Positions 1 through 64,000 of a stretch of 64,000 bases of DNA are shown here, one piece after another. The stretch lies in the NCBI RefSeq assembly GCF_005490785.1, contig NZ_CP027295.1:2542001-2606000 (forward strand), written 5' to 3'. The stretch's first letter is position 1. Every line of letters begins with the position of its first letter. The notes under the pieces are model-generated. The model was given only the letters and a program-made list of their open reading frames with translations. It had not been told where the DNA came from and did no database searches. The stretch comes from Brachybacterium sp. SGAir0954 (GTDB taxonomy: Bacteria > Actinomycetota > Actinomycetes > Actinomycetales > Dermabacteraceae). Position numbers and translations under genes: made by a program.

Positions 1-316
1 TCGAGACGCGGTCCCTGGTGCCGACGATGTCGTCGACCGTGATCGTGAAGGTGTCACCCACCTCGAGGAAGTGCGGGCCGTCCTCGAACTTCCCCAGACG
101 GATCTTGGGGCCCTGCAGATCGACGAGGATCGCCACGTTCTGGCCGAGGTCCTCGGCCGCGCGCCGGATGTTCGCGTACACCTGCTCGTGGTCCGCGTGA
201 GAGCCGTGGCTGAGGTTCATCCGGGCGACGTTCATCCCGGACTCGATCAGGGTACGGATCTGCTCATACGTGTTCGTCGCCGGACCGAGAGTGCAGACGA
301 TCTTCGCTTTTCGCAT
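1..316 (-). CDS. pyk: Pyruvate kinase, N-terminal part (cut by window edge)
   Basis: Last step of glycolysis: phosphoenolpyruvate plus ADP to pyruvate plus ATP, in the cytosol. About 105 residues are present, beginning MRKAKIVCTLGPATNTYEQI, followed by the barrel motifs GMNVARMNLSHG and DLQGPKIRLG, which are characteristic of the family; the rest of the roughly 480-residue protein lies beyond base 1. The ATG at 316-314 is the only sensible start, because the conserved TKIVCTLGPA-like strand begins three residues later. The ribosome site is weak (GGGT 6 bases upstream). It follows gltD in the same direction, but a hairpin at 356-377 separates them, so it probably has its own promoter. Confidence 0.95.
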   Translation of the reverse strand, partial: MRKAKIVCTLGPATNTYEQIRTLIESGMNVARMNLSHGSHADHEQVYANIRRAAEDLGQNVAILVDLQGPKIRLGKFEDGPHFLEVGDTFTITVDDIVGTRDRVS

Positions 317-355
317 GTCAACCCATCTGTTGTTCCTGTAGGGGCCGCGGGCCAG

Positions 356-377
356 GGCGGAGTGGGGACGCTCCGCC
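356..377 (-). terminator. Hairpin after gltBD
   Basis: GGCGGAG and CTCCGCC form a perfect 7-bp stem around an 8-base loop, about 40 bases past the gltD stop and before pyk. There is no clear U-tract, as is usual at this GC content. It is the likely end of the gltBD transcript; a TAGGCT box at 405-410 on the same strand could be a pyk -10 element, but no -35 is visible. Confidence 0.4.
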
Positions 378-415
378 TCGGGGGACGCAGCATCGCGTGA
401 TCAGAGCCTAGTCTT

Positions 416-1894
416 TCACACCGTGAGCGCGGTCTCCCCGGCGTGGACAGGCGCCGGGAGGGAGCTCGCGCCCATGAGGTGACGGTCCACCGCGGCGGCC
501 GCGCTGCGACCCTCCGCGATCGCCCAGACGATGAGGCTCTGACCGCGCGCGCAGTCGCCCGCGGTGAAGACGCCGGGGACGCTCGTCTCCCAGCTGTCGT
601 CGTGCTCGATGTTGCCGCGGGAGGTGGTCACGAGACCGAGCTGCTCGACCAGACCCTCCTGCTGCGGGCCGGTGAAGCCCATGGCCACGAGAACGAGCGT
701 CGCCGGGAGCACCTGGTCGGTGCCCGGGGTCGGGAGCCGCTTGCCGTCGCGGTACTGGGTCCGCGCCACGCGCAGGCCCGTGACGGCGCCGTCCTCGTCG
801 ACCTCGAAGCCGGTCGTGGAGGCGAGGAAGGAGCGGTCGCCGCCCTCCTCGTGCGCGGTCGTCACCTCGAAGAGCACGGGGTGCGTGGGCCACGGGTGCG
901 ATTCGTCGCGCTCGACCGGCGGCTGGGTGCCGATCGCCAGCGTGGTCACCGAGCGCGCGCCCTGGCGCAGAGCGGTGCCCAGGCAGTCGGCGCCGGTGTC
1001 GCCGCCGCCGATGATGACGACGTCCTTGCCCTCCGCGGAGATCGGCGCCTCGAGCGTGTCCCCCTCCACGAGCCGGTTGGCCTGGGTGAGGTACTCCATC
1101 GCCGGGAAGATGCCCGCGGCCTCGCGGCCGGGGACGGGCAGGTCGCGCGGCGCGGAGGAGCCCGTCGCCACGAGCACCGCGTCGAAGCGGCTGCGCAGCT
1201 CCTCGACGCTCATCGCGCCCTCGCCGCTGCCGCCCACGTCCACACCCGTGCGGAAGCGCGTGCCCTCGGCCCGCATCTGCTTCAGCCGGCGGTCCACGTG
1301 GCGCTTCTCGAGCTTGAACTCCGGGATGCCGTAGCGCAGGAGGCCGCCGATGCGGTCGTCGCGCTCGAGCACCACGACCGAGTGGCCCGCCCGGGTCAGC
1401 TGCTGCGCGGCCGCGAGGCCCGCGGGCCCGGAGCCGACCACGGCGACCGAGCGACCCGTCTGGCGGCTCGCCTCGACGGGCTGGACCCAGCCCTCGTCGA
1501 AGGCGCGGTCGATGATCGACACCTCGACGTTCTTGATCGTCACCGCGGGCTGGTTGATGCCGAGCACGCAGCTGGACTCGCAGGGCGCGGGGCAGGCGCG
1601 ACCGGTGAACTCCGGGAAGTTGTTCGTCGCGTGGAGCCGCTCGGCGGCCTCCTGCCAGTCGCCCCGGTACACGAGGTCGTTCCACTCGGGGATGAGGTTG
1701 CCCAGCGGGCAGCCCTGGTGGCAGAACGGGATGCCGCAGTTCATGCAGCGTCCGGCCTGCCGGGACACGACGTCGAGGGTGCCCTTCTCGCGGGCCTCGT
1801 AGACCTCGCGCCAGTCCATGAGGCGCACGGGGACCGGGCGACGCTCGGGGAGCTCACGCTCGCGGTACCGCAGGAATCCGCGGGGATCAGCCAT
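416..1894 (-). CDS. gltD: Glutamate synthase (NADPH) small subunit
   Basis: Electron-input subunit of GOGAT: oxidises NADPH with FAD and passes electrons through Fe-S clusters to GltB, which makes glutamate from glutamine and 2-oxoglutarate. The 492-residue protein has N-terminal cluster cysteines at about 50, 53, 58 and 62 (CMNCGIPFCHQGC) and 101, 105, 109 (CPAPCESSC), an FAD-binding GSGPAGL near 154 and a nucleotide-binding IIGGGDTGAD near 300. Length is normal for the family. The ATG at 1894 overlaps the last 8 bases of gltB, so translation is coupled; longer in-frame starts lie inside gltB and are not credible. Loss of Fe-S supply from the suf operon in this window would be expected to affect it. 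Confidence 0.96.
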   Translation of the reverse strand: MADPRGFLRYRERELPERRPVPVRLMDWREVYEAREKGTLDVVSRQAGRCMNCGIPFCHQGCPLGNLIPEWNDLVYRGDWQEAAERLHATNNFPEFTGRACPAPCESSCVLGINQPAVTIKNVEVSIIDRAFDEGWVQPVEASRQTGRSVAVVGSGPAGLAAAQQLTRAGHSVVVLERDDRIGGLLRYGIPEFKLEKRHVDRRLKQMRAEGTRFRTGVDVGGSGEGAMSVEELRSRFDAVLVATGSSAPRDLPVPGREAAGIFPAMEYLTQANRLVEGDTLEAPISAEGKDVVIIGGGDTGADCLGTALRQGARSVTTLAIGTQPPVERDESHPWPTHPVLFEVTTAHEEGGDRSFLASTTGFEVDEDGAVTGLRVARTQYRDGKRLPTPGTDQVLPATLVLVAMGFTGPQQEGLVEQLGLVTTSRGNIEHDDSWETSVPGVFTAGDCARGQSLIVWAIAEGRSAAAAVDRHLMGASSLPAPVHAGETALTV

Positions 1895-4800
1895 GGGTGG
1901 CCTCCATGATGGTGTTCCAGACTTCGTTCGAATCGGGGTCGATCCCGGCGGCGAGGGCGTCCTCGCGGATGCCGGTGATCTCGAGGAACGCGCGCGGCGC
2001 GATCTCGGTGAGGCGCGCGAACAGCTCGTCCTCGTCCGCGAGCAGCGAGGCCGCGCGGTCGGAGCCCGTGCGCCGGGCGTGCTCACGGATCGCGGAGACC
2101 ACGAACTCCCGGTGGTCCTCGCGGACCGGGGAGATCTCGAAGGTCGCGGCGTCCGCGGGGTTCAGGTCGTTCTCGTCGAGGTCGAGCACGAAGAGCGTGC
2201 CGCCGCTCATGCCCGCGCCGAGGTTGCGGCCGGTGGGGCCGAGCACCAGGACGACGCCGCCGGTCATGTACTCGGCGCCGTGGTCGCCGATGCCCTCGAC
2301 CACGAGCGTCGCGCCGGAGTTGCGCACACCGAAGCGCTCGCCCGCGGCGCCCGCGAGGAACAGCTTCCCGCTCGTGGCGCCGTAGGCGCAGGTGTTGCCC
2401 GCGATCGCGGCGGAGGTCAGCGAGCCGGTCGTCCCGCGGCCGTGGCCCACGGCGACGATGCCGCCCGAGAGCCCCTTGCCCACGTAGTCGTTCGTGTCGC
2501 CCGTGAGCTCGAGGGTCACGCCCGCCGGGAGGAAGGCGCCGAGGCTCTGGCCGCCGGTGCCGTCGAGGTCGAGCACGATCGCGTCCTCCGCGAGGCCCGC
2601 GCCGCCCGTGCGGCGAGTGACCTCGTGGCCCAGCAGGGTGCCCGTCGTGCGCTGCACGTTGCGGATGGAGCCGGTGATGCGCACGGACTCCTGCTCCCCC
2701 TCGATGACGGGGAGCGCCTGCTCGATCCACGGGTGGTCCGCGGCGAGGTCGAGGTGGTGGTCCTGCCCGCGACGGCGGCGCGGGAAGTCGCCCTCCATGA
2801 TCGTGGGTGCCGCGAGGATCGCCTCGAGGTCGAGCCCGCGGTGCTTGGCGCGGGCGAGCTCGCTGCGGGAGCGGTCGTCCTCGGCGAGGCCCAGCAGGTC
2901 GGTGCGGCCCACCGCCTCGTCGAGGGAGCGCAGCCCCAGCGCCGCGAGGTGCTCGCGCACCTGCTCGGCGATGAACTGGAAGAAGGTCACGACGTGGTCG
3001 GCGTGCCCGGTGTAGCGGGCGCGCAGCTCAGGGTTCTGGGTCGCGACGCCCACGGGGCACGTGTCCAGGTGGCACACGCGCATCATGACGCAGCCGGAGA
3101 CGACGAGCGGGGCGGTCGCGAAGCCGTACTCCTCGGCGCCCAGCAGTGCGGCGATGACGACGTCGCGCCCGGTCTTCATCTGACCGTCGACCTGGACGGT
3201 GATGCGGTCCCGCAGACCGTTCAGGAGCAGGGTCTGCTGGGTCTCGGCGAGGCCCAGCTCCCAGGGCGTGCCCGCGTGCTTGAGCGAGTTCATCGGGCTC
3301 GCGCCGGTGCCGCCGTCGTGCCCCGAGATGAGGACGACATCCGCATGCGCCTTCGAGACGCCGGTCGCGACCGTGCCCACCCCGAAGCGGGAGACGAGCT
3401 TGACGTGGACGCGGGCCGCGGGGTTCGCGGACTTCGCGTCGTGGATCAGCTGGGCGAGGTCCTCGATCGAGTAGATGTCGTGGTGCGGCGGCGGGGAGAT
3501 GAGACCGATCCCGGGGGTCGAGTGACGGGTCCGCGCGATCCATGGGTAGACCTTCTCCGGCGGGAGCTGGCCGCCCTCGCCGGGCTTCGCGCCCTGCGCG
3601 ATCTTGATCTGGATGTCCTTGGCGAAGCTGAGGTACTCGCTCGTCACGCCGAAGCGGCCCGAGGCGATCTGCTTGATCGCGCTGCTGCGCTCGGGATCGT
3701 GCAGGCGCTCGGGGTCCTCGCCGCCCTCACCGCTGTTGGACATGCCGCCGAGGCGGTTCATCGCGATCGCGAGGGTCTCGTGCGCCTCCTGCGAGATCGA
3801 GCCGTAGCTCATCGCACCGGTCATGAAGCGCTTGGTGATCGACTCGACCGGCTCGACCTCCTCGATCGGCACCGGGTTCAGCTGGCCGGTGCGCAGGCGC
3901 AGCAGGCCGCGGATCGTCATGAGCCGCTCGTGCTGGTCGTCCACGGCGTCCGTGTACTTCCGGAACTCGTCGTAGCGGCGGCTGCGGGTCGAGTGCTGGA
4001 GGCGGAAGACGGTCTCCGGGGTGAACAGGTGCGGCTCGCCCTCGCGACGCCACTGGTACTCGCCGCCCACGGGGAGGCGGCGGTGCGCGAGCTGGTCGCC
4101 CTCGACGGGGTACGCGAGCGCGTGGCGCGCCGCGTTCTCCTTCGCGACGACCTCGAGGTCGATGCCGCCGATCCGGGTCGTGGTGCCGGGGAACCAGGTC
4201 TCCGCGAAGTCCTCGGCGAGGCCCACGGCCTCGAAGATCTGCGCGCCGCGGTAGGAGGCGACCGTCGCGATGCCCATCTTCGACATGATCTTCAGGACGC
4301 CCTTGCCGAGCGCGTAGTTGAGGTTCGCGACGGCCTTCTCCGGGGTCACGTCGCCGAGGACGCCGCGGCGCACGAGGTCCTCGACGCTCTCCATCGCGAG
4401 GTACGGGTTCACGGCGCTCGCGCCGTAGCCGATGAGCAGCGCCGCGTGGTGCACCTCGCGCACGTCGCCCGCCTCGACCACGAGCGCGGCGCGGGTGCGG
4501 CGACCGGTGCGCACGAGGTGGTGCTGCACGGCCGAGGTCATGAGCAGCGAGGGGATCGGGGCGAGCAGCGCGTTGGCGTCGCGGTCGGTGAGCACGAGGA
4601 AGGTCGCGCCCGCGTCGATCGCGGCGACGGCCTCCTCGCAGATCTCGTGGAGCCGCTCCTCGAGCGCCCGCGCTCCGCCGGCCACGTGGTACAGCCCCTT
4701 GAGGCGCGCGGCGCGGAAGTCCGCGGTGCCCTCGAGCGTGTGGACGCCGTAGATCGTGGCGAGCTCGTCGTTGTCGATGATCGGGAAGTCGAGCGAGAGC

Positions 4801-6467
4801 TGGCGCGCGTGCTCCGGCGTCTCGTCGAGCAGGTTGCCCGAGGCGCCGATGGTGACGCCGAGGCTGGTGACGATCTCCTCGCGCAGCGAGTCGAGAGGCG
4901 GGTTCGTCACCTGCGCGAACATCTGCGTGAAGTAGTCGAACAGGAGCCGCGGGCGGTCCGAGAGCACCGCGATCGGGGTATCGGTGCCCATCGCGCCGAG
5001 CGGCTCCGCGCCCTTGGCGGCCATGGGGGCGAGCAGCACCCGCAGCTCCTCCTCCGTGTAGCCGAAGGTCTGCTGGCGGCGCACGACCGAGGAGCGGGAG
5101 TGGACGATGTGCTCGCGGCGCGGGAGGTCCGCGAGGCGCACCTTCTGCTCGGCGACCCACTGCCCGTAGGGCTGAGCGCTCGCGATCTCGTGCTTGACCT
5201 CGTCGCTCGGGACGACCTCGCCGCGCTCGAGGTCCACGAGGAAGATCTCGCCGGGGGCGACGCGGCCGGTGCGGGCGATCCGCTCGCGGGGCACGTCGAG
5301 CAGGCCGGTCTCGGAGCCGAGGACGACGAGGTCGTCCTCGGTGATCCAGTAGCGCAGGGGGCGCAGTCCGTTGCGGTCCAGACGGGCGCCCACCTGGGTG
5401 CCGTCGGTGAAGACGAGCGAGGCGGGGCCGTCCCACGGCTCCTGGAGCGCCGCGTGGTACTCGTAGAAGGCGCGCAGCTCGGGGTCCATGTGGGGGTCGT
5501 TCTCCCACGGCTCCGGCACGAGCATCATGAGCGCGTGCGGGAGGGAGCGGCCCGAGAGGTGCAGCAGCTCGAGGACCTCGTCGAGGCTCGCGGAGTCGGA
5601 GGCGCCCTCGCTGTTCACGGGCAGCAGCCGCGAGAAGTCCTCCCCGAACACGTCGGTGGACATGACGCCCTCGGCCGCGCGCACGCGGTTGCGGTTGCCG
5701 ATGACGGTGTTGATCTCGCCGTTGTGGGCGAGCACGCGGAAGGGGTGCGCGAGCGGCCAGGCGGGGAAGGTGTTCGTCGAGAAGCGCGAGTGGACGACCG
5801 CGAGCTCGGTGGTCATCCGCGGGTCGGCGAGGTCCGGGTAGAAGTCCGCGAGCTGCTGCGGGGTGAGCATGCCCTTGTAGACCATGACCCGGGTGGAGAG
5901 CGAGGGGAAGTACGCGCCGGTCGTGTGCTCGAACCGGCGGCGCACCGCGAAGGCGGCGCGCTCGAGGGCGAGGCCGGTGCGCTCCCCCGCCGCGTCGACG
6001 AGGAAGACCTGCTCGAAGCGGGGCTGGACGGCGGCCGCCGAGGGGCCCACGAGCCCTTCGACGATCGGGACCTCGCGCCGGCCGAGGACGCTCAGGCCCT
6101 CCTCCCGGGCGATCGTGTCGAGGGCCGCGAGGGCCTCGCCGCGGGCGGCGTCCTCGCGGGGAAGGAAGCCGATGCCGGCCGCGTAGGCGCCTCGCTCGGG
6201 GAGCTCGAGGCCGGAGACCTCGCGGAGGAAGGCGTCGGGCATCTGCAGCAGGATGCCCGCGCCGTCGCCCGTGTTCTCCTCGGCGCCCACGGCGCCGCGG
6301 TGGTCGAGGTTGAGCAGGGCGGTGAGCCCGGCCTCGACGATGTCGTGCCCGGGAGTGCCGCGGAGGGTGGCGACCATGGCCACGCCGCAGGAGTCGACCT
6401 CGCTCTCGGGCCGGTAGAGGCCCTGAGCGGGAGGGAGGCTGGAGAAGCGGGAGTCGAGGGGGATCAT
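1887..6467 (-). CDS. gltB: Glutamate synthase large subunit
   Basis: Transfers the amide of glutamine to 2-oxoglutarate. At 1526 residues it has full family length. Domains in order: class II glutamine amidotransferase with Cys27 as the N-terminal nucleophile after removal of a 26-residue propeptide (VDSCGVAMVATLRG), central domain about 480-770, FMN-binding synthase barrel about 830-1200 with the 3Fe-4S cysteines in MRVCHLDTCPVG, and a C-terminal GxGxG beta-helix. The ATG at 6467 is preceded by GAAGGG seven bases upstream. It lies 101 bases after lgt on the same strand; I see no convincing promoter in that gap, so read-through from the trp-lgt run is possible. Confidence 0.97.
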   Translation of the reverse strand: MIPLDSRFSSLPPAQGLYRPESEVDSCGVAMVATLRGTPGHDIVEAGLTALLNLDHRGAVGAEENTGDGAGILLQMPDAFLREVSGLELPERGAYAAGIGFLPREDAARGEALAALDTIAREEGLSVLGRREVPIVEGLVGPSAAAVQPRFEQVFLVDAAGERTGLALERAAFAVRRRFEHTTGAYFPSLSTRVMVYKGMLTPQQLADFYPDLADPRMTTELAVVHSRFSTNTFPAWPLAHPFRVLAHNGEINTVIGNRNRVRAAEGVMSTDVFGEDFSRLLPVNSEGASDSASLDEVLELLHLSGRSLPHALMMLVPEPWENDPHMDPELRAFYEYHAALQEPWDGPASLVFTDGTQVGARLDRNGLRPLRYWITEDDLVVLGSETGLLDVPRERIARTGRVAPGEIFLVDLERGEVVPSDEVKHEIASAQPYGQWVAEQKVRLADLPRREHIVHSRSSVVRRQQTFGYTEEELRVLLAPMAAKGAEPLGAMGTDTPIAVLSDRPRLLFDYFTQMFAQVTNPPLDSLREEIVTSLGVTIGASGNLLDETPEHARQLSLDFPIIDNDELATIYGVHTLEGTADFRAARLKGLYHVAGGARALEERLHEICEEAVAAIDAGATFLVLTDRDANALLAPIPSLLMTSAVQHHLVRTGRRTRAALVVEAGDVREVHHAALLIGYGASAVNPYLAMESVEDLVRRGVLGDVTPEKAVANLNYALGKGVLKIMSKMGIATVASYRGAQIFEAVGLAEDFAETWFPGTTTRIGGIDLEVVAKENAARHALAYPVEGDQLAHRRLPVGGEYQWRREGEPHLFTPETVFRLQHSTRSRRYDEFRKYTDAVDDQHERLMTIRGLLRLRTGQLNPVPIEEVEPVESITKRFMTGAMSYGSISQEAHETLAIAMNRLGGMSNSGEGGEDPERLHDPERSSAIKQIASGRFGVTSEYLSFAKDIQIKIAQGAKPGEGGQLPPEKVYPWIARTRHSTPGIGLISPPPHHDIYSIEDLAQLIHDAKSANPAARVHVKLVSRFGVGTVATGVSKAHADVVLISGHDGGTGASPMNSLKHAGTPWELGLAETQQTLLLNGLRDRITVQVDGQMKTGRDVVIAALLGAEEYGFATAPLVVSGCVMMRVCHLDTCPVGVATQNPELRARYTGHADHVVTFFQFIAEQVREHLAALGLRSLDEAVGRTDLLGLAEDDRSRSELARAKHRGLDLEAILAAPTIMEGDFPRRRRGQDHHLDLAADHPWIEQALPVIEGEQESVRITGSIRNVQRTTGTLLGHEVTRRTGGAGLAEDAIVLDLDGTGGQSLGAFLPAGVTLELTGDTNDYVGKGLSGGIVAVGHGRGTTGSLTSAAIAGNTCAYGATSGKLFLAGAAGERFGVRNSGATLVVEGIGDHGAEYMTGGVVLVLGPTGRNLGAGMSGGTLFVLDLDENDLNPADAATFEISPVREDHREFVVSAIREHARRTGSDRAASLLADEDELFARLTEIAPRAFLEITGIREDALAAGIDPDSNEVWNTIMEATHG

Positions 6468-6568
6468 GCGGGACCCTTCAGGGTTCGGCCGACGGCCAGG
6501 GCGCGTCGGGAGGGACGGGTTCCGGACGTGGCCTGGCGCCTGCCGCGCGGTGGCGCGGGGGCCCGGTC

Positions 6569-7498
6569 CTACGATCCGGTGCGGGGCTCGTCCTGGTCGG
6601 AGGGCGGGGTGCCGGAGGTGGCGACGGCGGTCTCGTCGGGCCCGTTCCCCGGGTTCTGGGGGGAGAGCTCGAAGGCGCCGTCGGCGGCGACGGTCTCACC
6701 GCCGCGGCGACGCCGGCGGACCGTCAGGAGGCAGAACATACCCACTGCGACCACGACCATGGCGAGGGCGACCACGGTGTGGATGCGCAGCGGTCCCACC
6801 ATGAGGACGGGCTCGGTGCGGATCGCGTCGATCCAGGCGCGCCCGGCGGAGTAGATGCCGACGTAGGCCCAGAACACGCGGCCGCCCGCGAGGTGGAGGC
6901 GGCGGGAGATCGCGAGCAGGACGATCACGCCGAGGAGGTTCCAGACCTGCTCGTAGAGGAAGGTCGGGTGGTAGCCGCCCGGGGTGCAGCCGGCGATGGT
7001 CTCGCCGTTGGTGACGCAGGTGACCTGCCAGGCCCAGGGGAGGTCCGTCGGGGGGCCGTACAGCTCCTGGTTGAACCAGTTGCCGAAGCGGCCGATCGCC
7101 TGGGCGACCATCAGCGTGGGGGCGATCGTGTCCGCGAGCGCGGCGAAGGAGACCTTCTTGATCCGCGACATGACGTACACGGCGATCGCGCCGCCGGCCA
7201 CGCCGCCGTAGATCGCGAGGCCGCCCTGCCAGATGTAGAGCACCGCGACAGGGTTCCCGCCGGGGCCGAAGAACGGCTCCGGGGAGGTGAGGACGTGCCA
7301 GACCCGGGCGCCGACGATGCCGGCGATGATCCCCGCGAAGGCGATGTCGAAGAGGTCGTCGCCGTCCCCGCCGCGGGCCACCCAGCGCTTCGTGGCCCAC
7401 CACAGGGCGACGCCCATCCCCAGCAGGATGCAGATCGCGTAGAAGTGGATCGTCAGCGGTCCGAGGTGGATCGCGGAGATCGGGGAGCTGGGGATCAT
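6569..7498 (-). CDS. lgt: Prolipoprotein diacylglyceryl transferase
   Basis: First enzyme of lipoprotein maturation: attaches diacylglycerol from phosphatidylglycerol to the lipobox cysteine, in the cytoplasmic membrane. The 309-residue protein has several hydrophobic segments and the Lgt signature AIGRFGNWFNQELYG. The C-terminal tail after the last membrane segment is hydrophilic, with RRRRRGGET and a short acidic end. The ATG at 7498 overlaps the trpA stop as ATGA. The trp-lgt linkage is widely conserved in actinobacteria although the two functions are unrelated; translational coupling to trpA is the visible link. Confidence 0.96.
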   Translation of the reverse strand: MIPSSPISAIHLGPLTIHFYAICILLGMGVALWWATKRWVARGGDGDDLFDIAFAGIIAGIVGARVWHVLTSPEPFFGPGGNPVAVLYIWQGGLAIYGGVAGGAIAVYVMSRIKKVSFAALADTIAPTLMVAQAIGRFGNWFNQELYGPPTDLPWAWQVTCVTNGETIAGCTPGGYHPTFLYEQVWNLLGVIVLLAISRRLHLAGGRVFWAYVGIYSAGRAWIDAIRTEPVLMVGPLRIHTVVALAMVVVAVGMFCLLTVRRRRRGGETVAADGAFELSPQNPGNGPDETAVATSGTPPSDQDEPRTGS

Positions 7499-8346
7499 GG
7501 CCGTGCCCCGGCGCCGCGCGCGCGGTCCACGCCGGCGCGGAGGTCGTCGGCGACGGCGGCGAGCGGCGCGAGGTCGCCCTCGGGGCTCTCGATCAGCGCG
7601 CGCACGAAGGCGGAGCCGACGATCACGCCGTCGGCGTAGGAGCCCACCTGCGCGGCCTGGGCGCCGTCGGAGACGCCGAGGCCCACGCACACGTTGCGGG
7701 CGCCCGCGGCGCGGGTGCGCTCGACGAGGCCCTCGGTCGCGGCGGAGACGCTCGCGCGGGTGCCGGTGACGCCCATCGTGGAGGCGGCGTAGACGAAGCC
7801 GCGGCTGTGCCCGGCGACGTAGGCGAGGCGGTCGGCCGGGGAGCTCGGGGCGACGAGGAAGACGCGGTCCACCCCGTGCTCCTCGCTCGCGGCGATCCAG
7901 TCGGCGCCCTCGTCGGGGATGAGGTCCGGGGTGATGACCCCCGCGCCGCCGGCGCCGGCGAGGTCCCGGGCGAAGGCGTCCGGGCCGTAGGCCAGGATCG
8001 GGTTCCAGTAGGACATGACGAGGATCGCGGCGCCGCGGCCGGAGAGCGCCTCGACGGCCTCGAGCACGTGGCGGGTGCGGGTCCCGGCGGCGAGGGCCGC
8101 GCTCGCGGCCTGCTGGATGACGGCGCCGTCCATGACGGGGTCGGAGTAGGGCAGGCCCAGCTCGATCATGTCCGCACCGTGGTCGATGAGCGTGCGAGCG
8201 GCATCGATCGAGCCCTGCACGGACGGGAAGCCGACGGGCAGGTAGCCGATCAGGGCGGGGCGGCCCTCGGCGCGGGCGGCGTCGATCGCATGGCCGGCGC
8301 GCAGCCGGTCGGTGCCGCTCGCGGCGACGGAGCGGGGCGCGGTCAT
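7495..8346 (-). CDS. trpA: Tryptophan synthase alpha chain
   Basis: Cleaves indole-3-glycerol phosphate to indole and glyceraldehyde 3-phosphate; indole is channelled to TrpB. The 283-residue TIM barrel carries catalytic Glu62 ([11 protein letters not shown]) and Asp73 ([11 protein letters not shown]) and the phosphate-binding GLGVSDG and GVIVGSAFV segments. Length is slightly above the usual 265-270 because of an N-terminal extension of about 12 residues. It overlaps trpB by four bases (ATGA) and lgt by four bases, consistent with a single translationally coupled transcript. Confidence 0.97.
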
Positions 8347-9713
8347 CGCGTGGCCTCCTGGGCAGGGGTGTCGAGGGTGCCGCGGGCGAGCTCGCGCAGG
8401 TGCTCGAGATCGCCGGGGACGCCCGGGAAGGTGCCCTGCTCGGCGGGGCGGTCCTGGTCGTCGACGAGGCCGAACCAGCGCGAGGCCGTGTCGACGTCCT
8501 TGTCGCCGCGGCCGGAGAGGCTCACGAGGATCGTGGACCCCTCCCCCAGCTCACGGCCCAGCTCGAGCGCTCCCGCGAGGGCGTGGGCGGACTCGACGGC
8601 GGGCATGATGCCCTCGGTCATGGAGAGCAGGGCGAAGGCGTCCATCGCGGGTCCGTCGTCGATCGCGCGGTACTCGGCGCGGCCGGTCGCCGCGAGCCAG
8701 GCGTGCTCGGGGCCGACGCTCGGGTAGTCGAGCCCCGCGGAGACGGAGTGCGAGGGGATGGTCTGGCCGTCCTCGTCCTGCATGACGAAGCTGCGCGCCC
8801 CGTGGAGCACGCCGGGCGTCCCGCCGGTGAGGGTCGCGCTGTGGCGTCCGGTCGCGATCCCGTCGCCGCCTGCCTCGCAGCCGACGAGCCGCACGAGCGG
8901 GTCGGTGTCGTCGAGGAAGGCGTGGAAGATGCCCATGGCGTTGGAGCCGCCGCCCACGCACGCGACGACCGCGTCGGGCAGGGCGCCGGTGCGCTCGAGG
9001 ACCTGGGAGCGGGCCTCCTCGCCGATGATCCGGTGGAAGTCGCGGACCATCGTCGGGAAGGGGTGGGGGCCGGCGACCGTGCCCAGCAGGTAATGGGTGG
9101 TCTCCACGTTGGCGACCCAGTCGCGGAAGGCCTCGTTGATGGCGTCCTTGAGCGTGCGGGACCCCTGGGACACGGCGACGACGTCCGCCCCGAGCAGGCG
9201 CATCCGGGCGACGTTCAGCGCCTGCCGCTCGGTGTCCTCCTCACCCATGTAGATCGTGCACTCGAGGCCGAACAGGGCCGCGGCGGTCGCGGTCGCGACG
9301 CCGTGCTGGCCGGCGCCGGTCTCCGCGATGACGCGGGTCTTGCCCATGCGCCGCGTGAGCAGCGCCTGGCCCAGCACGTTGTTGATCTTGTGGCTGCCGG
9401 TGTGGTTGAGGTCCTCGCGCTTGAGCAGGATCCGCGCGCCGCCGGCGAGCCTCGAGAACCGCGGCGCCTCGCTGAGCAGGGAGGGGCGGCCGGTGTACTC
9501 GGCGCACAGCCGGCGGTACTCGGCGAGGAACTCCGGGTCCACGAGAGCCTTCTCGTAGACCTCGGTGAGCTCGTCGAGGGCGGGCACGAGCGCCTCGGGC
9601 AGGAAGCGCCCGCCGAAGTCGCCGAAGTAGGGGCCGGTGACGGCGCGCAGCGGCGTCGTGGGGCGGGTGAGCTCGGGCAGCACGGGGCCGTCCTGGGGAG
9701 CGGTGTCGGTCAT
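8343..9713 (-). CDS. trpB: Tryptophan synthase beta chain
   Basis: PLP enzyme that condenses indole with serine to give tryptophan, in an alpha2-beta2 complex with TrpA. The 456-residue protein has the PLP lysine at about 109 ([10 protein letters not shown]), the phosphate-binding loop [10 protein letters not shown], and a C-terminal SGRGDKD that marks TrpB1. Length is somewhat above the typical 400 because of N- and C-terminal extensions of about 25 and 35 residues. It overlaps both trpC and trpA by four bases. Confidence 0.97.
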
Positions 9714-10543
9714 CGGCTCTCTCCGTCCTGCTGGGGCCGGCCGCGGCGGGTGACCGCGCGGAAGGCGGCGGCCTCGCGGGCCGGGTCGTCGGTGGTCACG
9801 AGGGCCTCGCCCACGAGCACGGCGTCGGCGCCGGCGGCCGCGTAGGCCTCGACGTCCGCGACGCCTGCGACGGCGGACTCGCCGATCGCGAGGGGGCCGG
9901 CGGGGATCCGCCGCAGCAGCGCGGCGGCGCGGTCGAGGTCCACGTCGAGGGTGCGCAGGTTGCGGGCGTTGACGCCGACGATGTCGGCGCCGAGGGCGAG
10001 GGCGCGCTCGACCTCCTCCTCGGTGTGGGTCTCCACGAGGGCCTGCATGCCGAGGCCCGTGATCTGGTCGTGCAGGTCCCGCAGGAGCGCGTCGTCGAGC
10101 GCGGCCACGATGAGCAGCACGAGATCCGCTCCGTGGGCCCGCGCCTCGGTCACCTGGTAGGGGTCCACGACGAAGTCCTTGCGCAGCACGGGCACCTCGA
10201 CCCGGGCGCGCACGGCGTCGAGGTCCGCGAGGGTGCCGCCGAAGCGGCGCTCCTCCGTGAGCACGCTGATCGCGCTCGCCCCCGCGCCCGCGTAGGCAGC
10301 CGCGAGGACGGCGGGCTCGGGGATCTCGGAGAGCGCGCCCTTGGAGGGGCTGCGGCGCTTGACCTCCGCGATCAGACCCATGGTCGTGCCGTCGCCCGCG
10401 AGGGAGGCGCGGGCGTCCCGTGCCGGGGCGGTCGCCGCGGCGCGCTCCTCGACCGCGGCGAGGGGGACCTCGGCGCGGCGGGCGGCGAGGTCCTCGCGGA
10501 CGCCGACGATGATCTCGTCGAGGACCGTTCCGGTGAGGGTCAC
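9710..10543 (-). CDS. trpC: Indole-3-glycerol phosphate synthase
   Basis: Fourth step of tryptophan synthesis: ring closure and decarboxylation of CdRP to indole-3-glycerol phosphate. The 277-residue barrel has [13 protein letters not shown] with the catalytic Lys, [20 protein letters not shown] and AIGESAV. I chose the GTG at 10543 because AGGAG lies seven bases upstream and the family's N-terminus begins right there ([15 protein letters not shown]). It is a stand-alone TrpC with no fused PRAI domain. trpD and trpF are not in the window. A 44-base gap separates it from the DUF2752 gene. Confidence 0.96.
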
Positions 10544-10587
10544 GGGTGCACTCCTGCAGGGGTCGGGCCGATCACGGCGGGGCCAGA

Positions 10588-11055
10588 TCAGGCGCCGATC
10601 AGGGACGTCGGGGCGATGAACCAGAAGGCCGGGATGTTGCGGAGCACCGCGAACACGAGGGCCAGCACGGCGAGGAGGACGACCACGACCTGCGGCGGCG
10701 GGCCGAGGGTGCGTCCCTGCACTCGCCGTGCGGTCCAGAGTACGAGTCCCGCGGCGACGACGGGCAGGGCGACCACGATGAGGACGTTGTTGCGCAGGGC
10801 GAGCAGCGGATCGCCGTCGAGCAGCGCGTGCACGGCGCGGGTGGCGCCGCAGCCGGGGCAGTACAGACCGGTGAGGTGGTACACCGCGCACAACGGGATG
10901 TCCGTGCGGAAGGGGTCGAACACCTGCTGCACGAGCAGGGCGAGGCCGGCGCCGCCGAGGGCGATGCCGAGCGGGAGCAGGGCGCGGTGCGGGCCGCGGG
11001 GCCGCGGGTCCTCCGGCGCGGGGAGGCCGTCCCCGGCCCGCACCGCGGAGCTCAC
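10588..11055 (-). CDS. DUF2752 family small membrane protein
   Basis: Unknown function. The 155-residue protein has three or four hydrophobic segments and the family motif [18 protein letters not shown], in which the paired cysteines of CPGCG lie at a membrane boundary, followed by a helix starting [13 protein letters not shown]. The motif suggests a metal or redox site, but that is inference. It lies inside the trp run between the HGxxPAAW protein (ATGA overlap at its start) and trpC, an arrangement I recall from other Micrococcales. DUF2752 genes elsewhere often sit beside unrelated membrane proteins, so the trp context may or may not reflect function. Confidence 0.85.
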
Positions 11056-11297
11056 GAGGTGGCGGCCGAGCGGGTGGGGCGCTTCTTCCCGAGGCCGACG
11101 ACGGACATGACGACGCCGGCGACGACGGAGAGCGCCGTGACGACGATGCCGACGACGAGCAGCGCGGGCATTCCGATGACCATGCCGAGCGCCGCGAGCG
11201 TGATGCCGATCACGACGCCGAGGCTGAGCGTCCAGGCGGCGGGGGTCTTGCCCTCGTTGTGCGGCGGGGGCGGCGGCACCGTGTAGGTCTTGGTCAT
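11052..11297 (-). CDS. HGxxPAAW-family small membrane protein
   Basis: Unknown function. The 81-residue protein starts [22 protein letters not shown]; the PAAW signature with an upstream His defines the family, here as [10 protein letters not shown] rather than HGxTPAAW. Two hydrophobic helices follow (about 25-45 and 50-70), then a basic tail [10 protein letters not shown]. The ATG at 11297 has GGAG nine bases upstream; a longer frame reaching into the TIGR02234 gene lacks hydrophobic or conserved content and is rejected. Conserved in the actinobacterial trp operon region, which may tie it to Trp supply or only to co-expression. Confidence 0.85.
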
Positions 11298-11315
11298 CGT
11301 CCAGCTCCGATCGAA

Positions 11316-11346
11316 GGCGTGGGGTACGGGGTCATTGTGCCACGCC
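11316..11346 (-). repeat. Inverted repeat over the TIGR02234 stop codon
   Basis: GGCGTGG and CCACGCC form a perfect 7-bp stem around 17 bases and bracket the stop codon of the TIGR02234 gene, just ahead of the HGxxPAAW start. It could slow RNA polymerase or protect RNA ends inside the operon, or be chance in a GC-rich region. Confidence 0.3.
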
Positions 11347-12192
11347 AGCGGGCGGATCTTCGCGGTCCGCGGGGCGTGCGGCGGGTCCTGACGCGGCGCT
11401 GTGACGCGGGTCATCGGACGTCGCGGGGACCTGCTCGTCCGCTGCGTCGGCGTGCTCCTGGGCCGGCGCGGGCTCCGCGTCGGCATCGGGGTCGGCGTCG
11501 TCGTCCGGGGGCTCGGTGGGGTCCTCGCCCCGGGTGAGGGCGTCCCAGGCGGCGGCCGGGTCCTGCTCCGGGTCCACGGCGCGGCGCGGGGCGAGCGTCG
11601 CCCGCGAGTAGCGGCTGCTCCCGCGGGGCCAGCGGCCGCCCACGACGAGCACGAGGACGCCCAGCAGGGCGAGCAGCGCGCCGCCGACGATCGCGGCGAC
11701 GGGCCAGGCGCTCGCGGTCGCGTGCAGCTCGACGCCGGAGATGCCCGTCGCGTCGGCGACCGCGCCGGCAGAGGCCGCCGTGGGGTCGCCGAGCATGCCG
11801 GCGGCGGCCACGACGGTGCCGATGCCCGCGAGGGCCAGCACGGGGCCGGTCACCCAGCGCACCCAGCGCGAGGAGAGGGAGGTCGCGGCCGCGGCCGCGA
11901 GGGCCACGAGCGACAGGGCGAGCACGGCCGGGGCGGCGTCCGCACCGGTCACGGGATAGGTCTGCACGGCTCCGGTGATGTCCGGGGCGGTGGCGGTCGC
12001 CCAGCTGGTGCGGGTGCTGCCGGCGACGAGGCCCGCGATGACGAGTCCGCCCAGGACCGCGCCCCGGCGGCCCGGTCCGCGGCGGCGGCCCGTCGGTCCG
12101 TCCGGGGCGCCGGTCGTGCGAGCCTCGACAGCGCTGTCTGCGCTGTCGGTGCGCTCGGGCAACGGCGCCGGGGTGGTGTCGTCGGCGCTCAT
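11332..12192 (-). CDS. Trp-operon-associated membrane protein (TIGR02234 type)
   Basis: Unknown function. The 286-residue protein has a basic N-terminus ([14 protein letters not shown]), then four hydrophobic segments at about 45-62, 85-108, 113-133 and 162-185, with a conserved-looking extracytoplasmic loop between the first two (TSWATATAPD). The cytoplasmic tail ends in a low-complexity acidic stretch rich in Asp, Ala and Pro (about 225-280). It sits directly after trpE with a four-base overlap. The family is found in actinobacteria next to trp genes; a role in tryptophan or anthranilate transport has no direct support here. Confidence 0.87.
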   Translation of the reverse strand: MSADDTTPAPLPERTDSADSAVEARTTGAPDGPTGRRRGPGRRGAVLGGLVIAGLVAGSTRTSWATATAPDITGAVQTYPVTGADAAPAVLALSLVALAAAAATSLSSRWVRWVTGPVLALAGIGTVVAAAGMLGDPTAASAGAVADATGISGVELHATASAWPVAAIVGGALLALLGVLVLVVGGRWPRGSSRYSRATLAPRRAVDPEQDPAAAWDALTRGEDPTEPPDDDADPDADAEPAPAQEHADAADEQVPATSDDPRHSAASGPAARPADREDPPAGVAQ

Positions 12193-13754
12193 GCGGGCCG
12201 CAGGGTCTCGGCGGAGGCGACGGCGCGCAGGGCGGCGGCCGCCTTGGACTGGGTCTCGCGATGCTCCATCGTGGGGACCGAGTCCGCCACCACTCCCCCG
12301 CCGGCCTGCACGTGGGCGGTGCCGTCCTTGAGCACGGCGGTGCGGATCGCGATCGCCATGTCCATGTCCCCGGCGAAGTCGATGTAGCCGACCGTGCCGC
12401 CGTAGACGCCGCGGCGCACCGGCTCGAGCCGGTCGATGATCGCCATCGCGGAGGGCTTCGGGGCGCCCGAGAGCGTCCCCGCGGGGAAGGTCGAGCGCAG
12501 CGCGTCGTAGGCACGGGCGTCCTCGCGGAGGCGGCCCGTGACCGTGGACACGATGTGCTGGATGTGCGAGAACCGCTCGATGTGCATGAAGTCGCGCACC
12601 ACCACCGTGCCCGGCTCGCAGAAGCGCTGCAGGTCGTTGCGGGAGAGGTCCACGAGCATGAGGTGCTCGGAGCGCTCCTTGGGATCGGCGAGCAGCTCCT
12701 CCGCGAGGGCCTGGTCCTCCTCCGGGCTCGCGCCGCGGGGGCGGGAGCCGGCGATCGGGTGGGTGGTCGCGGTGCGGCCGCGCACGGTCACGAGCGACTC
12801 GGGGCTCGCGCCGACCACGTCGATCGGGGCGCCGTCGGCATCGGTCGTGCGCAGCAGGAACATGTAGGGGCTCGGGTTCATGCGCCGCAGCACCCGGTAC
12901 ACGTCCAGCGGGTCGGTCGCCGTGGGCAGCGAGAACCGCTGCGAGGGCACGACCTGGAAGATCTCGCCGTCGACGATGTCGCGCACCGCCTCCTGCACCG
13001 CGGCCTCGTACTCGAGCTGGGCGGTGCGGGACTTCGGCTCGACCTCGCGCACGCCCGTGTAGGCGACCGCGCCGTCGCCGCCCGGGCCGCGGAGCTTCCC
13101 GCGCAGCGCGTCGAGGCGGTCCACGGCCGCGTCGTAGGCGGCGTCGACGTTGTCCGGGGAGCCGTCGATGTTCAGGGCGTTCGCGACGAGCAGCACGGTC
13201 GCGTCGTGCGCGTCGTGGACGAGCACGTCCTCGGCGAGCAGCATCGAGAGGTCGGGCAGGCCGATCTCGTCCGGCGGGGAGTCGGGCAGGCGCTCCCAGT
13301 AGCGCACCGCGTCGTAGGCGAGGTAGCCGACCATGCCGCCCGTGAACGGGGGCAGGTGCGGCAGCCGCGCGGCGCGGAAGGCGGAGGTGATCTCCTGCAG
13401 CGCCTCGACGGGCGTGCCGCCCTCGGCGAGGCCCGCGGGCACGTCGCCGATCCAGCGGGCGCGGCCGCCGGACTCGGTGAGCACGGCGCGGGCGCGGGCG
13501 CCGATGATCGACCAGCGGGAGTCCTCGCCCTCCCCGGCGGACTCCAGCAGGAACGTGCCCCGCGCGTCGGTGCCGCGGGTGATGCGGCGGTACAGGGAGA
13601 TCGGGGTGTCCTCGTCGGCGAGCAGCCGCAGGGTCACCGGGACGATGCGCTGGCGGGCGGCGAGGGCGCGGAAGGTCTCACGGTCGGGCTGGACGACGCC
13701 GAGGGCGTCCCCCTCGATCCCGCCCACGAGCTCGGGGTAGGACTCGGCGCTCAT
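12189..13754 (-). CDS. trpE: Anthranilate synthase component I
   Basis: Converts chorismate plus ammonia (from a TrpG glutaminase not in this window) to anthranilate, the committed step of tryptophan synthesis. The 521-residue protein has the N-terminal feedback element around FLLESAGEG (the LLES tryptophan-binding motif) and the catalytic chorismate-binding part with [31 protein letters not shown] and [16 protein letters not shown] at 13754 overlaps the hisI stop (ATGA), so no leader peptide or attenuator can sit directly ahead of it. Feedback inhibition by Trp is expected from the motif. Confidence 0.97.
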
Positions 13755-14167
13755 GCGGTGCGCTCCTCCGGGTGCAGGACCACGGCCTCCAGCTCCCCGC
13801 CGTCGAAGCAGGTGTCGGTGTCGCGGTGGCAGGCCGGGCCGATCTGGTCCACCTCGAGCAGCAGCGTGTCGCCGTCGCAGTCCAGGGACGCGGAGCGCAC
13901 GTACTGCACGTGCCCGCTGGTCTCCCCCTTGACCCACAGCTCCTGGCGGGAGCGGGACCAGTAGGTCGCGCGGCCCGTGGTGAGCGTGCGGTGCAGGGCC
14001 TCGTCGTCCATCCAGCCGACCATGAGCACGCGACGGCTGCTCGCGTCCTGGACGACGGCGGTCACGAGCCCCTGCGGGTCACGCTTGAGCCGGGCGGCGA
14101 GGGCGGGGTCGAGCCCGGGGGCCGCCGGTGAGGAGGCGGTGGGGGCCGCGGCGTCCGCGGCGCTCAC
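13751..14167 (-). CDS. hisI: Phosphoribosyl-AMP cyclohydrolase
   Basis: Third step of histidine synthesis: opens the adenine ring of phosphoribosyl-AMP. The 138-residue protein has [29 protein letters not shown], the metal-site aspartates in LDCDGDTLL, and the cysteines and histidine of ACHRDTDTC. It is monofunctional (no HisE domain). The GTG at 14167 overlaps the metK stop as GTGA; a roughly 25-residue Ala/Pro-rich N-terminus precedes the conserved fold. Linkage of hisI to trpE is usual in actinobacteria, usually behind other his genes that are absent here. Confidence 0.95.
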
Positions 14168-15372
14168 AGGGCACGCTCCAGCTCGGCGACCCGATCGGTG
14201 CGCTCCCAGGTGAACTCGGGCAGCTCGCGACCGAAGTGGCCGTGCACGGCGGTGCGCGCGTAGATCGGGCGGAGCAGGTCCAGGGCGTCGATGATCGCGG
14301 CGGGGCGCAGGTCGAAGACCTTCTCGACGGCGCGGGCGATGAGGTGGTCGGCGACCTTGCCGGTCCCGAACGTCTCGACGTACAGGCCGACGGGGGCGGC
14401 GACGCCGATCGCGTAGGCGACCTGCACCTCGCAGCGGTCCGCGAGGCCGGCGGCGACGACGTTCTTCGCGACCCAGCGCATCGCGTACGCGGCGGAGCGG
14501 TCGACCTTGCTCGGGTCCTTGCCGGAGAAGGCGCCGCCGCCGTGGCGCGCCATGCCGCCGTAGGTGTCGACGATGATCTTGCGGCCCGTGAGGCCCGCGT
14601 CCCCCTTGGGGCCGCCGATGACGAAGCGGCCCGAGGGGTTCACGTGGAAGGTGACGTCCTCGACGTCCAGGCCGATGCCCGCGAGCTCCTCGAGCACGGG
14701 GGCGATGACCACGCGGCGCAGGCCCGGGTCGAGCTGCTCGCGCACGTCGACATCGTCGTCGTGCTGGGAGGAGACGACGACGGCCTCGACGCTGCGGGCC
14801 ACGCCGTCGGCGTCGTAGCCGATCGAGACCTGGGTCTTGCCGTCCGGGCGGAGGAAGGGCAGCACTCCGCTGCGGCGGGCCTCGGAGAGGTTCTCGGAGA
14901 GCTTGTGCGCGGCGTGCACGGGCAGCGGCATGAGCTCGGGGGTGTCGTTGCAGGCGTACCCGAACATGAGGCCCTGGTCCCCGGCGCCGAGGTTCGCGAA
15001 GGCCTCCGTGGAGCCGCCGTCGCGGCGCTCCCAGGACTCGTCGACGCCCGCGGCGATGTCGGGGCTCTGCGCGCCGATCGAGACCTCGATGCCGCACGAG
15101 TCCGCGTCGAAGCCCTTCGCGGAGGAGTCGTAGCCGATCTCGCGGATGACGTCCCGCACGATGCGGGCGACGTCGCTGTAGCCGGTGGTGCGCACCTCGC
15201 CCGCGACGTGCACGAGTCCGGTGGTCACCATCGTCTCGACGGCGACGCGGGCGCCGGGGTCCTGCGCGAGCATGTCGTCGAGGATGGCGTCGGAGATCTG
15301 GTCGCAGATCTTGTCGGGGTGCCCTTCGGTGACCGATTCGGACGTGAAGGTGCGCAGGTCGCTGGACGTCAT
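14164..15372 (-). CDS. metK: S-adenosylmethionine synthetase
   Basis: Makes SAM from ATP and methionine. At 402 residues it is full length, with [16 protein letters not shown], the hexapeptide GAGDQG, and the P-loop-like [20 protein letters not shown]. It overlaps coaBC by four bases but also has a TACCCT box exactly 7 bases before its ATG, so it probably has its own leaderless transcript as well as read-through from rpoZ-coaBC. The next gene, hisI, overlaps its stop, so this promoter may feed the whole his-trp-lgt run. No SAM riboswitch is present upstream. Confidence 0.97.
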
Positions 15373-16658
15373 GCGTCCCAGGGTAGGACAGGCAGGCGCG
15401 GGACGAGCGCGTCGAGCACGGCGTGGGCGACCGTGACCTTGCTCCCGCTCGCCTCGCCGCGGATCTCCCCCTGGGCGTCGAGGATCCGCACCGCGTTGTC
15501 CTCGGCCCCGAAGACGCCCGTGGAGACGTCGTTGAGGACGAGCAGGTCCGCGCCCTTGCGTCGCGCCTTCTGCGCCCCGAGCTCGAGGGCGGTGCCGCCC
15601 TCTCCCCCGGTCTCCGCAGCGAAGCCGGCGATCACGGGCCGCGCCGGGTGGGAGGAGACGGAGCGCACCTCGACGCTGTGACGCAGGATGTCGCGGGTGC
15701 GGGCGAGCGCGAGCACGGGCACGGAGTCCGGCTGCGACTCGTCCTTCTTGATCTTGTCCCCGGAGCGCGAGGCCGCCGTGAAGTCCGCGACGGCGGCGGC
15801 CATGACGAGGGCGTCCACGCCGTCCAGACGGGCCTCGACGGCCTCGGCGAGCTCGGCGGCGCTGCCCACGTCCACGCGCTCGGCGCCGGGAGGGGTCTCG
15901 AGGTCGACGTTGGCGGCGAGCAGCTGCACGCGCGCGCCGCGGGCGAGGGCGGCATGGGCGAGCGCCCAGCCCTGCTTGCCCGAGGAGTGGTTGCCGAGAT
16001 AGCGCACGGGGTCGAGCTCCTCACGCGTGCCACCGGCGGTAACGAGCACGGTGCGCCCGGCGAGGTCGCGGCGCACGGCGCCGTCCTCGGCGCGCGGTGC
16101 GGCGAGCACGGCGCGCGCGGCGGCGAGGATCGCCTCGGGCTCGGGCAGTCGCCCCGCACCGGAGTCCGGGCCGGTCAGGCGCCCCACGGCCGGCTCGAGC
16201 ACGATCGTCCCGCGCTCGCGCAGCACGGCGACGTTCTCGCGGGTGGCGGGGTGCTCCCACATCTCGGTGTGCATCGCCGGGGCGACGACGACCGGCCCGC
16301 GGGTCACGAGCAGCGAGGCGGTGAGCATGTCGTCCGCCCGGCCGGCCCGCATCCGAGCGAGCAGATCGGCGGTGGCGGGGGCGACGATCGTCAGATCGGC
16401 CTCCTGGCCGTGGCGCACGTGCGCGACCTCGTCGACCTGCTCGAAGACGCTCGTGAGCACCGGATGGTGGCTCAGCGCCTCCCAGGTGGCACGGCCCACG
16501 AACTCGAGGGACGCGGCGGTGGGGACCACGCGCACCTCGGCCCCGACGCCGACAAGGCCGCGCACCAGGTGCGCGGCCTTGTACGCGGCGATGCCGCCGC
16601 CGATGCCGACCAGGACCCGTGCGCCGCTCAGATCCGCGGCGCGTCCCGGAGGAGTCAT
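15369..16658 (-). CDS. coaBC: Bifunctional phosphopantothenoylcysteine decarboxylase/synthase
   Basis: Two steps of CoA synthesis: CoaB joins cysteine to 4-phosphopantothenate using CTP, CoaC decarboxylates the product with FMN. The 429-residue protein has an N-terminal HFCD flavoprotein domain ([20 protein letters not shown], the AHVRHG histidine, [20 protein letters not shown]) and a C-terminal CoaB domain ([30 protein letters not shown]). The PAMHTEMW motif has His where the classical consensus has Asn, which I recall as the usual actinobacterial form. It follows rpoZ with a single spare base. Confidence 0.95.
15380..15385 (-). promoter_or_regulatory. -10 box of a predicted leaderless metK transcript
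   Basis: TACCCT matches TANNNT and lies exactly 7 bases before the metK ATG, inside the last codons of coaBC. This spacing places the transcription start on or within a base of the start codon. No clear -35 is visible. Confidence 0.5.
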
Positions 16659-16659
16659 C

Positions 16660-17022
16660 TCAGAGCGTGAAGTCCGTGGACGGCGCCTCGGGGGCGTCGT
16701 CGCCGAGGACGAGCGGGGCAGGGGCGTCGGGATCCGGGGCGGCGGCCGCGGCGAGCTCCTCCTCGTCCACCTCGCGGACGGTCAGCAGGCCCTCGTCGAT
16801 CTCGCGCAGCGCGATCGAGAGGGGCTTCTCCTGGTTCTCGACGTCCACCAGCGGGCCGACGAACTCGAGCAGGCCCTCGGAGAGCTGCGAGTAGTAGGCG
16901 TTGATCTGGCGGGCGCGCTGGGACGCGTAGAGCACCAGGGCGTACTTCGAGTCGACGGTCTCCAGGAGACGGTCGATCGGCGGGTTCGTGATGCCCTCGG
17001 GCTGGGCGACGGTTCCGGCCAC
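16660..17022 (-). CDS. rpoZ: RNA polymerase omega subunit
   Basis: Small subunit that helps beta-prime fold and assemble. The 120-residue protein from GTG 17022 has the omega core [35 protein letters not shown] and [17 protein letters not shown], then an Ala/Pro/Asp-rich tail of about 30 residues. The GTG has AAGGGA eight bases upstream; a longer frame starting near 17124 is basic and unconserved and would read through the -10 box. It lies in the conserved order gmk-rpoZ-coaBC-metK. Confidence 0.93.
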
Positions 17023-17059
17023 GGAAGTCCCTTCATCGAAAGTGTGCGTGCGACGGTCC

Positions 17060-17065
17060 AGGATA
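17060..17065 (-). promoter_or_regulatory. Candidate -10 box for rpoZ-coaBC
   Basis: TATCCT (TANNNT) sits about 38 bases before the rpoZ GTG and downstream of the gmk terminator hairpin. The same hexamer is found ahead of efp. No good -35 is seen. Confidence 0.4.
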
Positions 17066-17103
17066 CGCCCTGGAGCCGTGCGAGCGCGAGGCGTTCCGGG
17101 GCG

Positions 17104-17135
17104 GGGTCGGGTGAGACTGCGCACTCCCCCGACCC
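17104..17135 (-). terminator. Hairpin after gmk
   Basis: GGGTCGGG and CCCGACCC form a perfect 8-bp stem with a short GAG/CTC inner stem, about 30 bases past the gmk stop and ahead of the rpoZ -10 box. Probable end of the mihF-gmk transcript. Confidence 0.5.
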
Positions 17136-17166
17136 TCGCGCCTGGCCCGGTGCGCGGGGCGGATGA

Positions 17167-17757
17167 TCAGCGCCGGACGCCGAGGAGCGCGGCGAGCTCG
17201 TCCGCCGCGCGCTCCACCACGTCGTTGACGATGGTGACGTCGAACTCGCTCTCGGCGGCGAGCTCGACCTTCGCGGTCTCGAGCCGGCGGGCCCGCTCCT
17301 CCTCGTCCTCCGTGCCGCGTCCCACGAGCCGGTCCACGAGCGTGTCCCAGTCCGGCGGGGCGAGGAAGACGAAGTGCGCCTCGGGCATGGTCTCGCGCAC
17401 CTGGCGGGCTCCGGCGAGGTCGATCTCGAGGAGCACGGGCCGGCCGGCCGCGTGCATCTCCTCGACGGGGCCGCGCGGGGTCCCGTACTTGTTGCGGCCG
17501 TGGACCACGGCCCACTCGAGCATCTGGCCCTCGTCGACGAGACGGGTGAACTCCTCCTCGCTCACGAAGCGGTAGTGCACGCCGTCGATCTCCCCGGGCC
17601 GCGGGGCACGGGTGGTCGCGGAGACGGACAGCCAGATCTCGGGATAGCGCGCGCGGATCGCGGCGGAGACCGTGCCCTTGCCGACCGCGGTGGGGCCGGC
17701 GAGGACCGTCACGGGGGCCGGTGCCGTGGCGGCACCGGCCCCGTCGAGCGGCGTCAC
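17167..17757 (-). CDS. gmk: Guanylate kinase
   Basis: Phosphorylates GMP to GDP. The 196-residue protein has the P-loop [11 protein letters not shown], the GMP-binding [23 protein letters not shown], and [15 protein letters not shown] 14-residue N-terminal Ala/Pro/Gly lead precedes the fold. It overlaps mihF by four bases (ATGA), the conserved actinobacterial pair. A hairpin at 17104-17135 follows. Confidence 0.96.
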
Positions 17758-18080
17758 TCCGAGAAGTGCGAGACGAGCTTCTCCGCCTGATGGGAGCCGA
17801 GGCCCCGGATCTTGCGGGACGGGGAGATGCCGATCTCCTCCATGATCTGCTGCGCCTTGACCTTGCCGACGCCCGGGAGGGCCTCGAGCAGCGCCGCGAC
17901 GCGGAGGCGACCGATCACCTCGTTGGTCTCGGCCTCCTCGAGGACCTTCTGGATCTCCTCGCTGCGACGACCGGCGCTGTCCTTGAGCCGGGCCTTGATG
18001 GCGGCGCGCTCGCGGCGGGCCTCAGCGGCCTTCTTGAGGGCCTCGGCCCGCTGCTCGGGGGTGAGGGGAGGGAGAGCCAC
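17754..18080 (-). CDS. mihF: Actinobacterial integration host factor
   Basis: Nucleoid-associated DNA-binding protein of the mIHF/sIHF family, unrelated to proteobacterial IHF. The 108-residue protein begins [26 protein letters not shown], a helical basic segment, and carries the helix-two-turn-helix core [34 protein letters not shown] at 18080 has AGAGG ten bases upstream; the longer frame upstream has no conserved content. The mihF-gmk-rpoZ-coaBC-metK order is conserved, for example in mycobacteria. Confidence 0.94.
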
Positions 18081-18237
18081 GGTTCTAACCTCTTCTGTCG
18101 CTGGTGGTACGCAGGAACCGGAAGGCCCCCGCACGTGGGAAGAGCGTAACCCCATCGACGTGTCGGAGCACACTGATCGCCCGAGGTGTCGCAGATCAGG
18201 GGCATGTGCACTCCCCCGGGGAGGCGTCCGGGACGCC

Positions 18238-18285
18238 GACGGGGCGGGCCCGGCGAGCGGTGATCCGCCCCGGTCCCGCCCCGTC
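18238..18285 (-). terminator. Long hairpin after the pyrimidine operon
   Basis: GACGGGGCGGG and CCCGCCCCGTC form a perfect 11-bp outer stem; after one mismatch CCGG/CCGG and an inner GCGG-TGAT-CCGC extend it. It starts 9 bases past the pyrF stop and is the likely operon terminator. Confidence 0.6.
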
Positions 18286-18293
18286 GCCGCGGC

Positions 18294-19154
18294 TCAGCTG
18301 TAGTCGGCCTGCAGGTCCTTCGCGCGCACCCGCAGGTCCTCGACCGACGGGCCCGCGGCGAGAAGCCCGCGGGACACCGAGACCAGCACGTGACCTGCGG
18401 ATTCACCGAAGACGTCGGCGAGCTCCGCGATGCCCGCGCCCTGGGCGCCGAAGCCCGGGGCGAGGAGCGGCACGCTCGGTGCGGCCGCGTCCAGGCCGAG
18501 GCGACGATAGGCGTCCCCCACCGTCGCGCCGACCACGAGCCCGACCGAGCCCCAGACGGATCCGTCGCCGCCGCCGCGCTCCTCGGCGTGTCGCGCCACG
18601 CCGAGCGCGACGCTCGTGCCGTCGGCCGCGATCGCGTGCTGCACGCCGTGCCCCTCGGGGTTCGAGGTCAGCGCGAGCAGGAACACGCCCTTGCCGTGCT
18701 CGAGCGCGAGGTCCACGGCGGGGTCCAGGGACCCGGCACCGAGGAACGGGCTCGCCGTGATGGCATCGGCCTCGAGCGGGGCGCCGGGGCGCAGGTACGC
18801 CTCGGCGTAGGCGCCCATGGTGGAGCCGATGTCCCCGCGCTTGACGTCGAGGATCGTGAGGATGCCGCGCTCCCGGGCACCGGCGAGCAGCTCCTCGAGC
18901 ACCGCCAGACCGCGGGAGCCGTGGCGCTCGTAGAACGCCGACTGCGGCTTGATCGCGGCGACCTGCCCGTCCACGGCGTCGAGCACCGCCCGGGAGAAGG
19001 TGGCCAGCCCGGCCGGGGAGTCCGGCAGCTCCCACTGCGCGAGCAGCCCCGCGTGGGGGTCCACGCCGGCGAGCAGCGGGCCGTGCTCCGCGACGGCGGC
19101 CTGCAGCCGTGCGCCGAAGCTCACCGGCCCGGTCGCCCCGGCCGTGCTGCTCAC
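18294..19154 (-). CDS. pyrF: Orotidine 5'-phosphate decarboxylase (type 2)
   Basis: Last step of UMP synthesis: decarboxylates OMP. The 286-residue protein belongs to the longer actinobacterial/type 2 subfamily, with [14 protein letters not shown] and the catalytic-site segment [21 protein letters not shown] containing the Asp-Lys-Asp residues, and [12 protein letters not shown] for phosphate binding. GTG at 19154 overlaps the carB stop (GTGA). It is the last gene of the pyr operon. pyrD and pyrE are not in this window. Confidence 0.95.
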
Positions 19155-22100
19155 GCCGTCACCGTCCGCGCGGCCACGAGGCGTGCGGTGTGCTCCTGGA
19201 GGCTGAGCACCGAGAACGGCTCCTCCGGGAGCGCCTCGATCGCCTGCACGGCCGCCTGGAACTCCTGCAGCGTGGTGATGATCGGGACGTCCATGCTCGT
19301 CGCCGCCGCGCGGATCGCGTAGCCGTCCGCGCGGGCGTCGGAGCCCGAGGGGGTGTTGAGCACGAGCGCGATCTGCTCGGACTCGATCATCTCGATGACG
19401 CTGTCGCCCTCGCCGGCCTCGGAGGCCTTGCGCAGGACCCGGCACGGGATGCCGGAACGGCGCAGCACACGGCCGGTGCCCGCGGTGGAGAGGATCTCGA
19501 AGCCGAGGGCCGCGAGCCGCGCGACGGGCAGCACCACGCCGCGCTTGTCGCCGTCGGCCACGGAGACGAACACCGCCCCGGAGGTGGGCAGACCCTGGCC
19601 GGAGACCGCCAGCTGCGACTTCGCGAAGGCGAGCGGGAAGGTCGTGTCCAGGCCCATCACCTCGCCGGTCGAGCGCATCTCGGGGCCCAGCAGGGAGTCC
19701 ACCGCGCGGCCCTCGGCGGTGCGGAACCGTTTGAAGGGCAGGACGGCCTCCTTGACCGCGATCGGCGCGTCGTCCGGGAGCGAGGTGCCGTCGCCCTCCG
19801 CGGGCAGCACGCCCGCGGCCCGCAGCTGCGCGACGCTCTCCCCCGCCATGACGCGGGCGGCGGCCTGGGCGAGCTGAACGCCGGTGGCCTTCGAGACGAA
19901 GGGCACCGTGCGGGAGGCGCGCGGGTTCGCCTCGAGGACGAAGAGGATGTCCTGCGCGAGCGCGTACTGCACGTTCAGCAGGCCGCGCACGCCCACGCCG
20001 CGCGCGATCGCGAGGGTCGACTCGCGGATCCGCTCGAGCACGCCGTCGCCGAGGGTCACCGGGGGCAGGGTGCAGGCCGAGTCGCCCGAGTGGATCCCGG
20101 CCTCCTCGATGTGCTCCATGATCCCGCCCATGTAGAGCTCCTCGCCGTCGTACAGGGCGTCGACGTCGATCTCGGTCGCGGTGTCGAGGAAGCGGTCGAT
20201 GAGGATCGGCGCCTCGGCGCGACCGCCCTCGGGGAGGTTGCGGCCCACGTAGTCCGTCAGCTGCGCCTCGTCGTAGACGATCTCCATGCCGCGGCCGCCC
20301 AGCACGTAGCTGGGGCGCACGAGCACGGGGTAGCCCACCTCTCGGGCCACCTCGAGCGCGTCGCCGAGCCCCCAGGCGGTGCCGTAGGGCGGGGCCGGGA
20401 GGGAGGCGTCGGCGAGGACGGCGCCGAAGTGGCCGCGGTCCTCGGCGAGGTCGATCGCCGCGGGGCTCGTGCCGATGATCGGCAGGCCCGCGGCCTCGAG
20501 CCGGCGGGCGAGGGCGAGGGGGGTCTGCCCGCCGAGCTGCACGATGACGCCGGCCACGGGGCCCACGGCCTTCTCCGCCTCGTACACCTCGACGACGTCC
20601 TCGAAGGTGAGGGGCTCGAAGTAGAGGCGGTCGGCGACGTCGTAGTCCGTCGACACGGTCTCGGGGTTGCAGTTGACCATGACGGTCTCGTAGCCGCCGC
20701 CGGGGAGGTCCCGGTCGCCGAGGGCGAGCACCGCGTGGACGCACGAGTAGTCGAACTCGATACCCTGGCCGATCCGGTTCGGGCCCGAGCCGAGGATGAG
20801 CACGGCCGGCCGCTCGCGCGGCTCGATCTCCGTCTCCTGGTCGTAGCTCGAGTAGTGGTACGGCGTGCTCGAGGCGAACTCGGCGGCGCACGTGTCCACG
20901 GTCTTGAAGACGGGGTTGATGCCGAGCGCCTCGCGCACGCCCTTGACGACGTCGCCGCCCTGGCCGCGCAGCTCGCCGATCTGGTCATCGGAGAGGCCGT
21001 GGCGCTTGGCCAGCCGCATGAGCTCCGCGTCGAGCACGGAGGCCGAGCGGATCTCGGCGGCGATCTCCGCGACCAGCAGCATCTGGTCCAGGAACCACGG
21101 GTCGATCGCGGTGGCCTCGTGGACCCGCTCGAGCGTCTCGTCGACGTCCACGACGCCCTCCGCGGCGGACCACAGCACGCGGGCGAGCGCCCCGAGGCGA
21201 CCGTCGGTCGCGATCCGGGAGGCATCGATGAGCTCGGTGACCTCGGCGGGGCTCGGCGGCCGGCCCGCGTAGGAGACCGCGGCGCCCTTGACGTCGAGGG
21301 AGCGCTGCGCCTTGCCGAGCGCCTCGGTGAAGCTGCGGCCCAGGGCCATCGCCTCGCCGACGCTCTTCATGGTCGTGGTGAGCGTCGGGTCCGCCGCCGG
21401 GAACTTCTCGAAGGCGAAGCGGGGCACCTTGACGACGACGTAGTCGAGGGTCGGCTCGAAGCTCGCCGGGGTGGTGCCGGTGATGTCGTTGCGGATCTCG
21501 TCGAGCGTGTAGCCGATCGCGAGGCGCGCGGCGATCTTCGCGATCGGGAAGCCCGTCGCCTTGGAGGCGAGCGCCGAGGAGCGGGAGACGCGGGGGTTCA
21601 TCTCGATGACGACCACGCGCCCCGTCGCGGGGTCCACCGCGAACTGCACGTTGCAGCCGCCCGTGTCGACGCCGACCTCGCGGATGATGCCGATGCCGAG
21701 GTCGCGGAGCTTCTGCAGCTCGACGTCGGTGAGGGTCAGCGCGGGGGCGACGGTCACCGAGTCGCCGGTGTGCACGCCCACGGGGTCGACGTTCTCGATC
21801 GAGCAGATGACCACGCAGTTGTCGGCACGGTCGCGCATGAGCTCGAGCTCGAACTCCTTCCAGCCGAGGATCGACTCCTCCAGGAGCACCTCGGTGGTCG
21901 GCGAGTAGTGCAGGCCGTCGCCGCCGATGCGGCGCAGGTCCGCCTCGTCGTAGGCCATGCCGGAGCCCAGGCCGCCCATGGTGAAGCTCGGGCGCACGAC
22001 CATCGGGTAGCCGAGCTCGTCGGCGGCCTCGAGCAGGTCCTCGATGCTGTGGCAGATCCGGGAGCGGGCAGAGTCCCCGCCCACGCGCTCGACGACGCCC

Positions 22101-22498
22101 TTGAACAGCTGGCGGTCCTCGGCCTTCTGGATCGCGTCGAGGCTCGCGCCGATCATCTCGACGCCGAACTCCTCCAGGGTGCCGTTCTCGGCGAGGGCGA
22201 CGGCGGCGTTGAGCGCCGTCTGCCCGCCGAGGGTCGGCAGGATCGCGTCGGGGCGCTCGGCGGCGATGATCGTCCGGATGACGTCGGGGTCGATCGGCTC
22301 GACGTACGTGGCGTCGGCGATCTCCGGGTCGGTCATGATCGTCGCGGGGTTCGAGTTCACGAGGATCACCCGCAGGCCCTCCTCGCGGAGCACGCGGCAG
22401 GCCTGGGTGCCGGAGTAGTCGAACTCGGCGGCCTGGCCGATGACGATCGGGCCGGAGCCGATGACGAGGACGGACGAGATGTCGGTGCGGCGGGGCAT
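19151..22498 (-). CDS. carB: Carbamoyl phosphate synthase large subunit
   Basis: Makes carbamoyl phosphate from bicarbonate, two ATP and ammonia supplied by CarA; shared by pyrimidine and arginine synthesis. The 1115-residue protein has two ATP-grasp halves (first from [21 protein letters not shown], second from [20 protein letters not shown]), [18 protein letters not shown] and [18 protein letters not shown] in each half, and a C-terminal MGS-like regulatory domain of about 150 residues. Length is slightly above the usual 1070-1100. Its ATG shares one base with the carA stop (TGATG). Confidence 0.97.
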
Positions 22499-23697
22499 CA
22501 GGACTCCTTGCTCTGGTCGCCGGCGCGGCGGGCGCGCACGAGGTCGACGAGGCGGTCGAAGAGGTACGAGGCGTCGTGGGGTCCCGCGGCGGCCTCGGGG
22601 TGGTACTGGACCGAGAAGGCCGGCAGGTCGAGGCAGCGCAGACCCTCGACCACGTCGTCGTTGAGGCCGACGTGGGAGACGACGACCTTCCCGTAGCGGC
22701 CGCCGTCGTGGGGAGCGGTGTGCTCGCCCTCGAGCGGGACGTCCACCGCGAAGCCGTGGTTGTGGGCCGTGATCTCGACGGTGCCCGACTCGCGGTCGAG
22801 CACCGGCTGGTTGATGCCGCGGTGCCCGTACTTGAGCTTGTAGGTCTCGAAGCCGAGGGCGCGGCCCAGCAGCTGGTTGCCGAAGCAGATGCCGAAGAAC
22901 GGCAGCCCGGCGTCGAGCACGCCGCGCAGGAGCTCGACCTGCGCGTCGGCGGTCGCCGGGTCGCCCGGGCCGTTGGAGAAGAAGACGGCGTCCGCGCCGG
23001 TGGAGCGGAGCTCCTCGAGGGTCGTCGTCGCGGGCAGCAGGTGCACGCGCAGCCCGCGCTCGAGCATCGCGCGGGGGGTCGCGCCCTTGATGCCGAGGTC
23101 CACGGCGGCGACCGTGCCGATCGCCTCGCCCTCGGGCTCGAGCAGCAGCGGCTGGGCGATGGTGACCTCGTCGACGAAGCTCGCGCCCTCCATGGAGGGC
23201 TGCTCGCGGACCTGCTCGAGCAGGGCCGCCTCGCCCGCGGCGAGGGCGTCGCCGGAGAAGACGCCGCCGCGCAGGGAGCCGGTCTCGCGCAGCACGCGGG
23301 TGAGCATGCGGGTGTCGATGCCGGCGATGCCGACGACGCCCTGGCTCTCGAGCAGCTCGTCGAGGGTCTGCTCGGAGCGCCAGTTCGAGGCGACGCGGCT
23401 GGCCTCGCGCACGGCGTAGCCGCGCACCCACACCCGGGAGGACTCCATGTCCTGGGCGTTGGCGCCAGTGTTGCCGATGTGCGGAGCGGTCTGCACGACG
23501 ATCTGCCCGGCGTAGGAGGGATCCGTGAGGGTCTCCTGGTAGCCGGTCATGCCGGTCGAGAAGACGACCTCGCCGAGGCGGGAGCCGCGGGCGCCGTAGG
23601 CGCTGCCGCGCAGGGTGGTGCCGTCCTCGAGGATCAGCAGGGCGGGCTCGGTGCGCGAGGCGCCTCGGCGCTCCCGAGCGGGGGTGGGGGCGGTCAT
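22498..23697 (-). CDS. carA: Carbamoyl phosphate synthase small subunit
   Basis: Glutaminase subunit that feeds ammonia to CarB. The 399-residue protein has an N-terminal CPSase domain ([24 protein letters not shown]) and a C-terminal class I amidotransferase with nucleophile Cys in [12 protein letters not shown] and the catalytic pair His-Glu in VQYHPEA. GNQ in place of the GHQ common elsewhere is, as I recall, typical of actinobacteria. ATG at 23697 overlaps the stop of the PH-like membrane protein by four bases. Confidence 0.96.
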
Positions 23698-24188
23698 GGG
23701 TGCTCCTTCCGGGAGAGCAGCAGGTCGTGGTCGGCGCGTGCGCCGAGGCGGAGGCCGGTGTCGAGGTCCTGGTCGCCGAGGCGCCAGCGGATGACGAGGA
23801 GTCCGTCGCCGCCCACGAACTTCCCGGCCATGCCGGGGGCGGAGGCGACGTCGAGGACGGCAGCGGCGGGGATGGTCAGGGACGGGGCTCCCTGACGGAG
23901 GATCCGCCAGGAGCCGCCGTCGCCGCGGCTCACGCGCGCCGTGGAGCGCGCGCCGAGACCGTGGGCGACGACCCGCTCGAGGGGACGGTCGGCGAGGACG
24001 GTGTCGACGTAGATCGCGTCGACGGGCCCCACCTCGGTCTCCTCGCCGAGGTCGGCGAGCTCGCTGCGGCGGTCCGGGGCGGGTAGGCCGGACTGGCGCC
24101 GGCCGCGCAGACGCCAGCCGAGCACCATGAGGCCGAGCGCCGCGAGGAACACCACCGCGAGCACGAGCACGGGCAGAAGGCGGTCCAT
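23694..24188 (-). CDS. PH-like-domain membrane protein of the pyr operon
   Basis: Unknown function. The 164-residue protein has one N-terminal membrane helix (residues 1-27, [23 protein letters not shown]), then a basic stretch RRQSG and a soluble beta-rich cytoplasmic domain (about 50-155) ending in [20 protein letters not shown], which resembles the bacterial PH-like fold. It lies between pyrC (6-base gap) and carA (ATGA overlap). A gene of this type occupies the same place in mycobacteria (the Rv1382 position) and other actinobacteria, so the association is old; it may anchor or regulate the pyrimidine enzymes at the membrane, but nothing in the sequence proves this. Confidence 0.8.
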
Positions 24189-24194
24189 CGCGCC

Positions 24195-25499
24195 TCAGCC
24201 CTCGACGAGGGCGCCGTCGCGCACGGTGACGCGGCCGCGGTGGACGGTGAGGCGGTTGCGGCCCGGCAGCTCCCGGCCCGTGAAGGGGCTGTTCATGCTG
24301 CGGGAGGCGTGCACGGCGGGGTCGACGACGGTCGTGGGGCGCGGGTCCCACACGAGCACGTTCGCGGGGCTGCCGGCCTCGAGGGGGCGGCCCTGGTCCT
24401 CGTCCCGGCCGATCCGCGCGGGGGTCTCGGACATGACGCGGGCGACGTCGCGCCAGCTGAGCGCCTCGCGGTCCACCATCGTGGACTGCACGATGGACAG
24501 CGCGGTCTCGAGGCCGGTCATGCCCATCGCCGCCTGGTCCCACTCGCGGTCCTTGGCGTCCGCGGGGTGCGGGGCGTGGTCGGTCGCGACGATGTCGATC
24601 GTGCCGTCGGCGAGGCCCTCGCGGACCGCCTCGACGTCCGCCTGCGTGCGCAGCGGCGGGTTCACCTTGTAGCGGGCGTCGAAGCCGCGCACGGACTCGT
24701 CGGTCAGCAGCAGGTGGTGCGGCGTGACCTCGGCGGTCACGGCGATGCCGCGCTGCTTGGCCCAGCGGATGATGTCGACGCTGCCCGCGGTGGACAGGTG
24801 GCAGACGTGCAGGCGGGAGCCGACGTGGTGGGCGAGCAGCACGTCGCGGGCGATGACGGACTCCTCGGCGACGGCGGGCCAGCCGGCGAGGCCGAGCTGC
24901 GCGGAGACCTCGCCCTCGTGCATCTGGGCGCCCTCGGTGAGGCGCGGGTCCTGCGCGTGCTGGGCGATGACGCCGTCGAAGGACTTCACGTACTCCAGCG
25001 CGCGGCGCATGAGGACGGGGTCGTGCACGCACTTCCCGTCGTCGCTGAACACGCGCACGCGGGCCCGGGAGCTCGCCATGGCGTCGAGCTCGGCGAGCCG
25101 CTCCCCCGCGAGGCCCACGGTGACGGCGCCGACGGGCCGCACGGTGCACCAGCCGGCGCTCTCGCCCGCGCGGGCGATCTGCTCCACCACGCCCGCCGTG
25201 TCCGCGGTGGGGGTCGTGTTGGCCATCGCGTGGACTGCCGTGTAGCCGCCGCGGGCGGCGGCGCGGGTGCCGGTCTCGACGGTCTCCGCCTCCTCGCCGC
25301 CCGGCTCGCGCAGGTGCGTGTGGAGGTCGACGAGGCCCGGGAGGACCACGCAGCCGTCCACGTCGATCACCTCGGCGCCCGCGGGCGCCTCGAGGTCCGT
25401 GCCGACGGCGGCGATCTCGCCGCCCTCGAGGAGGAGGTCCGCCGCGGTCTCGCCGTAGAGCAGGCCCCCGCGCAGGAGGAGGGTGGGTGCGGTGGTCAT
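24195..25499 (-). CDS. pyrC: Dihydroorotase
   Basis: Third pyrimidine step: cyclises carbamoyl aspartate to dihydroorotate. The 434-residue amidohydrolase is of the large class I type, with metal ligands in [11 protein letters not shown], later histidines in [10 protein letters not shown] and HHLLLTD, and the catalytic Asp of [16 protein letters not shown] near the middle is also conserved in the class. Overlaps pyrB by four bases. In some bacteria class I PyrC assembles with PyrB, and the adjacency here would allow it. Confidence 0.96.
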
Positions 25500-26452
25500 C
25501 GGGCGTCCTCCCGGGAGTCGGTGGCGAGCAGGTGGTAGAGCACGGCCATCCGGACGAACACGCCGGAGGAGACCTGCTCGACGATGACGCTGCGGGGGCC
25601 GTCGGCCACGTCACCGGCGATCTCGAAGCCGCGGTTCATGGGGCCGGGGTGCATGACGCGCGTGTGCTCGGGCAGCGCCGCGGCGCGGGCGGTGGAGAGG
25701 CCGTAGCGGCGCGAGTACTCCCCCGCGGTCGGGAAGAACCCGCCGCCGACCATCCGCTCGCGCTGGACGCGGAGCATCATGACGGCGTCCGGGCCCTGCC
25801 CGAGCGCTTCGTCGAGGTCGTAGGTGATCTCGCACGGCCAGGCGCTCGCGCCGACGGGGACGAGGGCCGGCGGGGCGACGAGCGTGACGCGTGCGCCGAG
25901 CAGGGTCAGCAGGAGGACGTTGGAGCGGGCGACGCGCGAGTGCAGCACGTCGCCGACGATGACGACGTGGGCGCCGTCGAGCCCGGCCTCCGGCTCCCCC
26001 GGCCGCAGGTGGCGGCGCAGGGTGAAGGTGTCGAGCAGGGCCTGCGTGGGGTGCTCGTGCGCGCCGTCGCCGGCGTTGACGATCGGCTGGTCGATCCAGC
26101 CCGCGTGGGCCAGCAGGTGCGCGGCGCCCGAGGAGCCGGAGCGGACGACGACGGCGTCCGCCCCCATCGCCTGCAGGGTGAGGGCCGTGTCCTTGAGCGA
26201 CTCGCCCTTGGAGACGCTCGAGCCCTTCGCGGAGAAGTTGATGACGTCGGCGGAGAGGCGCTTGGCGGCCGCCTCGAAGCTGATGCGGGTGCGGGTGGAG
26301 TCCTCGAAGAAGAGGTTCACGACCGTGGTGCCCACGAGAGTGGGCAGCTTGCGGATCGAGCGGGACTGGGTCTGCGCCATGTGCTCGGCGGTCGCGAGCA
26401 CGGCGATAGCCTCCTCGCGGGAGAGGTCCGCGATCGAGATCATGTGCTTCAT
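25496..26452 (-). CDS. pyrB: Aspartate carbamoyltransferase catalytic subunit
   Basis: Condenses carbamoyl phosphate with aspartate. The 318-residue protein has the carbamoyl-phosphate site [13 protein letters not shown], the SKGESLKDT loop, [13 protein letters not shown], and the aspartate-binding [11 protein letters not shown]. No pyrI regulatory subunit is present, as expected for Gram-positives. The start ATGAAGCAC at 26452 overlaps the pyrR stop (ATGA). A second ATG lies three codons later. Confidence 0.97.
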
Positions 26453-27039
26453 CGGGTCTCCTCCTCGCCGGCGGGGCGGGCGAGGACGACCGCGTCCTCG
26501 CCGTCGGTCTCGGCGAGCTCGACGTGGACGCGCTCCCCGCGCGAGGTGGGGAGGTTCTTGCCGACGTGGTCCGCGCGGATCGGGAGCTCGCGGTGGCCAC
26601 GGTCCACGAGCACCGCGAGGCGCACCGCGGAGGGGCGGCCGATCGCGCCGAGGGCGTCGAGGGCGGCGCGCACGGTGCGGCCGGAGAAGAGGACGTCGTC
26701 GACGAGGACGACGGTGCGGCCGTCGATGCCGCCGCGCGGGATGCGGGTGGGGCTCGGGGCCCGGGTGGGATGCTGCCGCAGGTCGTCGCGGTACATCGTC
26801 ACGTCGAGGGAGCCGGCGAGGTCCTCGACGGGGCGGTCGATGCCCTCGGCGGCGAGGATCTGCGCGGCGAGCCGCTCGGCGAGGGGCACGCCGCGGTGCG
26901 GGATGCCCAGCAGGACGAGGTCGTCGGCACCGTGGCCGCTCTCGAGGATCTCGTGCGCGATGCGCACGAGCGCACGTCGGATCTCCTCGGGCCCCAGGAT
27001 CCTGACGCGGTCCGGGACGGGGGTCGTGCTCTCGGTCAT
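26449..27039 (-). CDS. pyrR: Bifunctional pyr operon regulator / uracil phosphoribosyltransferase
   Basis: RNA-binding protein that senses UMP/UTP and PRPP and controls the pyr operon through the leader hairpin just upstream; often has weak UPRTase activity. The 196-residue protein carries the PRPP-binding motif [18 protein letters not shown] and [15 protein letters not shown] chose the ATG at 27039 because GGAAGGGAG lies 4-5 bases upstream; a GTG at 27054 would put the PyrR hairpin inside the coding region. It is the first gene of a seven-gene operon that ends at pyrF. Confidence 0.96.
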
Positions 27040-27045
27040 GTCTCT

Positions 27046-27077
27046 CCCTTCCACGCCTCACGGGACGTGTCGTTAAA
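27046..27077 (-). promoter_or_regulatory. PyrR-binding hairpin over the pyrR ribosome site
   Basis: On the transcribed strand the leader reads TTTAAC, then the hairpin ACGTCC-CGTGA-GGCGT, then GGAAGG. This fits the anti-antiterminator loop known from Bacillus pyr leaders (UUUAA, GUCC, NGNGAGG, GNAAGG). A 5-bp stem (A-U, C-G, G-C, U-G, C-G) closes a CCGUGA hexaloop with the conserved GA. The hairpin ends at the Shine-Dalgarno sequence and no terminator follows, so repression of translation, as reported for Mycobacterium smegmatis, is the likely mechanism. Confidence 0.8.
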
Positions 27078-27086
27078 GGGTGGATC

Positions 27087-27100
27087 GGTCCGTGCGGACC
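27087..27100 (-). repeat. Short inverted repeat in the pyrR leader
   Basis: GGTCCG-TG-CGGACC is a perfect 6-bp inverted repeat between the candidate promoter and the PyrR hairpin. It would form a separate hairpin in the 5' leader and could insulate the PyrR site from upstream RNA. Confidence 0.4.
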
Positions 27101-27107
27101 GGGGCCG

Positions 27108-27113
27108 AGTCTA
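27108..27113 (-). promoter_or_regulatory. Candidate -10 box of the pyr operon
   Basis: TAGACT matches TANNNT and would start an mRNA near 27101, about 60 bases ahead of pyrR and in time to include the PyrR hairpin. No recognisable -35. Confidence 0.4.
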
Positions 27114-27193
27114 CGCGAGACCCGGCCGGGGCCACGCCGGCGCCCATCCCGTGGGACGGCGCCGGCGGGCCGTGGCGCGGAGCCGGGGCGGGC

Positions 27194-27733
27194 TCAGCCC
27201 AGCAGGCCCCGCACGTCGGCCAGACGCTGCAGGAGCCCATTGACGAAGCGGGGCGAGTCGTCTGTGGAGAGCGCCTCCGCGATCTTCGTGTACTCGCCGA
27301 TCACGGGGCCGCGGTCCGACGCCTCGGTGTCGAAGAGCACCTCCGCGGCGCCGAGGCGCAGGATCGCGCGGTCCACGGCGGGCATGCGGTGCAGCGGCCA
27401 GTCGCGCGAGTGGGTCTCGAGCTGGTCGTCGACCTCCTCGGCGTGCTCCGCGTACCCCTCGACGAGCTCGCGGGCCCGCTCCGGGACCGGGGTCTGCGCG
27501 GCCGTCACCCGGAGACGCTGCGCGAGCACCTCGAGGACGGGCAGGCGGCGGGCGTCGGCCTCGAAGAGCACGTCGAGCGCACGGATGCGCTGACGGGTCA
27601 GGGTGTGCAGCCGGTCCGTGCGGGCCGGGAGGGTGCGCTCGAACTCGATCTCCTCCCCGTCCCGTGCGGGCAGGGGCAGACCCGGCCCCTTGCGCGGGGC
27701 CGAGGGGGTGGAGGACGCCGAGGAATCGGTCAC
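27194..27733 (-). CDS. nusB: Transcription antitermination protein NusB
   Basis: Binds boxA RNA with NusE in the rRNA antitermination complex. The 179-residue protein has a variable Pro/Ser-rich lead of about 35 residues and then the all-helical core: [34 protein letters not shown] and [27 protein letters not shown], all diagnostic. It overlaps the efp stop by four bases. The efp-nusB pair is conserved in actinobacteria. Confidence 0.95.
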
Positions 27734-28290
27734 TTCACGCGCTCGAGGTAGCTGCCGGAGCGGGTGTCGACCTTGACCTTGTCCCCCTGGTTGAGGAACA
27801 GCGGGACCTGGATCTCGCGGCCGGTCTCGAGGGTCGCGGGCTTGGTGCCGCCGTTGGAGCGGTCGCCCTGCAGGCCCGGCTCGGTGAAGCTGATCGTGAG
27901 GACCACGGAGGCCGGGAGCTCGACGAACAGCGCCTCGCCCTCGTGGAAGGCGATGATGACGTCCTGTCCCTCGAGCATGAAGTCCTTGGCGTCACCGACG
28001 GTCTCCGCGGTGACGTTGGTCTGCTCCCAGTTGCTGGGGTCCATGAAGACGTACAGCTCGCCGTCGAGGTACGAGTACTGCATGTCGCGGCGGTCGACGG
28101 TCGCGGTCTCGACCTTGACACCCGCGTTGAAGGTCTTGTCCACGGTCTTGCCGGACAGGACGTTCTTGAGCTTGGTGCGCACGAAGGCCGGGCCCTTGCC
28201 GGGCTTGACGTGCTGGAACTCGGTGACGGTCCAGAGGCCGTTGTCCTGCTTGAGGACCATCCCGTTCTTGAGGTCGTTCGTCGTCGCCAT
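27730..28290 (-). CDS. efp: Translation elongation factor P
   Basis: Relieves ribosomes stalled on polyproline. The 186-residue, three-domain protein starts [20 protein letters not shown] and has the tip loop [21 protein letters not shown], in which the Lys of the PGKG loop points to the peptidyl-transferase centre. ATG at 28290 has GAGGAG seven bases upstream. No EpmA/EpmB or YmfI-type modification gene is nearby; the Pro-rich loop is the type reported to work unmodified in actinobacteria. Longer frames upstream are excluded by the ribosome site. Confidence 0.97.
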
Positions 28291-28384
28291 GTGTCTCCTC
28301 GGGTTCCCGCCGGGCACGTGGGACCCCGCGGCGATGTGGATGAGTGTCGGCGCCGCCGGGTCATCCGCGGCTCGCGCGCGATTC

Positions 28385-28390
28385 AGGATA
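28385..28390 (-). promoter_or_regulatory. Candidate -10 box of efp-nusB
   Basis: TATCCT (TANNNT), followed by TGAATC, about 95 bases ahead of the efp start. It is the only AT-richer spot in an otherwise GC-rich gap. No clear -35. Confidence 0.4.
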
Positions 28391-28429
28391 GCGTGCCGCG
28401 GCGCCGCTCCCCCGCGCACGCCGCGACGG

Positions 28430-29041
28430 TCAGGGCCTCGACGTGAGCTCGATCATGGACAGCAGGCGCACGACGAGCGGCACGGCGGCGCTCTCCTCGC
28501 GCCAGCCGCTCGTCTTCACGGCCCGCGAGACCGTCTGCTGGGTGATGTCGAGGAGGGCGGCGAGCTCGCGCTGGGTCGCCCCCGGGTGCTCGCGCAGCGC
28601 GTGCACGGCGCGCCACTGGCCCCGGTTGCGGGTCACGATCATCCAGCCGACGAGGCGGAGGACCGCCTCGGCGTCGGCGGCGGTCGCCTCGTGGCGGGGG
28701 TCGGAGGCGCGCACGGACAGGGGCACCTGGCCGGTCGTGCGGGAGGCGCGCAGCGCGAGGGTCGCGGCGGCGACGCCCGGCCCTCCGGCCGCGCGGGTCT
28801 CCGCGGGGAGCGGCTGCTCGACGGGGCCGACGCCGAGGCCGACCTCCCAGGCGCCCGTCTCGGCGGCGATCCGCACGGCGTCCACGGCCGTCTCCGCGCG
28901 GTCCGCGAGGGCGATCGCGGCGCTGCCGACCGTCCGCTCCGGGGGCCGGCGCAGGTCCAGCGGGGCGAGCGCCTCCTGGAGGGCGGGCAGCGGGTCGGGA
29001 CCGCGGTGCCCGCGCGGCGGGGAGAGGGCGATGACGAGCAT
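28430..29041 (-). CDS. Helix-turn-helix protein, SatD-like architecture
   Basis: Function unknown. The 203-residue protein has an N-terminal alpha/beta part (about 1-115) with [30 protein letters not shown], a pattern that resembles SatD proteins (GIGxG, then PL and a GPA-like segment), and a C-terminal winged or simple [30 protein letters not shown] (about 155-180). This suggests a DNA-binding regulator with a nucleotide-cyclase-like or degenerate sensor domain, but that is inference. Its ATG lies 7 bases after a TAGCGT box, so the mRNA is predicted leaderless. The upstream ABC-F gene ends at a hairpin, making this a single-gene transcript. Confidence 0.75.
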
Positions 29042-29048
29042 GGTTCGG

Positions 29049-29054
29049 ACGCTA
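29049..29054 (-). promoter_or_regulatory. -10 box of a predicted leaderless HTH gene
   Basis: TAGCGT (TANNNT) followed by exactly 7 bases and the ATG at 29041. No ribosome site is present between them. Confidence 0.5.
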
Positions 29055-29083
29055 CCAGCCGGCGACCGCGGAACAGCGCTTAT

Positions 29084-29107
29084 CCGCTGACCCTCGAGGG
29101 ACAGCGG
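29084..29107 (-). terminator. Hairpin after the ABC-F gene
   Basis: CCGCTG and CAGCGG flank CCCTCGAGGG with a single A-A mismatch on each side, giving a near-perfect stem about 35 bases past the ABC-F stop and just upstream of the HTH gene's -10 box. Confidence 0.5.
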
Positions 29108-29141
29108 GGATCATCGGATCCCGCCGTCGGCGAGGGCGGTC

Positions 29142-30746
<1,605 letters not shown>

Positions 30747-30795
30747 GGAAGGAGCTCCTCAGGAGGGACGGTCAGGGGGCCGGACGGCCCCGTGA

Positions 30796-30801
30796 AGTCT
30801 A
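30796..30801 (-). promoter_or_regulatory. Candidate -10 box of the ABC-F gene
   Basis: TAGACT (TANNNT) about 50 bases ahead of the GTG start, in the divergent region shared with ald. No -35 recognised. Confidence 0.35.
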
Positions 30802-31018
30802 GGTCCGCGGGCGGCGGGAGGTCCCGCGCATATCGCCCGCGGTGCCCAGCGCCACACGGCGGCGCCGTCGCCTCCCCCGGGGCGCCGGATCACAGCACGG
30901 TCTCGGCGGGCGACGGGGTGCGCCGTTCCTGCCCGCGGCGGGCACCCTCGATGCGAAGCTGGTGCCGGTCCGGCAAGGAGGCCGGGCCACGCGACGAGCG
31001 AAGGACGAGGAGCTTCCC

Positions 31019-32134
31019 ATGCGCATCGGCATCCCCCGGGAGATCAAGGACAACGAGAACCGGGTGGGTCTCACGGCCGCCGGCGTCCACGAGCTCGTGG
31101 CGCGCGGCCACGAGGTGCTCGTCGAGGCCGGCGCGGGCGTCGGCGCCCGGATCACCGACGAGGAGTACGCGGCCGCCGGAGCGGTCCTCGTGACCGAGGC
31201 GGACGAGGTCTGGTCCCGCGCCGAGATGGTCGTCAAGGTCAAGGAGCCGCTGCCGGCCGAGTACCACCGCCTGCGGCGCGGGCTCGTGCTGTTCACCTAC
31301 CTGCACCTCGCCGCGGACCGCGCCCTGACCGACGCCCTGATCGACTCGGGCGCGACCGCGATCGCCTACGAGACGGTGCAGCTGCCGGACCGCTCGCTGC
31401 CGCTGCTCGCCCCGATGAGCGCGATCGCAGGCCGCCTCGCGACCCAGGTCGCCGCCTACCACCTGATGGCACCGCTCGGCGGCTCCGGCGTGCTCATGGG
31501 CGGCGTGCCCGGCACCTCCGAGGCGAAGGTGACGGTGCTGGGCGGCGGGGTCGTCGGCGAGCAGGCGGCGATGATGGCGCTGGGCCTGCACGCGCAGGTC
31601 ACCGTGATGGACGTGAACGTCCCGCGGCTCTCCCAGATCGCGACCACCCACGACGGCGGGATCCTCACCCGCTACTCGACGACCCTCGACGTCGCGGCTC
31701 AGGTCGCGGAGTCCGACGTCGTCATCGGCTCGGTGCTGATCCCCGGCAAGCGCGCCCCGAAACTCGTGACCGACGAGATGGTCGCCTCGATGAAGCCCGG
31801 CTCCGTGCTCGTCGATGTCGCGATCGACCAGGGCGGCTGCTTCGAGAACTCCCGCCCCACCACCCATGCGGACCCGACCTTCACGGTGCACGACGCGATC
31901 TACTACTGCGTCGCGAACATGCCCGGCTCGGTGCCCGTCACGGCGACGGCGGCGCTCACCAACGCGACGCTCCCCTACGTGCTGCGCCTCGCCGGCCAGG
32001 GCTGGCAGGTCGCGCTGCGCGCCGACGCCGCCCTCGCCGCGGGCCTGCACACCCACGAGGGTGTGCTCACGCACGAGGGCACCGGCGAGGCGCACGACCT
32101 CGACGTCACCGACCCCGCGACCGTCCTCGCCTGA
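31019..32134 (+). CDS. ald: Alanine dehydrogenase
   Basis: NAD-dependent interconversion of alanine and pyruvate plus ammonium. The 371-residue protein begins MRIGIPREIKDNENRVGLTAAGV, has the substrate-binding Lys in VVKVKEPLPAEYHRL, the catalytic His in FTYLHLAADR, and the NAD-binding VLGGGVVGEQAAMMALGL. I chose ATG 31019 because GAGGAG is 7 bases upstream and the family N-terminus begins there; an in-frame extension back to 30842 is basic and unconserved. It is the only plus-strand gene in the first 37 kb. No adjacent AldR-type regulator is present. It ends at a bidirectional terminator. Confidence 0.97.
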   Translation: MRIGIPREIKDNENRVGLTAAGVHELVARGHEVLVEAGAGVGARITDEEYAAAGAVLVTEADEVWSRAEMVVKVKEPLPAEYHRLRRGLVLFTYLHLAADRALTDALIDSGATAIAYETVQLPDRSLPLLAPMSAIAGRLATQVAAYHLMAPLGGSGVLMGGVPGTSEAKVTVLGGGVVGEQAAMMALGLHAQVTVMDVNVPRLSQIATTHDGGILTRYSTTLDVAAQVAESDVVIGSVLIPGKRAPKLVTDEMVASMKPGSVLVDVAIDQGGCFENSRPTTHADPTFTVHDAIYYCVANMPGSVPVTATAALTNATLPYVLRLAGQGWQVALRADAALAAGLHTHEGVLTHEGTGEAHDLDVTDPATVLA

Positions 32135-32229
32135 CCCCGTCCGGCCGGCACCCCGGCGCTGCACGAACGGCCGGACGACGCCTGCTTCCCATCCGCGGAA
32201 GCACACGTCGCTCGACCCCCGCACAGCAC

Positions 32230-32266
32230 GGACCCCCTGTCCCGCACGAGGCGGGGCAGGGGGTCC
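32230..32266. terminator. Bidirectional terminator between ald and the suf operon
   Basis: A 16-bp stem, GGACCCCCTG...CCCGC with its partner, closed by ACGAG. All pairs are Watson-Crick except one G-U. It lies between the convergent ald and sufT genes and can serve both. Confidence 0.75.
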
Positions 32267-32279
32267 GGGGCGAGGTCGA

Positions 32280-32609
32280 TCAGAGGTTGAAGCCGATCGC
32301 GCGCAGCTGCTCGCGGCCGTCCTCGGTGATCTTCTCCATGCCCCACGGGGGCATCCACACCCAGTTGATGCGGTGGGTCTCGGTGATCGGATCGAGCGCC
32401 GCGAAGGTCTGCTCCTCGAGCAGATCCGTGAGCGGGCACGCGGCCGAGGTCAGGGTCATGTCGATCACGGCGTTGCCGTCCTCGACGGTGACCCCGTAGA
32501 CGAGGCCCAGGTCGACGACGTTGATGCCGAGCTCGGGATCGATGACGTCCTTGAGCGCCTCGGTCACCTGCTCGACGGTCACGGTCGCCGTCGGGAGCTG
32601 GTCGGTCAT
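32280..32609 (-). CDS. sufT: SufT-type Fe-S assembly factor (MIP18/DUF59)
   Basis: Auxiliary factor in Fe-S cluster maturation. The 109-residue protein has the DUF59 signature DPELGINVVDLGLVYGV, the conserved Cys in TSAACPLTDLLEEQ, and a C-terminal MPPWGMEKITEDGREQLRAIGFN that marks the SufT-like group. It is the last gene of the suf operon, 28 bases after sufC, and ends 14 bases before a strong terminator. Mycobacteria carry the equivalent gene at the end of their suf operon, after sufS-sufU, which are missing here. Confidence 0.9.
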   Translation of the reverse strand: MTDQLPTATVTVEQVTEALKDVIDPELGINVVDLGLVYGVTVEDGNAVIDMTLTSAACPLTDLLEEQTFAALDPITETHRINWVWMPPWGMEKITEDGREQLRAIGFNL

Positions 32610-32637
32610 GGTGTCCTCCTGGTGAGGGGCGGGAGGG

Positions 32638-33396
32638 TCAGTTCGCGGCCGCGAGGAAGCGGTCGTAGCCCTCGTTCTCGAGGCGCTCGGCGAGCTCCGG
32701 GCCGCCCTGCTCGGCGATCCGGCCGTTGACGAAGACGTGCACGAAGTCGGGCTTCACGTAGTTGAGGATGCGCGTGTAGTGCGTGATGAGCATGATGCCC
32801 ACCTCGGTGTTCTCCTTGGCGCGGTTCACGCCCTCGGAGACGATGCGCAGGGCGTCGACGTCGAGGCCGGAGTCGGTCTCGTCGAGGATCGCGATGGAGG
32901 GCTTGAGCAGCTGCATCTGCAGGATCTCGTGGCGCTTCTTCTCGCCGCCGGAGAAGCCCTCGTTGACGTTGCGCTCGGCGAAGACGGGGTCCATGCGGAG
33001 GTCGTCCATGGCGCCCTTGACGTCCTTGACCCAGGTGCGCAGCGAGGGGGCCTCGCCGTCCACCGCGGTCTTGGCGGTGCGCAGGAAGTTCGAGACGGTG
33101 ACGCCGGGGACCTCGACGGGGTACTGCATCGCGAGGAACACGCCGGCGCGGGCGCGCTCGTCGACGCTCATCTCGAGGACGTCCTCGCCGTCCAGGGTCA
33201 CCGAGCCCTCGGTGATCTGGTACTTGGGGTGGCCGGCCAGCGCGTAGGCGAGGGTCGACTTGCCCGAGCCGTTGGGGCCCATGATCGCGTGCGTCTCGCC
33301 GCCGCGGATGGTGAGGTCGACGCCCTTGAGGATCTCCTTGGTCCCCTCGGGGGTGTCGACGGTGGCGTGGAGGTTCGTGATCTCCAGGACAGACAT
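32638..33396 (-). CDS. sufC: Fe-S cluster assembly ATPase SufC
   Basis: ATPase of the SufBC2D scaffold. The 252-residue protein has IMGPNGSGKSTLAYAL, the Q-loop segment FLAMQYPVEVPGV, GFSGGEKKRHEILQM and ILDETDSGLDVDAL, the SufC-specific variants of the ABC motifs. ATG 33396 has AAGGAG 8 bases upstream. It follows the Rieske gene with a 47-base gap, the widest in the operon, with its own good ribosome site. Confidence 0.96.
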   Translation of the reverse strand: MSVLEITNLHATVDTPEGTKEILKGVDLTIRGGETHAIMGPNGSGKSTLAYALAGHPKYQITEGSVTLDGEDVLEMSVDERARAGVFLAMQYPVEVPGVTVSNFLRTAKTAVDGEAPSLRTWVKDVKGAMDDLRMDPVFAERNVNEGFSGGEKKRHEILQMQLLKPSIAILDETDSGLDVDALRIVSEGVNRAKENTEVGIMLITHYTRILNYVKPDFVHVFVNGRIAEQGGPELAERLENEGYDRFLAAAN

Positions 33397-33443
33397 GGTG
33401 GGTTTCTCCTTGACCGGTATCCCTCGCGGGACGGTGGAAGTGT

Positions 33444-33794
33444 TCAGGGGTGGGAGGCGTCGCCGGCGAGATCGACGTGGATCGTCCCGGCGGCCTCGTC
33501 GATCCGCACGGGCAGCACCCGGACGGGGCGGACGGCGGGGAGCTGGAGCGGGCGGCCGGTGTTCAGATCGAACTGGCTCCCGTGCTTCCAGCACTCGATG
33601 GTGCAACCCTCGACGTCGCCGTCGCTCAGCGCGATCTCGTCGTGCGAGCAGCGGTCCTCGAGGGCGTGGACGCCTCCGGCCTCGTCGCGCACGAGGGCGA
33701 TCTCGAGCCCTCCTGCGACGACGTCGAGCGCGGTGCCCGGCGCGAGGTCCTCGAGCCGGGCGACCTGCACGAAGCGGTCGGAGACGTCCTGCAT
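33444..33794 (-). CDS. Rieske 2Fe-2S ferredoxin-like protein in the suf operon
   Basis: Small non-heme-oxygenase-ferredoxin-type protein. The 116-residue protein has the Rieske ligands Cys49/His51 (CSH) and Cys68/His71 (CWKH) with the usual spacing, and GSQFDLNTGRPLQLPA after the second loop. Its ATG shares one base with the sufD stop (TGATG). There is no oxygenase or ferredoxin reductase nearby, so it is more likely an electron donor or cluster carrier for Suf than a dioxygenase subunit; that is inference from position. The same arrangement is known in other Micrococcales. Confidence 0.9.
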   Translation of the reverse strand: MQDVSDRFVQVARLEDLAPGTALDVVAGGLEIALVRDEAGGVHALEDRCSHDEIALSDGDVEGCTIECWKHGSQFDLNTGRPLQLPAVRPVRVLPVRIDEAAGTIHVDLAGDASHP

Positions 33795-35098
33795 CAGTTC
33801 ATGCTCCGGGTGAGCTCCGCCTCGATGGACTCGAAGAGGTGCTCGCGGATCTCCGGCACGTCGATCTTCTGGATGAGCTCCGCGAAGAAGCCGCGCACCA
33901 CCAGGCGGCGGGCCTCCTTCTCGGGGATGCCGCGGGCGCGGAGGTAGAACAGCTGCTCGTCGTCGAAGCGCCCGGTGGCGGCGGCGTGGCCGGCGCCCTC
34001 GATCTCGCCCGTCTCGATCTCCAGGTTGGGGACGGAGTCGGCGCGCGCGCCCTCGGTGAGCACGAGGTTGCGGTTCAGCTCGTAGGTACTGGTGCCCTCG
34101 GCCTCCTTGCGGATGAGGACGTCGCCCACCCACACGGAGCGGGCCTTCTGCCCCTGCAGCGCGCCCTTGTAGGCGACGTCGGAGGTGCAGTTCGGGGCGG
34201 CGTGGTCCACGAAGAGACGGTGCTCGAGGAACTGGTTCTCGTCCGCGAAGTAGAGCCCGGTGTTCTCGAGCTCGGCGCCGGGCGCGGAGAACTCGCCGAT
34301 CGCGTTGACGCGCACGGCGCTGCCGCCGAGCGAGACGACGATGTGCTTGAGCTTCGCGTCCCGACCGAGCTTGGCGTGGTGCGTGGAGATGTGCAGAGCG
34401 TCGTCGTCCCAGTCCTGCAGGGCGATGACGGTCATCCGCGAGTTGTCGCCGACGATCATCTCCACGTTCTGCGCGTACTGCGCGGAGCCGGTGTGGTTGA
34501 GCACGAAGGTCGCCGTGGACGACTCCTCGGTCTCGAGCACGAGGTGCCCGTTCGCGCGGCGGTCCGCCCCGCGCCCGGTGATCTCGACGCGGAAGGGCTC
34601 GGCGAGCTCCGCGTTGCGGGGCGCGACCAGGTGCAGCGCCTGCTCCGTGCGGGCGGAGGCGATCGCCGCGGTGAGGTCCTCGGGCACGAGCGCGGTGCCG
34701 CGGGGCGCCTCGCCGATCGCGAGGGTCGAGGCCTCGGGCGCGCCCTCGGGGACGGTCACCGCGTGGTCGACCGCGCCGTCCTCGGTCGCGTCGTCCTGGA
34801 ACAGTGACGTGAAGCGGCGCAGCGGGGTGAAGCGCCACTCCTCGATCTTCGAGGTCGGCACCGGGTGGTCACCGAGCTCGAAGGAGCGCGGCCGCGCCGC
34901 ACGGCTCGTGGCCGCGTGCTTCGCGGGGCCGTCGGCGGGCAGCGTGAGCCGCTCGTCCTCCAGCTGCGGGGCGACGGGCGCGAGGCCGTCGATCGTCGCA
35001 CGGGCCGCGACCGGGGCGGCGCCGGCGGCCCCGCCGACGATCTCGCCGTCCGAGCGCTCCTGGGTGGTCTCGGTGCCCTCCGTGGTGGACGTGGTCAT
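33794..35098 (-). CDS. sufD: Fe-S cluster assembly protein SufD
   Basis: Partner of SufB in the SufBC2D scaffold. The 434-residue protein has an Ala/Thr-rich N-terminus of about 70 residues, the motif SFELGDHPVPTSKIEEWRFTPLRRF typical of SufD, a central beta-helix, and the C-terminal GRFDDEQLFYLRARGIPEKEARRLVVRGFF. Both ends couple to neighbours by single-base overlaps (TGATG). A His in DHAAPNCTSDVAYKG lies at the SufB-SufD interface region. Confidence 0.95.
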   Translation of the reverse strand: MTTSTTEGTETTQERSDGEIVGGAAGAAPVAARATIDGLAPVAPQLEDERLTLPADGPAKHAATSRAARPRSFELGDHPVPTSKIEEWRFTPLRRFTSLFQDDATEDGAVDHAVTVPEGAPEASTLAIGEAPRGTALVPEDLTAAIASARTEQALHLVAPRNAELAEPFRVEITGRGADRRANGHLVLETEESSTATFVLNHTGSAQYAQNVEMIVGDNSRMTVIALQDWDDDALHISTHHAKLGRDAKLKHIVVSLGGSAVRVNAIGEFSAPGAELENTGLYFADENQFLEHRLFVDHAAPNCTSDVAYKGALQGQKARSVWVGDVLIRKEAEGTSTYELNRNLVLTEGARADSVPNLEIETGEIEGAGHAAATGRFDDEQLFYLRARGIPEKEARRLVVRGFFAELIQKIDVPEIREHLFESIEAELTRSMN

Positions 35099-36525
35099 CA
35101 ACCGACTGCTCCTTCCATCTGCAGCTCGATCAGGCGGTTCAGCTCGAGGGCGTACTCCATGGGGAGCTCGCGCGCGATGGGCTCGATGAAGCCGCGCACG
35201 ATCATCGCCATGGCCTCGGTCTCCTCCATGCCGCGGCTCATCAGGTAGAAGAGCTGCTCCTCGGAGACCTTCGAGACGGTCGCCTCGTGGCCCATCTGGA
35301 CGTCGTCGACGCGCACGTCGACGTAGGGGTAGGTGTCGGTACGGGAGACCGTGTCCACGAGCAGCGCGTCGCACAGCACGGTCGAGGCGGAGTGCTCCGC
35401 CCCGGGCATGACCTGCACGAGGCCGCGGTAGGAGGTCCGCCCACCGGCCCGGGAGACCGACTTCGAGACGATCGAGCTCGAGGTGTGGGGCGCCATGTGC
35501 ACCATCTTCGAGCCGGTGTCCTGGTGCTGGTTCTCGCCCGCGAAGGCGATCGACAGCGTCTCGCCGCGGGCGTGCTCGCCCATCAGCCACACGGCCGGGT
35601 ACTTCATGGTGACCTTGGAGCCGATGTTGCCGTCGACCCATTCCATGGTGCCGCCCTGCTCCACCGTGGTGCGCTTGGTGACCAGGTTGTACACGTTGTT
35701 CGACCAGTTCTGGATCGTCGTGTAGCGGACGCGGGCGTCCTTCTTCACGACGATCTCGACGACGGCGCTGTGCAGCGAGTCCGACTTGTAGATCGGTGCC
35801 GTGCAGCCCTCGACGTAGTGCACGTAGGAGCCCTCGTCGGCGATGATCAGGGTCCGCTCGAACTGACCCATGTTCTCGGTGTTGATGCGGAAGTAGGCCT
35901 GGAGCGGGATCTCGACGTGGACGCCCGGGGGGACGTACACGAAGGACCCGCCGGACCACACCGCGGTGTTCAGCGCGGAGAACTTGTTGTCACCCGAGGG
36001 GATGACGGTGCCGAAGTACTCCTCGAAGAGCTCGGGGTAGTCGCGCAGACCCGTGTCGGTGTCCACGAAGATGACGCCCTGCTCCTCGAGGTCCTCACGG
36101 ATCTGGTGATAGACGACCTCGGACTCGTACTGGGCGGCGACGCCGGCCACGAGGCGCTGCTTCTCCGCCTCGGGGATGCCGAGGCGGTCGTAGGTCTCGC
36201 GGATGTCCGCCGGGAGCTCCTCCCAGCTGGAGGCCTGGCCCTCGGTGGAGCGGACGAAGTACTTGATGGTGTCGAAGTCGATCCCGGAGAGATCGGGGCC
36301 CCAGGTGGGCATCGGCTTCTTGTCGAAGATGCCGAGGGCCTTGAGGCGACGCTCGAGCATCCACTCGGGCTCGTCCTTGCGGCGGGAGATGTCGCGGACG
36401 ACGTCCTCGTCCAGACCGCGGCGGGCGCTCGCGCCGGCCGTGTCCTCGTCGTGCCAGCCAAAGGCGTAGTTGCCGATGGAGTCGATGATCTCGTCCTGGC
36501 TTAGCTGCTCTGGTGCGCTCGTCAT
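35098..36525 (-). CDS. sufB: Fe-S cluster assembly protein SufB
   Basis: Main scaffold on which the cluster is built. The 475-residue protein has [79 protein letters not shown], and a C-terminal [31 protein letters not shown] 36525 has GGAAGGA 7 bases upstream and overlaps the sufR stop by four bases. No intein, unlike the mycobacterial SufB. Confidence 0.97.
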
Positions 36526-37331
36526 GGTGTCCTTCCCTCGGTGAGCGGAATGTGGGTCGTGCACACGTGGGCGCCCTGGGCGAGGGTCGCCAGGCGCTGG
36601 ACGGGTGCTCCGATGATGCGCGCGATGATGCGGGTCTCGGCCTCGCACAGCTCCGGATGGTCCGCGGCCACGTCGAGGACGGGGCAGTGACCATGGCAGA
36701 GCTGCGCCGTGACGAGCGTACGCGTCCCCGTGCCGGATCGCGCACCGGCGGCGGGGAGGGGGACGTTCAGGGGGCGCACGGTCGTGGCGTAGCCGCGCTC
36801 GGTGAGGAGCTCGGCCAGGAGCTCGAGCTTGCGGGCGAGGGAGACGTGCTCCCCTGCCGCCTCGCGCTCGGCGGTGCGGCGGGCGACCTCGCGCTCCCAG
36901 TCCTCCACGCGGCGGTCCGCGAGGCGGGCCACCGCCTCGTCGCCGCCCAGGGCGGAGATCTCCTGGAGGGCGAGGACGGCGAGCTCGTCGTAGCCGCCCG
37001 GGAGGGCCTCGTGCGCGGACTGCGAGAGCACGAAGGCCTTGCTGGGCCGGCCGCGGCCGCGGTGGGCCACGATGATCTCGTGCTCGGCGATGACGCCGTC
37101 GGCCTCGAGGGCCGCGAGGTGCCGCCGGACGGCGGCGCTCGTGAGCCCGAACCGCTCGGCGAGCTGCCGGGCGGTGATGGGTCCGTGGGCGGAGATCGTC
37201 TCGATGAGCCGCTCGCGGGTGTCGCGGTGCTCGGCGCCCCGAGCGGGTTCGCCGGGGATGTCGCCGGGAGCTCCTGCGGCGGGCGGGGCTCCGGTGCCCG
37301 TGCTGTCGACGGTGCCGGCGCTCGTGCTCAT
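36522..37331 (-). CDS. sufR: SufR-type Fe-S sensing repressor
   Basis: Predicted repressor of the suf operon that loses activity when its cluster is lost. The 269-residue protein has a winged HTH (about 40-100, [30 protein letters not shown]) and C-terminal cysteines at 212, 216, 229 and 257 (LCHGHC, ELCE, HVCTTH) that would hold a 4Fe-4S cluster. A flexible 30-residue Ala/Gly/Pro lead precedes the HTH. ATG 37331 has AAGGAGG 8 bases upstream. As first gene of its operon, it would control itself through the inverted repeat at 37439-37461. Confidence 0.92.
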
Positions 37332-37433
37332 GCGCCCCTCCTTCCGGTGCGTTCGGGTCCCGTGACGACGGGCCTCGCGATGACGGGGACGCGCGGTCGG
37401 TGCCGCAGGTCCCGGGACCATCATCGGTCCAAG

Positions 37434-37464
37434 ATTTTACAATGTCCAGCTTGCATATTGTCGA
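37434..37464 (-). promoter_or_regulatory. Candidate suf operon promoter
   Basis: TCGACA (37459-37464) resembles a -35 and TAAAAT (37434-37439) a -10, 19 bases apart; TGTAAA (37437-37442) would give 16. It is the most AT-rich spot between sufR and the divergent gene. The start would fall near 37427, giving a leader of roughly 95 bases to the sufR ATG. Confidence 0.5.
37439..37461. promoter_or_regulatory. Candidate SufR operator (imperfect inverted repeat)
   Basis: Arms ACAAT and ATTGT, with further matching T, C and A positions inside (8 of 11 half-site positions pair), span the spacer between the -35 and -10 of the sufR promoter. Bound protein would block RNA polymerase. It differs from the mycobacterial SufR site ACACT-N5-TGTGA as I recall it, so the assignment rests on position and symmetry. 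Confidence 0.45.
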
Positions 37465-37510
37465 CCCCGGACCACCCCATGAGAAGCGTCACCTGCGGGA
37501 CGATCGAGGG

Positions 37511-37551
37511 GGTCGATACCCTCGACCGATCGTACGGTTTTCAACTATTCT
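37511..37551 (+). promoter_or_regulatory. Candidate promoter with inverted repeat for the hydroquinone-reductase-like gene
   Basis: GGTCGA-TACCC-TCGACC (37511-37527) is a perfect 6-bp inverted repeat. Its right arm TCGACC can act as a -35, 18 bases before TATTCT (37546-37551), which has TANNNT form. A regulator binding the repeat would cover the -35. CGATC and GATCG flank the repeat. Confidence 0.4.
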
Positions 37552-37590
37552 GGCCGGGTCCAAGCGATGACCCTGCACCGAGGAGACCTC

Positions 37591-38643
37591 ATGAGCACGT
37601 CCGACGCGAACGACCAGACGGGCAGCTACGTCCACGCCGGGAAGCCCTTCGACCGCGACATGACCTACATCCCCGACCGCATCACCGTCGATGCGCGCGA
37701 CGGCTGGCCCGTCGAGGCCGGCCGCTACCGCCTCGCCGTCTCCCGGGCCTGCCCCTGGGCGAACCGCACGATCATCTCGCGCCGCCTGCTGGGCCTCGAG
37801 GACGCGATCTCCCTCGCGATCGCCGGCCCCACCCATGACAAGCGCTCGTGGACCTTCGACCTCGACGAGGGCGGGGTGGACCCGGTACTCGGCTACGAGC
37901 GGCTCCAGCAGGCCTACTTCGCCCGCTATCCCGACTACCCGCGCGGCATCACCGTCCCGGCCATGGTCGACGTCCCCACCCGCGCCGTCGTCACCAACGA
38001 CTTCCAGCAGATCACCCTCGACCTGGCGACCCAGTGGACCGCGCTCCAGCGCGAGGGCGCCCCGGACCTCTACCCCGAGGAGCGGCGCGGCGAGATCGAC
38101 GAGCTGAACCGCTGGATGCTGCACCGCGTCAACAACGGCGTCTACAAGGTCGGCTTCGCCGGCACGCAGTCGGACTACGAGCGCGAGTACCGGGAGCTCT
38201 GGGCGGCGCTCGACGAGCTCGAGGACCGCCTCTCCCGCAGCCGCTACCTCATGGGCCCCGCGATCACCGAGGCGGATGTGCGCCTCTTCCCGACCCTCGT
38301 GCGCTTCGACCTCGTCTACTACTCCCACTTCAAGGCCAACCGGCAGCCGCTGTTCACGATGCCGAACCTCTGGAACTACACGAAGGACCTCTTCCAGACC
38401 CCGGGCTTCGGCGACACGATCGACGTCGAGCACATCAAGGAGCACTACTACGCGGTCCAGACGGACATCAACCCCACCCGCGTGGTGCCGCTCGGCCCGG
38501 ACCCGGCGCCGCTGATCGACCCCCACGACCGCGACCGTTTCCCGACCGACACCTGGGGCCCCGGCGGCACCGCCCCGCAGCCGCCGCTCGCCGCGGAGGT
38601 CGTCGATCCCGCGCACACGCCGCTGGTCGTCCGGGGGCGCTGA
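37591..38643 (+). CDS. Glutathionyl-hydroquinone reductase-like (Xi-class GST) enzyme
   Basis: Predicted to reduce thiol-conjugated hydroquinones. The 350-residue protein has catalytic Cys54 in SRACPWANRTII (the CPWA motif of the Xi class, in place of the Tyr/Ser of other GSTs), a thioredoxin-like N-domain and a helical C-domain with RWMLHRVNNGVYKVGFAGTQ and PAITEADVRLFPTLVRFD. ATG 37591 has GAGGAG 6 bases upstream; an ATG at 37567 lacks one. Actinobacteria of this group usually use mycothiol instead of glutathione, so the true thiol partner is uncertain. It is divergent from sufR. Confidence 0.9.
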   Translation: MSTSDANDQTGSYVHAGKPFDRDMTYIPDRITVDARDGWPVEAGRYRLAVSRACPWANRTIISRRLLGLEDAISLAIAGPTHDKRSWTFDLDEGGVDPVLGYERLQQAYFARYPDYPRGITVPAMVDVPTRAVVTNDFQQITLDLATQWTALQREGAPDLYPEERRGEIDELNRWMLHRVNNGVYKVGFAGTQSDYEREYRELWAALDELEDRLSRSRYLMGPAITEADVRLFPTLVRFDLVYYSHFKANRQPLFTMPNLWNYTKDLFQTPGFGDTIDVEHIKEHYYAVQTDINPTRVVPLGPDPAPLIDPHDRDRFPTDTWGPGGTAPQPPLAAEVVDPAHTPLVVRGR

Positions 38644-38701
38644 GCGACGCCCGGGACGTCGAGGCGGCTACCGGGGACGGGGGCCTAGCATGGGCGCCGC
38701 C

Positions 38702-39589
38702 ATGGAAGACCACTCCCCCGCCCTCGTCGCCGAGTCCCTCGCCGTCTCCTTCGGCGAGGTCCGCGCCCTCGACGGCCTCCAGCTCACCGCGCGGCGCGGC
38801 GCCGTCACCGCCCTGCTGGGCCCCAACGGCGCCGGCAAGACCACCGCGATCTCCTGCGCTACCGGACTGCTCCGCCCCGGCGGCGGGAGCGTCCGCGTGC
38901 TCGGCGCGGACCCCTGGCGCGCCTCCCCGGAGCACCGCGCCCGGGTCGGGGTCATGATCCAGGACGGCGGCCTCACTTCCGGGGCGACGGCCCTGCAGCT
39001 GCTGCGCTACGGCGCCGCGATGCACGCCCACCCGCTCGACGTCGACGAGATCGCCGAGTACCTCGGCATCACCGGGCCCGACGGGTTCGCCCGCACCCTC
39101 GTGCGGCGGCTCTCGGGCGGCCAGCGCCAGCGCCTCGGCCTCGCGCTCGCGATCATCGGCCGCCCCGAGCTGGTCTTCCTCGACGAGCCCACCGCCGGCA
39201 TGGACCCGGCGATCCGGCGGCGCGTGCGCACCCTCGTGCGCGGCCTCGCGCGCAAGGGCACGGCGGTCGTGCTCACCACGCACCTCATGGAGGACGTGGT
39301 GGGCCTGGCCGACGAGGTCCACGTGATCGCCCGGGGACGCACCGTCGCCTCCGGCACCGTCGAGGAGGTCATCGCCTCGCACCGGGACCGTGCGGGCGCG
39401 CAGTCCCTCAGCGCCCGCATCGACGCGGTCGACCCGGCCCGACGGGACGCCCTCGAGGACGACCTCCGCGCCGCGGCCGAGCGTCACGGCGCCCGGCTGC
39501 GGATCACGGCGGGCGGGGCGGCCGATCTCGAGGCCGTGCTGCTGGACCTCATGGCGCAGGCCGAGCCCGAGCAGGAGACCACCCGATGA
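38702..39589 (+). CDS. ABC-2 type exporter, ATP-binding protein
   Basis: Energises the permease encoded next. The 295-residue protein has GPNGAGKTTAISC, RLSGGQRQRLGLALAI and VFLDEPTAGMDPA, with the H-loop at LTTHLMEDV, then a roughly 80-residue C-terminal extension typical of DrrA-like exporters. TAGCAT at 38686-38691 is followed 10 bases later by this ATG; an ATG inside that box at 38690 would add four residues. No clear ribosome site exists for either, so the start is uncertain by 12 bases. Substrate unknown; the next gene pair (heme A synthase) might hint at a respiratory link, but this is speculation. Confidence 0.88.
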   Translation: MEDHSPALVAESLAVSFGEVRALDGLQLTARRGAVTALLGPNGAGKTTAISCATGLLRPGGGSVRVLGADPWRASPEHRARVGVMIQDGGLTSGATALQLLRYGAAMHAHPLDVDEIAEYLGITGPDGFARTLVRRLSGGQRQRLGLALAIIGRPELVFLDEPTAGMDPAIRRRVRTLVRGLARKGTAVVLTTHLMEDVVGLADEVHVIARGRTVASGTVEEVIASHRDRAGAQSLSARIDAVDPARRDALEDDLRAAAERHGARLRITAGGAADLEAVLLDLMAQAEPEQETTR

Positions 39590-40395
39590 GCACGCCCGAC
39601 CGCACTCTCGACCCCGCCCTCGATCCCGGTTCCCCCGTCCCCGCCGACGGGGCCACCCCCGCTCCGCGCGGCCGGCGCATCCTCGCCCACGCCGCGCTCG
39701 AGGCCCGCACCCTGCTCACCAACGGCGAGCAGCTCATGGTGGCGCTGGCCCTGCCCGCGATGGTGCTCGTCGGCCTGCGGCTGCTGCCCGTGGGCCGCAT
39801 CGACGGCGCCGCCCCGATCGACACCGCGATCGCCGCGACCCTCGCGACCGCCCTCGTCTCGACGGCCTTCACCTCGCAGGCCATCCAGACCGGCTTCGAC
39901 CGCCGCAACGGGGTTCTGCGCTGGGTCGCGACGACGCCGTTGGGGCGGGACGGCTATCTCGCCGGGAAGATCCTCGCGACGCTCCTCGTGCACGTGCTCC
40001 AGGTGCTCGTGCTCGGCACGGTCGCGCTCGTCATGGGCTGGCGCCCGGGGATCGGCGGCCTGCTCGCCGCGGTGCCCGTGTGGGCGCTCGGCACGATCGC
40101 CTTCGGCGCCCTGGGCCTGCTGCTCGCGGGGCGCCTGCGCACCGAGGGCGTCCTCGCCGCCTCGAACCTCGTCTTCGTGCTGTTCGTGGTCGCCGGGATC
40201 GCCGTCCCCGTCACCCGGTACCCGCGGTTCCTCGGAGGGATCGTCGACCTGCTGCCCTCCGGCGCTCTCGGCGAGCTGCTGCGCGCGTGCCTCGCCCACG
40301 GCCCGTTCTCGATCGGCTCGGTCGTCGTGCTCCTCGCGTGGGCCGTGGGCGGCACCGCGGCCGTCGTCCGCTGGTTCCGCTGGACCGACGCCTGA
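39586..40395 (+). CDS. ABC-2 type exporter, permease
   Basis: Membrane half of the exporter. The 269-residue protein has a hydrophilic 40-residue lead and six hydrophobic segments, with the ABC-2 feature FTSQAIQTGFDRRNGVLRWVATTPLGRDGYLAGKIL before the third segment and a loop IAVPVTRYPRFLGGIVDLLPSGALGELLRA near the end. It overlaps the ATPase gene by four bases (ATGA), and a 12-bp terminator hairpin follows. Substrate unknown; drug, lipid or heme-related export are all possible. Confidence 0.88.
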   Translation: MSTPDRTLDPALDPGSPVPADGATPAPRGRRILAHAALEARTLLTNGEQLMVALALPAMVLVGLRLLPVGRIDGAAPIDTAIAATLATALVSTAFTSQAIQTGFDRRNGVLRWVATTPLGRDGYLAGKILATLLVHVLQVLVLGTVALVMGWRPGIGGLLAAVPVWALGTIAFGALGLLLAGRLRTEGVLAASNLVFVLFVVAGIAVPVTRYPRFLGGIVDLLPSGALGELLRACLAHGPFSIGSVVVLLAWAVGGTAAVVRWFRWTDA

Positions 40396-40439
40396 GCACC
40401 GCCGCGTGCGCGGACGCTCCCGGCACCCCCGGGCGGCCG

Positions 40440-40467
40440 GCGGGGATGGGATTGGTCCCATCCCCGC
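40440..40467 (+). terminator. Strong hairpin after the ABC exporter pair
   Basis: GCGGGGATGGGA-TTGG-TCCCATCCCCGC is a perfect 12-bp stem with a 4-base loop, 45 bases after the permease stop. It separates the exporter from the leaderless ctaA promoter. Confidence 0.7.
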
Positions 40468-40510
40468 GTCGTCGGGACCTTCGGACCCCCGTCGTGCGCG
40501 GGCCGGTCAC

Positions 40511-40516
40511 TAGGAT
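40511..40516 (+). promoter_or_regulatory. -10 box of a predicted leaderless ctaA transcript
   Basis: TAGGAT (TANNNT) is followed by 7 bases and the ctaA ATG. No ribosome site lies between. Confidence 0.5.
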
Positions 40517-40523
40517 CGACCGC

Positions 40524-41576
40524 ATGCCCACCGCCGCTGCCCCCGTCGCGGGCGCCGGGACGCGACCCGAGCGCCACGGCCGCCTGACCACCCTGCCCGA
40601 ACCCCGCCTCCCAGGGCTCGGTGCCGCCGCCCGCTCCCGGATCGTCGCGATCGTCCTGTGGGCGAACCTCGTGTGCCAGATGGGCATCATCCTCACCGGC
40701 GGGCTCGTGCGCCTCACCGGCAGCGGACTGGGCTGCTCCACCTGGCCCAGCTGCGAGCCCGGCCAGTTCACCCCGCGGTACACGCCGGAGTCCGGGATCC
40801 ACCCGTTCATCGAGTTCGGCAACCGCACCATGACCGGCCTGCTCGGCATCGTCGCCGTGCTCGTCCTGATCGTCACCTGGCGCTGGATGCGGCACCGCGG
40901 CCGGGCGTTCCTCCTGCTCGCGGCCGTGCCCCTGATCGGCACCATCGCCCAGGCGCTCATCGGCGCCCTCGTCGTGATCCTCCACCTGCACCCGGGCCTC
41001 GTGAGCCCCCACTTCCTCATCTCGCCGCTGCTCGTCGTCGCCTCCACGGTGCTCCTCGTGCGCGCCATGGACGTGGAGGGGCCGCGCCGTCTCGCCGCGC
41101 CCCGCGCCGCGGTGTGGGTCTACGCGCCGCTCGCGGCGGCCGGCTTCGTCGTCCTCGTGCTGGGCACGATCGTCACCGGCACCGGCCCCCACTCCGGGGA
41201 CAGCGGCGACATCACCCGCCTGCTCATCAACCCCGTCGAGATCGCCCGCGCCCACGCGGCCGCCGTGTGGGTCTTCTGCGCCCTGCTCGTGGCGCTGCTC
41301 GTGATCCTGCTGAAGGGCCGCGCGGACCGCGCCCCGCGCCGCGCCGCGATCGTCCTCCTGCTGCTCACCGCGCTGCAGGGCGTCATCGGCTACGTCCAGT
41401 ACTTCGCGGGCCTCCCCGCGGCGGTCGTCTTCCTCCACCTCATCGGGGCCGCGCTCTTCAGCGGCGGCATCGCCTGGGTGGGTGCGGAGCTCGTCACGCG
41501 GCGTCCGGCCGCGGGCACGGATCCCGCGGCGCCGGGCGAGCACCCCGAGCCGGTCGCCCCGGAGGGCACGCGGTGA
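40524..41576 (+). CDS. ctaA: Heme A synthase (COX15/CtaA family)
   Basis: Oxidises the heme O methyl to the formyl of heme A for cytochrome c oxidase. The 350-residue protein has a 40-residue polar lead and about eight membrane helices, the family start VWANLVCQMGIILTGGLVRLTGSGLGCSTWPSC with the paired cysteines of the first loop, EFGNRTMTGLLG with a heme-contact region, and later histidines at LHLHPGLVSPHF and HLIGAAL. It ends in a 25-residue Pro/Glu-rich tail. ctaB and cox genes are not in this window. The next gene overlaps its stop. Confidence 0.93.
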   Translation: MPTAAAPVAGAGTRPERHGRLTTLPEPRLPGLGAAARSRIVAIVLWANLVCQMGIILTGGLVRLTGSGLGCSTWPSCEPGQFTPRYTPESGIHPFIEFGNRTMTGLLGIVAVLVLIVTWRWMRHRGRAFLLLAAVPLIGTIAQALIGALVVILHLHPGLVSPHFLISPLLVVASTVLLVRAMDVEGPRRLAAPRAAVWVYAPLAAAGFVVLVLGTIVTGTGPHSGDSGDITRLLINPVEIARAHAAAVWVFCALLVALLVILLKGRADRAPRRAAIVLLLLTALQGVIGYVQYFAGLPAAVVFLHLIGAALFSGGIAWVGAELVTRRPAAGTDPAAPGEHPEPVAPEGTR

Positions 41577-42394
41577 TGATCGGGCGGCGCCGCCGCTCCT
41601 CGACCCAGGAGCTGCCCACGCTCGCGCAGGCGCGGCCCGCGGGCGAGTTCGTCGCCTCCGTGCTCTCGCACCTGCGCACCGTGGTCGAGCCGGGCTGGAA
41701 CCTGCTGGACGTCGATGCGGAGGCGCACCGCCTGATCCGGGAGGCGGGCGCGACCAGCTGCTACATCGACTACCACCCGGCTTTCGGCGCCTCGCCGTTC
41801 GGGCACGTCATCTGCACCTCGGTCAACGAGGGCGTGCTGCACGGCCGCCCCCACGACCGGGTTCTGGCCGACGGCGACCTGCTCTCCCTCGACTTCGCGG
41901 TCGAGCTCGAGGGCTGGGTCGCGGACTCCTGCGTCACGGTCCCCGTGGGCACCCCGCGGCCCGAGGACCTGCAGCTGATCCGCGACACCGAGAGCGTCAT
42001 GTGGGCCGGCATCGACCAGGTCCGCGCCGGCGGCACGGTGGGCGACATCGGCCATGCGGTGATGACGGCCGCGCACGACCTCGGCTACACGATCAACGAC
42101 CGCTTCGGCGGGCACGGCGTGGGCCGTACGATGCACGAGGCGCCGTTCGTGCCGAACCACGGGACCCCCGGGGAGGGCGTGCGCCTCGTGGCGGGGCAGC
42201 TCATCACGGTCGAGCCCTTCCTCGTCCCGACGACCGACCGGCTCGTGGTCGACGAGCGCGACGGCTGGACCCAGCTCTCCGCCGACGGTTCCCGCGGCGC
42301 GCACGCCGAGCACACGCTGCAGGTGACCGACGGCGACCCGGTCGTGCTCACCGCCCGCGCGGACGATCCTGCCCCGCGCTCCTCGCTGGGCTGA
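41576..42394 (+). CDS. map: Type I methionine aminopeptidase
   Basis: Removes the initiator methionine. The 272-residue pita-bread enzyme has metal ligands Asp106, Asp117, His180 (FGGHGVGRTMHEAPF), Glu213 (TVEPF) and Glu245 (AHAEHTLQVT), and the substrate His89 in GVLHGRP. The ATG at 41576 shares one base with the ctaA stop; a GTG one codon earlier would give a GTGA overlap. Another Map may exist elsewhere, since actinobacteria often have two. A short 17-base gap separates it from the convergent phosphotransferase gene, with no room for an obvious terminator. Confidence 0.93.
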   Translation: MIGRRRRSSTQELPTLAQARPAGEFVASVLSHLRTVVEPGWNLLDVDAEAHRLIREAGATSCYIDYHPAFGASPFGHVICTSVNEGVLHGRPHDRVLADGDLLSLDFAVELEGWVADSCVTVPVGTPRPEDLQLIRDTESVMWAGIDQVRAGGTVGDIGHAVMTAAHDLGYTINDRFGGHGVGRTMHEAPFVPNHGTPGEGVRLVAGQLITVEPFLVPTTDRLVVDERDGWTQLSADGSRGAHAEHTLQVTDGDPVVLTARADDPAPRSSLG

Positions 42395-42411
42395 CTCCCC
42401 CGCTGCGCCGG

Positions 42412-43356
42412 TCAGACGGGCAGGAGGTACGGGGCGGGGTCCCACTCGGCGAGCGAGCGCAGGTAGCCGCCCTGGACGGGATCCGTCCAGCCGTCCTCCC
42501 CGGCGTCCTCGAGCACCCAGGTGCCCTCCTCCCACCACTGGTGGTCCAGCGCCGCGGGCCACAGCTCCCGCTCCCGGTCGGTGAGCGTGACGTGCCGCGC
42601 GTAGGCGCCGGCCAGCACGTCCCACTCGGCGGGCTCGAGCATGCGCGGCGGCGCGCCGGGCGTCTCGCAGGGGAAGAGCACGAGCGCGAGGGCGAGGTCG
42701 AGCAGCCGCGGCTCCACACCGCCGTTGTCCGGGTCCACGAGCACCGCGCCCTCCGGCCGGAACACGAGGTTCGCGGCCTTCCAGTCGGAGCTGACGCCCG
42801 TGCGCGGGAGGTCCGGGTCCGCGGCGCGCAGGGCGGGCCAGGAGCGCTCGAACCAGCGGGCGCCGAGCGCGGTGATCGAGGCGTCCGCCGCGGCGGCGCG
42901 CTCCGCGGGCAGGGCGCGGTGCAGGATCTCCCGCAGGGTCACGAGGTCCGCCTCGACCTCGGCGCGCACGGTGCTGGGGTGGGCGTAGCGGCGCAGGCCC
43001 TCGAGCGGCACCTCCGCGGCATGGAGGCGTCCGAGCAGGTCGCCGGCGGCGCGGAGCTGCTCCGTCGTGCCCCTGTACCGCTCCCCCTCGATGTACGGGT
43101 AGAGCACCCACGTCGCGCCGTCGACCTCCTGCGCCTCGGCGAGCGGGACGACCACGTCGACCCCGGCGGCGTCCAGTGCCCGCAGCCAGCGGGCCATGGC
43201 GGGCGCGGCGCGCGCGGTGCGCTTGAGCACCGCGTCCTCGCCCGCCCGCGTGCGGCAGCGGTGCACCGCGGCGAAGGGGGTCAGGCTCACGGTCCCGAGC
43301 TCGCTGAGGGCGAAGGCCTCGCGGAGACGTGCGAGATCCGCAGTGAGGGTGCTCAT
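42412..43356 (-). CDS. Aminoglycoside-phosphotransferase-fold kinase, substrate unknown
   Basis: Kinase-fold enzyme of the APH/choline kinase group. The 314-residue protein shows a small lobe (AVLKRTARAAPAMARWLRALDAAGV), a hinge at LYPYIEGERYRG, a catalytic-loop equivalent SSDWKAANLVFRPEG with an Asp (instead of the usual HGDxxxxN), and the metal-binding Asp in VLVDPDNGGVEPRLLDLAL. Without the full HGD motif and with no resistance context, an intracellular small-molecule substrate is more likely than a drug. ATG 43356 is preferred over a GTG three codons upstream. Convergent with map. Confidence 0.8.
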   Translation of the reverse strand: MSTLTADLARLREAFALSELGTVSLTPFAAVHRCRTRAGEDAVLKRTARAAPAMARWLRALDAAGVDVVVPLAEAQEVDGATWVLYPYIEGERYRGTTEQLRAAGDLLGRLHAAEVPLEGLRRYAHPSTVRAEVEADLVTLREILHRALPAERAAAADASITALGARWFERSWPALRAADPDLPRTGVSSDWKAANLVFRPEGAVLVDPDNGGVEPRLLDLALALVLFPCETPGAPPRMLEPAEWDVLAGAYARHVTLTDRERELWPAALDHQWWEEGTWVLEDAGEDGWTDPVQGGYLRSLAEWDPAPYLLPV

Positions 43357-43447
43357 GTGCCCCACCCTGTCAGACCGTCACCCCCGGGAGCGAGCGGGCT
43401 TCCCCGGGGACGGCTCCGCGGCGTCCACGGTCCGCTCTCCCGCGTGC

Positions 43448-45331
43448 TCAGCCGAGCACGCGGCGCAGGCTCGCGGCGATCCCCTCGGCGTCCAGTCCGT
43501 GCGCGGTGAGGATCGCGTCGCGCTTGGCGTGGGGCACGAACTCCTGGGCGAGGCCGAGTGTGCGCAGCACCGGTGCCGGGCGGGACAGGGTGCCCCGAGC
43601 GGCGAGGCGCACGGCGAGGGCCGCACCGATGCCGCGCTCGGCGATGCCGTCCTCGAGCGTGACGACGGCGCAGGCGGCGCTCGCGAGGTCGAGCAGCGCA
43701 TCGCCGAGCGGCAGCGCCTGCACCGGGTCCAGCACGAGGACGTTCGCGCCCTCGTGCTCCGCGGCGACGAGGCGGGCGGCCTCGACGGCTCGGCCCGCGA
43801 GGGCGCCGATGCTCACGAGGAGCACGTCGATCGGGGCGTCAGGATCCCCGGCGAGCACGTCGCCCGCGGGGATCGTCGCCGTGGCCGGGAGATCGGGCGG
43901 GCAGGCGCCCTTGGGGAAGCGCACGATCGAAGGGCCGGAGGTCGCGAGCCCGGAGCGCACCGCTCCCGCGAGCCGCTCGCCGTCCCGCGGCGCCCACAGC
44001 GACAGCCCAGGCACCTGCGCGGCGAGGCCCAGGTCCCACACCCCGTGGTGGCTGGGGCCGTCGTCGCCGGTGACGCCCGCGCGGTCGAGGGTGATGAGGA
44101 CGTCCTCGCCGTGCAGGGCGAGGTCGAGGAGCAGCTGGTCGTGGGCGCGACCCAAGAAGGTCGCGTAGAGGGAGACGACGGGCCGTCGGCCGCCCGCGGC
44201 GAGGCCGGCGGCGGTGTCCAGCGCCAGCTGCTCGGCGATGCCGACGTCGAGCACACGGTCCGGCATCTCCTCCTGCATCGGGGTGAGCCCCACGGGGTCG
44301 ACCATCGCCGCGCTGATCGCGAGGACCTTCTCGTCCTCCCGGGCAGCGTCGAGCACGGCCTCGCCGAGGCGCCGGGTCCAGGTGTCCACGGCGGCGGGGG
44401 CGGCGGTCTCGTCGTCGAGGGCGAAGGGGCCGGTGGCGTGCCACTGGTCCACGGCGTCGGACTCGGCGCGGGCGAAGCCGGCGCCCTTGCGGGTGAGCAC
44501 GTGCACGACGACACCGGGGCGGGAGGGGTCCTCCGCGGCGCGCCGCGCCTGGCGCAGGGCGACGGCGAGGGCCTCGTGGTCGTGCCCGTCGACCGGCCCC
44601 ACGTAGGTCAGCCCCAGCGCGGTGAAGACGTCCGTCCCCGCAGGGACGTCCCCGTCGCGCAGCGACGCGAGGTGCCGGGCGAGACCGCCGACGGTCGGGG
44701 CGTAGGAGCGGGTGTTGTCGTTGAGCACGACGACGGTGCGGGAGCCGCGGTCCGCCGCGAGCTCGTTGAGGGCCTCGAGGCCCACGCCGCCGGTGAGCGC
44801 GCCGTCGCCGATCACCGCGACGCTCGCGCCGTCCTGCCCGGCGAGTCGGTGGGCGCGGTCCAGGCCGTGGGCCCAGGCGATCGAGCCGGAGGCGTGGGAG
44901 TTCTCCACGAGGTCGTGGGCGGACTCTCCGCGGTCGGGGTAGCCGGAGGTGCCGCCCGCGCTGCGCAGACCGGGGAGGTCCGCGCGTCCGGTGAGCATCT
45001 TGTGGACGTAGGCCTGGTGCCCGGTGTCGAAGACGATCGGTTCCTGCGGGGAGACGAACTCGCGGTGCAGGGCGATCGTCAGCTCGACGACGCCGAGGTT
45101 CGGGCCGAGGTGCCCGCCCGTGCGGGAGCAGATCTCGAGCAGTCGCCGGCGCAGGGTGCGCGCGAGCCCGGGGAGCTGTTCGGGGTCCAGGGCGCGCAGC
45201 GCGGCGGGGTCCGCGGGGATCGCGACCTCCGCGGGGGCGACCTCGGCGTGGGCCGACGGCGCCGTCGGCAGGTCGCTCGGCGCGGCGGTGCGCATCAGCG
45301 AGGTGAAGGAGCGCTGCTGGGTGGTGGGCAC
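43448..45331 (-). CDS. dxs: 1-deoxy-D-xylulose-5-phosphate synthase
   Basis: First step of the MEP isoprenoid pathway: condenses pyruvate and glyceraldehyde 3-phosphate with thiamine diphosphate. The 627-residue protein has GGHLGPNLGVVELTIALH, DTGHQAYVHKMLTGR, the ThDP motif GDGALTGGVGLEALNE, VVLNDNTRSYAPTVGG, and the transketolase-like C-domain with AEQLALDTAAGLA and the catalytic Glu region. The residue Thr in NDNTRSYAP replaces the more common Gly. GTG 45331 has GGAGG 8 bases upstream; a TTG five codons earlier overlaps the ribosome site. In mycobacteria dxs1 lies a few genes from the dut cluster, as here. Confidence 0.95.
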   Translation of the reverse strand: MPTTQQRSFTSLMRTAAPSDLPTAPSAHAEVAPAEVAIPADPAALRALDPEQLPGLARTLRRRLLEICSRTGGHLGPNLGVVELTIALHREFVSPQEPIVFDTGHQAYVHKMLTGRADLPGLRSAGGTSGYPDRGESAHDLVENSHASGSIAWAHGLDRAHRLAGQDGASVAVIGDGALTGGVGLEALNELAADRGSRTVVVLNDNTRSYAPTVGGLARHLASLRDGDVPAGTDVFTALGLTYVGPVDGHDHEALAVALRQARRAAEDPSRPGVVVHVLTRKGAGFARAESDAVDQWHATGPFALDDETAAPAAVDTWTRRLGEAVLDAAREDEKVLAISAAMVDPVGLTPMQEEMPDRVLDVGIAEQLALDTAAGLAAGGRRPVVSLYATFLGRAHDQLLLDLALHGEDVLITLDRAGVTGDDGPSHHGVWDLGLAAQVPGLSLWAPRDGERLAGAVRSGLATSGPSIVRFPKGACPPDLPATATIPAGDVLAGDPDAPIDVLLVSIGALAGRAVEAARLVAAEHEGANVLVLDPVQALPLGDALLDLASAACAVVTLEDGIAERGIGAALAVRLAARGTLSRPAPVLRTLGLAQEFVPHAKRDAILTAHGLDAEGIAASLRRVLG

Positions 45332-45370
45332 GCGCGTTCCTCCCAAGGAGGTCGGGGACGGGACCAGCCC

Positions 45371-45376
45371 AGCGTA
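45371..45376 (-). promoter_or_regulatory. Candidate -10 box for dxs
   Basis: TACGCT (TANNNT) about 40 bases ahead of the dxs GTG. No convincing -35. Confidence 0.35.
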
Positions 45377-45534
45377 CGACTCCCTGACCAGGATCGACGG
45401 GAGGCATGGTCACATCTGTGCACATCTTCACCGGGGATTCACGGCGTACGGGAGCCATCTGCAACAGGGTGCAGATCCTGTGCTCAGGGGTGCTCGTATC
45501 CCCGCGCCGGGCCACCACCGCCGCCCCGAACGAC

Positions 45535-45568
45535 GGCGCCCCGCCCACCAGGAGGTGGACGGGGCGCC
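45535..45568 (-). terminator. Hairpin after aconitase
   Basis: GGCGCCCCG-CCCACC pairs with its partner across an AGGA loop in a 15-bp stem with a single C-A mismatch, 20 bases after the acnA stop. Confidence 0.6.
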
Positions 45569-45587
45569 GCTCAGAGCGCGGTGATCG

Positions 45588-48380
<2,793 letters not shown>

Positions 48381-48681
48381 GGGGCACACTCCTTCATGTC
48401 GTGGGCGAACTCGTCCATCGTAATCGCGGTCACAGCGTCGCGGAGCGGACTGCACGGACTTCTCCGTCGGCGCCGGAATGACGCGGCGATCACGGGGCGA
48501 GGGGCCACGGACCAGTTATCTTGACGTCAAGATAACCCTAGCACGCAGGGCACTCGTCCGGCGGAGCCTCGCCGCCGCCACACTGCGGCGGGGCCGTGAG
48601 TTCCGCCGCCAAGGGCATGCTCACCGCATTAGCGAATTCCTGCGTCCCGATATTCGAGTGGGCACGCCGGAGTGCGCCTGA
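48381..48681. other. Intergenic region between acnA and the RNA methyltransferase
   Basis: About 300 bases between two minus-strand genes, with no plausible coding frame. The part nearer acnA is GC-rich with no clear promoter box. It holds the palindrome at 48515-48536, and an AT-richer stretch around 48620-48665 (GCGAATTCC, GATATTCG). The methyltransferase stop is at 48682 with no obvious hairpin right after it. The region probably carries the acnA promoter and a leader of 100 bases or more. Confidence 0.6.
48515..48536. promoter_or_regulatory. Perfect 22-bp palindrome upstream of acnA
   Basis: The half-site GTTATCTTGAC is followed directly by its exact reverse complement, giving 11+11 bases without a spacer. 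The odds of a chance perfect palindrome this long are very small. The core resembles ATCTTGA-TCAAGAT sites of MarR/UrtR-type regulators; TamR of Streptomyces, which controls aconitase, is a candidate from memory. No regulator gene of that type lies in this window. Confidence 0.75.
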
Positions 48682-50013
48682 TCAGCGCAGCGGGCGCTCC
48701 AGGACGGTCACCGACTCGACGTGATGGGTGTGCGGGAAGAGGTCGAAGACGCGCAGGTCCACGATGCCCCAGCCCGCCTTCTCCGCGACGGCGAGGTCCC
48801 GGGCGAGGGTCGACGGCTCGCAGGAGACGTAGACGATCCGCTCCCGCACGACCTTCGTGAGCAGCTCCATGAGCTCCGCCCCGGCGCCCGAGCGCGGCGG
48901 GTCCAGCACGACGACGTCGACGCCGCCGCGACGCGCCCGCACCCAGTCGGTGACGTCCGCGGTCGCGGTGGAGACCTGCCGGAGGTCCTCGAGGTTCTCC
49001 GCCGCGAGCTGCGAGGCCCGACGGTTGCCCTCGACGCTCACGACCGAGCCGTCCTGGCCCACCTGCTCCGCCGCGGCCGCGGCGAACAGCCCGACACCGC
49101 CGTAGAGGTCCCAGACGCTGCCGCCTCGGGGCGCGGCGAGATCACCGGAGACGACCTCCGTGAGCAGCTCCGCGGCCCGACGGTGCACCTGCCAGAAGCC
49201 CGTCGCCGCGACGGTGAACAGCCGCTCCCCCACACGCTCGGTGACGGTGCCGTCTCCTCGCAGCGGGGTCAGCCCCTGCGCGGTGCGCACGGCGACGTCG
49301 GCGTCCCCCCACGAGTCCGGGATGCTCACCGAGGCGGGGTCCAGCTCCCGGCCGATCAGGACGACCGCGGGCGGGCCCGCCGAGGGCGCGACGACGTCGA
49401 TCGCCTCGACGCCCTCCGGCGCGGTCCACGAGCCGAGGTCCAGGTCGCGGATCGCCTGGGCGGCGAGAGGGTTCTCCCCCACGGACCGCACCTCGTGGGA
49501 GCGCCAGCCGCGCATGCCCACCGCGCCGTCGGCGTCCACCGCGAAGCGCACGCGGGTGCGCCATCCCAGTCCGTCCATGTCATGGGTGGCCGGCTCGACC
49601 TGGACGTCCTCGATCGGGTAGCTCGTCACGCCGGCGCGCTGGAGCAGCTCCTGCATGACCTCGGAGGCGATGCGGCGCTGCGCAGGGAGGGCGATGTGCG
49701 CCCACTCCGCGCCGCCCACGCCGTCCACGCCGGCCTCGGCCCATACGGAGGGGACACGGTCCACGCCGGCCTCGAGCACGTCGATCGCCTCGGCGCGCCA
49801 GAAGCGCGCGTCGGCCGCCTGCTCGGGGTCGTCGAGCAGACGGGCGGTGACGGTCTCCCCGGGAGCGGTGCCGCGGACGAAGACCACACGACCCTCGTGG
49901 CGGGCGACGAAGGTGCCGCCGGCGGCGGGACGCTCGGCGGTCAGCGAGAGGAGACGGCCCTGCGCGGCGGCGTCCTCGACCGTGCGCTCCGGCTCGGAGT
50001 CCGTGGCGTTCAT
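48682..50013 (-). CDS. RumA/RlmD-like SAM-dependent RNA methyltransferase without Fe-S cysteines
   Basis: Predicted to methylate C5 of a uridine in RNA. The 443-residue protein has a small N-terminal beta domain of the TRAM type (about 20-75), a central part, and a C-terminal Rossmann domain with VWDLYGGVGLFA, VVLDPPRSGAG and catalytic Cys in IVYVSCEPSTLARD, plus VFDLFPHTHHVE, all classical. The cluster-binding cysteines seen in E. coli RlmD are missing in the equivalent stretch (DRVPSVWAEAGVDGVGGAEW). ATG 50013 has AAGGGAG 8 bases upstream. In mycobacteria the same gene is separated from DUF3159 by Trk and permease genes, absent here. Confidence 0.9.
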   Translation of the reverse strand: MNATDSEPERTVEDAAAQGRLLSLTAERPAAGGTFVARHEGRVVFVRGTAPGETVTARLLDDPEQAADARFWRAEAIDVLEAGVDRVPSVWAEAGVDGVGGAEWAHIALPAQRRIASEVMQELLQRAGVTSYPIEDVQVEPATHDMDGLGWRTRVRFAVDADGAVGMRGWRSHEVRSVGENPLAAQAIRDLDLGSWTAPEGVEAIDVVAPSAGPPAVVLIGRELDPASVSIPDSWGDADVAVRTAQGLTPLRGDGTVTERVGERLFTVAATGFWQVHRRAAELLTEVVSGDLAAPRGGSVWDLYGGVGLFAAAAAEQVGQDGSVVSVEGNRRASQLAAENLEDLRQVSTATADVTDWVRARRGGVDVVVLDPPRSGAGAELMELLTKVVRERIVYVSCEPSTLARDLAVAEKAGWGIVDLRVFDLFPHTHHVESVTVLERPLR

Positions 50014-50137
50014 GCGTCCCGCTCCCTTCCCGCGGCGGCACCCGCCGCGGACTCGTTCATGTCCGGGCCAGTCTCCCACCCCGATGATCGCGATGCGGAC
50101 GCACCTGGCGCCGTGGCGGCGGATCGGGATCGATTCT

Positions 50138-50887
50138 TTACCCGGCGCGGTGCGCCGGTCCGTCCTGCGCTCGTGCCGCCCGGCGCGCGAGCAGCGACCG
50201 GTGCATGAGCCAGACCAGATAGGCCACCACGGCGAACAGCGGCAGACCCATGGCGAGCTTGGCCACGCCCATCGCCGCGACCTGTCCCGCGAGCAGCAGC
50301 GGGACCTGCACCGCGAGCTTCGCGGCGTACAGACCGGCGAACAGCCAGGTCGCACGGGTGTAGACACGGCGGGCGTCGGGGTCCTGCGCCCAGTCCTCGA
50401 CCCGTGGGTCGAGCGCGCCCACGACGAGGCCGATGAGCGGACGACGGGCGAGCACCGAGACCACGAGCAGCACGAGGGTCACGACGTTGATCGCGATGCC
50501 TGGCGCGTAGAAGTCGGTGCCGTCGCCCGAGCGGAGCGCGAGCACCGCGCCGAGCGCCACCCCGATCAGCCCGCCGAGGACGGTCTGCGGGCTCTGCCGC
50601 TGGACGAGCCGCGCCACGAGCGCGACGACCACCACGGCGACCGCGACGACCGCCGCGACGGCCACCGAGCGGGTGACGACGAAGAGCACGACGAACAGGA
50701 GCGTGGGCGCGACGGACTCGGCGATCCCGCGCGGACCGCCGACGGCGTCGCGCACCGAGAACTCCTCCTGGCGCAGCACGCCGCCCAGGCCGCGGGCGCG
50801 CCGGTCCTCGGCTCCGTCCTGGCGCGGCCCGCCGCCCGGGGCGGATCCGCTCCCCTGCTCCGGCGTGCCGCCGTCGGCGGCGCTCAT
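50138..50887 (-). CDS. DUF3159 family membrane protein
   Basis: Unknown function. The 249-residue protein has a charged 50-residue lead, then about five or six hydrophobic segments, with the family motifs LRQEEFSVRDAVGGPRGIAESVAPTLLFVVLF and LDPRVEDWAQDPDARRVYTRATWLFAGLYAAKL. A charged C-terminal end LARRAARAQ. ATG overlaps the DUF3710 stop by four bases. It lies in the conserved dut-DUF3710-DUF3159 run; in many actinobacteria an OB-fold protein lies between the last two and Trk genes after, but not here. Confidence 0.88.
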   Translation of the reverse strand: MSAADGGTPEQGSGSAPGGGPRQDGAEDRRARGLGGVLRQEEFSVRDAVGGPRGIAESVAPTLLFVVLFVVTRSVAVAAVVAVAVVVVALVARLVQRQSPQTVLGGLIGVALGAVLALRSGDGTDFYAPGIAINVVTLVLLVVSVLARRPLIGLVVGALDPRVEDWAQDPDARRVYTRATWLFAGLYAAKLAVQVPLLLAGQVAAMGVAKLAMGLPLFAVVAYLVWLMHRSLLARRAARAQDGPAHRAG

Positions 50888-51654
50888 CCGATCTGGGTGA
50901 TCTCGGGACCGCGCGCGAGCGGGTCGAGGAGCTCGTCGGGCGCAGCGGAGGTCGGCGCGACGCGCTCCCCCGGCAGGTGCAGGGGGATGAGCTCCTGCGG
51001 GGCCATCGCCTCGTGCCCGCGGACCACGACGAGCCGCGAGATCAGCGTCTCGAACTCCTTCGCCTGCGCCGGGTCGCCGAGCGCCTTCCCGGTGAGGATC
51101 GCGCGGAGGAACCAGCGGGGACCGTCGACGCCCAGGAAACGGGCGGGTCGGTAGCCGGTGCGGCCGTCGGAGCGCTTGACGGGCAGTCGCGTGATGAGCT
51201 CGGTGCCGAAGGGGCCGGGGCGGGTCTCCGCCGTGCCGCCCTGCCCGACCACGGAGTCGCGCAGGGAGGTGCGCACCTCGTCCCAGAGCCCGCTGGTCTT
51301 CGGCGCCGCGAAGGCCTGGACCTGGAGCGAGGAGCCGCCCAGCACGAGGTTCGCGCCGGTCACGGCGTTCGTGCGCTGGTCCACCTCCATGCGCAGCTCG
51401 AGACCGTCGATCCCCGGGACCTGGATGCCGCCGAGGTCGATGCGCTCCTCCTCTGGCGCGTCGGAGGCGTCGTAGGGGCCGTCCTCGAGGTGCGCGGCGC
51501 GCCCCTGCTCCTTCTCGGCGTCGGCCGTGTCATCGGCGTCGACAGCATCGGCCTTCGCGGCGCCGGCAGCGGTCCCTGTGCCGTCCGCGGTCCCGACCCA
51601 GGACTCGTCGACGTCCTCGGCGGCCTTCCTGCCGCGGCGGGAGAACAGTCCCAT
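50884..51654 (-). CDS. DUF3710 family protein
   Basis: Unknown function; soluble. The 256-residue protein begins MGLFSRRGRKAAEDVDESW, has an Ala/Asp-rich variable stretch (about 20-70), then the conserved alpha/beta domain with ERIDLGGIQVPGIDGLELRMEVD, GTELITRLPVKRSDGRTGYRPARFLGVDGPRWFLRAILTG. Position one base from the dut stop, and the conserved context, suggest co-transcription from the leaderless dut promoter. The role may relate to nucleotide or stress physiology, but no motif shows this. Confidence 0.88.
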   Translation of the reverse strand: MGLFSRRGRKAAEDVDESWVGTADGTGTAAGAAKADAVDADDTADAEKEQGRAAHLEDGPYDASDAPEEERIDLGGIQVPGIDGLELRMEVDQRTNAVTGANLVLGGSSLQVQAFAAPKTSGLWDEVRTSLRDSVVGQGGTAETRPGPFGTELITRLPVKRSDGRTGYRPARFLGVDGPRWFLRAILTGKALGDPAQAKEFETLISRLVVVRGHEAMAPQELIPLHLPGERVAPTSAAPDELLDPLARGPEITQIG

Positions 51655-51655
51655 C

Positions 51656-52171
51656 TCAGGCCACCTCCCCGTCCGTGGCGGGCCCGAAGCCGCCGCTCGA
51701 CCCGAAGCCGGAGGCCGCCCGCTCGGTGTCGTCGAGCTCCTCGACGGTGCGCAGGACGGGGGCGAGGAAGGGGACCACGACGAGCTGGGCGATCCGGTCG
51801 CCGCGTCGCAGCGCGAAGGGCTCGGCGGGATCGGTGTTGTGCAGCGCGACCTTGATCGGCCCGCGGTAGCCGGCGTCGACGACGCCGGGGCCGTTGAGCA
51901 CGGTGACGCCGTGGCGGGAGGCGAGGCCCGAGCGCGGGCACACGAGGCCCACGGTGCCGGGCGGGAGGGCGACGGCGAGACCCGTGTCCACGAGCGCACG
52001 GCCGCCCGGGGCGATCGTGAGGTCCTCGGCGCTGGAGAGGTCCAGGCCGGCGTCGTCCGCGTGGGCGCGGACGGGGGCGACGGCCCCTTCGGCAAGGCGG
52101 AGGCGCAGCTCGGGTGCACCCTCCGCGGGGACGGCGCCCGCGGCGGTGGCGGTCGGGGTGGTGGAAGGCAT
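51656..52171 (-). CDS. dut: Deoxyuridine 5'-triphosphate nucleotidohydrolase
   Basis: Hydrolyses dUTP to dUMP, keeping uracil out of DNA and feeding thymidylate synthesis. The 171-residue trimeric-type enzyme shows the five motifs: HADDAGLDLSS, PRSGLASRHGV, GVVDAGYRGPIKVAL with the catalytic Asp, RRGDRIAQLVVVP, and a C-terminal glycine-rich ASGFGSSGGFG. N-terminal extension of about 30 residues. A TACCCT box lies exactly 7 bases before its ATG, so it is predicted leaderless; it is divergent from the DUF3093 gene with 63 bases between starts. Confidence 0.96.
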   Translation of the reverse strand: MPSTTPTATAAGAVPAEGAPELRLRLAEGAVAPVRAHADDAGLDLSSAEDLTIAPGGRALVDTGLAVALPPGTVGLVCPRSGLASRHGVTVLNGPGVVDAGYRGPIKVALHNTDPAEPFALRRGDRIAQLVVVPFLAPVLRTVEELDDTERAASGFGSSGGFGPATDGEVA

Positions 52172-52178
52172 GGGACCC

Positions 52179-52184
52179 AGGGTA
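52179..52184 (-). promoter_or_regulatory. -10 box of a predicted leaderless dut transcript
   Basis: TACCCT (TANNNT), then GGGTCCC (7 bases) and ATG. This is nearly the same string as ahead of metK (TACCCT, GGGACGC, ATG). Confidence 0.55.
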
Positions 52185-52234
52185 GGCGCTCCGTGCTGAG
52201 GAGTGGTCCAAGCTCTGCGTGAGACGATGGGGGC

Positions 52235-52774
52235 ATGTCCGACGCCGCCGAGGGGAGCTCCCCCGCCGCCCCGATCCCCCCTGATCCTGCCGTCCCGTCC
52301 TCCCGTGCGGGGACCCGGCCGGCCGCCGCTCCGCCGGGCGCGCCCCTGCACCGTGAGCGCCTGCTGCCCGGGATCGGCACCTGGATCGTCATCATCGCCG
52401 TGGGAGCCATGTGCGGCGTGGTGCTCGTGCCGCTGGGCGCCACGCTCGCGCTGGTCGTCGGGATCGTCGGGATCGTCGTGGCCGTCGTGCTCGGGGTGCT
52501 CACCGCTCCCGTGGTCGAGGTGAGCGGCGGGCGCCTGCGCGCGGGACGCGCGCAGATCGAGGTGGGGCTGCTGGGGACTCCCGAGGAGCTCGAGGGCGAG
52601 GACTGGCAGCGCACGATGGGCGTCGGCTTCGAGCCCCTCGCCTTCCACCTCACCCGCGGCTGGATCCGCTCGGGCCTGCGCGCCGAGGTGCTCGACGAGG
52701 GCGATCCCACGACCGCCTGGGTCGTCTCGACCCGCCGTCCCGAGGATCTCGCGCTCGCCCTGCGCAGCGCCTGA
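52235..52774 (+). CDS. DUF3093 family membrane protein
   Basis: Unknown function. The 179-residue protein has a Pro/Ala-rich lead (about 1-40), two hydrophobic helices (about 48-68 and 72-90), and a soluble C-terminal domain with VVEVSGGRLRAGRAQIEVGLLGTPEEL and GFEPLAFHLTRGWIRSGLRAEVLDEGDPTTAWVVSTRRPEDL. Divergent from dut and conserved there in actinobacteria. A GACGAT box 6 bases ahead of the ATG suggests a weak leaderless start. Followed by a perfect terminator shared with DUF4193. Confidence 0.87.
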   Translation: MSDAAEGSSPAAPIPPDPAVPSSRAGTRPAAAPPGAPLHRERLLPGIGTWIVIIAVGAMCGVVLVPLGATLALVVGIVGIVVAVVLGVLTAPVVEVSGGRLRAGRAQIEVGLLGTPEELEGEDWQRTMGVGFEPLAFHLTRGWIRSGLRAEVLDEGDPTTAWVVSTRRPEDLALALRSA

Positions 52775-52837
52775 GCCCCGCGAGCCCGGCCGCCGCGCGG
52801 CGGCCGCTCTTTCCTGATGCCCCTCTCCCCTGATGCA

Positions 52838-52873
52838 CCGACGGCGCCCCTCCTCCCGGAGGGGCGCCGTCGG
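52838..52873. terminator. Bidirectional terminator between DUF3093 and DUF4193
   Basis: CCGACGGCGCCCCTCC and its exact reverse complement form a perfect 16-bp stem with a TCCC loop, between two convergent genes. Confidence 0.8.
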
Positions 52874-52913
52874 CTCTGACCCGCGATGCGGGGGTGATGC
52901 TCTGCGGATGCGC

Positions 52914-53213
52914 TCAGGCGGCGCACTCGGTGCAGATGATGAGGGTCCCCTCGACGTGGTCGATCTGGCTGCGGTGCTTCACGAGGAAGCAGCTGGCGCA
53001 GGTGAACTCGTCGGCCTGCCGCGGCAGCACGCGGACGGAGAGCTCCTCACCGGAGAGGTCCGCGCCGGGCAGCTCGTAGGAGTCCGCGGCCTCCGCCTCG
53101 TCCTCGTCGACCACCGGCGTCGCCGCCTTGTTCGATCGACCCTTGAGCTCCTCGATCGAGTCGTCGTTCGACTCGTCGTCGTTCTTGCGCGGTGCGTCGT
53201 AATCTGTGGCCAT
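52914..53213 (-). CDS. DUF4193 zinc-ribbon-like protein
   Basis: Unknown function. The 99-residue protein has an acidic, flexible N-terminal half (MATDYDAPRKNDDESNDDS) and a C-terminal ribbon with paired cysteines, FTCASCFLVKHRSQIDHVEGTLIICTECAA, which probably bind zinc. It has its own promoter (53349-53377) and a leader of about 130 bases, long for such a small gene. The family is restricted to actinobacteria and lies beside dut/DUF3093. Confidence 0.88.
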   Translation of the reverse strand: MATDYDAPRKNDDESNDDSIEELKGRSNKAATPVVDEDEAEAADSYELPGADLSGEELSVRVLPRQADEFTCASCFLVKHRSQIDHVEGTLIICTECAA

Positions 53214-53348
53214 CTACGGTCCGTTCCTGGTGGTGGTCCGGGGGATGACGGGGGCGAGCTCCGCCGTCCTCCGGGGGTGGATCCTCGGCTGTGCGCAGGC
53301 GCCCGTCCCCTGCGGGCCGATGCGCGACACAACGCCGAATGCGGCGGC

Positions 53349-53377
53349 ATTATTGCAGACCGCCCGGCATGCGACAA
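53349..53377 (-). promoter_or_regulatory. Promoter of the DUF4193 gene
   Basis: TTGTCG as -35 and AATAAT as -10, 17 bases apart, form the best sigma-70-type promoter in the window. The predicted start near 53342 gives a leader of about 130 bases. Confidence 0.65.
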
Positions 53378-53453
53378 CACGGGTCCCACGCGTCCCCTCC
53401 ACCGGGCGCGGCGCATCAGCGAGTTCCCTGCGCGACACGCTATGTTCGGCGTC

Positions 53454-53459
53454 TAGACT
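53454..53459 (+). promoter_or_regulatory. Candidate -10 box of sepH
   Basis: TAGACT (TANNNT) 40 bases ahead of the sepH ATG. A TATGTT box 8 bases further upstream is an alternative. GCGACA 16 bases upstream is a weak -35. Confidence 0.45.
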
Positions 53460-53499
53460 CGGTCCACGTTCCGACCAGGCACCGACGGAGAGGACGACG

Positions 53500-54816
53500 A
53501 TGCGCGAGCTCGAGCTCGACGGGATCCACGACGACGGGGAGCACCTCATCCTCCTCGACTCCGATGGTGAGCGGTACACCCTGCGCATCGACGAGGCGCT
53601 CCGCGCCGCCGTCCGGCGCGACCGACCGGCGCTGGGCATGATCCAGGCGGCCGACGCCGCCCCGCTCAGCCCCCGCCAGATCCAGGGCCTGCTGCGGTCG
53701 GGACGCAGCGCCGAGGAGATCGCCGAGCTCGCGGCCATCACCGTCGAGCACGTGCGTCGCTACGAGGGCCCGGTGCTCGCCGAGCGCGAGTGGACCGCGG
53801 GCCGTGCCCGCACCTTCCCCGTGGGACGCGGCGGCCCCTCCCTCACCTCCGTGGTCTCCGAGCGGCTCGCCGCCCGTCAGGCCGCCGAGGACGTCGCCTG
53901 GGACGCCTGGCGCCGCCCGGACGGCACCTGGACCCTCGAGCTGAGCTTCAACGCCGCCGGTCGCACCCGGCAGGCGCACTGGGTCGCGGATCTCGACAAC
54001 CGCTCCCTCGCCCCCGTCGACGACGAGGCGCGCTGGATCAGCGACGAGGACGCCCCCGTCGAGCCGTCCCGCGGCCGCACCCGTCTGATGGCGGTCAAGA
54101 GCTCCGTCTACGACCTCGAGGCCGACGGCTCCTTCGACGAGTCCGCCGGGCCGCGCCGCGGCGCGGCCGAGCGCTCCGCCCATCCGGCCGCCTTCGACGA
54201 GGCCGAGCTGGACGCGCTCAACGCCCGGCGCGGGCTGCGGTCGGTGCCGCCGCTCGAGGACGACGACTCCGCCGGCGTGTGGAGCACCCTGGACGAGGAC
54301 GTGCCGCGGAGCACGCCGTCGCGCGGGATCACCGGTCCGGCCGACGACGCCGACGCCGACGCCGACATCGTGCCGTCCGCCGACCGTGGCCTGGACGCCG
54401 ATCCGGACCTCGACGCGCACCGGGACCATGCGGGAGCGGCCCCCGAGGAGGAGGACCCCTTCTCCGAGGACCTGACGGACGACGCCGCGACCGCCCCCTC
54501 CGGCGAGCTCGAGAACGAGGACGGCGCCCCCGCCCCGGAGCCGCTCCAGTACCAGGACACGGTGGACCTCACCCAGGACCTCACCCCGCTCCCCGGCTTC
54601 GACGACCCTCGTGACGAGGACGCGGGAGCCACCGAGGACCCGTCGGTCCCCGACGCCCCGGGCGCCGATGGGCACGATGAGGACGCTGCGGAGAGCACCG
54701 GGAAGCCCGAGCAGAAGAGCGCCCCCGCCCTGAAGAAGGCGTCCAAGCCCGCGAAGAAGGGCCGCGCCTCGATGCCGAGCTGGGACGAGATCGTCTTCGG
54801 CGCCAAGCACGACTGA
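53500..54816 (+). CDS. sepH: Cell division protein SepH
   Basis: Actinobacterial septation protein that binds FtsZ and stimulates its assembly. The 438-residue protein has the N-terminal SepH (DUF3071) domain (1-165) with MRELELDGIHDDGEHLILLDSDGERYTLRIDEAL, an HTH-like segment SPRQIQGLLRSGRSAEEIAELAAITVEHVRRYEGPV, and RQAAEDVAWDAWRRPDGTWTLELSFN. The rest is a long acidic, disordered linker with (Asp-Ala) repeats near 285, ending in a Lys-rich stretch KKASKPAKKGRASMPSWDEIVFG, a conserved C-terminal tail. ATG 53500 has GGAG 10 bases upstream. Divergent from DUF4193 and convergent with the phosphodiesterase gene. Confidence 0.93.
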   Translation: MRELELDGIHDDGEHLILLDSDGERYTLRIDEALRAAVRRDRPALGMIQAADAAPLSPRQIQGLLRSGRSAEEIAELAAITVEHVRRYEGPVLAEREWTAGRARTFPVGRGGPSLTSVVSERLAARQAAEDVAWDAWRRPDGTWTLELSFNAAGRTRQAHWVADLDNRSLAPVDDEARWISDEDAPVEPSRGRTRLMAVKSSVYDLEADGSFDESAGPRRGAAERSAHPAAFDEAELDALNARRGLRSVPPLEDDDSAGVWSTLDEDVPRSTPSRGITGPADDADADADIVPSADRGLDADPDLDAHRDHAGAAPEEEDPFSEDLTDDAATAPSGELENEDGAPAPEPLQYQDTVDLTQDLTPLPGFDDPRDEDAGATEDPSVPDAPGADGHDEDAAESTGKPEQKSAPALKKASKPAKKGRASMPSWDEIVFGAKHD

Positions 54817-54838
54817 GCGGCTCGACCGCCCACCTCGG

Positions 54839-54870
54839 CAGCGGCTCCGTCCTCACGGGCGGGGCCGCTG
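54839..54870. terminator. Hairpin between sepH and the phosphodiesterase
   Basis: CAGCGGC and GCCGCTG form a perfect 7-bp stem, extended inside by TCCG/CGGG-type pairing, between two convergent genes. Confidence 0.45.
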
Positions 54871-54926
54871 TCGTCGTCCTCGGTGCCCGACGTCTCCCGT
54901 GATCCGTCGTCCCGGGGACCCGGCGC

Positions 54927-56048
54927 TCAGGCCTCCGTGCGCAGCAGCGGGACGAGCGCCTCGCGCGGCGTGAGCGACCCGTGCACGCCGACCAGCTTCC
55001 GTGCGCCCTCGGGGCGGCGGGAGAAGTCGTCGACACCCCAGCGGCCGCGGGCGAGCACGAGGACGTCCGGCACCCGTCCGGCGGCGACGGCGGAGGGCTC
55101 GGCGCCCTGCGGACCCAGCAGACCCGAGCTGAGCACCTCGTCGCGGGTGAGCACGAGGGCGCGGTCCACGAGCAGCTCCGCGAGCCCCGCCGCGAGCAGC
55201 GGCGCCTCGTCCCGCTCGCGCACGGCGAGCGCGAGCGCACGGGCCTCCCCCGCGACGGTGCCAGCGAGCCGCTGCAGCGACGGATGGTCGGCGAGGTCCA
55301 CGGTGTGCGCGGGGTCCGTGTCGACCATGCCGTGGTCCGCGGTGACCGTGACACGGGTGCCCGAGGGCAGGCGCCGCAGGAGGGTGCCGAGCAGGGCGTC
55401 CGCCTCGGCGAGCGCCTCGCGCCAGGCGTCGGAGTCCGTGCCGTGGTGGTGCCCCGCATGGTCGACGTCGTCGACGTGCAGGTGCACGAGGCCGTCCGGG
55501 CCGGCGCGCCGCACGGCCACGAGGACCGCGTCCGCGCGGTCGTGGCGGCCGTGCCCCTGGAAGTCCCAGCCGCGATAGGCGACGCGGCTGAGGTGCGAGC
55601 CCTGATGCTTCGCGGGGGCGACCTGCACGGCGCGGCGGGGGTGCTCCTCGAGCAGCCCGGGCAGCGGCATCCACCGCTGCGGGTCGATCCCGGGCTCACC
55701 GGTGATCTGGTTGACGGCGGTGCCCGTCGCGGGATCGATGGCGGTGTAGCCGAGCACCCCGTGCTCGAGCGGCGCCAGGCCCGTGTGCAGCGACACCATG
55801 GCGGTCGCCGTCGTGGAGGGGGCGACGGTGCGGATGCGCTCGGTGCTCCCGGCGAGACGGCGCAGGGTCGGGGTCAGCGCGCGGTGCTCCTCGAGCAGCT
55901 CGGCGCCGAGGCCGTCGATCAGCACGACGACGTCGCGCCCACGGGCGTCGGCCCGGGCCAGCGGGGCGACGACGTCGAGCAGCGCGGGACGGGCGCCCGC
56001 CGCGAAGGGCGGCGGCAGCAGGTCGGAGGGCCAGTCGGCGGGCTGCAC
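54927..56048 (-). CDS. Alkaline-phosphatase-superfamily phosphodiesterase
   Basis: Predicted type I phosphodiesterase/nucleotide pyrophosphatase with two metals. The 373-residue protein has VVLIDGLGAELLEEH (metal Asp), the nucleophile Thr in VAPSTTATAMVSLHTG, LHVDDVDHAGHHHG and VTVTADHGMVD, which supply the remaining ligands. No signal peptide, so cytoplasmic. The GTG at 56048 lies 5 bases after the DUF5998 stop; upstream frames overlap that gene. In Micrococcales this gene, DUF5998 and the acetyltransferase commonly lie in this order. Substrate unknown. Confidence 0.85.
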   Translation of the reverse strand: MQPADWPSDLLPPPFAAGARPALLDVVAPLARADARGRDVVVLIDGLGAELLEEHRALTPTLRRLAGSTERIRTVAPSTTATAMVSLHTGLAPLEHGVLGYTAIDPATGTAVNQITGEPGIDPQRWMPLPGLLEEHPRRAVQVAPAKHQGSHLSRVAYRGWDFQGHGRHDRADAVLVAVRRAGPDGLVHLHVDDVDHAGHHHGTDSDAWREALAEADALLGTLLRRLPSGTRVTVTADHGMVDTDPAHTVDLADHPSLQRLAGTVAGEARALALAVRERDEAPLLAAGLAELLVDRALVLTRDEVLSSGLLGPQGAEPSAVAAGRVPDVLVLARGRWGVDDFSRRPEGARKLVGVHGSLTPREALVPLLRTEA

Positions 56049-56053
56049 CGGGC

Positions 56054-56629
56054 TCAGGAGTCGAGCGCGTCGACGGCGTCGAGCAGCAGACCGTGGAAGG
56101 CGAGCGCCTCCTGGACGGCGGCCTCGCCGTCGGCGAGCGCGCTCACCCGCAGGGCGAGGTCCGAGGGGGCGACGGTGCCGCTGAGGCCGTGGTCCACCTG
56201 GCAGGACGGGTCGCCGCAGTCCGCGCGCTCGAGGTCGACGCGACGGGTGCCGCCCCAGGTGATGCCGAGCGTCACCTCGGCCTCGCTGCCCCGCACCCTC
56301 GTCCCCTCGGTGTCGAAGACCTGGGAGAGCCCGGTGCCGGTGACGCGGCTGAGGCGGATGCGCTCCGTGGTCGCGATGACCTGGCTGGGGTTGAGGTCGT
56401 CCGCCGGGTCGTCGTCGAGGTGGCTGACGAGGAGGTGGCGGGGGGTCAGCACGAGCACTGTGAGGTGGCGGCGCACCTCGGGGCCGTCGAAGGTGGTCTC
56501 CGGCCGCACCAGGTGCCCCAGCACGGGGGCGCCGCGCAGCGACAGGGCGAGCGAGCCGCCGGCCGTCTGCGGGAAGTAGCCCGCGGTCTCGAGGTCCGCG
56601 GTCAGGGAGGCGGGGAGCGCGGTCGTCAT
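56054..56629 (-). CDS. DUF5998 family protein
   Basis: Unknown function. The 191-residue soluble protein has a beta-rich PH-like look: HLTVLVLTPRHLLVSHLDDD, TTERIRLSRVTGT, VRGSEAEVTLGITWGGTRRVDLERADCGDPSCQVDHGLSG, then a helical C-terminus with EALAFHGLLLDAV. The two cysteines in CGDPSC could form a site or be structural. It lies between the acetyltransferase (40-base gap) and the phosphodiesterase (5-base gap). Its ATG is 6 bases after GACAAT, a possible leaderless promoter. Confidence 0.82.
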   Translation of the reverse strand: MTTALPASLTADLETAGYFPQTAGGSLALSLRGAPVLGHLVRPETTFDGPEVRRHLTVLVLTPRHLLVSHLDDDPADDLNPSQVIATTERIRLSRVTGTGLSQVFDTEGTRVRGSEAEVTLGITWGGTRRVDLERADCGDPSCQVDHGLSGTVAPSDLALRVSALADGEAAVQEALAFHGLLLDAVDALDS

Positions 56630-56635
56630 CCTCCG

Positions 56636-56641
56636 ATTGTC
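56636..56641 (-). promoter_or_regulatory. Candidate -10 box of DUF5998
   Basis: GACAAT followed by CGGAGG and the ATG. CGGAGG could also be a ribosome site, but it touches the ATG, so a leaderless start is more likely. First base deviates from TANNNT. Confidence 0.35.
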
Positions 56642-56668
56642 CCATGCGGGAGGGGACGGCGGAGCGGC

Positions 56669-59404
56669 TCAGCCGGAGCGGCCGCCCAGCAGCGCGCGGC
56701 GGGCGCCGTCCGTCCGGTTGGGGGCCGGGGCGAGCTCCGCCCGCGCACCGACCACGAAGGCGCCCTCCCGCGCGACGACGACCGGGTACAGCTCGAAGGA
56801 GGCGAGCTCCGGGACGTCCTCGGCGAGCAGGCCGGTGCGGACCACGACGTCCGCGAGGGCGTCCCTGTCCGCCGGCGGGAGCCCTCGCTCCCCCGAGAGC
56901 TTCACGGCGCTCGCGGGGGCGTCCACGAGCTCCCGCGCGGCGCGCTGCGAGAAGGGCGGGATCGCGTAGGCGATGTCCTCGAGCAGGTCCGTCGCGTCCC
57001 CGGCCACGGAGAGGGACACCACGGGGCCGAGCGAGGGGTCCTCGACGCTGCGCACGACCATCGGCACGCCCGTGGGGGCCATGGACTGCACCTCGAGCGG
57101 CGCGCTCGAGAAGGACAGGTCCTCGCGCATCCGGGCGTGGGCGTGCCGCAGCTGCACGGCGTCGGTGATGTCCAGCCGCACGCCGCCGAGGTCCGCGCGG
57201 TGGCGCAGCACCGGGTCGGTGCTCTTGAGCGCGACGGGGTAGCCCACCGTTGAGGCCGCGCGGACGGCCTCTTCGGCGTCCGCGGCGGGGAGCGAGGGCA
57301 GCAGCGGCAGCCCGTAGGCCGCGAGCAGCGCGCGCGTGGTCTCGAGGTCCAGGGTGACCCGCTCCCCCACCGGCGGCAGGTGCCGCTCGACGATCCTGCG
57401 GGCGGCGGCGCGGTCCACGTCCTCCCGCACCGCGAGCTCCTCGCGGTCCGCCGCGGGCCGCTCGGCGGCGGCGAGCATGCCGGCGGCCGCGCGCACGGCG
57501 AGCGCGGGGGTCACGTGGACGGGCGGGAGGGCGAGGTCCTCCCGGACCGCCTCGTGCACCTCCTGGAAGCGGCTGCGCTCGGAGACCAGGCAGACGACGA
57601 GCGCGACCTCGCTGTGCCGGGCGATGGTCGCCATCTCCCGCAGGGCGCCAAGGTGGTCCCCCGCGAGCGGGTCGATCACCCCGGCGATGATGAGGTCCGC
57701 GCGATCGGGACCGGCGACGGCGGTGAGGGCGCGCTGCATGACGCGGGGGTCCGCCGCGAGCGGCACGTTCCGGTCGTCGATGACGATCTGCAGGCCGGCC
57801 TCGTCGGCCGCGCCGCGCAGGCTCGCGCCGAGCGCCGCCGTGTTGGAGAGCAGGGCGACCCGCGGCCCCTTGGGGACGCCCTGGCGGGAGACGGCGTCGA
57901 CCACGTCGAGCAGGTGGTCGACCGTCCGCGCCTGCACCACCCCGGAGGAGGCGAGGACCTGGTCGAGCGCGCGCCGCGGGAGGGAGGACTCACGCACGTC
58001 GTGACCGGGGGTGCCGCTCACCCGCAACCCCGGTGGGCGGAGCACCACCACGGGCGTGCTGCGGGTGAGGCGGCGGGCGATCCGGGTGAACTTGCGCGGG
58101 TTCCCCATCGTCTCGAGGGCGAGGCCGATGACCTCGATGCGCTCGTCGTCCTCCCAGTGCTGGAGCACGTCGTTGAGGGAGACGTCGGCCCGGTTCCCGA
58201 CGGCCACGAACTCGTGCACGCCGGTGCCGCGCTCGTCGACCCCCGCGAGGAGCATCGCGCCGAGCGCGCTGGACTGGCCGGCGACGGCGGCGGTGCCCGG
58301 CCGCGGGAGGCGCGGCGAGAGCGAGACGCTCAGCGCGTCCTCCCCCGTGCGCAGGACGCCGAGCGAGCCGGGGCCCAGCAGCCGCATGCCGTGGCGTCGG
58401 ACCTCGGCGACGAGCTCGCGCTGCCGGCGCCGGCCCTCCACGCTGTCCGTGTGCCCCTCGGTGGGGACGAGCACGCTGCGCACGCCGATCGCGGCGCACT
58501 CCTCGATCGCCTCGAGCCAGGACTCGGGGCGCAGGGCGATCACGGCGAGGTCCACGGGTCCGGGGACGTCCGCGATGCGGGGCCGGGCGAGGTGCCCGCG
58601 CACCTCGAAGGCGTCACGGGAGACGAGGTGCAGATCGCCCTGCCATCCCGAGCCCTCGAGGGCGGAGAGCACACGGCCGCCGATCGAGTCGGCGCGCGTG
58701 GAGACGCCGACCACGAGCACGGAGGAGGGATGCAGCAGCCGTTCCATGGCCCGGGCCTCCGCGCGGTGCTCGCGCTCCGCCATGACCTCGAGCGATCGCG
58801 CCGTCGGGTCGATGCGGAAGGTGACCATGACCACCCCGTCGTCGAGCACGCGCCGCACGTCGAAGCCGGCGTCCGTGAACACGGAGAGCATGCGGGCGTT
58901 CTGCGGGAGGACCTCCGCGGTGAAGACCGAGATCCCCACCTCGCGGGCCGCGGCCGCGAGGTGCTCGAGCAGCACAGAGGCGAGCCCCGTGCCCTGGCTC
59001 GCGTCGGAGACGTTGAAGGCGACCTCCGCCTCCTCGGGCGAGGTCCGGTCGTAGCGGCCGACGGCGATGATCTCCTCGCCCCGCTGCACGACGAGCGCGA
59101 CCCGGTCGTGATGGTCCACGACGGTGAACCGCTCCAGGTCCCGGGGGGAGAGCCGCGGCATCGGGGCGAAGAAGCGCAGGTACCGGGAGTGCTCGGACTG
59201 GCGCACGTGGAAGTCCTGGAGGGCGTCGGCGTCCTCGGGGAGGATGGGGCGCAGGTGCGCGGCGGAGCCGTCGCGCAGCGCGATGTCCGCCTCCCAGTGG
59301 GCGGGGTACGCCGCCGGCGCCGGCGCGGGGGCGCCGCGGCGCCGCGAGCGTCGTCCCGCGCTCCGCTCCGAGGGGGACGGGAAGGGTCCGTGCCGATCCG
59401 CCAT
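56669..59404 (-). CDS. Pat-type protein acetyltransferase (N-terminal GNAT plus NDP-forming acyl-CoA ligase domains)
   Basis: Predicted lysine acetyltransferase acting on proteins such as acyl-CoA synthetases. The 911-residue protein has an N-terminal GNAT domain (about 40-190, with SDASQGTGLASVLLEHL), a CoA-binding Rossmann domain (about 220-350, VLVVGVSTRADSIGGRVL), two ligase subdomains (about 350-640) and an ATP-grasp domain (about 670-890). E. coli PatZ has the GNAT at the C-terminus; this order matches the Streptomyces lividans type. The HTG motif of active ADP-forming ligases appears as GHDV, so the ligase part is probably regulatory. Its ATG is 6 bases after TAGGAT, predicting a leaderless mRNA, and it is divergent from parC. 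Confidence 0.88.
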   Translation of the reverse strand: MADRHGPFPSPSERSAGRRSRRRGAPAPAPAAYPAHWEADIALRDGSAAHLRPILPEDADALQDFHVRQSEHSRYLRFFAPMPRLSPRDLERFTVVDHHDRVALVVQRGEEIIAVGRYDRTSPEEAEVAFNVSDASQGTGLASVLLEHLAAAAREVGISVFTAEVLPQNARMLSVFTDAGFDVRRVLDDGVVMVTFRIDPTARSLEVMAEREHRAEARAMERLLHPSSVLVVGVSTRADSIGGRVLSALEGSGWQGDLHLVSRDAFEVRGHLARPRIADVPGPVDLAVIALRPESWLEAIEECAAIGVRSVLVPTEGHTDSVEGRRRQRELVAEVRRHGMRLLGPGSLGVLRTGEDALSVSLSPRLPRPGTAAVAGQSSALGAMLLAGVDERGTGVHEFVAVGNRADVSLNDVLQHWEDDERIEVIGLALETMGNPRKFTRIARRLTRSTPVVVLRPPGLRVSGTPGHDVRESSLPRRALDQVLASSGVVQARTVDHLLDVVDAVSRQGVPKGPRVALLSNTAALGASLRGAADEAGLQIVIDDRNVPLAADPRVMQRALTAVAGPDRADLIIAGVIDPLAGDHLGALREMATIARHSEVALVVCLVSERSRFQEVHEAVREDLALPPVHVTPALAVRAAAGMLAAAERPAADREELAVREDVDRAAARRIVERHLPPVGERVTLDLETTRALLAAYGLPLLPSLPAADAEEAVRAASTVGYPVALKSTDPVLRHRADLGGVRLDITDAVQLRHAHARMREDLSFSSAPLEVQSMAPTGVPMVVRSVEDPSLGPVVSLSVAGDATDLLEDIAYAIPPFSQRAARELVDAPASAVKLSGERGLPPADRDALADVVVRTGLLAEDVPELASFELYPVVVAREGAFVVGARAELAPAPNRTDGARRALLGGRSG

Positions 59405-59410
59405 GCCGGG

Positions 59411-59416
59411 ATCCTA
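59411..59416 (-). promoter_or_regulatory. -10 box of a predicted leaderless acetyltransferase transcript
   Basis: TAGGAT (TANNNT), then CCCGGC (6 bases) and the ATG at 59404. No ribosome site is present. Confidence 0.5.
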
Positions 59417-59495
59417 TCGTCGCGCACGGTCCGGGAGACGGGGACCACGGTCCCGCGCCGGGCCACGCCTCCCCGTCCCCGTGCCGGTCATGGGC

Positions 59496-59501
59496 AAGAA
59501 T
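59496..59501 (+). promoter_or_regulatory. Candidate -10 box ahead of parC
   Basis: AAGAAT followed by GGCCCCC (7 bases) and ATG at 59509. The first base deviates from TANNNT. The same positions hold an ATG at 59500 that would add MAP to the protein. Confidence 0.35.
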
Positions 59502-59508
59502 GGCCCCC

Positions 59509-61968
59509 ATGGCCCGTTCACGCACCACGAAGTCCCCGGCCGCCGAGGAGCCGTTCGAGGAGACCGTCGTCGACATCGACGTCACCAGCGAGATGGAGAC
59601 GTCCTTCCTCGAGTACGCCTACTCGGTGATCTACTCCCGGGCGCTGCCCGACGCGCGCGACGGGCTCAAGCCGGTGCAGCGCCGCATCCTCTACATGATG
59701 GCGGAGATGGGCCTGCGCCCGGATCGCGGGCACGTCAAGAGCCAGCGCGTGGTCGGCGAGGTCATGGGCAAGCTCCACCCCCACGGCGACACCGCGATCT
59801 ACGACGCGCTCGTGCGCATGGCGCAGGACTTCTCGATGCGCCTGCCGCTCGTGGACGGCCACGGCAACTTCGGCTCCCTCGACAACGGCCCCGCCGCGCC
59901 CCGGTACACGGAGGCGCGCCTCGCCCGGGCGGCGCAGCTGGTGACGGACTCCCTCGACGAGGACGTCGTGGACCTGGTCCCGAACTACGACAACCAGCTG
60001 ACCCAGCCGGAGGTGCTCCCGGCCCAGTACCCGAACCTCCTCGTCAACGGCGCCTCGGGGATCGCCGTCGGCATGGCGACGAACATGGCGCCGCACAACC
60101 TCGTCGAGACGATCGCCGCGGCCCGCCACCTCATCGCCCATCCCGACGCCCCCCTCGAGGAGCTCATGCGCCTCGTGCCCGGGCCGGACCTGCCCAGCGG
60201 CGGCCGGATCACGGGCCTCGACGGGGTCCGCGACGCCTACCGCACGGGCCGCGGCTCGTTCCGCATGCGCGCCACCACGCGCATCGAGAACGTCACGACC
60301 CGCCGCAAGGGCATCGTCGTCACCGAGCTGCCCTACCAGGTGGGCCCGGAGAAGGTCGCCGAGAAGCTGCGCGACGCGGTGCAGGCGAAGAAGGTCCAGG
60401 GCATCACCGACTACCAGGACCTCACGGACCGCCACCACGGCCTGCGCCTCGTGCTCACGGTGAAGTCCGGCTTCGAGCCCGAGGCGGTGCTCGAGCAGCT
60501 CTACCGCTACACGCCGCTCGAGGAGTCCTTCGGCATCAACAACGTGGCGCTCGTGGACGGGCAGCCGCGCACCCTGGGCCTCAAGCAGCTGCTCGAGGTG
60601 TTCGTCGACCATCGTCTGCAGGTGGTGCGCCGCCGCACCGAGCACCGTCTGCGCAAGCGCTCCGAGCGCCTCCACCTCGTGGAGGGCCTGCTGCTCGCGC
60701 TCGTCGACATCGACGAGGTCATCCAGATCATCCGCACGAGCGACGACGTGGACTCCGCGCGGACGCGGCTCATGCAGGTCTTCGACCTCTCGCAGGTCCA
60801 GTCGGAGTACATCCTCGAGCTGCGGCTGCGCCGGCTGACGAAGTTCTCCCAGATCGAGCTCGAGGGCGAACGGGACGAGCTGCTCGCCGAGATCGCGCGC
60901 CTCGAGGAGATCCTCGGCTCGGACCAGGTGCTGCGCGCCCTGGTCTCCGACGAGCTCGCCGCGGTCGCCGCCGAGCACGGCACGCCCCGCCGCACCGTGC
61001 TGCTCGAGGCCTCCGAGCAGAGCCGCCCCGCGGCCTCCGGCGCCGGGCTCGAGGTGGCCGACGAGCCCTGCACGGTCCTGCTCACCGGCACCGGGCTCGT
61101 CGCCCGCACGGCGGGCACCGAGGATCTCGTGCGCGAGGGCGGCCGCGCCTCCCACGACGTCATCGTCTCGCGGGTGGTCACGACGACCCGCGCGACCGCC
61201 GGCGTCGCGACCAGCCGCGGCCGGGTGCTGCAGCTCTCCGTCGTGGACCTCCCCTCCCTCGCCCCCACCGCCGGGGCGCCCTCGCTCGCGGGCGGCACGC
61301 GCCTCGCGGACCTCGTCGACCTCGAGGACGGCGAGCGGGCGCTCGCGCTCGTGCGCCTCGCGCCGGCGGACCTCGAGCGCGGCGGGGCGATCGCGCTCGG
61401 CACCCGGCAGGGGGTCGTCAAGCGGGTCCAGCTGGACTTCCCGCGCTCCGACGGCTTCGAGATCATCTCGCTCAAGGAGGGCGACGAGGTCGTCGGCGTC
61501 GTGGACCTCGAGGACGACGCGGACCTCGACCTCGTGCTCATCACCTCCGACGCGCAGCTGCTGCACTTCCCCTCGTCGGGCGTGCGCCCGCAGGGGCGCT
61601 CCGCGGGCGGCGTCGCGGGCGTCAAGCTGGGCGCCGGTGCGCGGGTCCTCTCCTTCGGGGTCGTCGACGTCACCGCCCCGGCGGACGTCGTCACCGTCTC
61701 CGGCTCCTCGGCGACCCTGCCGCTACTGCAGACGGGCTCGCTCAAGGTGTCCTCGCTCGCGGAGTTCCCCGCGAAGGGCCGTGCGACCGGCGGTGTCCGC
61801 TGCCACCGCTTCCTGCGCGGTGAGGACGTGCTGATCGGCGCCTGGGTCGTGCCGCACCCCGCGCGCGCCTGCTCGGAGGCCGGGCAGCCGATCGACCTGC
61901 CCGATCCGCTCGGTCGCCGCGACGGCTCGGGCACCCCGGTCGCGGTCCCGATCGCCGCGGTGGGCTGA
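59509..61968 (+). CDS. parC: DNA topoisomerase IV subunit A
   Basis: Type IIA topoisomerase A subunit that decatenates chromosomes. The 819-residue protein has the catalytic Tyr133 ([14 protein letters not shown]), the drug-contact region [18 protein letters not shown] with Thr95 and Asp99 at the positions of E. coli GyrA Ser83 and Asp87, a long helical gate, and a C-terminal beta-pinwheel. The GyrA box is replaced by the degenerate [11 protein letters not shown], which favours ParC over GyrA. Its parE partner is not in the window. Divergent from the acetyltransferase; the membrane protein follows after 8 bases. ATG 59509 fits the 7-base leaderless spacing; ATG 59500 is the alternative. Confidence 0.93.
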
Positions 61969-61976
61969 CCTCCCCC

Positions 61977-63110
61977 ATGGCTCCCCGCCTCGCCCTCATG
62001 GCCTCCCGCGCGACGAGGGAGGAGTCGCTGCACCTCGTGCTCGGCGGCGGCGGGGCGGTCGTGGGCCTCGCCGTGGGGCTCGTGTTCCTGCGCGGCACCG
62101 CTCCGCTCGCGGGGACCGGGTCGATCGGCCAGGTCGCGGCGCTGTCGGTCTTCGGCTGCGCCGCGGCGACCGCGGCGCTCGTCCTCGCCGTCGTCACGCC
62201 GCGGTCGATGCCGTGGTTCGGCGGCGCCCACCGGTGGCGCAGGGCGCTGGACATCGTGGGCCTCGCCCTCGTGTACGGGCTGCTGGGGCTCTTCCTCACG
62301 AGCGCGCTGTTCGGCGTGTTCCAGCAGGCGTTCCAGGGCGTCGCCCTGGACCGCATGGCGGGAACCTTCTGGGTGGTCGTGGCGAGCGCGGCGGGAGCCT
62401 ATGCGACCTCCGCGGCCGGGTCCGCGCTCACCGGTCGCTCCCTCGCGACGCTGCTCGCGGTGTTCCTCACCGCCGGGGTCCTCGCGAGCGCGATGAACGC
62501 GACGGACCGGTACTGGTGGGAGCGGTACTTCTCGGAGCTCGGCGAGGGCGGCGACCTCGCGAGCGTCACCTTCAACCTCACGCTGCTCCTCACCGGCGTC
62601 GCGCTGCTCACGGTCACCGAGTTCCTCGCCCACGACCTCGACCGCTGGGCCGCCTCCGCCGGGGAGCCGGCCTGGGTGACCGCCGTGGTCCGGACCCTGC
62701 TCTCCGCCGTGGGGGTGCTCGTGGCCCTCGTCGCGCTCGTCTCCCGCGACGTGAGCGTCACCTGGCACGACGTCATCGCCCAGACCCTCGTGGTGGTGTT
62801 CGGTGCGCTCCTCGTGGTGACCCCGGTGCTGCTGCGCCGGATGCCCGGCGGGCTGCTGCCGGTGACGATCACGGCCTTCGCGCTCCTCGTCGCGATCACC
62901 GTGATGTTCGTGGAGGTGCGCTACCTCAACATGACGGCCTTCGAGATGGGCGCCGCCGCGATCGTCTACGCGTGGCTGCTGCTGTTCATCCGCATCGTCT
63001 CCGCCGCGGCCGACGGCGCCGAGGAGGCCCGGGCCGAGGACGCGCAGGAGCACCCGCCGACGAACGGCGACGACGCGCTCGCCGCCCCGGATGGGAGCAT
63101 GGGGCCATGA
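61977..63110 (+). CDS. DUF998-like multi-pass membrane protein
   Basis: Unknown function. The 377-residue protein has about nine or ten hydrophobic segments and the DUF998-type signature DRYWWERYFSELGEGGDLASVTFNLTLLLTGVALL. A hydrophilic tail rich in Glu, Asp and Ala (about 345-377) lies at the C-terminus. The start may be ATG 61977 or ATG 61998 (MASRATREE); the first is 8 bases after parC. The mutarotase gene overlaps the stop by four bases. No transporter motif could be assigned. Confidence 0.82.
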   Translation: MAPRLALMASRATREESLHLVLGGGGAVVGLAVGLVFLRGTAPLAGTGSIGQVAALSVFGCAAATAALVLAVVTPRSMPWFGGAHRWRRALDIVGLALVYGLLGLFLTSALFGVFQQAFQGVALDRMAGTFWVVVASAAGAYATSAAGSALTGRSLATLLAVFLTAGVLASAMNATDRYWWERYFSELGEGGDLASVTFNLTLLLTGVALLTVTEFLAHDLDRWAASAGEPAWVTAVVRTLLSAVGVLVALVALVSRDVSVTWHDVIAQTLVVVFGALLVVTPVLLRRMPGGLLPVTITAFALLVAITVMFVEVRYLNMTAFEMGAAAIVYAWLLLFIRIVSAAADGAEEARAEDAQEHPPTNGDDALAAPDGSMGP

Positions 63111-63967
63111 CCACAGCACCCGCAGACCTCCCCCTCCCGGCCGGCGTGCGCCGGGGCGAGGACCACGGCGCCGACGCCGTGCTCGTCGACACCCCCGCCG
63201 CCCGCGCGGCCCTGCACCTCGACGGCGCCCACCTCACCAGCTGGGCGCCCGCGGGGACCACGGACGTCCTCTGGCTCTCCCCCGACTCGGCGTTCGGGCA
63301 CGGGGCGGCGATCCGCGGCGGCGTGCCGCTCGTGGGCCCCTGGTTCGGCCCGGGCCGGCATGGCGACCAGGAGGTCAAGCACGGGTGGCTGCGCAACGTC
63401 CGATGGACGCTCGAGCGCGCCGAGACCGCCGGTGAGGACGTGGTCCTGCACCTCGTCTCCCCCGCCGGTCGCACCGAGCTCTCCGCACATCTCGTGGTGC
63501 GGATCGGTGCGGAGCTCTCGCTGGACCTCACGCTCACCGCGGGCATCGCTCTCGAGGTCGAGGCGGCCCTGCACACCTACCTCGCCGTGTCCGACGTGCG
63601 CCGGGTGCGGATCGAGGGCCTCGGCGGCGCCGAGTACCTCGACAACACGCGCGGCCTCGCCGCCGACGTCCTCCCCGCCGGGGACCTCGTGCTCACCGGC
63701 CCCACCGACCGGGTCGTGGACCGCGCCGGCGAGGTGCGGATCGTCGACGAGGGAGCGGGCCGCACGATCGTCTCGAGCCCGCGGGGCACCGCGAAGACCG
63801 TCGTCTGGAACCCCTGGACCGAGCTCGCGGCCGGCATGGCCGACGTGCCCGACGACTCCTGGCCCGGCTTCCTGTGCGTCGAGCCGGCGGTCGCCAAGGA
63901 CGCGGCAGTGGAGCTCACCACCGGCGACAGCCTCACGATCGGCGTCACCTACACCGTCCTCGGCTGA
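63107..63967 (+). CDS. Aldose-1-epimerase/hexose-6-phosphate mutarotase-like protein
   Basis: Predicted to interconvert alpha and beta anomers of hexose 6-phosphates (YeaD family). The 286-residue all-beta protein has WLSPDSAFGHGAAIRGGVPLVGPWFG, VKHGWLRNVRWTLE with the catalytic-region His, LEVEAALHTYLAVSDVRRVRIEGLGGAEYLD, and the C-terminal catalytic Glu region VVWNPWTELAAGMADVPDDSWPGFLCVEPAV. Length normal for the family. It overlaps the membrane-protein stop by four bases (ATGA) and is followed by a hairpin at 63974-63995. Confidence 0.92.
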   Translation: MTTAPADLPLPAGVRRGEDHGADAVLVDTPAARAALHLDGAHLTSWAPAGTTDVLWLSPDSAFGHGAAIRGGVPLVGPWFGPGRHGDQEVKHGWLRNVRWTLERAETAGEDVVLHLVSPAGRTELSAHLVVRIGAELSLDLTLTAGIALEVEAALHTYLAVSDVRRVRIEGLGGAEYLDNTRGLAADVLPAGDLVLTGPTDRVVDRAGEVRIVDEGAGRTIVSSPRGTAKTVVWNPWTELAAGMADVPDDSWPGFLCVEPAVAKDAAVELTTGDSLTIGVTYTVLG

Positions 63968-63973
63968 CCCTCC

Positions 63974-63995
63974 CGGCCCGGCCCGCTCCGGGCCG
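63974..63995 (+). terminator. Hairpin after the mutarotase gene
   Basis: CGGCCCGG-CCCGCT-CCGGGCCG is a perfect 8-bp stem with a 6-base loop, 7 bases past the stop and near the window end. Confidence 0.55.
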
Positions 63996-64000
63996 CCGCC

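Follow-up and report, generated by a model that had tools for sequence, protein, structure and literature searches.

The stretch of Brachybacterium sp. SGAir0954 DNA analysed here (64,000 nucleotides, hereafter the window) carries on its minus strand a pyrR gene preceded by a short hairpin, and the question that this locus raises is whether that hairpin is an operator through which PyrR controls the translation of the whole pyr operon. The original prediction placed such an element at 27046-27077; its core was correctly located, the lower stem beginning 3 bases further upstream, and the predicted PyrR-binding hairpin extends from 27080 to 27046 (minus strand, CCCUUUAACGACACGUCCCGUGAGGCGUGGAAGGG), just upstream of pyrR. 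A lower stem of six pairs, the last of which is U-G (27080-27075 with 27051-27046), is followed by the internal loop AACGA, unpaired and present on the 5′ side only (27074-27070), by an upper stem of six pairs, CACGUC/GGCGUG (27069-27064 with 27057-27052), and by the hexaloop CCGUGA (27063-27058), which caps the upper stem. Two stems, a one-sided internal loop and a hexaloop of the form NNGNGA are all present, as are the conserved blocks that had been named beforehand: UUUAA, GUCC, the hexaloop itself, GAGG and GGAAGG. The isolated hairpin folds at -12.7 kcal/mol (z -1.49), with a centroid structure that deviates from the canonical fold in its upper part, and the folding energy of this single sequence is weak evidence.

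The first point to settle is whether a motif of this size could occur by chance. The core motif, GWCCNGNGAGGC, is not specific on its own: it matches 84 times in this genome of 3.41 Mb, where the reversed pattern matches 25 times, and a chance origin is not excluded by the motif alone. At gathering thresholds, Rfam gave no match in the whole window. Under relaxed thresholds, the best family in 26800-27200 was RF00515 (PyrR), which reached 24.3 bits over positions 4-37 of its 115-position model and whose single match in the genome at E <= 10 was the pyrR leader site (E 0.59). The gathering score of 54 bits, which is the Rfam cut-off for membership of RF00515, was not reached. Weak matches to RF00515 prove little by themselves, as they also appeared in 9 of 14 genomes of a control search, E. 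coli and M. jannaschii included (2 above the cut-off). The decisive result comes from a covariance model (R2) for which 27 actinobacterial leaders, none of them from Brachybacterium, were used, and which scored the pyrR leader site at 46.7 bits (E 1.3e-11), while the runner-up in the genome obtained 17.1 bits (E 0.14); this model of the whole element rules out a chance origin. A second model (R1), which includes the window sequence, so that its score for this site is biased by construction, gave 59.4 bits here and no second site above 15.7 in the genome. The original prediction had named a covariance score below threshold as an observation that would speak against it. With the Rfam model this is literally the case, but with R2 the site outscores everything else in the genome by a wide margin.

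The two stems can also be judged by how their pairs change between species. From an initial set of 60 sequences (A1), which MAFFT misaligned at short internal loops, 25 rows were removed as misaligned or redundant by the author's choice, leaving 35 rows (A2); removal of the 8 Brachybacterium rows, the window among them, left the 27 rows (A3) from which R2 was built. A2 and A3 are both MAFFT alignments with hand-picked rows. A further alignment of 80 distinct rows was fitted to the covariance model and so leans towards it: 89.5% of its cells are paired, against 53.6 to 60.2% when the partners are slid by 1-3 columns, and it holds 76 double-change cells, against 30.8 in shuffles. In its upper stem, pair 18-33 is CG, AU, GC or UA and pair 19-32 is CG, GC or UA, each in 80 of 80 rows. 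Two other measures on these 80 rows are weaker or less decisive: 8 pairs show a double change, against 6.2 in shuffles (27 of 500 shuffles were as high), and the count of pair types was equalled by 26 of 500. The unfitted A2 rows behave similarly, with 90.3% of cells paired against 53.3 to 60.1% when slid, and 27 double-change cells against 10.6. Without Brachybacterium, 91.4% of cells are paired and 9 double-change cells are found against 3.6 (4 of 500 shuffles as high), with a covariation score of 0.108 that is close to the 0.103 obtained for partners slid by -1. Judged from these alignments, both stems covary, in a signal that persists but shrinks once the genus is left out.

If the element serves PyrR, it should accompany the pyrR gene. 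In a protein scan from which the best 80 named loci of 560 were taken, the named loci closest by PyrR were two from Brachybacterium (L009 and L010). The gene was found in 36 of 38 related genomes (this one included), and loci were taken from 30; the two genomes with no match are a same-genus genome that is 74% complete and G026, which is complete and belongs to the same order. The element precedes pyrR in all 110 loci from L009 to L118, this one included: 109 match a regular expression derived from the sequences themselves, and in L026 the covariance model recognises it. The L026 element (3945-3985, 39 bits) has a loop one base shorter than the pattern allows and is outside all counts over 109 loci. 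When R1 was run on 82 of 140 pyrR-bearing loci plus the window, exactly one match was obtained in each of the 83 sources, 32 of which had helped to build the model and match by construction.

On a wider scale, 296 genomes sampled evenly across the phylum were searched (element at E <= 0.001, PyrR at E <= 1e-20): the element was found in 139 genomes, PyrR in 276 and both in 138, the remaining genome having its element at a contig end and no PyrR. Positive genomes hold one site each, except for one assembly (7% contamination) with two, and pyrR lay directly downstream in all 30 model-match loci taken from the 139 genomes (this one included). Within the same order and class, element and PyrR occur together in 26 of 26 genomes, again counting this one. 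The other half of the PyrR-bearing genomes (138 of 276) gave no element match at E <= 0.001, and all of them fall outside the class; they may control pyr genes differently, or their element may have diverged beyond the reach of the model.

The position of the element relative to the start of pyrR indicates at which level it would act. The Shine-Dalgarno region, GGAAGGGA (27045..27052, minus strand), coincides for the most part with the lower stem's 3′ strand, in which the purines AAGGG sit, in line with the proposal that GGAAGG is both conserved flank and ribosome site. Only the six bases AGAGAC separate the hairpin from the pyrR ATG at 27039. Such a placement bears on the reading, already mentioned in the original prediction as a way in which it could fail, that the true pyrR start lies upstream and the hairpin is coding sequence: a GTG at 27054 opens a frame that runs uninterrupted into pyrR. 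Across 109 loci, however, the element falls into each of the three possible frames with respect to pyrR (39, 38 and 32 loci), and only 40 of the loci have a pyrR frame without a stop inside the element; for these reasons it is assigned to the leader. On the frame counts we reject a coding reading from GTG 27054, to which we give next to no credence.

The same placement bears on the level of control. In transcription attenuation as known from Bacillus, PyrR would favour a terminator, and the RNA core found here is indeed similar to the Bacillus-type binding loop of RF00515. Nevertheless, the match to that family is limited to the portion of the model given above, there are just 6 bases between the element and the start codon and so no space for a leader terminator, and no terminator-like site was found in 26900-27400, in agreement with the earlier statement that none lies between hairpin and gene. 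Attenuation is, consequently, an extremely improbable account of this leader.

A hairpin that covers a ribosome site could, in principle, tune pyrR translation by sequestration of the Shine-Dalgarno sequence without any protein, and folding predictions are relevant to this point. In a transcript that begins at 27082, AAGGG is predicted to be mostly paired unaided, and the canonical lower stem has a probability >0.9, although a start at this position also removes the UCC of an alternative pairing. That alternative, UCCAC/GUGGA, is predicted to beat the canonical hairpin by 0.9 to 2.4 kcal/mol in transcripts that run from the predicted start into the gene, and in these longer transcripts the canonical lower stem falls to a probability of 0.04 to 0.22; in a transcript ended at the ATG, it is 0.78-0.89. 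In the models, then, the hairpin without PyrR competes with other predicted folds. A role of UCCAC/GUGGA as a conserved antirepressor fails, with 44.6% of cells paired against a shuffled mean of 42.9, and we treat it as a folding competitor of one strain rather than as a designed antirepressor because it is not conserved. As for sequestration without PyrR, it would have no need of the unpaired residues that never vary among the 35 rows of A2, namely both A of UUUAA and the loop C, G, G and A; in addition, pyrR lies just downstream in 30 of 30 loci checked. We therefore regard it as very unlikely, and retain PyrR as the probable ligand of the hairpin.

A variation on the lower stem was observed elsewhere. 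In L043, L015, L028 and similar loci, an outer clamp, GAC/GUC, lengthens this stem past one mismatch over the entire AAGGAGGU ribosome site. The clamp is absent from the 8 Brachybacterium rows of A2.

The protein expected to bind the hairpin is encoded immediately downstream. The pyrR gene (26449..27039, minus strand) has an ATG start and codes for 196 aa that score above the NCBIfam equivalog cut-offs for both NF003547 (266.6 against 230) and NF003549 (222.2 against 138) and match solved PyrR structures, including PDB 1w30 (E 1.5e-51). The residues aligned to R19, H140, R141 and R146 of B. subtilis PyrR are the same in all 140 loci (the gene studied here being counted twice). The residue aligned to T18 is variable; it is V here and T in 110 of the 140 loci. 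The idea that this is a change specific to Brachybacterium was rejected, T being found in 20 of 27 Brachybacterium loci (again with this one counted twice) and 90 of the 113 others.

Six genes follow pyrR on the same strand with tight junctions, as had been anticipated. The start of pyrB (25496..26452) overlaps the pyrR stop in an ATGA, and that of pyrC (24195..25499) overlaps the pyrB stop in the same way. A gene for a bacterial PH-like protein (Pfam bPH_11, with a hydrophobic N-terminus; 23694..24188) begins 6 nt after pyrC and shares an ATGA with carA (22498..23697); carA and carB (19151..22498) meet in a TGATG, and carB and pyrF (18294..19154) in a GTGA, a second GTG candidate for pyrF lying at 19124. 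The operon order is pyrR-pyrB-pyrC-PH-carA-carB-pyrF, and all junctions are overlaps of 1 or 4 bases or the 6-base gap.

With these elements in hand, we consider it very probable that PyrR-UMP represses translation of the pyr operon, with the hairpin as its operator. The operon would be transcribed from a promoter with a -10-like box 28 bases before the hairpin. When pyrimidines are plentiful, PyrR with UMP (or UTP) would keep the hairpin shut, and the closed hairpin would trap the AAGGG of the Shine-Dalgarno sequence in its lower stem and block pyrR translation. The six genes from pyrB to pyrF would be repressed too, through their overlapping or close start and stop codons and because less use is made of the mRNA. 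When pyrimidines become scarce, PyrR would release the hairpin and the operon would be translated. As an alternative for the distal genes, PyrR may block translation as proposed, with the distal drop owed mostly to Rho-dependent termination or to decay of untranslated mRNA and not to lost coupling. Such an effect follows from general knowledge of polarity, whereas the tight gene junctions would suffice for coupling, and we see it as a sizeable possibility, though not the favoured one. Both effects can act together, so that this explanation overlaps with the preferred one.

The region upstream of the operator deserves separate attention. The putative -10 box, TAGACT (27108..27113, minus strand), fits the loose pattern TANNNT and has no -35 consensus; a consensus scan gave no promoter. 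A TANNNT box occurs within 59 bases before the element in 25 of 25 Brachybacterium leaders and in 79 of 80 from other genera. Six bases after the box here, near the predicted transcript start, lies a second hairpin, CGGUCC-GCAC-GGACCG (27086..27101, minus strand), which corresponds to the GGTCCG/CGGACC hairpin of the original prediction, with arms at 27101-27096 and 27091-27086, and is possibly a genus-specific accessory element.

For the counts that follow, L016 was left out, its leader being identical to that of L110, and identical upstream stretches were removed in other genera, which left 80. A hairpin 4-7 bases after the box and 5-8 before the PyrR hairpin is found in 20 of 25 Brachybacterium leaders, against 2.34 expected from shuffles, an expectation that is optimistic, as the positional limits were chosen with the stem and folding-energy counts given below already in view; the leaders of related species, moreover, are not independent. 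In other genera, a hairpin in the same position (4-7 bases after the TANNNT box) is found in 1 of 79 leaders, with 0.29 expected. Several results weaken the case for the second hairpin. Upstream stems of at least 4 pairs are present in 21 of 25 Brachybacterium leaders (8.5 expected) and 30 of 80 others (24.2 expected). By folding energy, the second hairpin stands out at p <= 0.05 in 6 of 26 Brachybacterium leaders and 5 of the 83 others, with mean z of -1.05 and -0.02, respectively; a stem as long as the one in this leader, with 6 base pairs, was reached by 393 of 5000 shuffles. The arms differ between leaders: GCUC/GAGC in 13, GCUCG/CGAGC in 2, GAUCG/CGAUC in 2, ACGG/CCGU in 1, CGGUCC/GGACCG in the one studied here and 9 pairs in another. 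The hairpin is missing in five (L090, L103, L105, L108 and L109), including the genome with the PyrR closest to this one (L090). Because the limits were chosen after inspection and the species are related, we treat the second hairpin as a lead.

Regarding its function, Brachybacterium might have added a second RNA module, a hairpin close to the first base of the pyr mRNA, at a short, almost constant spacing from the -10 box and ahead of the PyrR hairpin, whose arms have changed in a compensatory way and which would guard PyrR-blocked mRNA from decay from its 5′ end, keeping repression reversible. We put this forward as a rather doubtful suggestion, in which 5′-end protection is a guess. Two other roles were set aside. 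Prevention of mispairing of the PyrR hairpin is unsupported, as the low lower-stem probabilities of the longer transcripts were obtained with the second hairpin present, and a start-site switch like that of E. coli pyrC would not fit a hairpin that falls short of the ribosome site.

Further upstream, between nusB and the pyrR promoter, a strong G+C hairpin without a U run was observed at 27131-27170 (minus strand), and for the 51-base stretch 27120-27170 the folding energy is -38.8 kcal/mol (z -2.56). It is possibly the terminator of an efp-nusB unit.

In the literature, a survey of RNA motifs in 255 genomes (PMC3766115, BMC Genomics 2013) includes RF00515 among its motifs and Corynebacteriaceae and Mycobacteriaceae among its genomes; its passage on regulated nucleotide-metabolism genes presents them as an exception in Firmicutes and Actinobacteria, and PyrR is unnamed in that passage. 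A sentence in the discussion of PMC10672894 cites Fields and Switzer 2007. Among the matches listed by our searches, whose coverage leaves most subscription journals outside, neither Brachybacterium pyrR nor the second hairpin appeared in titles or abstracts, and the second hairpin is the one feature that is possibly new. The present analysis would extend translational PyrR control to Brachybacterium; the site studied here escapes the Rfam model at the curated cut-off, and a short actinobacterial covariance model could annotate the PyrR sites of such leaders. If the second hairpin is functional, it would provide an easy way to ask whether structure at the 5′ end shields an mRNA that is silenced at translation.

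How does this leader compare with known systems? It presents these leader features of the translational-repression type: the stems and loops, the overlap with the first ribosome site and no attenuator. With the Bacillus-type attenuators of RF00515 it shares the core of the binding loop (CCUUU.AA, GUCC, hexaloop, GAGGC and AAGG); the remainder of that model is unmatched, and here the ribosome site lies within the element. Translational repression by PyrR was reportedly described in Mycobacterium smegmatis by Fields and Switzer in 2007 (J Bacteriol 189:6236), and is said to have been proposed for probably other bacteria. That case was already published, so the occurrence of the element in a high-GC actinobacterium is not the novelty that the original prediction suggested; the element is real and was correctly read, and it is an ordinary case of the PyrR switch known from mycobacteria. 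Like this leader, that of M. smegmatis reportedly precedes a pyr operon led by pyrR, carries a PyrR-binding hairpin at the operon's first ribosome site and has neither antiterminator nor terminator. The two differ in genus and in the extra hairpin that usually precedes the operator in Brachybacterium leaders (20 of 25).
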